DNA of 64,000 bases from assembly GCA_964006375.1 (NCBI GenBank), contig OZ023265.1, positions 114,941,358 through 115,005,357 on the forward strand. Reading direction: 5' to 3'. The notes below the pieces were generated by a model that was given only the letters and a program-made list of their open reading frames with translations, was not told the DNA's origin and did no database searches. Origin of the DNA: Tillus elongatus. Its lineage: Eukaryota; Arthropoda; Insecta; Coleoptera; Cleridae. The translations under genes and the position numbers were made by a program. This document shows positions 1 to 64,000 of the stretch, piece after piece; within the stretch, counting starts at the first letter, position 1; the number at the start of each line of letters is the position of its first letter.

Positions 1-724
1 TGCTGGATCTGGATATAAGTTTGTCAAAGTTGGCACGACATTATTTTGGAGCAGTTCTAAATATTTATCCCCATTCAAGTTGCCATCAATGAAAAAGGGA
101 CCTACGATATGATTTCCAACAATTCCTGCCCAAACATTAACTTTTTCAGGATATTGCGTATGTTCCTCTCTCATCCAATGAGGATTCTCATTAGACCAAT
201 AGCGGCAATTTTGACGATTAACATGACCGTGAAGTGTAAATGTGCTCTCATCAGAAAACAAAACATCTTCTAATTGGATCACATTGTTATCTAACATTGC
301 CATTCATTTGTTCACAAAAATACGTTCTCCTATCGAAATCGTCCTCCATGAGCTCCTGAGTTGGTATCATTTTATAGGGATGCATTTTACTTTCCTTTAA
401 TGTTCGAAAAATTGCTGTGTGGCTAACGTTGAATAGTTGGGCTGCTTGTCGACCAGAAGTATGTGGGTTTTCTTGAAACTCAAGCGTAATATCCAATTTC
501 GTATCATCACTTACTGCATTGGCAGCTACTTTTTTTATCTGTCTCACATGACCAAGCTCGCGAAACTGCTTTTCTATTTTGCTAATTGTTCCTTGGGATA
601 CAGGCGGCAAATTTGGAAATTTTTCGTGAAATAAGCGAGACACTTCCATCTGTGTCCGGGTGTTATCTCCATAACCAATCATTTGTAGAATGGTTATTTT
701 GTGCATTTCTGTTAAATGAACCAT
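1..724 (-). pseudogene. Tc1/mariner-type transposase (HTH + DDE), frameshifted, cut by window edge
   Basis: Reading on the minus strand, 724-287 gives 145 residues starting MVHLTEMHKITILQM, an insect-type helix-turn-helix region with a second HTH-like stretch (TSGRQAAQLFNVSHTAIFRTL). After residues YFCEQMN an extra base near position 300 shifts the frame. The other frame continues as EDVLFSDESTFTLHG, then NVWAGIVGN and FFIDGNLNG down to position 1, which are typical of the DDE domain of this transposase group (the first is the motif with the second catalytic aspartate). The end of the gene lies outside the window. It would have cut and pasted its own element. The frameshift makes it non-functional. 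A possible outer end of the element lies near 1,183, where the minus strand reads AGGGTGCGTCATGCGACAG next to a TA; that boundary is a guess. Confidence 0.85.
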
Positions 725-1300
725 TTTTCTGATATTATTACGTACAGTTAACGAAATTCAAACGACAATAGCACTGACACTAATCACTACTGTCATGCAG
801 GCAGACAACAAGTTGCTAAGGCTACGAGTTTTATACGAACAGAAAGAAAACTGTTTTTGTTTTTGTTTCATTTCATATCAGTAAAAAGAAACGCAGGAAT
901 GGTTTTTGTTTACTTTCTCATTATCAAGAGCTGAATGGGAAATAAGTATTGAATGCAATGTAGCGAATTTGTGAAATAAAATAATTTTCTATTTTTAATG
1001 TTAATTTTTGTAATAAATCTGAAAATACTTAATATTTCCGAAACAGTTGAAGATAGGTATAGGACATTGTACATGAATTATGTCTAGAATTTTCTGAAGA
1101 ATCCAAAAAATTAATAATATACAGGGGCTTCTATTTAAAATAAGAAAGTTGGTATTGGCCACTGTCGCATGACGCACCCTATATAATTTTTTTTTCTTGA
1201 AAAAGATGCGCAGTTAAAAATACAAATCGACGTGTCCAAGCGTTTTTCCCAACACGCCCTCATTTATCCGTTATCGAATTTATTCCATTTGGCTGTTCCA
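725..1300. other. Upstream flank of the transposase; no gene seen
   Basis: AT-rich sequence with no supported coding region. Roughly 725-1183 is probably the 5' untranslated part and terminal repeat of the transposon to the left. The remainder is unassigned. Confidence 0.4.
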
Positions 1301-1302
1301 CA

Positions 1303-1304
<2 letters not shown>

Positions 1305-1375
<71 letters not shown>

Positions 1376-1476
1376 TGTTCTAGGGTGGCCAATTAGCGCT
1401 CATTTAAACATATTTTTTTCAAATGCAAAAGTCGCGATTTCCTTATAGTAGTGAATTTTTTTCAGAAAATTCACCA
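1305..1476 (+). mobile_element. Helentron/DINE-like 3' block with (AT)n
   Basis: An (AT)n tract to about 1,373 is followed by the family's 3' block (GGTGTTCTAGGGTGGCCAAT, then AGCGCTCATTT, then AAAGTCGCGATTTCC) and ends in an imperfect hairpin AGTGAATTTT...AAAATTCACC. The 5' part of the element is missing. A 20-bp perfect palindrome made of the same terminal motif (TTTAGTGAAA and its complement) lies at 1,535-1,554. Confidence 0.65.
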
Positions 1477-1734
1477 AAAAAAAATCAAAATGATTATGGA
1501 AATAAAAGAAAGATCATAAAGATAAAATATTATGTTTAGTGAAAATTCACTAAAATCCAAACGTAACGTCCAATTAATTCATTAAATTTGTAGTTACTTT
1601 TTTAGGAACTGAAAAACTGAAGTATAATATTTAGTATTTGAAATTCATTTTCTTCGAATAGTTACGTAAAATGAAGGACAATGACGGCTGAAGCTGAAAC
1701 TTTATAGAACACACTTGTAATAACCACATCAAAA

Positions 1735-3495
<1,761 letters not shown>

Positions 3496-3975
3496 AAAAA
3501 AAATTGGCGACTCAGCAATTTAAATAATTACGAAACAGAAGGTGTTAAAAGCTCTGGAACTAAATCTTGAAAAAAAAGGTTACGCAACAGTTTATATAGA
3601 AATATCACCAAAGTCAACTCCCTAAGCAATTCCTGGTTGGACAAATCACAAAGTTGTAACATAATAGAATGCAGGCACCCATTGGAAGAATACACCCCAA
3701 CCTCCCTTAACTTCGGATACTTTAGAAATGTTTAGTTTTTCAAGACTTAAGGAACCGCAAGGCAGACTTGTTAATACATTTTCTAAAGACTATGAAACTG
3801 ACCTCACCTCTAAACCGTAAGAGCTTGTCGTCAAATGACAGTAGTGCTAATACGCTTTAATATAACGCTCTAGGCATTGCTCTCCTATTAATAGTGTATT
3901 CATGGTAAAAACAAACACTGAAAATATTGACAGGGCACTCAGCTCTTAACAACTGCAGACAATGGCACATAGTGT
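3496..3975. other. Intergenic, no feature recognised
   Basis: No coding or repeat signature that I can assign. It forms the left flank of the Sola-like transposon insertion. Confidence 0.4.
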
Positions 3976-3979
3976 ATAT

Positions 3980-4010
3980 CGTCGCTGTCAAGTTAAAATC
4001 TGCTATGGGG
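3980..4010 (+). repeat. Left terminal inverted repeat of Sola-like element
   Basis: Starts CGTCGCTGTCAAGTTAAAAT and ends CTGCTATGGGG. It is identical over 31 bases to the reverse complement of 7,951-7,981. Confidence 0.97.
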
Positions 4011-4037
4011 AGAATTTTCCAGTTTTGGACTTTGAGT

Positions 4038-4243
4038 GCCGCATAGCAGTATCTGATATGGCGCACATTCCTATAAAGTCGTTTACAAGTAAAACAGCTG
4101 TAGGTGCAAAATATCAGCGAATTAAAAATCTGTTTTGTGTGCGCATGTTACCAAAATCTGCTATGTGGAGCCTATCCACATAGCAGCTTTTAAATCTCTG
4201 AATAAAATCTGCTTTGTGGTAGTACGCTCCACATATCAGTTTT
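4038..4243 (+). repeat. Left subterminal repeat cluster of Sola-like element
   Basis: The motif AAAATCTGCTATGTGG, which is also part of the terminal repeat, recurs at 4,153-4,168 and 4,204-4,219 (one change) and in reverse at 4,176-4,191 and 4,229-4,243. 4,153-4,191 makes a hairpin. Such arrays usually bind the transposase. Confidence 0.8.
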
Positions 4244-4584
4244 GAATCTCTGTTGATGTACATGAAGTTAAGTTTCAAGGAGATCTTTCTGTGTACAATA
4301 AAGTGTTCTAACTGAATTTGTGTGCAATAGTGGTGTTATTTTCAACTGAAAATAAATGGTTAAAGTCTTTTATGAACACACTAAATAGTTTCAAAATCAC
4401 TTTGAAGGTAAGTCCTAAGATAATTGAAATATTCATAACATAACCTTAAAACTAGTATAATTTTTTATGTATATAATTATAGCTATTCAGTTTAATTTTG
4501 AGATAATTATGTATAAAGTAAGCTTTAAAAAAATAATAAGTGGTATACCATAGGGCCTGCAAATGGTTATTTTGTAGCTTAATA

Positions 4585-7500
4585 ATGTATAAAATAGAGG
4601 TAGTGACAAGCCTGGGCATTTATGACATAATCAATTCTTTTAGGGATTGTAAAAACGCATCTTATTTTACAGATAAATATCTTGTCAGCATGTACCGAGG
4701 CAAATACAAAGGTCTGTCAAGAGCTCATTTCATTCTTTCGCAGTGTAATAGAGGTAAGTGACAAGTAATGGTTAAACACTTGAGTTATTACACAATTCAC
4801 AATAATAATTACGGTTGGTAGTGATAGTAGTGAATCAGTGCGAATGTTATTGTTGATATACCTAGGTATAGGTAATATATTTTTTTCGACTACTTTAAAT
4901 TTAATTAATGGAATTTGTCAGTGCTTATATGTTCGTGGCTTATGCTTAAACTATAAAAATGATTCTGTTGTAATTTGAGAGCTTATCGGATACTTGAAAA
5001 GCATGTATGTTGGTGTAATAATAAATTTGTGTATAATATTAGTAATAATAAATAAATAATAGATAACATTAACTTCAAAAGATACTCATAGTAGCAATTA
5101 CTTTTTATTTTAGATGATAGTAATGCCGACAAAGAAAACCAACTGCACAATACTTTGGTCAATTCTGAAGTAGAAAAAAGGAACCAACCTCCTTTAGAGT
5201 TTCAAAATGTAGATGAAAGAAAATCAAAGACACCTCCTTTCACAAGTGTTAGTGGTGACGTTAGTGTAGATCCTCTTAATGAAGCCTTAAAACATAGTAT
5301 TTTGTTTGGAGAGGATCTGAATATTACGTCACATAATAATGCTTTGCTTGATACTTCTAACACAAACAAAAACTTTAGTATTCCACAAAATGATGACATA
5401 GACTCAGAGACAGACAATATTCGCTTTTGCCCACATGATATACAAGCAATCGAATATAATATACAGAATTCTTTTAATATAGAGCAAGATAATACGCAAC
5501 AGCGTGCCTGTAATCGTTCAGAGCTTCCAGAGAACAACATTTTTTTCCAGTCAGCGGAGGCTACACAAAATAATAATTGTGTTGGAATTTTAAACTTAGC
5601 AGACGCGGAGGTTGGTAACATGACGAGCAAGCCTGGAATTGCGTTATACTCAAATCCATGCAATGAAACTGTTAACGAGTTTGAAAATAAGGAGTTCTCG
5701 AGTGAGAAAGGAGACAAAATTGAAAATGAGTTTATTCAAGCAGGTGAACAGTTGCCAAGTGGAAAGGATGCTGGAAGTAGTACCGAGTTTATTGAGGATG
5801 AGGTGGTGTTCAGTGAAAGAGAAGAAGACGTGGTAGATGAAGAAACAGATTCATCAGATGAGGAGGATAGTTCAGAGAGTAGAAAAAGAAGAAAGGCAAG
5901 ACAGTTCCAACAAGGATTAAAACGTCAAAAAAACATCGATCTGCGAAATAGTGGAAAGGAATACAAAGGGCTTGTCCGTGTAGAAGATAAAAAGTATGTT
6001 GAGCAGACGAGACCTGCACGAGCAATGGGAGATCGATGCAGGCACACAGCCACTAAGTCAAGACCATCAAAGGTGAAGTCTAAAGTGAAAAATGACTCAA
6101 GCCGAACATTCCTTTGTGCCAATGTGAATGATGATCTACGTGAAACTAGGTTTAATGAATTTTGGTCACTGAAATCATGGGATGCCAAACGAGTCTATCT
6201 TTTAGGATTGGTTGATAAAAGGAAACCTTACAAAAGAAGGCCAAATTCAGAGGAATCCAAGAAAGATAATGCATTGGATTGCTATTTTCATGACAAAAAT
6301 GGGATGAAGATTCGAGTATGCAGGACATTTTTTCTAAATACGCTAGCATTAGGAAGGGATAGTTTCAACAGGTGGATGAGCGCAGGTATAACTATAAATA
6401 ATTCGGAAGAGGAAAACCCTAGTGCTAATACCTATAAAGTACCAAAGAGAATTAAAGAAATGCGACAGTCAGTGATGGACTGGTTAGAATTAATTCCTAA
6501 AGTTCCCAGCCATTACTGTAGAAGCAGTTCATCGAGAATTTACGTCGAATCAACTTTTCAGTCTATATCACACATGCATTCCATTTATGAACAGTGGTGC
6601 AAGGACAATAATAAGCGTGACATTGCATCAAGAGTTACGTTTTCAAAAATTATCGAAAATCAAAAAGTGTCAATTCACAAACCGAGAAAAGACCAATGCG
6701 ATATATGTTATCAGTACAATGTAGGTAATTTGAATGAAGAGGAATATAAAGAACATAGAAAAAAGAAAGAAGAAGCCAGAGAGATTAAAGCAAAAGAGAA
6801 AAGCGAAGTTAGCGATAAAAAACTTGTTGTAACGATGGACCTTCAAAGCGTATTACTGTGTCCTAAGCTTCTGGTTTCTAAAATATATTATGCCCAAAAG
6901 TTGCAAGTCCATGATATTACTATTTATTCATTGAATAACGGAGATGTTTTCCTTTATGTGTGGCATGAGGGGGAAGGGCATGTCACTTCCAATGAATTTG
7001 TATCCTGCTTATCGGACTTCGTTGAAAAAATGAGTGATCACTACGAGGAAATTGTTTTGATTTCGGATGGTTGTAACTATCAGAACCGAAATCGAGTTCT
7101 GTCGAGTCAATTGCTAAACCTGGCAGTTACCACACAAATATTAATTAAACAAGTGATACTTGAAAAGGGCCATACTATGATGGAGGCCGACAGTGTACAC
7201 TCCACCTTGGAAAATTTATTCAAACCGCCTATATGCAGCCCTGGTGATTATGTAAGCTGCATGAGAACAGCTCGTCCCAAAAAACCCTATAATGTGTATC
7301 AAATTGATCATACTTTTTTCAAAGATTATGAAAGTCAGCCAAACAATTTTACCTCAATTCGCCCTGGTCGAAAAGCTGGTGACCCGACAGTAATGGATAT
7401 AAGGGCTCTTCAATATCTACCTTCAGGTGTTATTCAGTACAAAATAAGGCATACAGAAGAATGGACTGATCTTCCACAAAGAAGACCAAATAAACCTCCC

Positions 7501-7629
7501 CTTTCTCTAAAGCCCCTATATATTGGTCCTCCAAAAATAAAGAGGGATAAATTCAACCACTTACAAGAACTTAAGCTGGCGTTACCTGCAGAATACCACC
7601 CGTTTTATGATTCTTTAGTTCACGAATAA
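4585..7629 (+). CDS. Sola-like transposase, spliced, about 894 residues
   Basis: Exon 4,585-4,753 (56 codons from ATG, MYKIEVVTSLGIYD) ends in AG|GTAAGT. The next exon starts after TTTTAG at 5,113 and runs to TAA at 7,627-7,629. The joint is in phase and makes GAT (Asp57). The main open frame is usually seen only from TTG 5,155, which is Leu71 here, not a start. An earlier non-coding exon may end near 4,407 (GAAG|GTAAGT) and splice to 4,578. Residue order: acidic stretch and basic KRRKARQ-like nuclear signal (around 280-320), CRTFF and SHYCR motifs, a CxxC pair at Cys585/Cys588 (DQCDICYQY), then the catalytic core: D632 (VVTMDLQSV), D708 (LISDGCNYQNRN), and E747 in GHTMMEADSVHSTLE, giving a DDE-like spacing of 76 and 39. 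It should cut and insert the element that encodes it. No stop or frameshift interrupts it. Family name is moderately sure; the DDE assignment is by motif. Confidence 0.88.
4754..5113 (+). other. Predicted intron of the Sola-like transposase
   Basis: Begins GTAAGT and ends with a pyrimidine-rich run and TTTTAG. Length 360 (a multiple of three), but stop codons inside it block read-through. Phase is 1 on both sides. Confidence 0.75.
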
Positions 7630-7669
7630 TGCAACTTAATATTGTTTTTTTTTACTGTTCTGTATTGAC

Positions 7670-7675
7670 AATAAA
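7670..7675 (+). terminator. Poly(A) signal of the Sola-like transposase
   Basis: AATAAA lies 41 bases after the stop codon and inside the element, so the transposon supplies its own transcript end. Confidence 0.7.
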
Positions 7676-7733
7676 AGTATCATTAACCAACTAACGCTTT
7701 TGTTTATTTAATTTTTTGGCATTAAAATAGTCA

Positions 7734-7775
7734 CCTGCTATGTGGTGAAAGTGACACCCAAAATCTGTTATGTGG
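7734..7775 (+). repeat. Right subterminal repeats of Sola-like element
   Basis: CCTGCTATGTGG at 7,734-7,745 and AAAATCTGTTATGTGG at 7,760-7,775 repeat the left-end motif, here in the same orientation as the left copies rather than mirrored. Confidence 0.75.
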
Positions 7776-7950
7776 GCAAAATGTCGTTGAAGATTAATTG
7801 TTACAAATATCTTTTTTCGACAAACATTACACTTTCCCTAAAACAGTTGTTAATGCTTTAATTGATATATTTCACCCACAATTACAAAAGCCTCTCTAAA
7901 ATTGTAAAAAATTGAAAGTTTTTTTGGTCTCCTGAAAAATTAGGAAATAA

Positions 7951-7981
7951 CCCCATAGCAGATTTTAACTTGACAGCGACG
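7951..7981 (-). repeat. Right terminal inverted repeat of Sola-like element
   Basis: Perfect reverse complement of 3,980-4,010. Followed by ATAT, the matching target duplication. Confidence 0.97.
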
Positions 7982-7985
7982 ATAT

Positions 7986-8885
7986 GTAAGTGTATATATA
8001 TCCAGTTATGCTAAGTCAATATTTACGGCTATTAGGAATAATCAAGTCGGTTTACGGACTACTGCGTAGCAAGGCGGAGATTCTGGTAAACTGTGATCTA
8101 TAGATATAGCCTCTACTGCTAATGATTGTTTAACCAGTCAAATCGGTTTAATTCACCCTGCACCTGACAGATTTACCCTTGCTGTTTGATATATGAACAG
8201 ATGACTGCTTGACCTTATTCCTTCATATTATGGTATCAATGATTTAATTATGTTCCTGTAACCTAATTTAAATTGTAGTAGACGTCGCTTTACCAAATTC
8301 CATACCAGTGCGTTGTTCAGAGAAAAAGCTTGACTTTGTAAGCGTTACGCTAGGACCCAGCCAACAAAGCTGTTGTTAAGAAAGCCAACAACGCATTTAG
8401 ACAGTATAGGTTGGGTTTTCACATCGTTCAATTTAATCACCATTTAGAACATATTGGACTCTTATTGGTTTTTGTTGTAGCAATTCTGTGAAACAACTGT
8501 ATATCAAGTTAAAGACACTGGTGTTATCCCTGAGGATGATGTAAAGGCTACACAGGTAACAGAGAAGCAGGGAAAGCAGGGAGCGCAGGAAGCAGCATAA
8601 TAAGCTATTCGTTGTTGGAAGCCATCAAATTCAAAGGACTTAAATTTTATAACTATTAGAAAGCACTACCGTAGCTACATCTATATTCAACATTTGACTT
8701 TGTTATTTGCTCTTGATATATGAGCCACCTAGTTGTCTTATTCTCAGAAAGTCTAAAAACATCTTTTTATGTTTTGTTTAAATATAAACGGTATTTAATC
8801 ATACTGTGCAGAAACGCTTTTTAAATATCAAGTTTAAGGTACAAATGGCTAAAAATCTTCGGCAGAGACAACTGTGAGTGGGAAG
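7986..8885. other. Intergenic, no feature recognised
   Basis: No coding region. 8,575-8,600 carries a small purine-rich repeat (AAGCAGGGA variants). Nothing else can be assigned. Confidence 0.4.
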
Positions 8886-8889
8886 ACGC

Positions 8890-9023
8890 AGATTTTTAGC
8901 GATGTTTCCTAAAAAATGTTCTTTCGAGAGGTAACAACTCCTGAGATTCCCATCTGTCTTTAGGTCACCGCGTATTAGCGCTCCTAGAACACATATTCGA
9001 TATCAGTTTCAGGTTTTATGTTT

Positions 9024-9110
<87 letters not shown>
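8890..9110 (-). mobile_element. Helentron-like 3' block with (AT)n, diverged
   Basis: On the minus strand the (AT)n at about 9,024-9,108 is followed by a degenerate version of the family block: tract, then GATATCGAATATGTGTTCTA, then AGGAGCGCTAAT. The terminal hairpin is barely recognisable. Confidence 0.5.
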
Positions 9111-9115
<5 letters not shown>

Positions 9116-9299
9116 ATGTATAAGATTTGCATAATATCCTATAGGCTGTATGAGGATTGATTTGGTAAATACGTTAATACAGATGTAGAAAGTTCCCAAT
9201 CTGTTTAGACTTTTAGTTAGCGTCAGCAGGAGAGAATTGAATTATTTTATAGCAGAGGAAAAAACAAGCAATGGCCTCACACCACTGAAGAACTCACGA

Positions 9300-10145
9300 C
9301 ATCTGTATTTATTATGGAATGGTTTCATTATGTAAGGGCAACAAAAATTAAGGCGAATAAGCATTTGAGTAAAATGAGCAAAATTTAAGAATTTTACGAG
9401 TAAAATACAGTAGTCTAGGTAAAAGGTAAAGGTAAGATGCTTACTGGCAATTAGGCCATTGCTGACCCTTTTTGCTCATCTAAACTAACCTCCCCTCCAA
9501 CTTGAGCTCGATCTCAACGACGACAGTGATTTGAAAAATCATCCGCCGCCGGTGAGTCTCGAACCGTCGTCCCCCGAGTCCGTATTGGTAAGTCTGAATC
9601 GACTTTCCCGCATGGCCACGGAGGCGCTAGTAGGCTAGGGAACTTTTTTATGAATTCAAAATGGCGGCCGACGTAAAATGGTGGAATATTTTTTTCTCAA
9701 AAACCGCTTGATATGGACATCAAGTGAAAGGTTTACGAGCAAAATATGTCTAGTTTAGGTAACGCTTTCATCTAAACTAAAAATGGAGATTGACGCTAGA
9801 TTGCGGAATAGCTCTTTTTCAACAACCCTGTTGATATCGGTATCACATAAAAGGACTTCACCAGTTAAAAAGAGTAGCTAGGTGGCGCCTCTATAATTTC
9901 AATATGGCGGCCCATGCAACATGGTGAAATATATTTTTCTTTACCCCTTGACATGCGTATCAAAAGAGGGATTCACGGGTAAATACAGTCCGCTAGTTGA
10001 AGCTTTCATAAATTAAAAATGGTGGCTAACGTAAGATGATGAATTATTTCGTTCTCAACAACCCCGATATGGGTATCAAAAGACAGGTCTTTACGAGTGA
10101 AATACAGTAGGCTAAGTGAATTTCATAAATTGAATACGGCGATTA
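9300..10145 (+). repeat. ~118-bp tandem repeat, about four units plus a partial
   Basis: Units begin at 9,658, 9,779, 9,900, 10,016 and 10,132 with AAAATGGCGGCCGACGTAA-like sequence. Each contains CCCCTTGATATGGGTATCAA and TTTACGAGTAAAATACAGTA variants. A partial unit precedes the SINE at 9,420. A two-unit relative lies at 16,395-16,625. Confidence 0.8.
9420..9628 (-). mobile_element. tRNA-derived SINE inserted in the tandem repeat
   Basis: On the minus strand it starts GCGCCTCCGTGGCCATGCGG, and a GGTTCGAGACTC box B follows about 65 bases on. It interrupts the tandem repeat at a TAGNCTAGG site that is repeated on both sides (9,411-9,419; about 9,632-9,639), probably a target duplication. The head resembles a Leu or Ser tRNA, a weak call. 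Confidence 0.6.
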
Positions 10146-11342
10146 TTTTTGTTTTATTACACCTCAATAATAAAATCTTTTTATTAATGAATTTGTAACT
10201 CTTAACTTATTTTCACTGTTGATGTTTTTATTTTTCCTTTTTTATGGAGCTAACCACGATTGAAACATACAACATTATTAGCAACATTTTTTTATACAGT
10301 CCTGTAACACGATAAAGAAATATACTATACTACTACATCATACAACTATTATACCACTCATCATTTTTGTAACGCTAAAATGGACATAACTAAGCCCATA
10401 ACAGTGTATTTTGATATTTTAAGTTGTCTATTCTCAGAACAATTGTAAACAAAATAAACAACTAAATTTTTTTGTGTGGTAGTTACTTCGAATTACAATC
10501 ATTGTTGATGTCACTAACCTATGATAATCGTATAACAACAATAAATATTCAAACAGCAATTTATGTCTGATTACTGTCACTCATGCTGCATAATGAGTTG
10601 CTGCTCCTTCGAGTCACAAATAAGATCATTAAAATTAAGTATGTAAAACGTTTATTAACGCATAACAAGAAAGTTATTTGCACCGAGCATTGACATTAGA
10701 ATAAAAGTATTAATATGGCTGTATATTATGTAGCTCATACTTCGGTTTTGTTCGTATAATACAATACTTTGGTATTTGTTATTTGTTTTTTTACATCAAC
10801 GACACAGGCGTGGCGCTTCTAAGAATTACGCCTAAAGCACGGTTTTAGGCATCTTTTATATACATCATTTGTTTACTAAAATTGAATTGTTTATAACAAA
10901 TTAAAAACTGATATTTCGAGTGAAATTTTGCACCTGTTATTTTTTGCCCTACATTTCTATGAAAATTTGTCTAACGCACATCCTGCGTCCTCATTTTTCA
11001 GTTGGTAATTTATAAATTAATATAAATTTATAAGCTTGCAATTAAGAAGTTATTTGTGATTAGTTAGGTACTAATGGGAAAATGTATGATAATAGTAGAA
11101 TAATTTATAGGCTAGTGCTAGAATATATGCAAAATACACATTGGAAAGTCAAGCTAATTCTGAAAAAAGACATACACGAATCTGTCGAATATTTGGGATA
11201 CAATTTTCTGGAACGTCTTTAAAAAGTCTCTTGAATTATATCTGTTAGCTTGCTAACCGTGTTTCCGATGACATTCACCTAAATTATTCGTGTCTCCGAT
11301 AAGATAGACATTTTTTTTAATGAGTTGACACATTTAAAAAAA
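10146..11342. other. AT-rich intergenic, no feature recognised
   Basis: No supported gene, tandem repeat or terminal repeat. Confidence 0.4.
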
Positions 11343-12716
<1,374 letters not shown>

Positions 12717-12827
12717 TCAGTTAGTTATATTTTGTTATGGCGTAAGTTCTAAGATATCTCATGGATTTTAATGTTAATACTAGCTTTCAGGATTTACGCT
12801 TAATCAGTATTTGTCACAATTTATTTA

Positions 12828-13170
12828 CTGTTTAGTGGTAATAACGTGTGCCTCTGAACCGAAGGATACTGTGTTCGATCCCAGGGTACTCCTTTCACTT
12901 TTTCAGTACATACTGTACAATTAACATCAACCGAGGTTGTGGCATTGTATTTGAACAGGTTGAATGCCTGCATGTGTCGCCCTTCGGAGGGGGCGTAAAG
13001 TTGTCGGTCCCGTGTCCATGTGATGTTGGGCACGTTAAAGATCCTTACCCTTCTTACAGAAAGGCCGCAGGGGTTTGGAAAAATTTCCAGGATAGTACGG
13101 TGAAACTGCTCTCTGGCGTCAGTGATTGGACATAGTTGCGGAAATAGACCGACGTGGAAGAAACAATTTA
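12828..13170 (+). mobile_element. tRNA-Gly-like SINE (copy 1), degraded head
   Basis: Head reads TTTAGTGGTAATAACGTGTG with box B TGTTCGATCCC. The body is shared with the other copies: CATCAACCGAGGTTGTGGCA, then CGCCCTTCGGAGGGGGCG, CACGTTAAAGATCC, and GGAAATAGACCGACG near the 3' end. Confidence 0.85.
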
Positions 13171-13368
13171 ATTGTATTTTTTGTTTATTTGTATTGTTCT
13201 ATGTGATGAGGCTACGGCCTGTTTGAAATTAAGATTAAATCAATAATTCAAGCTTATTGGGTTATGATGATATATTTATAAATGATAAACGTTGGTAGAT
13301 AAAATGCGGTATATAGTTGGAGAGTGACTGCGTGAGCTCGTACCAGAAGCAAAATAATAGAAAAAGTC

Positions 13369-13620
13369 TAGAGGCAGCAAGTGTCTTATGTTAGTAAACG
13401 TTCATACAATTGTTTTTAATGACAAATATGTCTTCTTTCATCACATACATCAAATTGGCTGATAACCTGTAGAATAGAAATCATATACCATATTTCATAA
13501 AAAATAACTCACTGTTTGAAAAAACAAATTTTTCGAGAATAAACTCAAAATTTTGCCGAACAAACTTGTTTAATTTTCCTTACCAACTAACTTATTCAAG
13601 CAATTTACACAAAAACTACA
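13369..13620 (+). mobile_element. Helentron-like 5' fragment
   Basis: Degenerate 5' end (GAGGCAGCAAGTGTCTTATG) followed by the family's middle sequence up to CAACTAACTTATTCAAGC. No microsatellite or 3' hairpin. Confidence 0.6.
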
Positions 13621-13960
13621 ACTGCCAGGATATAATTATTCCCCAAATGATTTCGGCTAAATTCTTAAAAAAATCTTTTAAATGAAAATCCTTTCACGAA
13701 AATTCGCCATTTTTTTAAAAAATTTGCCTTAGAAATGTTACACGAAATCTACATAAATATATTATTACGAAAATATTTAGAAAGTTTTTTACACGAAAAT
13801 TCTAAAACTATTTCGCGACGTGAATTCGCCAATTTTTTACCTAAAACTTATCAAACATTAATTATTAATTACTGAATATTTTTTGCACAAAAAGTTTCTG
13901 ATAAAATATATAAGATTCAAATTATCTAACCTGTAATTAAAATTGAACAAAAATGTTAAT

Positions 13961-13971
13961 CCTAAAAAGTT
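13961..13971 (+). repeat. Left target duplication of the hammerhead array
   Basis: CCTAAAAAGTT, repeated exactly at 14,824-14,834. Four more bases upstream match with one change (TAAT versus TAGT). Confidence 0.85.
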
Positions 13972-14225
13972 TGTAAGGCTAGATGCATTCTCGCAACAAT
14001 TTGTCCCTATATTGGGGTAGAAATGGGCCAGGGCTGACAATTTTCTAAATTGTTAGTTAGTTGTATACAGTCTCTATTTAACACTTTCTGTTATTTGGAG
14101 CTGGCGTGACAACATACTACTTGATTCCGCAACTAGGTGTGGCACGTCCACCACTCACTTAGTGATGAAAGGCTGGCTATACTATAGCCGTATTACTTTA
14201 GGTGTATTTTTGCTACAATTAGTAT

Positions 14226-14268
14226 CCCATAGTGAAGAGCTCTAATGAGAGCAAAACCGGTCTACGGT
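14226..14268 (+). ncRNA. Hammerhead ribozyme, predicted inactive
   Basis: Same layout as the copy at 14,584. Stem II GCTCT/AGAGC is intact and stem III ACCGGT is intact. Two core bases are changed: the first base of CUGANGA is G, and the G of GAAA is A. Both are normally essential. Confidence 0.85.
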
Positions 14269-14583
14269 TCCAATTGTTGCGATAATGCATCTAGCCTTAC
14301 ATACTTTGTCCCTATATTGGGGTCGAAATGGGCAAGGCTGACAATTTTCTAAATTGTTAGTTGTAATATTGGGGTCGAAATGGGCCAGGGCTGACAATTT
14401 TCTAAATTGTTAGTTGTATACAGTCTCTCTTTTTTTAACACGTTGTGTTATTTGGAGCTGGCGTGACAACATACTACTTGGTTCCGCAACTAGGTGGCGG
14501 CACGTCCACCACTCACTTAGTGATGAAAGGCTGGCTATACTATAGCCGTATTACTTTAGGTGTATTTTTGCTACAATTAATAT

Positions 14584-14626
14584 GCCGTACTGAAGAGCTC
14601 TAATGGGAGCGAAACCGGTCTACGGT
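14584..14626 (+). ncRNA. Type I hammerhead ribozyme with minimal stem III, intact core
   Basis: Stem I GCCGTA (14,584-14,589) pairs with TACGGT (14,621-14,626), six pairs with one G-U. Core CTGAAGA (14,590-14,596); stem II GCTCT AATG GGAGC (14,597-14,610); GAAA (14,611-14,614). Stem III is just ACCGGT, self-complementary, which cannot form a good hairpin alone but pairs between two copies. Predicted cleavage follows C14,620 of GGTC. All conserved core positions are met. Confidence 0.93.
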
Positions 14627-14823
14627 TCTAAATGTTGCGAGAATGCATCTAGCCTTACATACTTTGTCCCTATATTGGGGTAGAAATGGGCCAGGGCTGA
14701 CAATTTTCTAAATTGTTAGTTAGTTGTATACAGTCTCTATTTTTTAACACTTTGTGTTATTTGGAACTGGCGTGACAACTTGGTTCCGCAACTAGGTGGC
14801 GGCACGTCCACCACTCAGTTAGT

Positions 14824-14834
14824 CCTAAAAAGTT
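14824..14834 (+). repeat. Right target duplication of the hammerhead array
   Basis: CCTAAAAAGTT, exact copy of 13,961-13,971. Confidence 0.85.
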
Positions 14835-15059
14835 ATTAAGATTAACGTTTCACGGAAACCCGTTGAAGTAAAGAGAAATTTAGAAATACACTCATATTTT
14901 CATGTCACAAGCTGTCATAAATGAGGAGGTTGTTTAAATCTGTCACTTTGAAGTTTTATTTTACATTTGGAAGAACAGTTTATCCAATTAAGTATTTATA
15001 TGTTATGAAAATGGAAAAATAAATAATCTTATCAAATTAATGATTTCTTCCTTTTTTTT

Positions 15060-15485
15060 GTACCAAAGTTACAATGATGGTTGAGACGCAAATTTAAGGC
15101 TTTGTAAAACACACTTTCTACGACATTTATTCGACATAATCCGCATTCGATTCAGAATCTTTGTTTAAAATGTTTAGAAGCAAAACTGTAAAACTTGTAA
15201 AGTATATTTTGTGGTATCTGTTGACCTTTTTGCACTAGGGGAATCTTTGGCTGCAATATTTAATAGATTTTGTTAACCACACAAAATATTTTTGTCTTGT
15301 GCCAAATCACTAGTAACACCCAACATTTTTTCCTTGAAATTCTTATAACTTTTTCTTTCAATTTGGAGATTTGAATTTTGGTACCTAGGATACGTTTTAT
15401 ATTAGACACATGCTGACCAAATTTGGTTGGCATAGCTTTGTTATTTTTCAATAGACAAAAATGTTCTACAAAAATTCACCCAAAA
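15060..15485 (+). mobile_element. Diverged Helentron-like internal fragment
   Basis: Shares the order ACGGTTGAGAC-like, TTTGTAAAACACAC, CACACAAAATATTTTTGTCT and GAATTTTGGTACCTAGGATA with 47,380-47,915 and with the left part of the long family member at 11.3 kb. No ends seen. Confidence 0.5.
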
Positions 15486-16394
15486 GAAAAAGAAGTTTAA
15501 TGCAAATGCAATAAGAAAATGCTTTATCGATTTATTCATACACCTTACTTTAATTAACAAATCAAGTAAATTTGTCAGTTTCATTTCACTTTCTGCTTCG
15601 TTCCTTATTTAGTTGAAAAATGGCCAGGCAAAGTGAAAAGAAAACTCCACCTGGATGTGAATACGAAGTGATAATTTTTCCGAAAGATGCGCAACTGCAT
15701 GTTAGAGCTTATCTATTTACTGACTTTGCATTCTCCACATCTTTACATTCTACAATGTAGTCGCCTTTCTACCAGCAGAATTGGCAATAAATATTCAAAA
15801 CCATGTGGCGTGTATCACCTCGATACCAATTGTGTTTACGATGATGTACAGCTTGCCTAGTTTGTGCATGTTGCGGTTTTTGATACATGCTTTATGTTTA
15901 CTATCGCGTATACAAACTGTTTTAGATGCCAGCTGGTAACTGAGATTCATATTGTAAGTTTGTCACGTTTGAAAACCAATAAAATTTGCATAGTGAAACA
16001 TCACAGGTCATTTAGAAAGCATGATCGATCTGGACACTTTTTCATTTTCATTCGACCTGTGTACTAGTTTCACAAGACATCAAGAAAAGATAGTCTAATC
16101 ACTTGTTTGTTTTGTTTCTTTAACGTTGGTCTTTATATTAAAATAAAGTATAAGAGGTTACAAAACAATAATAAACTTCGATATGTGTATTCTATTAGCC
16201 TTAGAGTATAGAAACTCATATATTTTTATTGTTGTTACACGCTCTTATTTAACTTCATTTGTTACTATGTTTAGGTCAAATCTTGCAGGTCAGTGTTTAA
16301 CCAATTCTCATTATTAGATTGGGCCGAAATTGGATACCTGTGAAGTCAGGACCAATGCAACATATGCTATATTATGTCCTTATGATAAATTAAA
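15486..16394. other. Intergenic, no feature recognised
   Basis: Only short chance reading frames. Nothing assignable. Confidence 0.4.
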
Positions 16395-16625
16395 TATGGT
16401 GGACGCTCTAGGATGACATTTTTTTCTTTTGTCATAATTCACCCGAAATGGGAATTAAGTTGAAGGGATTTACGGGCTAAATACAGTAACGCTTTAATAA
16501 ATTTAAAATGCCAAACCACAAAGGATAGCAGATAATACTTTCAACCCCCTCAATATAGGTATCGAATGAAAGGGCTTTACGAGTAAAATACAGTAGACGG
16601 ATTGCGCGTTCATAATTTCAACAAT
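16395..16625 (+). repeat. Second locus of the ~118-bp tandem repeat
   Basis: About two units sharing TTTACGAGTAAAATACAGTA and TTCATAATTTCAA with the array at 9.3-10.1 kb. Confidence 0.7.
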
Positions 16626-16646
16626 ACTTTCCATATTAAATGACTA

Positions 16647-16985
16647 GAGCCTCGGTGGTTCAGTGAAAAGGACGCGTGCCTCTGAACCGAAGGATACTGG
16701 GTCGATCCCAACGTTATACTTTCACTTTTCCAGTACATACTGTAACATTAACATCAACCGAGGCTGTGGCATTGTTTCTGATTAAGTTGAATGTCCGCAC
16801 GTTCCGCTCAACGGAGGGGCGTAGAGCCGTCGGTTTCGTGTCCATGCGATGTTGGACACGTTAAAGATCCCCACCCTCCTTACAGAAAGGCAGGGGTTCG
16901 TCAAATTTTCCTGGATAGTGAAGCGAACTGCTCCCTGGTGATTGGCCATGGTAGTGGAAATAGACCGATTAAAAAAACAAACACC
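16647..16985 (+). mobile_element. tRNA-Gly-like SINE (copy 2)
   Basis: Head GAGCCTCGGTGGTTCAGTGA resembles tRNA-Gly (box A TGGTTCAGTG), with box B GGGTCGATCCC. Body as in the other copies. Inserted directly after the tandem repeat. Confidence 0.88.
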
Positions 16986-17389
16986 CACACATTGAAAGAC
17001 CTATCACGTTCTTCTGTCGCATATTGAACTGCACTCAGCTGTTGCAATAAATAAGCTGCGTGATGAGCATTGTTAACACGCACATTCTCGGAAGTTGTAA
17101 TTAAATTTAGATTGTGAAAGGAAATGCATACTTACCTAATGTATAATATTTTATTTCCTATCGCCTTACTGAAACTGAATTGTGTTAGGAACAATAATGA
17201 TTTATTTTTTGTAGCATGCGTATTACGTTTGAACAAACTTATAAATGACGATCCCAAACGTCTCCTCTTTTTAGTGAATGTTCGTGGAAAAATTAGCATT
17301 TAGAAGATTTTTGCTTTTGAATGTTTAAATTTTTTTTCAGATCTCATATTCGGGGTTAGTCTAAATATTTATCTGTCTATATATACAGT

Positions 17390-17700
17390 GTGGACGACTG
17401 CCAAAGGGAATACATTCAGTATGTCAATTATTGTGCATATTTATAAAAAATCCCGAAACACGTCAATTTTAGATTAAAAAATGACATCCTGTAATGTGAG
17501 AACTTCACCACTACATTAGATCCTCTTCGAGTGACAGTTGCAACCCCCAACTTTTTAAAGAGGAAGTAAGAGACTTGTGATACCTCATAGCTCTCTTCAT
17601 TCTTAATTAAAAAATGCTATAATTTCAAAATTGACAAAATTAACAGTAAAAAAAGGAATTCATCTGATTGACGAAATTCGTCACAACACACTAAAAAAAT
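17390..17700. repeat. Mariner-type terminal repeat remnant
   Basis: Contains ATCCCGAAACACGTCAATTT and CAACCCCCAACTTTTTAAAG, resembling the ends seen near 38.44 and 63.67 kb (CCTGAAACACGTC there). No transposase remains. Confidence 0.4.
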
Positions 17701-17899
17701 AGTGCTGCAAATTGAACCATAACTTCCACGTAGCTGTGAGAATTTATTCTCTTCAGACAAACATTCTCATGGAATGAATTTTGTGCCCTTGACTTGACCA
17801 CAAAGAATATTATTTGTTTTCCCGTATCCATAAGTTTTTGGAACGTTATATTCCTCGAGTTTTGTAAATTTTCACCAAATAACCCCTTATTTATCCCCT

Positions 17900-18740
17900 A
17901 CCCCCTGACGCGATCTTACCTAAAAACAACTAAAAGCGTTTCTTTGTTGGGTGCTAACTGGACACCAAATTTGAAGATGATATCACAATTCGTTCGTAAG
18001 TTATTGCGCCGATAAACAGATAGACGTAAATGCCGACAGACCGACCGACCGACAGACCGGTGGACAAAAATATTTTCGTTCAAGAATCAAGCTTTCTATA
18101 TATTTTGAGACTATTTACGTCGTTTTAATAAAAATAAAAAATTAGAATTTTTTTCTTAATAATACTCCACCTCCACACATTTAACCCGTAATTTAATTTC
18201 AGCACAGAATACTAGATGTGTGATGAAATTAAAAGTTTTCCCATAAATATACCCTAAAACGTTATGTTACTCGAGTTTTAACGAAAAAATGACAATTTTT
18301 ACCAAATACACCCCCCCCCCATTCGTCGCCTACCGTCTAAAACGATTTTTCCCAAAAACAATTCAAACCATTCGTTTGTCGCGTGCTAACTATATACCAA
18401 ATTTGAAGACGATATCTCAATTCGTTTTAAAGTTATCGTGGCTACAAACAGACAGACATACAGACCAACGGCCAAAAAAAACTTCGTGTCCAAATCATGT
18501 TTTCTATATGTTTATATACCGTCTAAAAGGATTTTTCCCAAAAACAATTAGAACCATTCGTTTGCCGCGTGCTAACTATATACCAAATTTGAAGACGATA
18601 TCTCAATGCGTTCTAAAGTTATCGTGGTTACAAACAGACAAACATACAGACCGACAGACCGACGGACAAAAAAAACTTCGTTCCCAAATCATGTTTTCTA
18701 ATGTTTTGATACTTTTTACGACAATTGAGCGAAAAGATAT
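17900..18740 (+). repeat. ~195-bp repeat units with (ACAG)-rich tails, three copies
   Basis: Units at about 17,907-18,102, 18,325-18,523 and 18,524-18,712. Each reads GTGCTAACT..ACCAAATTTGAAGA, then GATATCTCAATTCGTT, AAGTTATCGTGG, a run of ACAGACAGAC-type sequence, and CAAATCATGTTTTCTA. The last two are tandem. No coding capacity. Confidence 0.8.
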
Positions 18741-18954
18741 TTTTTTTAATTTTTGCCGCCGATGCGATACTTCCACACGTTGTGACGATGCGGAAGTAAT
18801 TAATAACGAATCTCATTTAATTTTTGATAATAAAAAAGTAAGCCGAAACAATTTCTGTGTCCTTTTTGGGTGGTATCAATTAAAAAGAAGACATACAAAT
18901 TTATCAACATTTTTCATAGTTAGCAATGTGTTTATTTTTTTTATTGGGCGTTGC

Positions 18955-19845
18955 CGAGGCTCAGGCAACCAGCAACCTCCTGTATCACCACGGAACTGTC
19001 ATCTCTGACATAACATCATGGTGAAGAGCTGTCTATTCTGTTGTTTTTTTGTTTTCTTAAATATCCTTTCCCTTTGAGGGTGAGGAGCTCGGCAGTTGCT
19101 TTATCTGCTCTTTTGTTCATTCCCTCAGGATTAACTCGGCTTGGCTGCCGACTTGCTGCAGCCTTTGGTTTTCCTCAGATTTTTTTCCTCTGCAGTACTT
19201 TCCTGACAAAGCGGCTGACACTACTCCATCCGATCTCACTACCTATCATTATCTGGATAATGTTTTCTTTATTAATTCTAGACCCCAATTCCGTTTCTAA
19301 TAGATGTCTCCGCTGGATCCATCTATCGCACAGTGGGATTGTGTACTCCACCGTATCGGCAACACAACATTATGAGCATAGATCCTCTTCTCTTATCCCG
19401 ATTCTCTTTGTATACTGCCCGAAGCTGCCGTAACCCGACGGGAACTGATTGATGACCACATCGCACCCAGGAAAGAATATCCAGAATAAGTGACTTGGTC
19501 TATGCTGCAGTACCTATATATCCTGCCCATATTTCTTGCCAATTGTTTAGGCTTATTTCTCTTTGCATATTTTTTATCGCTGCTCTTTGCATATTCTTTA
19601 TTTCTGCGGTATTGGCATCGTATATATGGTATAGTTGCTGTCTCTCCCCGACAAGGAGAATAATTGGTGGTACTGCAGTGGACAGTTTCGTACCCACTGG
19701 CAATTTTTAACAGAGCCCTCTTGTATACCCAGGAGCATATTCTGGTTTCTCTTTATGTCGCTGGCTTGATATTATACCGGTGAACTATACAAAAGTATGG
19801 ACTGGACTACTCCACACAGGAGTACTCTTTTGGCACTACTAGGTG
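18955..19845 (-). pseudogene. R1-clade LINE, C-terminal part
   Basis: Minus-strand translation gives the region after the reverse transcriptase: KRVLLCGVVQSILLYSSPV, then later a CCHC-like zinc knuckle with DTVEYTIPLCDRWIQRRH and ENIIQIMIGSEIGWSSVSRF, the usual R1-type tail. Stops and frame changes throughout. Confidence 0.75.
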
Positions 19846-19864
19846 CTGCTTTTTTTGCTTTATT

Positions 19865-19994
19865 ATCGAATTTTCAATAAGAAAATATCGCTAATAAAGA
19901 GAACACGATGAAAAGCTTTTGAAAAAAGTTCTTTAGATGAGCGTGAATTTGGGTACCTAGAAGCCAAAACTAAGGTCCGTTAAAAAACTTATAT

Positions 19995-20076
<82 letters not shown>

Positions 20077-20240
20077 GAGATAACTCAAAAAATACTAAAC
20101 TCATTTCAATCAAACTTGGCAAAAATATTATTTTGGCGAAAACCGAGGTCAAGTTCGCTAATCAGCCTTTATGCTCAAGTGTTTCCGTTGAAAAATCGGG
20201 AAAAACTTTTTGAAAACGCTATATTTTTGTAAGTATCAAT
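19865..20240 (-). mobile_element. Helentron-like element, truncated
   Basis: Plus-strand order is the mirror of the family: degenerate hairpin, GATGAGCGTGAATTTGGGTA, CTAGAAGCC, ATATGTTTATAT, (AT)n (19,993-20,072), then GATAACTCAAAAAATACTAAA. The 5' end is missing. Confidence 0.7.
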
Positions 20241-20910
20241 GCAAATGGGATGAGTCTTTGCATGTGGCTAGAAATGGTACAAGTAAACCTACGTTGTGAA
20301 TTTTAAGTAATTTGGTACACAATATGTAGAGTTTTTTCCAAATTAAAAATAAAATCCCAACACATGCGTTGAAACGACTTATTGATTGAATTCCAATGTC
20401 TGACAGACAGAGTAGTTAACTGCCACCCGTAGATTGATTCATACAACAGGTATACACCATACATCAACGGTAACCAAACCACGCAAAAAACATACAACCC
20501 GAACCGACAATGGTTAAATCTCTGCCGCAATTATGGAAAATGACAGACAACATGAAATTAAAAATTTGCCAATTGATTGTTATTTAACTGAGGGATTCAG
20601 TTAATTATTAAAATACACTATATTTGTAGTTTTATTAACGGCCCCAAGTACAGTTTTAGCGCAGCATAGATATATTATACTGCCACATAATATAGCAGAA
20701 ATGCAAACAAAATTAAGCCAAGTCTTTATAAAAATGACTATAAAATAGTTTCTTTTATCTTTAAACTTAAGACGTCATGTAAGACCGAAACAGTCGTGGG
20801 ATGTGTTTCAATGGTCATTCTACTAGTTATGACTCTAATTTTTACGTATGTAAATATCCCGGCCAGAAGCCCATATACAGTATCACGCAAATAAAAGGTT
20901 AGTTGACGTG

Positions 20911-20982
20911 TGCCTAGATCGCGCAGGGGGCACTGCGCTTGCCTCCTAAGCAGAAGGTGATGCGATCGAATCCAACTCAATG
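20911..20982 (+). repeat. tRNA-Arg-like relic
   Basis: GGCACTGCGCTTGCCTCCTA followed by AGCAGAAGG and GATCGAATCC resembles tRNA-Arg with a CCT anticodon. The acceptor stem does not pair, so it is a SINE head or pseudogene, not a working tRNA. Confidence 0.55.
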
Positions 20983-21336
20983 AATGTATGTTTTTATGTT
21001 TTATTTTGATATTTGGACAAACAAGTACACAGATTTCATTTGTTTTTAACAAGATCTTATTTTTGTTTAAAACGCCTAAATAAGTTTGTCACCTTTGGGT
21101 CTGAAATTATAGCTTTGTTATTGTTGATATTGAAAAAAGCGGTTTGATTAGGTTGACTAAAACGAAATCATACTGGCGATTAATAAGGAAAAATAACTGC
21201 CACGTTTATAATTTGGCAGATACCTTACTTTTTTAAATATGAGTTAAGTTTCCTTCTGGAAATCTTCTGTATAACTTTAATGAAATTTTTAATACAAGTA
21301 TCTTTTAAAGAGACTTACATTATCTATAGATATTAA

Positions 21337-21670
21337 ACCTCGGTGGTTCAGGGGTAGAACGTGTGCCTTTGAATCGAAGGGTACTGGGTTCAATCCCAGT
21401 ACTCCTTTCACTTTGTCAGTACAAACTGTAACATCAACGTCAACCGAGCTTCTGGCATTGTATTTGTGCAAGTTGAATGACTGCACCTTCCGCCCTTCGG
21501 AGGGGGCGTAAAGCCGTTGGTCCCGTGTCTATGCGATGTTGGGCACGTTAAAGATCCCTACCCTCCTTACAGAAAGGCAAATTTTCCAGGATAGTGAGGT
21601 GAAACTGCTCCCTGCCGTTGGTAATTGGCCATAGTCGAGTAAATAGGCCGACGTTAAAGAAACAAAACAC
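21337..21670 (+). mobile_element. tRNA-Gly-like SINE (copy 3), best preserved
   Basis: Head ACCTCGGTGGTTCAGGGGTA carries box A, and GGGTTCAATCCCAG is a perfect box B. Body: CGCCCTTCGGAGGGGGCGTA, CACGTTAAAGATCCCTACCC, and ATAGGCCGACGTTAAAGAAA at the 3' end. Useful as the family reference. Confidence 0.92.
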
Positions 21671-21694
21671 AAACACACACATCTACAGATATAT

Positions 21695-21970
21695 CAAAAT
21701 TTAGATCTTTAGCTCCATAAAAAATTGAGTTTTGGGCATTTTTCTCAAAAGATGTCAGAACACAAGATATTTTTGGTAATAGAGAGATATCGGTGATAAC
21801 ACTTTCGAAAGAATTCTTCAAATATGCGCGTACTGGGACATCTAAAATCGATTTTCAAGGTCCGTGTAAGTTTAAACTATAAACTTTACTACGATGCCGT
21901 ATAATAATAGTGTACAATTCTTATTAAAATTCGCTACTATAACGCATCTGCTGCGTCCCGAAATTTTTAA
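21695..21970 (-). mobile_element. Helentron-like 5' fragment
   Basis: Ends on the plus strand with AAAATTCGCTACTATAACGC and ATCTGCTGCGTCCCGAA, the reversed 5' terminus. The inner part is strongly diverged. Confidence 0.6.
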
Positions 21971-22264
21971 AGGATCATTTTATGTGTTCGCTGAATTTCA
22001 ATTTATTATCTCTGCATACCTAAATACATAATTTTCTTAGCTGGTAGTATTTTAGCACATAGAATTTTGAACTTAACTTGGTTACATTTGTGGGGCCCTA
22101 CAAACTAACTGCCTCAGTTTTGTGTGGGGCCAGTACTAAATCATTCCTATCCATCCATCTGCTAGTCCTTTCTTGTGATTCATTAACTTTAAATTAAAGT
22201 TCACGTTGATCGAATACTTTCAGCAAAATTGCCAAATGAGTAATTGCCATATACTATGCTGACT

Positions 22265-22890
22265 GCCCCATCAGTTAAACGTAATGTTAACACTTGAACG
22301 TATAAGATGTTCTAGAGGAGTGGGCCTAACACCGATCCCAGCGGGACACCTGCAGTAACTTATATTGCCGCACACATCGACAATCTGATGACTCTTCGAG
22401 AAAAATAACTCTCTACAACGTTTATCAAATATTTCAAGATACCTCTGTCCTATAGCTCTTCCACTATTTTGCTCCAGGTAGCTGAATTAAAGATATTCTT
22501 AACGTCCATTGTTACCACTGCGAAACATTTGCTTTTGGTATGCTTTATGGTATCTACCACTTGAGTGATAGCTTGTATTCTGGAGTGGCCTTTTCTAAAT
22601 CCAAGCTAACGGTCTGACGGTTCTCCTCTTTGTTCAATCTCCTTCTGAAGTCTGTCGTTTATTAGCCTTTTAAAAAACTTGCCGGCTGTACTGGAAATAC
22701 AGAGAGGCCTCCAAACGGATGAAAAATCAGTCGCACCACCCTTCCACGGCAATGACACTATAGCTATCTTACATTTTTCAGGAAACCTTTGTTCTTTCAG
22801 CAGAATATTTAGTACACTTGTCGCTGTTGTTACTGCTTCCAGCGAGTAAGATCTGGTCCTGGGGCTTTTCTTGGTTTAGTTTGATCAACA
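22265..22890 (-). pseudogene. R1-type LINE reverse transcriptase fragment
   Basis: Minus-strand translation in several frames reads EQRFPEKCKIAIVSLPWKGG, WRPLCISSTAGKFFKRLIN, LGFRKGHSRIQAITQVVDTI, and a VTAGVPLGSVLGPLL-like block. These are reverse-transcriptase motifs in the correct order. The YADD block and beyond are missing. Confidence 0.8.
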
Positions 22891-23087
22891 GCTATAAGGG
22901 GACACCATCTTGGACCACTTTTCCCCTGATGATTTCTAGGAAAACGCTGTTCTATCATTTCCAACTTCCTTTCCAGTGAGAGCTAATAAGGCAGCTTTTG
23001 ACATGCAATATATTTGACGGCTAGTGTTATTACTAATTCAGAAATGTGGTTTATTTAACAGCTATACGGTGGAAAATCTTTTGATTA

Positions 23088-23300
23088 GTTGTTTATATAG
23101 GACAAACTAATACATACATAGACAATAGAATAAATGAACATACCCTCGGTGTTAGAAAATCCGACTTCTCATCCGCACTGGCCATGCTTCATATTTATAC
23201 ACGACACAAAACAGACTTTGACAATGTCAAAAGAATAACCCCAGTCTACAACCAGAGAACCGATAGACATCGATTGTTTATACAAGATAGATGATGTTAC
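23088..23300 (+). pseudogene. Penelope-like element, GIY-YIG endonuclease fragment
   Basis: Reads YIGQTNTYIDNRINEHTLGV, then KSDFSSALAMLHIYTRHKT and DFDNVKRITPVYNQRTDR. YIGQT followed by a distal R..EH motif is the GIY-YIG nuclease that ends Penelope-like proteins. No reverse transcriptase is seen next to it. Confidence 0.8.
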
Positions 23301-24479
23301 TCGACTTCCGATTTCCGGGAGACCTATTACATCCTAGGGTGAACAAGTACTTTAAATAGAAGCATTCTGGCCAAGAATTATTCAAAATAACCTCAAAAAT
23401 CGCAGAGTGGCTCTTCGGTAGATCCACTTATACAACCAGTACATAATAGTGCTATTTATAGTACGCATCTTCTTTCCAGTTTTACGTAGTCATTAAAGTT
23501 GCATAAATAGATCCCAATAAAAACCCCTTGGTCATAACTGTCAGCTCCTTGTGTAATTTTATAATAAGTTGGATGTTTTGACGGAAGTATTCAATATATT
23601 GATTATACTTTATAATAAGCTGCAGGCATACACGTATTGCTTACTAAATTATTCATACAGAGTAACAGGGTTATTGAGAGGGTATAGAGAAACGCCGACG
23701 TGAAATGTTACGAGAGATGACCGCTCGCGTGGCTTTTGGTATGTCTAAAATAACAATTAGGATCTTCCGCCTCTCATTTAAATATCTGAGAATTCACTAC
23801 TCGGGCCCTGAGTTGTGTTTATGGAATACAAATTATCTCTTGCATGTTTTACCTGAAGGCACATTTATGATTGTGACAATTCAGACCGCTGCGACATATC
23901 AAGAAGCGTTGTTCAATCATGGGTGTGTTGGGCAACTTACGCAATAGTAAGTTAACAATTCTGTAGAAACAACTATGTAGAGAGGATTACGATTTAATTA
24001 AATGTAAGTAGTCTTTTATTGACTAATTGTCGTTGCCCTTACTTAGTGAAACTGTTTCATAATAAATACAGAGCTACAGACTTATTTATTCTGTGGCTTT
24101 ACAAATGCTTGTTTTCTTTTTTACAATCTGTTGCGCCCTTTCCTGCATCCTCATACAGCATCTCTTTTTTAACCTTTAACATACATCATCAGGTGGGGTC
24201 ACTTAGTAACTCCAGTCTAGTGACAGGCCCATATCATCAGAGACGTCATATTAAAAGTTTGAATAGAGAATCATTGATAAGATAAATAACGTATATTTTA
24301 TATTCTAAAAACAAAAATATAAAATTATAACATTTACAAAAAAATCAGCAAAAAATGTTTTATGACAGTTTACTTGTTAACGGCGCTTTAACTGCATATA
24401 ATTAGTTTTTATACTCGGCGATGTCTAGTACAAATAATTTTTTTGCATTTTGCTCACTTGAAGGAAATTTTTTGATCGT
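23301..24479. other. Unassigned region with a possible Penelope repeat remnant
   Basis: No gene recognised. 24,145-24,180 (AACCTTTAACATACATCATC, then AGG) aligns loosely with the Penelope hammerhead region at 40,501 but lacks the GAAAC part. Confidence 0.35.
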
Positions 24480-25230
24480 CTTTATCGCCACAATGTTACC
24501 ACTTTCTTCTTTTTCGGCATTCACCTGGTGATGTTGGAATTTCTTCATTCATGTATACTCCAGATGAAATCAGAGCCCTCATAACCAGTTTGCCAGATTT
24601 GGCGTTGAGTGGACTTTTCTTTACATATTTATTAAAGCTAACGATTTTCCCAAATTCAATAGGTACTTAGGTCGCGGTCCCATTTTGTCACCATTCCAAT
24701 TTGCATCCTGGTGAATCCAGATAAGATAGCTGCTTAGCGTTGCTATGTCCACCATGTTAAAGAGCGGCCTAAGAGGCCATCTGGAAGTTCTCCTAGGACA
24801 TGCATAATTACTCGTCAATTTGTCAGCATTATCAATGGCATCTTTTGTCGGATTATGATCTAAAATCATTATATAAGAGAAAGTGTTCTGTTGATCAGCT
24901 GAGCAGAACTTGGAAGGTGTGTCAGGCGTGCTCTTACAAAGAATTCACAGAAGGGTGATTTTTTGGCAAAATAAATTTCGCCAACTCTAGCAAAGAAATT
25001 ATCGGTTGTGACGCTTCTGTCAGTGTTATACACTCACTCTGGAAGTTCGCGCACCACTCAAATTCGTTGAGTTTTCTCAGGCATATCGCCTTATCCGCCT
25101 TTCAGTATAAACCTGAAGATTATGTAGATACGAGGTATTCATATTGACTAGTTATATTGTCTGAAGGGACATTTCTCTCTCAAAGCTACCAACTGCTTAT
25201 CAATTGTGGGACTTTCATAGGGATCGAATG
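24480..25230 (-). pseudogene. piggyBac-like transposase, C-terminal part
   Basis: Minus-strand open frame 24,869-24,621 reads NPTKDAIDNADKLTSNYAC, RTSRWPLRPLFNMVDIATLS and WIHQDANWNG. This matches the block around the last catalytic aspartate of piggyBac transposases (a GVD.LDQ..  NYSCQRKTKRWP type motif). Further upstream another frame gives SVTTDNFFARVGEIYFAKK, the conserved TTDNFFTS-like block. Stops and frameshifts separate the pieces. No TTAA-flanked ends located. Confidence 0.85.
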
Positions 25231-25410
25231 ATTGTTAGCAATTATGTGGTAACGAAAATATCCTATACTTTTCTTTAGTTCAACTATCGGTTCCCAGAGA
25301 AGTCTCGAAGGTAGACGCAAAATATGAAGCATGTTTTAGCAAATAAATTTCGTTTCTACTGTCCGTTGTGTGGAAAGGTCGATAGCCTTTTATAATAATA
25401 ATACACACAC

Positions 25411-25416
<6 letters not shown>

Positions 25417-25501
<85 letters not shown>
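25417..25501. repeat. (AT)n microsatellite
   Basis: Pure AT preceded by a short (CA)n. Followed by ACGAAAATTCGCTAAAAC, possibly a Helentron 3' end remnant. Confidence 0.9.
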
Positions 25502-25504
<3 letters not shown>

Positions 25505-25924
25505 TACGAAAATTCGCTAAAACAAAGTACAAAATTGGAGATCAAAAAGACAGTCATGTAAAACGTTGAGAATATCTGTGGTAGGAAATTATATAAAAAG
25601 CCAATAAATTAATTTAAAATTATAGACGTGTAAATCCCATCTGAAATTACCGCGGTTGGAGCCATTTAGTTAACAGTTAAAGTTTGCCTTTGTTCAGAAA
25701 CTGTTCGAGAGTCTGTTTAATTGCGAAGTTATGAAGGGAAAATTACTGTTTTACGCGACCGCGCTACGTTACCTACATTGTATATTAATGTAGCAATAAA
25801 ATAACACCAATATAAAGATTGCCTATTAACTTGCTCATTTCAAAATTATATTTAAATATTTTACCAATAATTTAATTTCTTAATTAACTATTTTACCACT
25901 ACTGCCCTGGCCAAAACCACGGTG

Positions 25925-26310
25925 AGCCATGAATTACATCACTTGCTAGCTACTACTAGTCCTCTACAGCCGAGACTTGCAACATGATATGTAACATGCT
26001 GGAGCAGTAATCATGAGAAGAGACAGACCGGTTTCGTTCTCGCTACTCGCCAATAAGTTGGGCCTAAACCAGGCATTATTCTCATAGCAGGTAGGTAATA
26101 ATTGTGTAGTAGTTGAGAATAACGGGGACGGAACCGTTCTATGTCTCATCTCATAATAACTGATCTAGCGTGGTACAAATGTCTCAGATATCGAGAAGAC
26201 CGGAGTGATGATGGCTAGCACGTGATGTAATTCAGCTCCCGCCGTGATATTAGTCAGGGAAGTAGTTGTTTGCGTTTGCTAGTTTCTTCCTATGGCTTCC
26301 TTCTTGTTGT
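25925..26310 (-). mobile_element. Diverged relative of the hammerhead array
   Basis: On the minus strand it contains AACGAAACCGGTCTGTC, matching the ribozyme's GAAAC-stem III-cleavage segment, but no good CUGANGA or stem II. It shares GGAGTGATG, CCGTGATATTAGTCAGGGAA and AGTAGTTGTTT (plus strand) with 46,866-47,070, so both belong to one subfamily. Confidence 0.6.
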
Positions 26311-26345
26311 ACTGTACGTGCCTAGGAGCTGCCGTGGAAACCTAG

Positions 26346-27060
26346 TCACAAACGTAGAAATGGCGTTTCGCGATATTCCTCGATACCAATACCCGCCTTA
26401 ATGCCGACTAATTGGGGCGTATGTATGACATATACTAATGACTCATAAATCGGACCAAATCCATATATAAGCAAAAGAACGATAATATAATTTGGAAAAA
26501 AACGTTTTTGCTCAAAGGTTATCCGTGACGTCGCTGTTTCGAATATTACGCCATTAATAACTTTTTCAAGGACACCCTTACTTTTAGCGAACTTTCGTAA
26601 AGAAAGCTTCGTTTTTAGAGGGGTTGCGACAATTTCTTCAAATGAGAGTAAATTATAGCCTCTGGAGCCCATATCCGAAGCAAGTTTCAGACTCTAATGT
26701 TTATATGTATACAGGTGGCGCATTTCTACGGTAAAGCTCAATATTAATGTTATTATTCACAATACAAAAAAAATGTGATTACAAAAATTATAGAAAAGCA
26801 CAGGCTGCACGTTCTACAATTATTTGTGATTATACAGAATGCCCCATATTTGCAAGACAAAGCAAACATACTTTTCTTAAATAGGCGAGCCTGTATGTCA
26901 CTTAATTTTTAAACCATTTTTTTTTAATTTTGAGTCTAATTTGTAGAAGTATACTTTTAGCTACATTCGCTTGTTTTAAAGATATTTTGAATTTTATTTT
27001 TAAAAAATTCACCTGCAGCTGGGAAATATTTCGTTCTCGGGTTGAACCGCGTCTAGAATT
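26346..27060. other. Unassigned region
   Basis: Contains chance open frames only (for example 26,346-26,672 minus). 26,715-26,890 may be a mariner-type end. No gene recognised. Confidence 0.35.
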
Positions 27061-27065
27061 TATTA

Positions 27066-27110
27066 AAACTCGACGTTTTGGCCTCTGTTTTGGAACCATT
27101 TTCAGGAGGT
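27066..27110 (-). ncRNA. Degenerate Penelope-type hammerhead relic
   Basis: Minus strand reads CCTGAAAATGGTTCC then GGCCAAAACGTCGAG: the CUGANGA core is CUGAAAA and GAAACGUC is AAAACGUC. Same arrangement as 50,541-50,575. Inactive as written. Confidence 0.5.
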
Positions 27111-27194
27111 TAAGGAAATAAGCTCTATGGCCCCAATCTACTTACTCCTCAAATCTCTCTGGAGGTCATCTCTAAGGTCTCACTGTATTCTCAA

Positions 27195-27679
27195 CTGAGC
27201 AAAAACTGTTAAATCTAATAAAAATTCTCAAGGATACGAAGCCCACGGAGTTTACGAAATTCCTTGTTCCGACTGCTCCCAAACCTATATAGGACCAACG
27301 AATAGATGTATCCGCAATAGACTATATGAGCAAATTTGATCCATCCGCATTGACCATGCGTTATATTTGTGACACAATTATGTCATACATATGACACAAA
27401 ATAGATTCCGACAATGCCAAGACAATGGTTTACAACTTCAAAACTAGAATTGTTTGCGAAGCCATCGAGGCCCAAAAACGTTCCGATGGTTTAAGTAAGA
27501 GAACCCATTAGATATCTTGATTACAAACACACAAAAAGACAATTAGCCAATAGACAATTCAACTTCCCCATTACCTGTCTCAACATATACCTCTAATCAT
27601 CCTAATCCTATAAGTACCTTTACGGTAGTACCTGAGTGAATTACACCGATGACGAGGCATATAGACGAAATGTTACAAG

Positions 27680-27680
<1 letters not shown>
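27195..27680 (+). pseudogene. Penelope-like element 3' part with GIY-YIG domain
   Basis: Translation around 27,236-27,330 reads GYEAHGVYEIPCSDCSQTYI then GPTNRCIRNRL, the GIY-YIG core with its zinc-binding cysteines (CSDC). Later frames give NAKTMVYN-like and AIEAQKRSDGL. Multiple stops. The 3' flank carries a degenerate hammerhead at 27,646. Confidence 0.85.
27646..27674 (+). ncRNA. Degenerate Penelope-type hammerhead
   Basis: CCGATGA in place of CTGATGA, a weak stem II (CG...CG) and CGAAATGTT. It lies downstream of, and in the same orientation as, the GIY-YIG domain, as expected for the terminal repeat of a Penelope-like element. Confidence 0.5.

Positions 27681-27681
<1 letters not shown>

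Positions 27682-27752
<71 letters not shown>
27682..27752. repeat. (AT)n microsatellite
   Basis: Pure AT dinucleotides directly after the Penelope remnant. Confidence 0.95.
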
Positions 27753-27756
<4 letters not shown>

Positions 27757-28060
27757 ATATAGTTCTCGACACTTCTACGCGACTCAGAGACTCCCGCTTA
27801 AGAACTGACTCAAAACAAAGACCCTAATATATGACGATTTAACAACTCACAGCTATACCACTTTCCACCCCTAAGAAGTTATGAGGGTTCAAAGTGACCC
27901 CAAAAATTAAGACAAAATAACGGCTGTAATTTTCAATATTTTATGTAAAAAATGTTGCTCTACTGCGCAGTATCCACTGAAAGTTGAGCTTGCACATGAA
28001 GTGTAAATTTTTTAAAGTTTTTTGTATTCTCTAAGTGATGCGTGTGAGAAATCAGTGAAG

Positions 28061-28063
<3 letters not shown>

Positions 28064-28145
<82 letters not shown>

Positions 28146-28148
28146 TAT
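28064..28148. repeat. (AT)n microsatellite
   Basis: AT run ending ACATATATATTT. No Helentron block on either side. Confidence 0.95.
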
Positions 28149-29499
28149 TTCTTTTATGTCTACTAGTAAATTGTTTCTATCCATTTTCTGTTTTTTAACA
28201 TTTATGTCAAATTAAAATGTTATTTTTGGTCTCGTACAAAATTTACGATTTCGGCAAAATATGGGCCGTTGAGAGAGATTTGTAGTTGGAAAAGTATTAC
28301 GGAGAGGTCAATATTTATTGTAAATGGAGGTATCGGGTGAAACATCAGAAAAAAGAAATTAAAGAGAAAATAAAATTTTTGGAATGTCAAAATTTTGAAG
28401 TTTTTGAATTTGGAGTGTTGTCGAGCAGTTTTGGATGCAACTATATTGAATAAACATGTTGTCTGTTTTAAGGCAATAATAGGCAATAATATTAACCGCT
28501 ATTTATTAGACTTCTGACAATATCATGAGTTACACTGTGTTATCAAGACCTTTGCAAAAACTTAAATAATTTACCCATCGATTCGTTTACGTTCTGAGTT
28601 AATTATAATTTATTCGAAGTCATCACTTTTGTATTATTTTATATGGTTTATGTATCATTGTTACTTTTTTGTGGATATTTATAATACAATTATAGTAATA
28701 AATAATTATTTAATCTACCTTTGTCACGTAATATATTGTAAAATAGAATGCAAAATTACAGTCGCTTCTGTTGTGGTGAACTGTTTTATTGTATTGTTGT
28801 ATGTCATAAACTATCAAAATTGTAATCATTAAACAATTGATTAATAGTCGATTATTATAACCGACAATAACGTTTGTTAAATGAGTTACTATATTAGATA
28901 ACATTTAAAGTTTTTCCTACAGCGAACCAGTCGCTAACTGTCATATTATGATATTTATCTCTGCAATCATCTTCAAATATCTCAAAAATTTTAGAGATTT
29001 TTCATATAGAAAATGCAAGTACCAATCGAAAGAGGATTGAAAGGTGCAATGAGTACCCGTATAAACTACAAAATGTTCTGTTTGAAATAAATGAGTTGGA
29101 CTTTGAATTTGACACATTTGACTCGATACCCTGTACAACTTTCACTAACCTCTACAAAGTGCGTTTATTTCGGTATAATTTGATATCGTCCATTTCAGAT
29201 CTGATCTCTCTAGATTAAAAACTAGGAAATATGGAACTAATTAAGTTTACATTTTTGAAAAAATCGAAATATCGCGCAAATGACCAAGTATGTGTAGAAA
29301 ATTAACTTTAGAAATTGACGCAACATTCAAAAATGCAATTATAAATGGTAAATACCATTTGAAACAAGCGAGTTGCTACCAACTTCCGGTAGACCTGGAG
29401 GTCGCATCTCAACGCGATTTTTCAATCGATATAACTTTGTGAGTATTTCCTGTACACAATTTTTCAGAAATTAACTACTTTTAGTTTTGCCTATATGTC
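28149..29499. other. AT-rich intergenic, no feature recognised
   Basis: No coding, tRNA or repeat signature that I can support. Confidence 0.4.
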
Positions 29500-30110
29500 T
29501 AATGCAATATGGAGTCTCACGTCTATATATTTCTTTATATCAAATTTTAAATGACTTAGGATTATGTAGGTCAAGAAGGGGTACAATTTAAAATTATTTT
29601 AAAATATGCAAGGTAGTCCAACAAAGTGTGATTCCTCAAAGTTATGTTTTTTATTAAGGAGCACAATGTATTTAATAACGATTTTGAACTCGACGGAAAA
29701 ATAAGGACCATATTCATGGAAGATCTTTATACCTATCTATTACCGTTTGTCAGATATCTTGATTTTTCGATGAATATAATGTTTTAGAAAAAAAAATTCA
29801 TCTTCCATGTAAGATAATATAGAAAGGAAAACTCACTGGCTTGCGACGACGGACTTGTTACTCCATCAACCACTATAGTCAATACTTTGCAATAATTTAC
29901 AGGATGTTAAAAAATTCAAGTTCAATTATTGACACATTCAAAGTAGATTATTTTGTTTATGTTAAATGGAACATCCTGTATTTTGTTGATCCACCTTATA
30001 AAAGAAGCAATTCCCTTCCATATGACACTAGGGTTTCCTTATCCAAGTACAATGGTTTCATGCTAATCATACTTTTATGATTATAAATGCCATTTTCACA
30101 TTTAACGAAA
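29500..30110 (+). repeat. Left long terminal inverted repeat of mariner-type element
   Basis: Uninterrupted arm. It includes GTTTATGTTAAATGGAACAT then CCTGTATTTTG, the empty version of the site where the right arm carries a SINE. Confidence 0.82.
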
Positions 30111-30439
30111 ATATACAAGGAATTAACAAATTTTATATCAAAACTCAGCCAACTGAATTAAACAATAAAAACAAATCAAAAGACCAATCGATAAAAACTA
30201 AAAAAGGTGCTCTATATGTTTGCCCTCTTGCTCTATACAAAGAGCAGTCCTATCTTAAAAATATTTTTTTACATTTCTCAGAATGTTTGGTGTAATGGAG
30301 GCAAAATTGTTTGCTATTCTTAATTTCCTATTTTCGGGCGTGGTAGGGAAGTAGTATATACAATATTTTTATGTAACCTTATTGGGGGGTATTAAGGCGT
30401 ATTAAGGGGTCAAATATGTAGACCTAGGGGGCGAATTGT

Positions 30440-30905
30440 GTTCACTCCCTCTGCCTATCTATCCCGAAAATGTATATTAAGATAGTTTGTTACTCCAATT
30501 GAAAAATGAGCAGGTGCCTATTGATAGTGCGGAACAAATGTTTGTTTCCTGTCTCATAATAATAAAGATTATGGCTATTTACTAGTCCATTCTTGTGGAA
30601 AGTAGATTCTCCAGTAAATAATACACAATTGAAAAAAGCAGGATCATCTTTGACATTATCGGGAACCGACAAGGAAAAATCACAATGCGTAGTAAAATCT
30701 ATTTGTTTTCATTAAGAATACGAGATATTTTCATTCGACTTAATCTTTTTTTATTGGATATTTTTATAGAGCTGGTGGTTGGGTTTTCCGTAACAAACAT
30801 TAGTAGTACCCGCAGCTTGTTCTCACTATCACCAGTAACTGGCTTAGTTTTGCCTAGTCTTTCGTATGCAACACTACCACTAACACTAAGCCTTTTCAAT
30901 AATTT
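30440..30905 (-). pseudogene. Mariner-type DDE transposase fragment
   Basis: Two minus-strand frames follow each other. 30,899-30,699 reads KPVTGDSENKLRVLLMFVTE and ISRILNEN (helix-turn-helix part). 30,672-30,490 reads DDPAFFNCVLFTGESTFHKN and GLVNSHNLYYYETGN, the DDE block. The usual SDEST-like motif is TGEST here, so the second catalytic aspartate is a glycine. The linking segment is lost. Non-functional. It belongs to the element whose long inverted repeats flank it. Confidence 0.85.
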
Positions 30906-31012
30906 GTGAAACTTCTGTTCTCCTGGATGTTCTCGATCGGAAAGTTTTTAGCATAGACTCTTGATGCCAAAAGACAACTTTCCATACATTCTCCAATGCA
31001 TAGTAACATGTC

Positions 31013-31565
31013 TATCCTCTGTTTTTTTTTAATATTTCAACAACACACCACAAGGGCTTACAGCCTAAATACCATCGTACCGTGGGTGTCGACAATGAGG
31101 AAAGAGGCAAGTCGTTAATTGTGTACTTGAAGGTTTGGAGGTTCGGAGCAGAAGAAAAAACATGCGCCGGCAAGCAATTCCACAACTCGGAAGTCCTCGG
31201 GACGAAAGAGCGGGCATAACAAGATGTTCTATGTCTGGTGACCTGGACAGTAAAAGGGTGCATTCGCTCTGTTCCCCCAGTAGATCTGTTAGGGGCAGCA
31301 GGTGGAGGAACTATGGAAGAAAGCTAAGGTATAGAGATTGGCTGGTGAAGAGTATTTGCGATCCACGACAACAGAAATGCTCCGGTTGGAGAGTAAATTT
31401 GCTGTCCAGGTACAGAGTTTTGGTGGTAGACCATAGGCCGCAAGTTTATTGAGCAGCGCTGCGTGCCAGACCTGATCGAATACTTTGGATATGTCTAGAG
31501 CGACAATCTGGGATTCACCGTGTAGTTCCATAGACTTTTCCAAGAATGGGTGACAAAGGAAAGGA
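31013..31565 (-). pseudogene. Jockey/CR1-type LINE copy with internal deletions
   Basis: Same family as 1,735-3,495. From the 5' side (31,543): SMELHGESQIVALDISKVFD, YGLPPKLCTWTANLLSNRSI, VVVD, then a direct jump to [12 protein letters not shown], skipping about 480 bases that include YADD. A second jump leads to the C-terminal tail HRTSCYARSFVPRTSELWN and the shared 3' end (poly-A-like run at 31,020). It is nested in the mariner-type element. Confidence 0.88.
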
Positions 31566-31734
31566 GATCTGCATTTCTTATTGAAGTGAGTACTGTTTCA
31601 TATTTGAATATTTTAACAGGAAAGATTCCCAACAACTTGATTATGACTGTTCAGACATTATGATGTGATTTTCATTTGAAAGATCTGTCAAAAAATGACT
31701 ATAGCGAACTAGAGTGTGCTTGAAAGATTCGTTT

Positions 31735-32550
31735 TAATGTGAAAATGCAATTTGCAATAATAGAAGTATAAATACATGAAGACCATTGCACTTGAGTGTA
31801 GGGAACTCCAGTGCCATGTGGAAGGGAATTACTTTTCCCATAAGATGAATTAACAAAATACAGGGTATTTTTAACAGGCCGAGTAGCTCAGTTCGTGAGG
31901 TGAGTAACTTCTAGAATCGGACTAGGAGGTCGCGGGTTCGAGTCATGTATTCAGACAGTCGGCCTTTTTCACTCGAATGTGGAAAGGCCGGTTTCTGATG
32001 ATTTATGGGTGGTGTTCTTTGTCTATGTATGTATGTAAGCTCCCCCTGTACAAGTCTAAGACTTCTGGATGCGGAGTTTGTCTACTGTAGTATGTTATCT
32101 TATGTTTCATTTAACATAAACAAGGTAATCTACTTTGAATGTGCCAATAATTGAACTTGCATTTTTCAACAACCTGTAACTTATTGCGAAGTATTGACTA
32201 CAGTAACTGATGGAGTAACAAGTCCATCGTCGCAGGCTAGTAAGTTTTTCTTTCCGTATTATTTAACATGGAAGATGATGTTTGATTTTTCATCCTCTTA
32301 TTCATCAAAAAATCAAGATATCTTACAAACGGTAATATAGGAATCCTTCACGAAAGTGGGTCTCGTTTTTCCGCCGAGTTCAAAATCGTTATCAAATACA
32401 TAGTGTTCTATAAGAAAAAAAAATAACTTTGATGTGTCACACTTTATTGGATTACCTTGTATATCTCAAAATAATTTTAAATTATAGCCCTTGTTGACCT
32501 ACTCCGTTATTTAAAATTTAATATAAAGAAATATATAGGCGTGAGACTCC

Positions 32551-32557
<7 letters not shown>
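31735..32557 (-). repeat. Right long terminal inverted repeat of mariner-type element
   Basis: Inverted copy of 29,500-30,110, interrupted by a SINE at about 31,873-32,106. Confidence 0.8.
31873..32106 (+). mobile_element. tRNA-derived SINE with filled/empty site pair
   Basis: Head GGCCGAGTAGCTCAGTTCGT has a box A, and GCGGGTTCGAGTC has a box B about 55 bases on. The body runs to TATGTTATCTTATG. The same spot in the left arm of the host transposon is empty. A different SINE family from the Gly-like one. Confidence 0.78.
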
Positions 32558-33072
<515 letters not shown>

Positions 33073-33985
33073 TTCTTTGGAAGATCGCATTCATGTAAGT
33101 GAGATAGGAGCAATACCACATGCTACCTGTTCAAGCCCCAGAAAGTTTGAATAAGGAAATCCCCATACCTCGACAACCAAGTACCTTCAATAGTGTCGAT
33201 TTTAGTTTAATGTATCTTGTTGCAATAAGATTTTTAATCTTCATCGTTAATCAGAAAACATGATACATATTTTCGTACTACTGCTTTTTCTTAGCTTTAC
33301 AGATAAACTTTTGACTAAAATTTATCACAAATTCCCAGATTTTTTAAACAGCGAACCTCAGTATTAGCTAAATATTGCTTCAGCGAAATATTTTTTTCTG
33401 TTCCTACAAAAATCTGTAAGCGTTATTTAAGCATATGTTTTATGTATATTTTTAAGCTTTTAACATTAACACATTAACGCAATATTTTAAGTCCGTATAT
33501 TTAGAGCTAATGAAGACAAAATACACACCCCTTCTTGTGATAGCGCACGTGTTTTGAATTGCAAGTTAACCGGGGATGATTTAAACACATCTGGCTTTCT
33601 GTATTTCCGGTGACTCTTGGATTCTACCATGCATAGGTGATTATTTATAAAAAGCTTTTGTTGTTTGGTCTACGCTAGTTTAACCGCTCGTCGTTTCGAA
33701 GAACTATCCATCACGTTATGGGTGGACGTCATTGTGAATAGCCGTTTGTTTACCTATTGAATAGATTGTTAGTTCTGGCAGAATGTGGAATGGACAGTAT
33801 GTTTAAATATGCAGACATAGGTTCCTTACGGGAATAGGTATTTATCGCCACTTAAAATGATTCTAATTAGGTACCATATCAAAAGTAAAACGACCAGAAG
33901 ATAACTAAGCAATATACATATATAAATCGGTTTATTATTTTTAAGTGTGATAAGTGTAATAGGTACATACACACGCACACACACA
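33073..33985. other. Intergenic, no feature recognised
   Basis: No supported gene or repeat. Confidence 0.4.
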
Positions 33986-34107
<122 letters not shown>

Positions 34108-34610
34108 AATAATATTTTTATTATTCATTTATTTGTTGAAAATCACACATATGTCAGTACAAGAAGGTCTTAGAACTTGTATAGTATTTAATGGCAAAAT
34201 TTAATAAGAATATCCCAAAATATATTTGACACCTTATTTCCAAAACATCAATCACTTCCAATTTTGACATATTAAATAACCTAACTTTCTTCATATCTTT
34301 TATCTTTTCCATCTTAATATAATAGCTAACGCTTGTATTTCAAAGTATTCTTGGTAATACCATTCGAGCTTCTGACCCTAGAGTATTTTTCCTTCACTCC
34401 ATTATTATATTAAATTTTATGATTTCGCTAGAGCCAAAGTGACAACCAAATTTCAATGGCAGTTTCTAATGTCTTCATGATAGTCCGAAGGCGATGTCGC
34501 CTAGTAACCCTAAATGTTTGCATCGGCAGCTTGGTTCATTTCATTTCAGATTCCGAACTTCCTCAATTCGGACAGCTTTGAGTGAATATTGGAACCTTTG
34601 ATGAGCACTG

Positions 34611-34721
34611 ATAAGTACAATTTGGAAAACCCAATTCATCACAGTACAGTTTTTAGACTGTGTCGAAAATCTGTATTGTGATGTATTGTGTGATGAATTG
34701 GGTTCTCCAAATTGTACTTAT
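34611..34721. repeat. 33-bp inverted repeat hairpin
   Basis: Arms 34,611-34,643 and 34,689-34,721 (ATAAGTACAATTTGGAAAAC start) match with a single mismatch around a 45-base loop. Could be a tiny foldback element or hairpin RNA. Confidence 0.85.
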
Positions 34722-34741
34722 CCGACACCTTTTCTAGAAAA

Positions 34742-35020
34742 TTACAACTTTGTCTACATCTTCTCTATTTTTCATTTCATGTCGCTTGGATTAAAATGTC
34801 AAAAATTGTCGGGTTGTGTTGAGAAATTTTGCTTTCCTTGTCTCATGCTTTATTAGTAAGCAGCTATCTTCTCTCACCTCTCCTAGCACATTTTTATTCC
34901 TCTTTCTATTGGAATACATTGTCTTTGTCAATCTTATCCCTGTAAACTTTTCAGAAGCTTCTATTCTATTCGTGTTCTGCTTAGTCAAGGTCCAGGTTCC
35001 ACTCCATATATATTGTAACA
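34742..35020 (-). pseudogene. RTE-like LINE, C-terminal fragment
   Basis: Minus strand reads YIWSGTWTLTKQNTNRIEAS then VLGEVREDSCLLI, matching the YGSETWTL...RRIEAFE..  region downstream of the reverse transcriptase in this group. It may belong with the RT piece at 37.2-37.6 kb, separated by later insertions. Confidence 0.7.
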
Positions 35021-36100
35021 CCCTACTTGATAAACCTCTTCCGCAGATGCAAAATAAAAATGTTTTTAGTGAGATAAGTAATTTGTTTATTAAATGCTTG
35101 TCTCTCAGCTTTTTGCTATATTAGCCACAACTTTTCAGTTATTTGCTACGTCGACCATTATCCGTAATAATATTTGCAAGGTATACGTTGGCCGTTCGCA
35201 GTCTGCATCCTCTGTAATCATTTTTTTATTTCTCATATTAGCGGTATGCCATCGACGCACCTTATTGAGTAAAAAACGTTGTCTATTTATTTTGATTGCT
35301 CTAGTCTATACATTCGGCCTAAGTATTGTATTTTTTTGTGAATAAATTGAACAAATGTGGCGACAATGGACATTTTTGCGGTATCAACATCTTTCCTTAT
35401 TTTAGCTTCAATTTTATATACGTTAATATCTAATATTGTACTGCAATTTTTGCATATATCGAGAATGATATGCCTGTCCCACCAATCCAATCCCCACTAG
35501 CACTTAAGTGATGGCAACTGAGATCGTAACTAAAAATATGTAGTTATAATCGCCACTAATTCTACGATTCTGTGGTGAAAATAACTTTGTATTAGCAGTG
35601 ACAATTACGTAAAATTTACCACTTATAACTACTTTAGCGGTACTCAACTTTTTAGTTACCTTCAAGGAATTAGGAACATCGTCATTACTCATAGAACGCC
35701 TCCTAAGTTCCGGTAACTTGAAGGTAACAAACAACAGTAGCAGAAAATATCATATGTTACTGAGATGCTTACCGCGACGTTGCCGGCCTCTTCATATTGC
35801 ATCTAATAGTTGTGAAACTTTGGTAATATATTCTGATGGCAGTCACATTTCCGCTACCTGAAGAAGTGAATGTTACTAATTGTGTCCACCATAAAGTAGT
35901 AGTAGCCTTTCAAATTCATCATAAAATATTTTTCATCCTACAGTCCCACTGATAGGCGATGATTGTTTCATCACAACAGTATTCGATGCGATGTTGTCTC
36001 TAGTAGAGTGAGTAATGTGTGTCGTCCAATAATAATGTCATGATGTTAATAAAAACAAGCCACTTGACCAACAAACAAAATTTTACAGACATTTTACAAT
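35021..36100. other. Intergenic, no feature recognised
   Basis: Possibly the interior of a broken LINE. No motif I can name. Confidence 0.35.
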
Positions 36101-36300
36101 ATTACTACTTGGTTCCGCAACGAGGTGGCGGCACGTGCCTCGTGCCTTATGTCTCACTTAGTGTTGGAAGGCTGGCTACCATAGACGTATTAATTTATAG
36201 GTGTATTTTCGCTGCGTATGCCGTACTGACGAGCTCTAATTAGAGCGAAACCGGTCTACTGTTCTAATTGTGGTGAGAATGCATCTAACCTTAAATGCTA
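36101..36300 (+). mobile_element. Retrozyme-like monomer fragment
   Basis: About 200 bases homologous to the array unit at 14 kb: CTACTTGGTTCCGCAACGAG, GGCGGCACGT, TAGGTGTATTTTCGCTG, then the hammerhead and GAGAATGCATCTAACCTT. A single copy, no tandem partner. Confidence 0.85.
36220..36262 (+). ncRNA. Type I hammerhead ribozyme with minimal stem III
   Basis: Stem I GCCGTA (36,220-36,225) with TACTGT (36,257-36,262), one mismatch. Core CTGACGA (36,226-36,232); stem II GCTCT AATT AGAGC, five perfect pairs (36,233-36,246); GAAA (36,247-36,250); stem III ACCGGT; predicted cleavage after C36,256. Core complete; stem I slightly weakened. Confidence 0.92.
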
Positions 36301-36889
36301 CAATATGTTAAAGGAAAGAAGAGGATGACAATGCATTTTATTGTAAAGATCAAGAACAAAATAATATGGTTTCTCAGATTTCACCATTGCAACAAATTAG
36401 AATATGGTATCAGTGTCACAAAATAAGCCACAGCGCGCTTACACATCTATTGAATGTAATCAAATTAAATAGTGTTAATTTACCAAACGATAGTAGAGCT
36501 TGATTAAAAACTGCAAGACCTGTTGATGTCGTTAGAATAAGAATTGAGGTGCCTTAAACAATGATATTTAAAACTTTTTGAACACAGCATTTTGTCGGTT
36601 TGAGAGATCCATAACACTACCACTGATTTTTAATGTAAGTGGTACAAAGCACAAAACAAGACGCATGTAAACAAAAATAACTGGTACCTAAAATTTTGTT
36701 AGGTTAAAATGGCAAGCAGAGCAGAGAATTTCAAAAACATCTTCTGTTTTCAGAAATAATAGAGTTGCAAGGAGAACTGTAAATAAAAAACCATTTGATA
36801 GATTAGGCCGATTACTGCAAAATAACTAGACACTATTGATTCATAGTCCCACTTGGTAGATTTTAATGGGAGTAACCTAAAAGTTCCGT

Positions 36890-37030
36890 ATTTTCGGTAT
36901 TCGCCCCCATATATATGTACGAAGGCGTTTAGCTGTCCGGGTTGTAACATATTTTATTTATTTTAGATTCTCCCCATTAACGTGGTGATTATTACACCAA
37001 ATATGTCGGGCGACGAGTAAGTAGGTAGTC
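36890..37030 (-). pseudogene. Penelope-like element, end of GIY-YIG domain
   Basis: TTAACGTGGTGATTATTACA and flanking GTTTAGCTGTCCG align with the Penelope ends at 41.0 and 61.25 kb (minus-strand protein around NNHH.D..N). Too short to translate with confidence on its own. Confidence 0.55.
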
Positions 37031-37214
37031 CCACGATAGTGGTTGTTACCGTTTCGCCACGTCGTAGCTACGTGAAGGGTACGGTGTTGGAACCTAGCTG
37101 GATAAGCTCCCAACACCACGCTGTAAGGTTGAAATAATTCCCAATTTCTGGTGGTTGCTCCGTGATAGGAACGTTCCCATAACCCAAAAACACTTAAAAA
37201 TTATCACGACCGAT

Positions 37215-37600
37215 TGTGCTAGGTGGGATCCAGCTCTTTTCATTATGTAATAGAAGTTTTTCAATTTACATTATCGAATGCTTTTTCCAGGTCCACAACA
37301 GCATTAAACGTATCTCTGTTTTCCTCAATCCTACTTTCTCCTGTTGTTTTAAGTGCCAGATCTAAATCCGAGCTAATTTTCGTCCAAACAACTCCTAGTT
37401 TTGTCTCTCTAATTCTATTTTTCTATGATTAAAAGAATATTTACCACATAACTCTCTACACTTAATATTGTCCTGTGCTGGTTGCATCTTTGCGCCTTTA
37501 TTGGTTTGGGAATATTAATACTTTTGATCTTCACAAACTCAATGGGCACTCCTTCCGCAATCACTTTTTCCTTTGAAACTTGTTAAGGATGTAATATTTT
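37215..37600 (-). pseudogene. RTE-like LINE reverse transcriptase fragment
   Basis: Minus strand frames read FVKIKSINIPKPIKAQRCNQ then HRTI, the usual 'IPIPKK..  QHRTISL' block, and VDLEKAFDNVNW, the palm motif. Frames are broken between them. Confidence 0.72.
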
Positions 37601-38430
37601 GGTGGTTCTAAGTTACAGATGGACAACTAACCATGAGGTAGTTTTACCGTGGAGTAGGTATGTGTTGCTACAGTTAAAACGCCTCTGACTAAATCTGCCA
37701 TTTTCCGAGAGGCATAAGCTGCTACGTATAAAATGGCGCCGAGAATCGACTCAACGTAAACTGGAGTAGAACCACTTCAGGTTTCAGGGACGACACGATT
37801 ATGTTTGTGAGTAAATGACTCCGCCAAATACGTGAAGAAAGGTGGTTAATTCAATATTAAATGATGCGCTAGTAAGCAGGAAGATAACTGTATGGAGGTT
37901 TACAAAATTATAAGCGTCTCTAGTTTTTTTTTTGTGACAGAAACTTAATCGCCCAATCCTACATTAGTAACGTTCTACAACATATTGTATTGCCTCAGCG
38001 ACTCCCACACACTGTTTTCTAGCAGGGTAATGCCAAAAACACATACAACAGCAGTAGGCCTGCAATATCACCCGGGTTATCACCAAGAAAACATATATGG
38101 GACGAATTAGGTATAATGTTGAGGCGGGTGCAATATTCCATAGTAGATGTACATAATTATGTCGTTACGTTAATTTAGATTATGCTAGGTTACGTTAAGT
38201 TAGGATAACTTACACCATGGGCACATTAATTATCTGATTCGTGGCATGCTTCGAAGAATAAATAATATTAAAATGTGGCCAGAGTTCCAAGTTTACTACT
38301 AGTTTTCTCAATCCCTTTGGTGAATTTATTGAAAAACCTTATCAGTTCTCAACATGGTTCCCCAGTGTATCAATGAAATGGGTTAACATTCACTGGGTGT
38401 TGCAGTTTTCATGTCATGGACTTATTATAC
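37601..38430. other. Intergenic, no feature recognised
   Basis: No supported gene or repeat. Confidence 0.4.
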
Positions 38431-38434
38431 AGTG

Positions 38435-38625
38435 TCCCACTTGAAGCAGCAACTTTAACCCCTTAGCGAGGGTGCCATTTACCCCTAAAATGGCAAACTG
38501 AACATGGTATCAAGTAGTAACTGTTTTAGAAAGGGCGTTGGATTCTCTTTGAAATGACACCTCGCATGGAAAATTCGGTCTGGCAGTTTCCGAAAGACAA
38601 TTATATTTTACTGTCTAACAGCATT
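38435..38625. repeat. Mariner-type terminal repeat remnant
   Basis: ACAGTGTCCCACTTGAAGCA, CCCCTTAGCGAGGGTG and the following TTGGATTCTCTTTGAAATG resemble 63,669-63,900 (CCCCTAAGCGGGGGTGACAT). No transposase nearby. Confidence 0.45.
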
Positions 38626-38633
38626 TAAAATGT

Positions 38634-38670
38634 CATGATACTAAGACTAGTCCTAGTATCATGTTAAAAT
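38634..38670. repeat. Small palindrome
   Basis: CATGATACTA and TAGTATCATG flank a 10-base centre, with further imperfect pairing outside. Confidence 0.75.
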
Positions 38671-40489
38671 GTAGGTATTTAGACAACCGATTATTCACAC
38701 ATTGTTTGAATTTATTTTTTTAACCGATGTTTAACAGATGTTTGAAGTAACCACCACTGACTGCCATGCAATTTTAAAAGTTCTGCTTGAATTTTTTACG
38801 AACTACCTGTAACATTTCCGGACTTATCAGCCGATATTCTTAGATAATTTTCTCTTTTAGTACTGCCAGATGGTTGACTTTGTTGCACAAACTTTGGCTT
38901 TTAGGTTCACCAAAAAAAAGTCTAGTGGTATTAGCTCTAGAGATCGACGTGACCGTTCAATACCTCCTCTTGCTCCAATCGGTCCATCTTACAGGAAGTG
39001 TTTTATTTACATGTTTCGTTCCTTGCATATAAGTGCGGAGGAGCGCTGTCCTGTCGAAAAAAGAATTCGTGTTTAAAGAGTCACATCCTTCTAATACATG
39101 ACGATAATATGATATATGTATTGTGTTATACAGTAAATCACGGCAAGCCTATCCAGTTGAGTTGTTTTCACTGAAAATAGGACCTATAGTATGTTTAATA
39201 AATGTTCACTTATTTAACTTCTGCAGTTTCTGCGACTAATCTTTCTTGTAAAGATGGGGTTTAACCAATACCGTATTGATAGATTTGAAATAAAAATAAT
39301 AATAAATAGTTTGCTGTTTACCTACAATTATGTTTAACGTGTGTTCCAGAAAGACCACATTATGCACATTTATCAGAACAACAGATGTTGTAATCTCAAA
39401 CTATAATAGTCCGACGATCATAGATCATCTCATTTAAGCTTGTGAACATGATTAATTTTAGAAGATATAATTTTGCAGTATCTTGATAACAAGAGTTTAA
39501 GGTATCCCGGAATCATGTGACAATGGGGAATTTGCATAAAATTTTATCCATATCTATTTCAATTTTTTTCATACCTTAATTTAATAGTAAACATGGATAA
39601 TCAAAAATAAATAAGAAATTTTGATTTTAAAGCTTTTATACGTGTTTGTAAATCCTTACTATTTTAAATTTTGTCACGTGACCACAAACGATCCGGCTAT
39701 TTTTGTGATGTCAGATGATCCACCTAGTCACGAAGAAGCAAAGTTAGATGTGCATGTTTTTCATTGAAAATCGGTGATGTTATCAAATTAATGAAATAGG
39801 GTCAAGAAAAACGTAAAATAAGCAGCTTCACATACGCACAAAACTTCGATTATTATTTATCCTATACATTCGACGTACCATTTGTTTTGGACCAAGGGAC
39901 GTATCTGCATGCGCGCACGTTTCAAACTTAGTGCATGTATTAACTCTCAGATATTTATTTTCTAAAGTTAAACGATCTCTATTACGCACTTGCGAGATAT
40001 CAAAATGATCCTTTTATTGCGTACAATGAGATAGAAGACATAAGAAAATTTCTGAAAATTCCCTATTGTTTAACATTTTTATATTTACTATGCTTAGCTT
40101 CGGGATGTCCAACTAAACCGATTTGTATATCCTCATTCGTGATTGACTAAGAACGAATGTGTTTCTTATACTCTACTGAACGAGTTTCATCAATGTTTCT
40201 CACCAGTTATAGGGAGTATTGTGCTTGAACATTTTTGACATGAAAGTGCATGTTGAAAATTTTTGCAGCAGCACTAGCGCAGTCACTAGTTCGATAATAC
40301 AGTTTAAGCAGTTCTCTCCTATCTTCTAAAGAGCAAGTCATTTTAACAACACTGTTCCACACTCCCGTACAAAAGATTAAGTCGATTAGGATTGAACGTC
40401 TTCAACAACAATAAATTATCTTTATTTTCTTATCAATAACATAAATAAGTACAGTTGGATAACCCAGATCACCACAACACATTAAACAA
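38671..40489. other. Intergenic, no feature recognised
   Basis: Only short chance frames; nothing supported. Confidence 0.4.
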
Positions 40490-40500
40490 AATTGAATATC

Positions 40501-40528
40501 GTTTCACTAACCAAGTTAGCATCATCAG
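40501..40528 (-). ncRNA. Penelope-type hammerhead core
   Basis: Minus strand: CTGATGA (40,528-40,522), stem II GCTAAC TTG GTTAGT with six pairs including one G-U, then GAAAC (40,505-40,501). The following base pattern is ACGA rather than the self-complementary ACGT, and stem I is not evident, so activity is doubtful. Confidence 0.75.
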
Positions 40529-40761
40529 GGGATGAATCATTATAAATTATTTACATTACAACACTGCTTATATTTTGTGTAGGTAGTCGGTCTAGAACGA
40601 TTAAGGGTGGTTTAACAAAACAAAAATTACGGCTTGGCGGAAATACAGCTACCGGAATTCGGTTACAGTCTATCGTACGTTCAATTCAGTGGTCAATCAA
40701 TAAACTGGCCATGGGCGGCGGTGCTGCCCAATTCATACACTTTTGTTATTATTATATTAAG

Positions 40762-40993
<232 letters not shown>

Positions 40994-41126
40994 TAGAAGG
41001 TGTTGAGCTGTCCTTGTTGTCTATTTTTTAATTAATTTTAAGTTCTCTTTATCTACGTGGTGATTATTAATCCCAGATACATCAGGCAGCGCCACTTGAT
41101 GAATAATGTAAAATAAAAAAAGCTCG

Positions 41127-41668
41127 GGATGCAGCAAGTACGTTATGGTAGTGATTTTTTATTAAATGCTTCCAATTGGAATAACTCAATGTTATATAAA
41201 CTTAGAAAGTTGAATTTTGGTGTGTAGTAAGGTCTTTCCTAAGGTAAGATATCCACCAAATTTCATTAGAATAACTTTGTAATTTTCGGTGAAAAAATTT
41301 GTTTTCGGAAGAAAATTTAAAATTTGAATAACTCAATTTTTTATAAACCTAGAAAGTTTAATTTTGGTAAGTAGTAAGGTCTCTTCTCAGTCAATACATA
41401 TAGTAAATTTCATTAAAACAGCTTTGTTATTTTCGGAGAAAAATTTTTTTCCGAAAGAAAACTCAAAATTTTCCCGGAAAACCCTGTCCGATTTTCCTGG
41501 GTAACGAACTCACCCAAGTCATTAATAAAAGAAACGCACTTGCCGAGTTTTATCGAAATCGGGTAATTATTTTTTGAGTTATCAGATGGATACATTTGAA
41601 AAAGTTTTGCAAAGTCGCACCATCGATACCTCTCTATTAGTGATTTTTTAAAAATAAAAATTCACTAG
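41127..41668 (+). mobile_element. Helentron-like element lacking the microsatellite
   Basis: 5' end CTCGGGATGCAGCAAGTACG, internal repeats of the 'GAATTTTGGT..GTAGTAAGGTCT' type, GAGTTATCAGATGGATACAT, then directly AAAGTTTTGCAAAGTC and the 3' hairpin ATTAGTGATTTTT..AAAAATTCACTA. (AT)n and the first half of the 3' block are deleted. Confidence 0.8.
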
Positions 41669-42263
41669 AAAAGTTTAAAATAAATTATGTTATCTCTCTG
41701 ACACTACTAAACATTACTTTAACCATTGAAAACCTAGCAGATAAAAATTAAAATGACGTTATGTATACTTTTTTTTTAATTTTATTTTTGAGCAGTTTAC
41801 GGCATTAACGCTGTTGAAAATCTTACTAACAATATCAATGAAATGTGCTATTAGCATCACAGAATTTTTGATAGTTTCAGAATTTTTTCGATCACTACTA
41901 GGCCGAATTTTGAACAAGGTATTTAAAAACAAATTTAATGTCCTTTATGTTCGATCTGAAATTTTTTATCGTTAGGGTGTTGGAATCGCCTTGTTAAAAT
42001 TTATCATAAAACGCGACCACAACGTCACCCCGCTGTATATATAAAATGACGTGTTTCAGACATTTTTACAAATAACGAATGTCAAATGAGATAACTGAGG
42101 TGTTCCGTTTAAATGGGACACTCTATGGGAGTGTGAGGTGAGGTGGGTTTTTTAACGTGTTACAAGGGGATATCTCACTTTAAAAAAAATTAAATTGGAA
42201 TCTGCGTAAAAAGGTAGGTATTTGTGCAAAACTATATTTCTTTTTTTATTTGCCTTTCGGTTA

Positions 42264-42480
42264 CGGAATTACACAGGTGGATTGATCGAGCAGGTCTGGT
42301 CAAGTGGGCTGCTAGTTCACCGGATTTGACCCTCCTTCATTATTTATTTTGGAGTTTTATAAAGAACAAAGTGATGGCGGCTGCTCCTACAACTTTAGAT
42401 GACATGAAAAAGAAAATCCGCTTTTCATACTTATTAGTCACACCAAAAATGTTGCAGTATGTGCAGGATTCATTTAGAAA
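42264..42480 (+). pseudogene. Mariner-type transposase, C-terminal fragment
   Basis: LHRWIDRAGLVKWAASSPDL, then TLLHYLFWSFIKNKVMAAAP and TTLDDMKKKIRFSY, matching the region around the last catalytic aspartate (SPDLTPLDFFLWG in relatives), and ending VQDSFRKKL. The rest of the protein is gone. Confidence 0.9.
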
Positions 42481-42482
42481 AA

Positions 42483-43220
<738 letters not shown>

Positions 43221-43575
43221 TGAGAAAATGCTTGAAAGTTTAAGGGGGAGGTTGCTAACAGCTTCTCATGCACCACAGATGAAAAATATTGAAATTTAAT
43301 TGTTAAATTGTTTTGTATCTTCATTTAATAAATCATAATTCGGTAACCGAAAGAGCAATTCAAAAACTCTTTTGCAGACATACCTACTTTTTACGTAGAT
43401 TTAACTTTTTTAGTTACCCCACGCTAGCCAAAATATAAAATAGAGAGGTGAAGTAAATGCCAAAACATGCCTAAATATGCCCCCCCTCGCCCTCTTACTT
43501 TTCCATGATTTACAAAAAAAGCATAAACCGTTTCGAGATATCCCCTTGTAACACTTTAAAAACTCACGCTCTATA

Positions 43576-44036
43576 GTAGATTATGCTTTTCGCTTTTTAT
43601 ACAAGAAACAGAAATTCACTAAGGTAGTTGTATTACTTCTCTGTAAGAAAGCTAACCTTGTTATTATGTAACAACGGCCAAGGTCTCCCTACCTTACCAG
43701 TATTTGTAAACGTTGGATGCCGGTCGTGTGGAATACAGAGATGACTTCTGGTGATTTCCTCTACTTCCACATCCACATAACAAGAGAAACGCGTGCACAG
43801 GCTTCGGACTGCATTTGCATCTTGTTTTGGTCCCAGCCACATTCTTTGCTTAATTACGATTGTGTGTTTGTTATTAGAACACAATGATTGTTTTGGTTTG
43901 TTTAACTTTCATTAAAATGCAATTTAAATGAACCCATTGAAGTCACGATAAATGTTTTTTTAAACATAAATGGTGATTTTATTAGTATTACAGTTTTAAA
44001 CATGTGGTTTTAACGTTCCATTGAATAGTTAAAAAA
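43576..44036. other. Intergenic, no feature recognised
   Basis: No supported gene or repeat. Confidence 0.4.
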
Positions 44037-44037
44037 T

Positions 44038-45020
<983 letters not shown>

Positions 45021-45607
45021 ATATATCCCATATCTCTTTTAATGTTGACTTTTGGACTGAGGTAAATTTGGTTGAATTTCCACTGCTGCTCTGTGTACAA
45101 TTACTTCCAGACCACACTGTATACAAGCTAACAGCATAATTTGTCTTGATATGTGCAGCAAAGAAGAAATATAAATAAAAAGTAAATCGAGTGTACACAA
45201 ACTAAAAGGTACTACACTATTTCTACTGGCAACACTGGCTGCATGAGTGGTAACAACCGGGCCTCTAAAAAGACTGTAACAGCGGCAGAAGCAGAAGTCA
45301 ATGGAAGCCGTGTGTTTTCGGTAAGAGCAAATTTCGGGAAGAAACTATTGACTATTAATAACAACAATTGACTAAAAACGATGCGAGTTGTAAGGAAAAA
45401 ATAATTATACTACAGAGGTGATAAATGATGTTAATTACAATAGGGTTATATATAATCGTAAATGCTGCCAATGATTAACAATCAGTGAATTCAGTATTAT
45501 TGACATTTCTCTGAAACTTAGAAATGAATTTCATGAGTCAATGACATTAATAGGAGCTGTCATTGACTAACCAACAGCAACCACGTACTTGATCTATGAT
45601 TTAAATA
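45021..45607. other. Intergenic, no feature recognised
   Basis: No supported gene or repeat. Confidence 0.4.
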
Positions 45608-46232
<625 letters not shown>

Positions 46233-46249
46233 AAATAAAATCTATAAAA

Positions 46250-46300
46250 ATCCTGATGCAGCAAGTGCATGTTGGTAGCAAATTATCATTTAACAAAATG
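46250..46300 (+). mobile_element. Degenerate Helentron-like 5' end
   Basis: CCTGATGCAGCAAGTGCATG then TTGGTAGCAAATTATCATTT. Only the terminus is recognisable. Confidence 0.5.
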
Positions 46301-46330
46301 GCTGGTTAAAGATGTAAAGCTTTTTTTGTA

Positions 46331-46670
46331 CTTTAACGTCACTCTATTTCCGTGACTATAGCCAATCATCGACGTCACGGAGCAGTTTCACCCCACTCTC
46401 CTGGAAATGTTGTCAAACCCCTAACTTTCTGTAAGTAGGGTAGGAATTTTAAACGTGCTCAACATAGCATGGACACGGGACCGACGGGTTTACGCCCCCT
46501 CCAAAGAACGGATAGTGCAGACATTCATCTTGCTCGCATACAATGCCAGAACCTCGGTTGATGTTAATTTTTTAGTATGTACTGAAAAAGTGAAAGGCGA
46601 ACCGTGAGAATTGAATCCAATACCCTTCGGTTCAGAGGCAGACGTTCTTACCACTGGACCACCGAGGCTC
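46331..46670 (-). mobile_element. tRNA-Gly-like SINE (copy 4)
   Basis: On the minus strand: GAGCCTCGGTGGTCCAGTGG then TAAGAACGTCTGCCTC, box B region GGATTCAATTCTC (slightly degraded), and body through CACGTTTAAAATTCC to GGAAATAGAGTGACGTTAAA. Confidence 0.88.
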
Positions 46671-46865
46671 TGAGATGTAAAGTTTGACATGTATGGCTAG
46701 AATACGGCTGCTTTATTTAATATTCAGTATAGAAAAAGCCAGATTATCAGCTGTATAGGCAGTATAAAAAATTTTGTAATTATAATTGCTGGATTTAAAT
46801 TACGACTCAAATGTAAACTTGTCAGAAAGCAACAAATTTATAGGCTATTCTATCTTATATCATAA

Positions 46866-47070
46866 TATGCCACATATATAGCATAGACCGGTTTTGTTCT
46901 AATGAAGACTCATCACTATAATATACCTACGCTCCATCAAGTCGGCATATACATCATACTGAAGCCCTGGAGTGATGGTGTCCAGCAAGGAAGGTAACAT
47001 AACGGCCGTCGTGGTATTATCCAGAGGAGTAGTTGTTTTGGGTCGCTAGTTTCCCCCACAGCTTAATTAT
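46866..47070 (-). mobile_element. Diverged relative of the hammerhead array
   Basis: On the minus strand: GTGATGA, stem II GTCTT..AAGAAC-like (GTCTTCATTAGAAC), AAAAC, CGGTC, TATG. This is the hammerhead layout with the first core base G and GAAA as AAAA, the same two changes as in the inactive copy at 14,226. It shares downstream sequence with 25,925-26,310. Confidence 0.65.
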
Positions 47071-47085
47071 TGTTACACTGAGCTT

Positions 47086-47115
47086 TTGCTACTGGTTAAG
47101 TATAACCAGTAGCAA
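47086..47115. repeat. 13-bp perfect hairpin
   Basis: TTGCTACTGGTTA, four bases, then the exact reverse complement. Just outside the array relative. Confidence 0.85.
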
Positions 47116-47379
47116 TTATATAGTAACAATTGTATAGTAATATAATTTGTCCGTTTATCGACTATTGACTGAAGGGATCAGTTTTTTTCAAAGTTATTTG
47201 TTTAAATACAAAAATACAATGAACACTTTTAAATCAGACAGCACAGAAGCTTTTAACTGAACAGAACAGTTTTTTAAAGTTATTTATTTAAATAAAAATT
47301 TATACAAACAATAAGTACTTTTAAATCAGACAGCGCAGAAAGACTCAATTTCCAATTAATTTTCTGGAAACATTTTAGT

Positions 47380-47915
47380 TAATGGAGAACAACAGCTGTT
47401 GAAACATACCTTGCAAAACACACGTCTTGTACTATATGTTCTTCATAACACGAATTCGTTTTAGATAATTTGTTTGTGACGTTTCAAATCGTTATTTTGA
47501 CATGCCTAGAAAAATAACTATTATAGTTTGTAACATTTTAGTAGTTCCTGGTGTTTTAGAGCCAAAAGAGGTGATCATTTTGTGAAATATTTAATATATT
47601 TTATTTACCACACAAATTTTTTTAGTCTTGTGTCCTGTTTTAACCCCCACTACGGTCGACATTTTTTTCTTTTATAATTTTTTCCCTTACAATATAGAGG
47701 CTTGAATTTTCTCAAGTAGAATACGTCATATAGATGCATTTTAGGTACCGAATTTGTTTGAAACAGCTGATTTATTTCCTAACAAAACAATTTTTCCGAA
47801 CTTATAATTTTCCCGAAAAGACTGGTTAGATTTACATGACAACCGAACTTATCCAAGCGACTTATTACAGGAACGCGCGTCAAATTTTATGAATATCAGG
47901 ACACCATTTTTTCGG
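47380..47915 (+). mobile_element. Diverged Helentron-like fragment
   Basis: Colinear with 15,060-15,485 and later with the family segment ACCGAACTTATCCAAGCGAC. No ends. Confidence 0.5.
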
Positions 47916-47917
47916 TA

Positions 47918-48062
47918 TGATATACACACACATGCTCCCGCCGCGCGCGTAATCATGGATGGAGTCGCAACGCACGCATGCACTCACGCACTCACGTAAG
48001 CAATCACGTTTGCACGCGCGCGCCCACGCGCACACACGCCACGCACAGCCGCACACACACAA
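47918..48062. repeat. Alternating purine/pyrimidine CA/CG-rich tract
   Basis: (CA)n and CACGCGCGC-type sequence, about 145 bases, locally GC-rich in an AT-rich region. Confidence 0.8.
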
Positions 48063-48075
48063 GAGGTTTTTAGTG

Positions 48076-48330
48076 TTTTAGTGCCTACTGTCAATTTAAC
48101 GTCAACCAAAGTTGTGGCATTATATTTGAGTAAGTTCAATGTCTACGTTTCGCCGTTTGTAAAAGGCGTATATTCGTCGGTCTTGTGTAACATGCAATGT
48201 TGAGCACGTTTAATATCCCCAGCCTTCTTACAAAAAAGGCAAAAGTTCGGCAAAGCTTCCTGGAAACAAATCCTTGGCGTCAGTGATTGACCATAGTTGC
48301 GGAAATAGACCGATGTTGAAAAAAAAACAA
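48076..48330 (+). mobile_element. tRNA-Gly-like SINE (copy 5), headless
   Basis: Starts in the body (AACGTCAACCAAAGTTGTGG) and runs to GGAAATAGACCGATGTTGAA. The tRNA part is missing, replaced by the CA/CG tract. Confidence 0.75.
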
Positions 48331-48345
48331 ACGTACACACACACA

Positions 48346-48348
<3 letters not shown>

Positions 48349-48421
<73 letters not shown>
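48349..48421. repeat. (AT)n microsatellite
   Basis: Sits between the SINE and the LTR primer-binding site, where the interior of the LTR element should be. Confidence 0.95.
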
Positions 48422-48422
<1 letters not shown>

Positions 48423-48426
<4 letters not shown>

Positions 48427-48438
48427 GCTCGGGCGCCA
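48423..48438 (-). other. Primer-binding site, tRNA-Lys type
   Basis: Minus strand TGGCGCCCGAGCAGGG, one base from the common tRNA-Lys site (TGGCGCCCGAACAGGG). It lies three bases inside the LTR end, as required for minus-strand DNA priming. Confidence 0.82.
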
Positions 48439-49100
48439 AATTGTGACGAGGCCTTGGCTTGCAGACCGTTTTTCGGTGACCAGGATTGACGGTTACTATC
48501 GGCGGATCTCGGGCGCCAGATTTTTAAAGGGTTTACTCCCTGTTGAGGATGTCTACGACCTCTTCACTGAACTCTGACCGATATACCGATCAAAGTACCT
48601 GGGTAACTCTGTGGAGAAGGGTTCGGTAGCCTTTAGGTAATATAGGCTAAATTTGGTGACCCCCGAGTGGGCGGGCTTTAATCGCTGACTCGGCGTGATC
48701 CGACCACTTCTGTTTTAACGAAAGGGGTAGCAGATTTTGTATGTTAAGGAGTTTGATAATAATTAATCAAGGTCTTTAATTTACCCAACCCTATATTACA
48801 GATTTGAAACTATTTACAAAATATATATATATACAGAACAATATTTACAAAATATGTACAAATAAACAATGCGGGTGGGTGCCCTTGCTAAAGCGGTAAC
48901 GGTCGGTGCGTGACGAAGCGCAGGGATTCGGTAAGATATGTATGATACGGACGGTATTTCACTCAAGCGAGGATACGGCAGGCGGGCAACACACAACGAT
49001 AGACAACATCAGACTACTAGCTATAACTTCTACGTCGAAGCAGGGGACAGCGGAGACCAAAAAGTGCAGACGGGAGAGACGGGATGACAGTTCCCGGAGG

Positions 49101-49137
49101 CCTATGCGGACTGTGAATTCTCAGCATCTCCGCTAGG
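49101..49137 (-). repeat. LTR hairpin 1
   Basis: Stem GCGGA/TCCGC (49,106-49,110; 49,129-49,133), extended by CCTA/TAGG across one bulged base. Loop 49,111-49,128 CTGTGAATTCTCAGCATC. Confidence 0.85.
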
Positions 49138-49167
49138 GTCAAATCGGGACGAAAACATCTTGATTAC

Positions 49168-49203
49168 TTTAGTGAGCTGTGAATCCTCAGCGTCCTCACT
49201 AAA
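49168..49203 (-). repeat. LTR hairpin 2
   Basis: Nine-pair stem TTTAGTGAG/CTCACTAAA around loop 49,177-49,194 CTGTGAATCCTCAGCGTC. Confidence 0.9.
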
Positions 49204-49300
49204 ATAACACAAGAGCTTATACTGTATGGGGCGGAAAGCCAGGAGCCAGATGAAGTGTACAGGGCTAATTGGAAAGGAAAGTATCACTTGCAGTGACCTA

Positions 49301-49330
49301 GATAGGCTGTGAATCGTCAGCGTCCCTATC
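49301..49330 (-). repeat. LTR hairpin 3
   Basis: Six-pair stem GATAGG/CCTATC around loop 49,307-49,324 CTGTGAATCGTCAGCGTC. Confidence 0.88.
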
Positions 49331-49362
49331 GGGATCAAACCAAGATGAATATATCTCGATTA

Positions 49363-49400
49363 TTTATGTGAGCTGTGAATCCTAAGCATCCTCACAAAAA
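49363..49400 (-). repeat. LTR hairpin 4
   Basis: Six-pair stem TGTGAG/CTCACA around loop 49,373-49,390 CTGTGAATCCTAAGCATC. One A/A mismatch outside, then TTT/AAA. Confidence 0.88.
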
Positions 49401-49949
49401 TAATGCAAGACACTCTAACATACGGGAATTGTCTATAGGGACGGCGGAAGGTCAGGAAAAGCAGAAATAATTCACTTGAGGAGAGTGATGATTTAAAAGT
49501 ATGAAAATTCGCTAAAATATGAATTACTTAAAACAGATAATTCTCAGCTATAACAATATTTTCGGATACGGAAATCGACCAACGAGGTGCGCTCGGACGG
49601 CAAACGGAAACGGAATCGGTGCGGACTCGTGGCGACTTAATAACTTAACAGCTGAATTAACAATACTATACTGCCTGTGCCCCGTGTTGCTTCTCCTTTT
49701 ATATGAATTTCACAGCCAGCCCAAAAACTCTGCCATGCTTGGAATTTTATCATCTTATCACAACCGGATAAGATAATATGTATGAAATACCTGTTTAATT
49801 AAATATAAATCGCCTTAAAATATTTCATGGCGAAAATATTTTAGCAAATATTTATATAGTTTGTATTTGATTCTTTTCTTATTTAATTAATTACTTACTT
49901 AGTAATTATGCGTTTTCTATCACAGACAGATAGGAAATAATACTTCATC

Positions 49950-50058
<109 letters not shown>

Positions 50059-50540
50059 TTGCTGTCGTTCTAATACCTTGTAACCCAAAAAACACAACTT
50101 TACAGCAGAGGCAAAAAACTAAATTCTACAGGAATAAAACTATTGTAGAAGGTCATATTTTGGAGTTAAAAAGAATGGAATGAAAGAATATCAGATCGGA
50201 AGTTATTTTTTCAGTAGGACATGAGTTTTAATGATGGTTATGGGTTACGAGATATTGACTTCAAATCATTTAAAACTATGGCTTACGACTTATAGTTTTA
50301 TTTCATTTATACGTAATATCTTGTATGAAACAAAAATATATATCATCTTATTCTAGTATACTTCTCAGATAAGGGAATGTTAATATTTGCTCTAGTATTG
50401 CTTCTACGTGTGTGGGTGTGCGTGTGCGCGTGGGTGCTCAGTAATCGAGCTACAAGAACTTAACCCACCCTTATTCACCGCCCTACGAAGTAGGCAGATT
50501 GAGGCCTTAGGGTTCATTTCCTTTAATAGTTCCTTAACCA

Positions 50541-50575
50541 CTTGAAAATGGTTCTAAAGCAGGAACTGAAACGTC
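50541..50575 (+). ncRNA. Degenerate Penelope-type hammerhead
   Basis: CTTGAAA in place of CTGANGA, stem II TGGTTCT AAAGC AGGAACT with a mismatch, then GAAACGTC, including the self-complementary ACGT stem III and cleavage C. Stem I is not visible. Likely a Penelope terminal-repeat relic. Confidence 0.55.
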
Positions 50576-50651
50576 GAGCTTGATTAATTCTAGACACGGT
50601 TCAACCCGAGATCCGAGTAATTCTCACACTAATGACCGCGGAAGCTTTTGA

Positions 50652-50840
<189 letters not shown>

Positions 50841-51351
50841 TTTTTCACATATTTATGTTCCTCTCACGCACTTCGAATGAGCTTTAAAACTTTATTTAAT
50901 ACTATTGGAAGCGAGTATAAGGTCGGGGAGAAGTTTTCTGTACATGCACTTTTGCCTATTGTTTTAATCCTTCTAAATTCGAAATAACCATAGATCTCGA
51001 TACAGAAGGGTATTGATTAAAGAATAAGTATAGGTATAGGTTTAAGAAACTCTGAAGCCATATTATTTTCAAGTACACTGTTATTATAGCAATACATAAA
51101 GTTTGGGTCTTTACTGAGAGAGCAAAAACGTTGTTTGGAACCTTCTTTTCCAGAAATGTACTTTTAAAGTGTAGTATTCAGTTTGAAACTTCTACAATAT
51201 AATATTATCCAATTTCAAAATAACAGTTTTCGACGAAGGGTCGCAGTTAGCAGAAGTTTTATTTTAGCTGTTTTCACGTTTCATTTCCTGACTCAGCACA
51301 AACGTATTATTTATTAAAGCACTTGTTTATTCCTTCTGGTTTTGTCTTTTG

Positions 51352-51878
<527 letters not shown>

Positions 51879-52975
51879 ATCAGATACAAGGTTTACAACA
51901 GTCTTTAGTGAAACTATATAGAGGGCAATATTGGTACTTGTAAATACATTAATAGAAACATTAAACAACAACTGTATTATGGTGGCGACTTTTCAGTAAT
52001 AACTTAAACTAATTGGATGAGGAAAATAGTGCAAAATTTAAATAAACTTACAACCGATGGTAATGTTATAATTGTTCAGATAGCACCCTATCCTGCATTT
52101 CTGTTGCCACTGAATGTCTAGTTAACTGAGGTAACATTTTGTGCGTCATTAAGTTACATATTTACTCAAAAACTGAAAAGATTTAGGAAATATTTTTAGG
52201 ACACGTTTTTTTGTGTGGAAATGGGCAATTAAATATTAATTTTAAAATAGAAAAAAATAATAGGTAATGAACTCTAGTAACAACTTAGAAGGAGTATTTC
52301 AAATCACCCATTTAAAAACCTGGTTGAATAAAACTGCCACGTAAACTTTTAAGTGGTAGCCTCCGCTGCAATAATTTTGTTTTAATTTAATGATATTTTT
52401 TACCCAATTTTAAGAGGCTGAAACTTCTCCAGAAAACACTTAAATAAGAATATTTTATGTGAAAACCCCCCGTTAAAATTCATCAGCAAATCATTTCCCA
52501 AGTTTTCGGAACTGATTAGTGAAACATATCTATCTGGTTTGTCTGCTTATCGACTTGATGACTAAATACAGATTTTTCAGATTTATTTTTAAATCACAAA
52601 CTCTATAACAGGGTTATCCAAAACACCGCCGTTTACGTCAAAATGACTTTGTGCCAAGATTTCAGTCAAACAAAAACAATAGCTACTAAAACAAAAATGT
52701 AGGAGCCTATAAAACACACTTTTTGCCATATTTGACACACATGCCTTTTTGGGCGATGACATTTAAATCACTAGTTGTTATTACACTTACTTGGTGAAGC
52801 CAAAGAAGCCTATATACCTGTATTTACCTTAAGGTTTCACACTAAGAATCTATAATTAAGTTTGTTCCTGTGGGTTAAATAGGTACTTTGTTAAACAACG
52901 CCAGAGGCATCTTTTTTTATCACATTTAATCCTCATTGTCAATCATTACAACTATATGAAGGAAGGCTTTGGCAT
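51879..52975. other. Intergenic, no feature recognised
   Basis: No supported gene or repeat. Confidence 0.4.
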
Positions 52976-52978
52976 TAA

Positions 52979-53278
52979 ATGTTTTTCCAAACTTGTTTCG
53001 TAATGCAAAGCGATCACACATTTAAATATGTTGGCCGTGTTGGACGTTGTTTCTTAGGCAAGGCTGTGAATGCTAAATACCACCACACTTCAGATATGCG
53101 AGAACAGGAAAGTAGCACTAAATTCATCGTGACTATTACAAGCACACAGTTTAAACCAGGAGAAGTGGTTTCCCACTTGAAGAGTCTGAAAATTATTCCA
53201 TTGGAGTCACTCGCCAAACCAACAGATCAAATGCCAGCTAAACTGGATTTTATATGTATGCTAGGCAGACGAGTCTAA
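52979..53278 (+). CDS. Unrecognised 99-residue open frame
   Basis: ATG directly after an in-frame TAA; 99 codons to TAA at 53,276. Reads like real protein: mixed composition, few repeats, with stretches KFIVTITSTQFKPGEVVSHL and PTDQMPAKLDFICMLGRRV. I cannot assign it to a family. No signal peptide, no membrane segment. It lies immediately before a LINE RNase H region on the same strand and in a transposon desert of host genes. It may be a retrocopy fragment, a captured exon, or part of an element. Whether it is expressed is unknown. Confidence 0.35.
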   Translation: MFFQTCFVMQSDHTFKYVGRVGRCFLGKAVNAKYHHTSDMREQESSTKFIVTITSTQFKPGEVVSHLKSLKIIPLESLAKPTDQMPAKLDFICMLGRRV

Positions 53279-53329
53279 ACAAATATAGGGGGCAGGATTG
53301 AGAATAAGAGGTAAGAGGACCTAACTTTA

Positions 53330-54190
53330 GACTCGCTAAGTCCCTAGGATAAACTTCTATCACCTTCCAAGCAGAAACGCTAGCTATAGATCTCTATGCA
53401 CAGGATTGTTTACAAAGAAAACTTAAAATCCAGATATCTGCATCATCTCAAACAGTCAGGCAGTACTACAGACTCTGAAATAATTTAGGGCCGAATCTAA
53501 ACGGAGCTGGGACTACAAAAAATCGTTGAAGCAACTGGCTACGAACAACAAAGTAACTTTTATGTGGGTGCCAGGGCATCAAGGCATTGAAGAAAATGGA
53601 AGCAGATAGCCCTTCAAAAAATGTAGCAACAATACATCTCTATGATTCAAAGCCATATTGTGGATAAACAAAATTCATGTAAGAAATGAACCATATACTT
53701 AGAAGAGGAACCAAATGCTGTCATACTTGAGGAAAACACCAGACACGCAAAGCGGTGCATCACCATATTAACAGAGATGTCTGAACTGTTTCCTGAATTG
53801 AACAGAAACAACTTGAGAATAATCACAGCACTTCTCAAAGGACACTCTCCAGTCCTTATTTGGGAAGTGTTTCGCATTATGAAGATGGAAAATGTTTACA
53901 ATGAAAACTGCAGATACTGCACTGAAGCAGCAGAAACATTAGAATACTTGCTATGCGACTGCATGGCTCAGTTCTGCAGAAGGCTCTAATACCTTAGAGG
54001 GGTGACATTAGCACCTCAGGAAATGAGGAAAATAGTCCCCAAAAAGATAGTAGACTTATACACAAAAAGTCTGGTGTTTTTGGACTACTATTAGAAGAAA
54101 GAGTCAGGTACAAAATACCCATTGGTGTTGCAGTGCTGAGAGGCCAAAGACCTATACAAATCAAAAACCATTTAGAAGCTACAAGTTAGA
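53330..54190 (+). pseudogene. I/LOA-type LINE, RNase H and C-terminal fragment
   Basis: RNase H pieces: TFQAETLAIDLYAQD (about 53,362), a degenerate S.SQ.V middle, and VTFMWVPGHQGIEENG (about 53,555-53,605), which holds the catalytic histidine region. Then a C-terminal zinc-knuckle region MSELFPELNRNNLRIITALL, KGHSPVLIWEVF, and CRYCTEAAETLEYLLCDC (53,905-53,965). Stops and frameshifts between. The reverse transcriptase is absent. Confidence 0.82.
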
Positions 54191-54365
54191 CTGTCACGTA
54201 ACCAGCCGTGTCGCCAAAGCGACAGTTAATATAACACAAAAAAATAAACGATAGAAGTTATAAAAATAGCTTAGTGTTATTTCTATGTTTGTAAAAAAGA
54301 ATTGGTTTGAGGCTAAGTTCGGTGTGTGCATCTTGTATTGTTTTCTTATTGACGATCTATTTAGA

Positions 54366-54432
54366 TGACTGTGGCTAATCGCCGACGTCAGGTAGCAGTT
54401 ACACCTCACCACCGTGGAAACTTTGGCAGACC
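54366..54432 (-). mobile_element. tRNA-Gly-like SINE 3' fragment (copy 6)
   Basis: GACTGTGGCTAATCGCCGAC then GTCAGGTAGCAGTT, the reversed 3' body. About 65 bases only. Confidence 0.6.
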
Positions 54433-54619
54433 TCTGGTTTTGATATGCAGTGTTTTTTCTCATAGCGGAGGTCAATGCTTTTTACGCAGGCAGGTGGCTG
54501 GCGCTTACTCGACCTGTAGCACTATGGTGGCTCCCGATCCATCCAGGTCGGGACTACCAACTGAAAACCGTCTTGACACCTGAAGACATGTCGGGAACTA
54601 CTCGCTGACATTGCTTCAC

Positions 54620-56310
54620 CCCGTCACTAACTCTTGTTGTTCTCAAAACTTCTACATCATGTCTTTCTTCTCCTTTGACTTCATTATTTCCACTATCCCT
54701 CTCTCCACAGTATTACACACCCCTTCACTGTTCAGCATATGCTCCACCACATTATCTGCTGTTAAATCTTTGCCAATCTCTTTACATTTGTTATCTTATT
54801 TGCAACCATCTTGCGCACTCAAAGACCGTGTGTTCTGATGTATCTCTATCACCAATCACTATATGCAGTCCTCTTTATCGACTATCTTCATTTTACACGG
54901 GTAAGACTTGAAACGCCCATGACCTAACACAAATTGGGTAAAATAATAACCCAACTTCCCATGCTGTCTCGATATCCATGTCTGTGTGTGTAAAATGAGC
55001 CTCTTTTTCCACTGGGATGTTGACATTTCCGCGCTCAATTTCCGCTGCCACTCCAACATTGTTTTGGCTCCTGCCTCCTTTTTTTCTCCTCTTCTATATT
55101 TGTGTCTTTCTTAAGTTACCTCTCTTGCCGATAAGTGTATGGAGATCGTTCTTGCAATCACCTGTATCGCTTTCGTTGCCACTGTTCTATATGCACTTGC
55201 TATTCTGACCGCTACCTTTCTCTGCGCCCCTTAACCTTTTTTTCCCCTTGCCTTTGAAAACGCGGCCTTCCATCGTGGTGCTCCATACACTATGATTGAG
55301 TTTATCATACTACTCAGCACTCTCCTTCTCACTGACTTTGGTCCACCGATATTTGGCATTAGACGCCCTAGCTTTGAATCCATCATGTCTGCTTATGCCA
55401 CTACTCTTTCTAGGTGCACACCTGTGTTCATGTTATGTCCTACTTGTATGGCGAGGTAGTCTAGGCTTGTCTGCGACTTAATTTCTGCATTCTCGAGCCT
55501 GACGTTTACTGTTCTCGGTGTTCTTTGTCCCTCTAGCACGATACTTATTTTTGTGAGACGCGATTTGTAGACCACTTTTTGTCATCCAGTTTTTCACCCT
55601 TGCCACTGATAAGTTGATATTATGCTCTATGTCAGTTTTGTTTCCTCTGCTTACAACCAGCGCCGAATCATCTGCATACCCTATAACTGCCGTGTTGTTT
55701 ACGGACTCCAGACTAAAAATTTTATCCTAATACAAGTTCCACAGTGTTGTTCCTAGGATTAGCCCCCTGAGGTACGCCACATGTGTCCTGCATCCGATAT
55801 TTCTGACCAATCAATAGGTGTCTATCTTCCAGGTAACTACATACTGTTTTCAGCAGATATGGCTCAACTTGCCTATTTCTTAGTACTTACTATATGCCTC
55901 TCCATGGTGCTGTATTGAGTCAATCTTTTACGCCCAATGTTACCATAGCCACAAACCGGTTTTTAAGTGTCTTCTTTCCTTTCCACCTTCTGTACCTCCT
56001 TAACAGCATCCATCGTCGAGTGCCCCTTGCGGAAGCCTAATTGGTTCCCTGCTAACCCTCCCCTTCTCTCGATTTCCTTTATAATCTGTTATTTATTACA
56101 TGTTTATATAATTTTTGCTATTCCATCTTCCAGGCATAGAGTTCGATATGACTTTTTTCTCCCGTTTTCTGTGGCTTCTCCAATAACATCCATCGAGCAG
56201 TCCTCCATTCCGAAGGGAAACTTCCACCATTGATTACCTTATTTATCAGAACTTGTATTATCTCCGGTTTCTGTTGTGGCACTGCCTTAATAAACTCGAT
56301 ATGCAATGTA
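54620..56310 (-). pseudogene. R1-type LINE, reverse transcriptase through C-terminus
   Basis: Minus strand, 5' to 3': FPSEWRTARWMLLEKPQKTG (56,200), RGGLAGNQLGFRKGHSTMDA (56,040), the catalytic GYADDSALVVS (about 55,680), NVRLENAEIKSQTSLDYLAI (55,510), and the tail ISRQHGKLGYYFTQFVLGHG with RFKSYPCK (54,950). Several frames, so dead. The domain order is complete except for the endonuclease, making this the longest LINE remnant in the right half. Confidence 0.85.
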
Positions 56311-57510
56311 GATACCTTTTATATGTCCAACATCAAATATCAAGCTGGACCAAGCGCTTAACGACTCCTTAAGTGAACGCACTTTATAAGTATTCAGCTT
56401 GTCCCGATACAATGCCAAATTATTCAAGTCTTGATACTTTTTGAAAGTGATTAGCAGCTTGCGATAATATGCAAACCGAGTACCTGCCCACAGCATCCTC
56501 TTTATACCAGCTCAGCTACTTAAACCACAGGCGCAGTTGCAATACTGTTTAGATAACAATCAAATTAAAAAATTCGTTATATGAGCATTATACCATTGTT
56601 TTAGTTTGCAATAAAACCACAAAAAGTGGACACCACGTGAGGTGAGATATTTGGGCAAGAGAAATAACGGGTTTCCTGTCTTGCTATTCAAGACCTTCTG
56701 AACGTATGCAAACTGCATAAGTTTTGTTACCCCTTAGATTATGTTAGACGCCCTTACGTATCTAAAATCGAGCTTTGTGGGTTTGTGGTTTTTGTGATAC
56801 CCACTTTAAATGCTTTTAAGTAAATACCTATTATAAATTAATTTTGTATTTCATGAGTATTGCTAAACTAATATTATGATTATTGTCTCTTTTATGCTCT
56901 GTTGTATGGATATTTATAAATTGTATATTGAGCAATATTAATTTTTAATTTTAAAACGAGTTAATGCTAACAATATACATAAGAAATAGTATACTAGCTG
57001 TTCTGCTGCTAAAAATATATGTTCCTACTTTCGGATTCAGGAGCGCCCTTCACAAAATGTATTCGATTCCTGAAAAGTTTTAACTTCAGCGGAACCTTGA
57101 CTTACATATTGACAAGTTTGCAATATTTTCAGATGTTTCGCATTTTCAGTTCAAATAAATTTAGGCAGCGCCATGCCATATTTTATTTGCACCTACATAT
57201 GCATGATATTATAAGACTGATTAATTTGTTGTTTTGTAAGGTAAATTATTCAGAATTTATTAGATAAGGGAGGCATTTAGAGCTGTAAGAAACTGACTGA
57301 TTAAAAGTGAATATACTAGACACAGCCATACCAATAATTTCGTACTAGTTTTTCCTCTCACGCATTTTCAAGCATGATAAGACGCATCTAAAACAAAAGT
57401 TAAAACAAGGCAATGTAAATAGTGAGAAATGTTTGCGTGCTTCAAGCGGTACTTATTATTGAAAACTGGAAGCGCTAGAAAGACCAAATATAAAAATGGG
57501 GGATATTTTT
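56311..57510. other. Intergenic, no feature recognised
   Basis: No supported gene or repeat. Confidence 0.4.
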
Positions 57511-57706
57511 GTTTAGTTTCTTTAACGTCGTTCTATTTTAGCGATTATGGCCAATCATCGAAGTTCTGTAGCAGTTTAATCTGAAAATCCTGGATATCAT
57601 GCCGTATCCCGTCCTTTCTGTAAAGAGTATAGGAATATTTAACGTGCCCAGCATCGCATGGCATGGCACACGGGCCCAACCGCTTAACGCGCCCTCCAAA
57701 AAGCGG
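57511..57706 (-). mobile_element. tRNA-Gly-like SINE 3' part (copy 7)
   Basis: Reversed body: TTTCTTTAACGTCGTTCTAT, GGCCAATCATCGAAG, TTTAACGTGCCCAGCATCGC. The head is missing. Confidence 0.75.
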
Positions 57707-58007
57707 ATCTCCAATTACGGTGAATAGGAAAACGTCAAATGAGAAAAATCGATAGGGATTCCCATTGATATTAAACAGAAACTAAACATTTTGCCTCAAA
57801 TGGTTTTCTTTAAAAATGTTTTAAAAGCCTAAAAATAAATATTTGGCAATTTTGAAATCTATTTAGGAACTTTGATTACCGTTTTTCAAAATAATAAATA
57901 TAGCGTACTGTTTCTAAATCCATGTCGAAAATCCTATTATATAAATAATTAGCAAGACATATCTGTCAGTTGTTCTAACTATAATTGTATTGTATATTAT
58001 TTTATGT

Positions 58008-58009
<2 letters not shown>

Positions 58010-58073
<64 letters not shown>
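58010..58073. repeat. (AT)n microsatellite
   Basis: Pure AT, no element blocks attached. Confidence 0.95.
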
Positions 58074-58077
<4 letters not shown>

Positions 58078-58439
58078 CCGACTTATTTGTGCGATTTCAG
58101 TAAGTTACCGACTCCAGGAAGGCATTTAATCTCAACAACTTGGAAGGTTTGCCTTACTTCTTTTGTAATACGGCATGAAGATTTTTTAAATATTAAACAT
58201 CACGTGATACATGGGACTGGTGGATCTATGCCCACTAAGGGTAGCAAGGACAGCACGTGCAGAAACTTAACCCATGGTTTATTTGCGTAGAAGGGGCGCA
58301 ACTTGTTGATTTTTCACATAAATAATCTTAATTTTTATCTTAAATTACTCTAGTATTGATAAGTTCTTAGAAAACATTCTGCATATTTGAAGTAGATGTT
58401 GTTATTTTTGTCTTCAATTTATTTTTAAATTAGCGTATC

Positions 58440-60145
<1,706 letters not shown>

Positions 60146-60899
60146 AATTTATTTGTCTCTTGACTACTGAAAAATAACTGAGCAGTTTAAACAGAACATT
60201 AAGAAATCATTATGTTTTCTGGCATCGATTTTGTGATTAGAGCATTAACTTAGTTATATTTATTGTTTGTAACTCACCTTTAATCTGTTTAGTTTTAACA
60301 AAACACATCAAGTGACTTTCCTTTTTAGTGAATTTTCATAGAAAAAAATCAGAAATGGAGAGATCCTGACTTTTTATTTTTTAATAGTTTTGAAATGTGC
60401 GTAATATATGGTAGCCAAGTTTTGCACGTAGGTTTACGATATAAAAAGTAATATATATGTCAAAACTTATATTTCTATGACACGATAAAAGAACTTATAA
60501 GCATTTAATACAGAAAATGTTTGGTGTCGATCATGATTAATTTTTTATAACTCATTCATAAGCTTTTCTGCCTGGCGATTTAATTGTGTGACAACTAACC
60601 CTAAAAACTCCAGAATACTTATCTTGCCACTATCGTCTTATCTACGGAACTCGATATCTGCAGTTTGCAATATTTTACAAAAATACGCTTGGCAAGTCGG
60701 GCATTTAGGTTTTGCTGACTACGACTAAAAAACCTATATTGTTTGCTTCCAACCGATGTCTGTTTTCTAAAGAATTATTCCACAGAATGTGCCAACTTTA
60801 TCACTGAAACTATTCACTGAGTGAAGATTTTAACCTGTGATGAACACTTTAAGCACACTTGGAGAATTCAAATCACCAAAAACATCTTTCTAAAGACCT
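60146..60899. other. Intergenic, no feature recognised
   Basis: 60,315-60,375 has a weak Helentron-like AGTGAATTTTC..GGAGAGATCC piece. Otherwise nothing. Confidence 0.4.
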
Positions 60900-61425
60900 G
60901 AGACCGTTTTACCAACAAAGTTAGCACCACCAGAGGTTGAAAAATTCTAAACTACTTACAACTAAGCATCACCGTTTATACTACGTCCTAGGTAAAGACC
61001 GACAAAGAGAGGAACGAAATCGCAAGCAAATTTTCTGTGTCTTATATTTTAATTGCCGGACGAATTTTTTGACTTGTCATTATTTATTTACCTGCCAAGT
61101 TTCGGAATATCTTCTATGTCATAGGGTTTAAACACTATATCATAGGGTTTAAGCAAAGGGCTATAATCTCATGGTAGCGCTCGGTTTAGAAACCTTTTTT
61201 TTTGCCATAGAAATATAAATACTTTTGTACGCCAGCTTCTCTGGCTGTCTGGCATTTTTAATAAGCTTCGAATTATCTTTATCTGTGTGGCGATTATTAA
61301 TCCCAAATATATTGTGCCGCGCATGACTTGTCTACACTACCGTGTCTCAGCTGTGTCAGATGCTCCTAGAATCTGGTTTCCATGGTTCTTTTAGTCTGCC
61401 CAGCGTATGTGAGATTACAATCTTT
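60900..61425 (-). pseudogene. Penelope-like element 3' end with GIY-YIG domain
   Basis: Minus strand 61,415-61,225 reads CNLTYAGQTKRTMETRF, then EHLTQLRHGSVDKSCAAQYI and a broken WDNNHH-type end: the GIY-YIG nuclease with YAGQT and R..EH. A degenerate hammerhead follows at 60,934-60,906. Same arrangement as 40.5-41.1 kb. Confidence 0.82.
60906..60934 (-). ncRNA. Degenerate Penelope-type hammerhead
   Basis: Minus strand CTCTGGTGGTGCTAACTTTG then TTGGTAAAACGG. Aligns with the core at 40,501-40,528 but CTGATGA is CTGGTGG and GAAAC is AAAAC. Inactive. Confidence 0.6.
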
Positions 61426-62039
61426 ACGACTTATCTAATAGATACCCGACATTTCAGTGGCTTTATCTTTATCTTTCGTATTACCAAACAACTTTTTAAA
61501 ATTATTTTTTGTCGAAAAAATTAGCTGCAAATCAGATTTCTTAAAAACGCCCTCGAGACCCCTTTGGATACGTGGTTTAAATGGTAGGCACACAAACTTT
61601 ATTCTGTTTTATATTTATTGTATGTCGTGGATTCCGCTAAAATTTTCCTTGTTCTGTGTCCATTCATTAATTTTTCCACTAAGCAATTGGAATATCCGTT
61701 ATATTAAGTCACGTTTTTAATATAGTCTAATTCTCTACTATACCTACTTTTACTTAAGAGAAATTTTATTAATCTATTTACTGAGAAATTTAAACTCGCC
61801 ATATTTTGTCCAAACGTTATCATCGACGTGTTCAACATTTGTCTTTAGCGCCCTGTCAATAGCAGTTGAAGAAATAAACTTCCTATCTAAGATCATGGTT
61901 TCTAAGTTTTCTGTGGCTTTGCAAATCTCATTAGGTTTAATGACTTAAAGAATTGCATCTTCTGAAGGGACAGTAACCTGCAAGGTCCAGATATTCGAAC
62001 GACTGGCAAAATACCCTCTCTACATTAGACGTAACAGTT
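61426..62039. other. Unassigned region, possibly Penelope interior
   Basis: Minus-strand frame near 61,980-61,790 reads IKPNEICKATENLETMILDR and AIDRALKTNVEHVDDNVW without recognisable motifs. Could be the remains of the Penelope reverse transcriptase. Not a firm call. Confidence 0.3.
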
Positions 62040-62235
62040 GCAGATAATCTTGGGCGGCACCTACATGTTTACATTATTGTGACGGCTGAAGCAAGGAAGG
62101 CGTTTTTACACTATGTAGGGTGAATAAACGTCCATATCTGGAATGTTCTCATACTTGGGGTGCTGTCTCAGATATAAATTTACCCTTCCTAAATTTTATT
62201 CAGAAACGAGCTGTTTGCCTTATGGTAGGTTTACT
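62040..62235 (+). pseudogene. LINE reverse-transcriptase thumb fragment
   Basis: Reads ADNLGRHLHVYIIVTAEARK, then KRPYLECSHTWGAVSDINLP and FIQKRAVCLMV, matching the [15 protein letters not shown]..  IQKRA block of the Jockey/CR1-type element at 2.8-2.95 kb, but a different subfamily. Confidence 0.78.
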
Positions 62236-62239
62236 AATC

Positions 62240-63668
62240 ACCCATAATAATAACACCACAGGATACAAATTCTGCATGCAGACGTCTTGGACTTATGCAG
62301 GGGATTCCCCAGTATGTGGTTGCTCTTACACAAACGAACAAAGAAAGGGTAGGTAATACCCATTATTCTTTCAAAACAGGCTCTTTCACAATGCATTGAA
62401 AAAATTGACCTGCCGAATACGGGACTCAAATCCGCACGTAGTAAGTGTAGTCCTACATGTAATTTATCCGGAAAACTCAGCTACTCACTCCTTTGGTCAC
62501 AGAAAAAGAATGTAGATCTCTGTTTCTTTTGTCTATATACTTTATCGACATTTCAAAAAAAGAACAAAAAAAAACCAAACAAACAAAAACAGAAAAAAGA
62601 AAAACAACTAATAAAAAAATTAAGGTATAAAAGTATCTTAAATAATGTAAGATAAGATTTTGGCTAATAAAAAGAAAATTCAGCGTAATGTAAATTGACT
62701 TCTGACTTGGAGTTCAAGGTAAAAAAATAGTAATAATGGTGATGATAAAGATATAAATATGGTCACTTGAGCGAATGGCAGTTTGCCGTAGCCAAAATCC
62801 TAGAACAAATTTTTTAAAACAATCGACATTTCCGGCGTAAACTTATATGAAAATTGTTTTATGAAATGTTAACGGCGACGGTGACGGATTTCTGAGTTAT
62901 TCCTTTTATTAGGACCTTTCGATGATATTTAGAGAGTGGTTGAATTGGCAACAATGTTTTAACACTGCTTTCAATGTGAGAGAATATAGTTCTGAAAGGG
63001 AAAGCAAGAAATATACCACTGTCTACATTTAAGGCCTAACCCTTGTATTAGGGGATTTTAAAGGAAAACGTATATCATGCTACTGTCACACTTACGTATA
63101 CCTCTTGCATAATCACCATTGAAAGAATACGTGAGGATGTTCAAAATTTGTTGACGTCACAAAAAATGAAAATCACCATAATTTTGGTTCCACATTACAC
63201 ACAGCTTTTATTTTATTACCTACTGTATTTGCATATTTATTCAAAGAAATATATTTATATGCGGACAGTATATTTTATGTGAACAGTTGTGAAGCTCAAG
63301 CCAGCGTGCTAGGTCTTTTAATAAAATTACTTGTAATTTAATGAATGATAATATAAATTCGCACCACGCTACAGAAGCCATGGAAGTTAAAAAACACAAC
63401 ACTGTGCATTACACCACGTAGTTTAGTAACATTTTAAACAACAATGGAACGACAAAACTGTCTTGAAAAAGCGCTAAAACATGACAAATAATTTGTTGAT
63501 CATAAACAGATAAGTAATCAGATTTCTTGAAGTCCGCACCAATTTTATCTTAAAACCCCTACCACACAATACTGCACACAAAATGCACAATATGTGATAC
63601 GAAGTTCGTCATTGGTTTTGCTAATTCTTGGAACAAGCAAACTGTTATACTTCTAAGTTTCAAATATA
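62240..63668. other. Intergenic, no feature recognised
   Basis: AT-rich with poly-purine patches (62,560-62,620). No supported gene or repeat. Confidence 0.4.
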
Positions 63669-64000
63669 TTGGGTGGCCCATTGAAAACGAGCTGGCAGCC
63701 ATAACTGCCAGGAAAAGATTTTGTCGAAAAAACCCTGAAACACGTCAAGTTCGCCCATGAGGGAGACAACCTTTGACGCAAAAAGTATCGCCCAAACTTT
63801 ACACCCCTAAGCGGGGGTGACATCCCTCAAATTGTTTCAAATAGGAATAGGGAACATGTGTTACCTCGTTGAAAAGAGCTTTTGATTCTCTGTACACTAC
63901 TTTTTTATTTTAGAAATTAGCTTTATTCGTTTAGAAGATATGGATTTTTGAATAACGCTAATGCATTTCCCTAGAAATTATTAATGCGTGAGTTGGGCCT
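63669..64000. repeat. Mariner-type terminal repeat, cut by window edge
   Basis: TTGGGTGGCCCATTGAAAAC, CCTGAAACACGTCAAGTT and CCCCTAAGCGGGGGTGACAT resemble ends of insect mariner-type elements and the remnant at 38,435. The element, if any, continues outside. Confidence 0.45.

Follow-up and report, generated by a model that had tools for sequence, protein, structure and literature searches.

The 852-bp insertion at 13972-14823 of the window (the whole 64-kb stretch of Tillus elongatus DNA analysed here, G000:C4:114941358-115005357), termed locus 1, is most probably a non-autonomous metazoan retrozyme that was inserted by the machinery of Penelope-like elements (PLEs). Judged from the sequence, its RNA would have been copied onto both nicked strands of the target from two dedicated start sites, here called H and T, and we assign this reading a probability of roughly 0.8. 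The two parts of locus 1 are joined head to head; the arm with the H end is very short, and the T end forms the 3′ terminus of the locus.

Architecture of locus 1

Locus 1 is assembled from units of 305 nt, numbered from u1, the first base 3′ of the hammerhead cleavage site. It has the following features.

13961-13971, no strand: left target-site duplication, CCTAAAAAGTT (12 exact bases counting the preceding T; 16 of 17 over 13955-13971)
13972-14001, minus strand: short inverted arm, 30 nt, reverse complement of u10-u39, with the H site at its outer end
14002-14262, plus strand: unit A without its 5′ part (u45-u305)
14226-14268, plus strand: hammerhead of unit A, core broken (C3 to G, G12 to A), cleavage-site strand intact
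14263-14620, plus strand: unit B, 358 nt, the sole unit to run in full from one cleavage site to the next
14314-14418, plus strand: 53-bp tandem duplication private to unit B
14584-14626, plus strand: intact type I hammerhead of unit B, with a 6-bp stem I, a stem II with AAUG loop and a palindromic stem III, ACCGGU
14621-14823, plus strand: unit C without its 3′ part (u1-u206), ending at the T site (u206)
14824-14834, no strand: right target-site duplication, CCTAAAAAGTT

Read from left to right, the insertion (GC 0.415; window GC 0.343) consists of inverted u39-u10, u45-u305 of unit A, u1-u305 of unit B with the 53-bp duplication, and u1-u206 of unit C. The head-to-tail spacings of 357/358 and 306 bear out the array that a preliminary description of this DNA had reported as two full units and one partial unit; however, only unit B is complete, unit A being truncated at its 5′ end and unit C at its 3′ end. 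The same description had interpreted the locus as a retrozyme concatemer that moved as a unit rather than expanding in place. The retrozyme identity and the movement as a block are supported, but the plain concatemer is replaced by a head-to-head insertion with a very short arm, and internal changes such as the 53-bp repeat may have come later. The exact 11-bp flanking repeats were correctly recognized: CCTAAAAAGTT has just two copies across the 64-kb window, both flanking locus 1, and 8 of 4000 random flank pairs reach an exact repeat of 11 bp. No ORF of at least 90 aa was found in 13961-14834. The tandem unit of 305 nt (358 nt in unit B) lies within the 170-400 nt range of metazoan non-LTR retrozymes.

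The empty target of locus 1 appears by eye to be quasi-palindromic, with GTTAATC at 13955-13961 and GATTAAC at 14841-14847, and both nicks lie directly 5′ of ATT. This motif is preferred by the anole PLE, and it was considered as a rule for the start of reverse transcription (RT); the nicks of locus 1 fit such a rule but those of the second copy, by eye, do not, and the rule was rejected.

Other copies and repeats in the window

The preliminary description did not contain the 30-nt inverted piece at 13972-14001, a second copy at 36103-36298 or a relic at 46945-46850. The two additional copies have the following features.

36095-36102, no strand: left target-site duplication of the second copy, TACAATAT
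36103-36298, plus strand: second retrozyme insertion, 196 bp, 79% identical and more diverged; 5′ end at about u157, 3′ end at about u42 (H site)
36220-36262, plus strand: hammerhead of the second copy; its core is intact, with C at N7, and stem I has one mismatch
36299-36306, no strand: right target-site duplication of the second copy, TACAATAT
46850-46945, minus strand: decayed hammerhead-bearing relic of the same or a related family (nhmmer score 12.0 bits, reached by 0 of 40 shuffled windows)

The second copy is a one-way, H-ended insertion, and 20 of 4000 random flank pairs reach the 8 bp of its duplication. Position N7 of the hammerhead, a C in this copy, may vary. The relic and the hammerhead of unit A (14226-14268) have the same letters at positions 3 (G) and 12 (A), which may reflect a shared dead sublineage or a coincidence, G12 lying within a CpG.

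The window also contains repeats and open frames of other kinds. A dispersed repeat of up to ~330 bp occupies six places (12830-13166, 16646-16991, 21338-21677, 46324-46671, 48068-48327 and 57506-57708); its head is tRNA-like by eye, giving it a SINE-like appearance, and ARAGORN returned no tRNA in the window. The 824-aa open frame at 5155-7629 has no Pfam match, close relatives at 69% identity and weaker named relatives in two insects, and it probably encodes a mobile-element protein. The ORF at 287-724 encodes a transposase-like protein whose named relatives occur in Aromia moschata and a few other species, which we take to be beetles.

Hammerhead integrity and predicted cleavage

The unit B hammerhead at 14584-14626 has every core position and the palindromic stem III, as originally described, and cleavage is expected after C14620. 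It is the sole match to a strict descriptor in the 64 kb, and none of 60 Markov sequences matched. A relaxed descriptor matched the same site and 36226 in the window, as well as 1 of the 60 Markov sequences. Rfam HH9 matches both units with E values of 0.0072 and 0.032 in a 1401-base scan, far under the gathering score, and an Rfam scan of the window returned nothing at or above gathering score.

The preliminary claim of a hammerhead in each full unit fails for unit A, whose copy at 14226-14268 carries G for C3, A for G12 and broken stem I pairs. Units A and B differ at 5 of 43 hammerhead nucleotides versus 4 of 127 flanking nucleotides (Fisher P 0.047). Selective constraint on the hammerhead could not be shown from the comparison of unit B with the second copy (4 changes in 43 nt). 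Across 70 units found by a motif search of 40 genomic loci, positions 3 and 12 are both intact in 64, and the G3/A12 pair of changes, which unit A itself fits, occurs in 1; these figures leave out more decayed units, since most of the other core letters are fixed in the motif.

Can unit B be released from its array? The hammerhead fold is not the lowest one for single 43-mers (-11.6 versus -14.8 kcal/mol for B; -5.1 versus -9.3 for the second copy). Two B copies together form a double-hammerhead fold of -32.1 kcal/mol with 28 pairs, against a lowest fold of -33.4 for the B-B pair and -14.8 for B alone. When the core of B is placed on the intact cleavage-site strand of A, 17 pairs form at -20.9, and the lowest A-B fold is a different one, at -28.8. 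The circular RNA of about 309-358 nt proposed in the preliminary description is doubtful in cis at locus 1, in its 358-nt form, because the upstream ribozyme, that of unit A, is dead. On these predicted folds, the intact B hammerhead could cut the upstream site solely in a dimeric form, and for the A-B pair another fold is lower in energy. Excision of the 358-nt unit would therefore need the dimeric mode, and its occurrence is uncertain.

Ends and orientation of genomic insertions

The host assembly (1.72 Gb, 30 contigs) yielded 7308 first-look candidates for the retrozyme, the best 40 of which were scored (192 matches). Fifty retrozyme stretches were examined, and 40 non-redundant loci were analysed after the removal of those that overlap L044-L050 or each other (L002-L005, L009, L013, L016, L018, L022 and L028). 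These 40 loci are the best-scoring of the 7308 for a query that ends at T, in one genome, rather than a random sample.

Head-to-head organization, with the left arm on the minus strand and the right arm on the plus strand, is found at 29 of the 40 loci; 11 are one-way and none is tail-to-tail. Of the 69 outward ends, 62 fall in two windows, set after inspection of the data, that cover 33 of the 305 unit positions. The H ends (26 of 69) lie at u33-46, about 39-41 nt after the cleavage site, and read ..CTAGCCTTACA up to the junction. The T ends (36 of 69) lie at u198-216, about 205-207 nt after the cleavage site, and read ..CCACCACTCACTTAGTG; the T site includes the letters CACTTAGTG. The inner ends are scattered across the whole unit. 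Among the 29 head-to-head loci, the two outer ends form an H/T pair in 23, an H/H pair in none and a T/T pair in none, and 6 have an unclassed end (L033, L035, L037, L046, L047 and L049). Were each side to take H or T at even odds and regardless of the other side, 23 H/T pairs out of 23 would have a probability of ~1e-7, a value to be read with the post hoc choice of windows. The second arm is shorter than 50 nt in 4 of the 29 (L001, L011, L026 and L035, the last a mere 18-nt match).

Target duplications, scored as exact matches only, accompany many of these insertions. A flank repeat of at least 8 bp is present at 18 of 29 head-to-head loci versus 8 of 812 mismatched flank pairs, and one of at least 11 bp at 14 of 29 versus 0 of 812; the other 11 loci have no exact repeat of at least 8 bp. 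The genome search suggested in the preliminary description thus recovered dispersed copies with distinct duplications. The AT content of 24 duplications is 67.7%, and that of the window is ~66%.

Some loci carry longer or interrupted arrays. L044 and L045 contain runs of several head-to-tail units, and L044:3541-6171 comprises 2.6 kb of direct units with no inverted arm and a T end. Copies identified by eye as LINE-like are nested in retrozymes at L037:1920-3001, L041:1-1000 and L047:937-2211; their three nearby but differing positions (~u211-u237) may indicate a target preference. The ends at these nested copies were not counted as retrozyme ends, and L047, read by eye across its nested piece, is an H/T locus. 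An apparent continuation of L037, L041 and L047 through a T-run into a PLE ORF was discarded, since by visual inspection this sequence is the poly(A) end, reversed, of the nested LINE-like copies.

Resident Penelope-like elements

PLEs are abundant in the host. The GIY-YIG domain (PF01541) gave 14221 first-look candidates, of which 150 were scored, and all those listed lie over the cut-off. An ORF combining reverse transcriptase and GIY-YIG is absent from the retrozyme and present in separate resident PLEs, as at L062, where RVT_1 and GIY-YIG share a single open frame of 478 aa. A minimal hammerhead, CTGATGA..GAAACGATCGTC/AGG, can be read by eye in the aligned PLE ends; its palindromic stem III is common to the retrozyme and PLE hammerheads. 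The hammerhead descriptor found none over 12 PLE loci because the PLE stem I has just ~3 pairs.

PLE insertions have two kinds of end. The tail-less end, GTGTACTTA, lies ~50 nt after the cleavage site, and the tail end lies 36 nt beyond it, ~86 nt after the cleavage site. Twenty PLE stretches were taken from 45 listed matches of a tail-bearing query, some of them picked for an adjacent inverted partner, so the frequencies of tails and of head-to-head copies are not to be read from the 20. Both ends are in view in 8 of these stretches. Every one of the 8 is head-to-head and combines a tailed end with a tail-less one, and exact repeats of 6-14 bp flank 7 of them. In 14 of the 20 stretches the last letters of the tail are TTCACTTA(A/G)TG (TTCACTTAATG in 11, TTCACTTAGTG in 3), and in 6 they are different.

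The T end of the retrozyme shares these terminal letters. It reads CTCACTTAGTG in many copies, matching the PLE tail end, and its last ten letters, TCACTTAGTG, are fully matched by four PLE loci (L060, L063, L065 and L073). The T end of unit C in the window reads TCAGTTAGT / CTCAGTTAGT, departing from CTCACTTAGTG. The H end of the retrozyme and the tail-less PLE end have little beyond CTTA in common, and the distance between the two sites is 167 nt in the retrozyme versus 36 nt in the PLE. A blastn comparison of the retrozyme unit with 12 PLE loci gave similarity in none but L053, which holds a 75% identical retrozyme fragment of its own (L053:622-768, u38-u182) near a PLE GIY-YIG match.

Template of the two arms

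Units of one insertion stand apart from those of other insertions in one part of the unit but hardly in another. In u215-u35, the mean distance is 0.0355 within an insertion versus 0.0557 between insertions, and 0 of 500 permutations are as low; unit A of locus 1 has the largest within-arm mean in this region (0.071). In u45-u198, the corresponding values are 0.0345 and 0.0367, with 53 of 500 permutations as low, and units in opposite arms of one insertion (mean 0.0467, 29 pairs) are less alike than those of different insertions.

The geometry of the junctions is mixed. The T arm stops no more than 10 nt downstream of the H start in 5 of the 23 H/T insertions, including locus 1 (binomial P 0.001), as if both cDNAs had been drawn from a single RNA; the others have no fixed relation. 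In either order, the arms come within 10 nt in 6 of the 23, and the remainder are spread. At locus 1, the private 53-bp duplication and the dead hammerhead agree with a heterogeneous multimer, or with later mutation, just as readily as with a circular template.

Discussion

How could an element that encodes no protein of at least 90 aa be inserted with two fixed and different ends? We propose that the tandem array is transcribed and that type I hammerheads with palindromic stem III would cut the transcript, best as dimers, to give multimers, monomers and possibly circles. Retrozyme insertions follow the inverted plan of PLEs, and we therefore infer that a PLE protein, with its RT and GIY-YIG endonuclease, writes them in trans; it would bind the RNA and nick both target strands, mostly 8-14 bp apart. 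The nicked strands would prime RT internally, and the ends seen in the insertions suggest that one does so at H and the other at T. The two cDNAs would meet at a variable point and leave a head-to-head inverted insertion, and where one arm is very short or missing, as at locus 1, the copy would resemble a plain tandem array.

This proposal agrees in several respects with what is known of PLEs. According to the available text of PMC11167929, purified PLE protein cuts and extends both target strands and uses two adjacent internal start sites, which in the anole PLE lie 111-118 nt into the ORF; the cleavage site is at 26, placing them 85-92 nt away. For the anole PLE, that text reports the lack of a strand difference in start site and an AT-rich choice of target, whereas the retrozyme insertions each use both sites, one apiece, and the AT content of their duplications is close to that of the window. 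The accessible part of PMC3846280 describes PLEs with inverted terminal repeats (pLTRs), a tail on one end and duplications of 8, 9 and 10 bp, as well as families whose pLTRs are all direct and insertions that lack a duplication. As portrayed in these two sources, Penelope/Poseidon elements thus share with the host retrozyme a partial tandem with an inverted 5′ copy, a tail at one end, two internal start sites downstream of a minimal hammerhead and short target duplications. The retrozyme differs in lacking the RT/endonuclease ORF and in having ends 167 nt apart rather than 30-40.

The host element also has the traits of a metazoan retrozyme, namely a type I hammerhead, a GC content of 0.415, a non-coding sequence and dispersed copies with duplications >4 bp. 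Metazoan non-LTR retrozymes, as presented by Cervera and de la Pena in the available text of PMC7229834 (2020), likewise have type I hammerheads, units of 170-400 nt, tandem copies, GC below 50%, target duplications >4 bp and a short helix III, some acting as dimers; head-to-head insertions with two fixed outer ends, or an analysis of insertion ends, do not appear in that text. The hammerhead satellites of newt and cave cricket likewise form tandem repeats for which a dimeric form is described, and the available portions of PMC6155905 and PMC2837043 treat them as satellite DNA without mention of insertion ends. Searches of phage, viral and prokaryote collections returned no match.

Mobilization by a LINE in trans, with the inverted arms arising by the usual twin priming on a single RNA, as for human L1, is an unlikely alternative, even though LINE-type sequences are present (an RVT_1 ORF at 2179-2514 and, by eye, the nested copies in L037, L041 and L047) and the close T-arm/H-start geometry of 5 of the 23 H/T insertions is what it would produce. 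At locus 1 alone, where the inverted piece ends at u39 and the sense sequence starts at u43-45, simple twin priming looked attractive; given the 23 H/T loci, it was dropped as a general rule and kept for a subset. Seventeen of the 23 junctions fit neither order within 10 nt, and starts at two fixed sites, one of each in 23 of 23, are unexpected from priming at chance microhomologies. Moreover, the T end matches the PLE tail end, and in human cells 5′ inversions are, by the accessible account in PMC4245944, confined to L1 inserts with one other exception.

It is quite improbable that locus 1 is instead a solo or rearranged pLTR of a PLE. The end structure, the tail letters and the palindromic stem III are common to both; however, the units follow each other head to tail at a spacing of ~305 nt, locus 1 contains no ORF of at least 90 aa, multi-unit runs exist at L044 and L045, and overall sequence similarity to the PLE stretches is absent. 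Least probable of all, and very much so, is a satellite origin, by amplification either in place or by way of excised circular DNA, the flanking repeats having arisen by chance. The long direct array of L044, which has no inverted arm, would suit such an origin, but the target duplications exceed the level of mismatched flanks, the ends are fixed and inverted second arms occur at 29 of 40 loci.

A broader relationship can be tentatively suggested, at somewhat less than even odds: animal retrozymes may be to PLEs what SINEs are to LINEs. They would carry the two RT start sites of a PLE, one per target strand, and would be copied by two inward-moving PLE RTs, perhaps on the same small circular RNA. 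Such a circle would explain the multi-unit arms, together with their variable length and random meeting point. This suggestion is weakened because units in the two arms of one insertion (u45-u198) are no more alike than those of different insertions.

Animal retrozymes and the proposal that PLEs mobilize them are already known. PLEs are named a strong candidate mobilizer in the available text of PMC7229834, and the same suggestion is made in the accessible parts of PMC7761336 and PMC11722881. A search of titles and abstract openings, a coverage that most subscription papers fall outside, found no inverted retrozyme insertions with PLE-type ends. In the literature, so far as these partial texts extend, the mobilizing enzyme of animal retrozymes was left open, and the PLE proposal rested on co-occurrence, tandem copies and shared hammerheads. 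Structural support for that link comes here from the insertion ends. As a signature of mechanism, these ends can be looked for wherever a genome carries retrozymes, and they specify exact start sites for a test with purified PLE protein. For PLEs themselves, the presence of one tailed and one tail-less end per copy suggests a separate RNA start site for each target strand.
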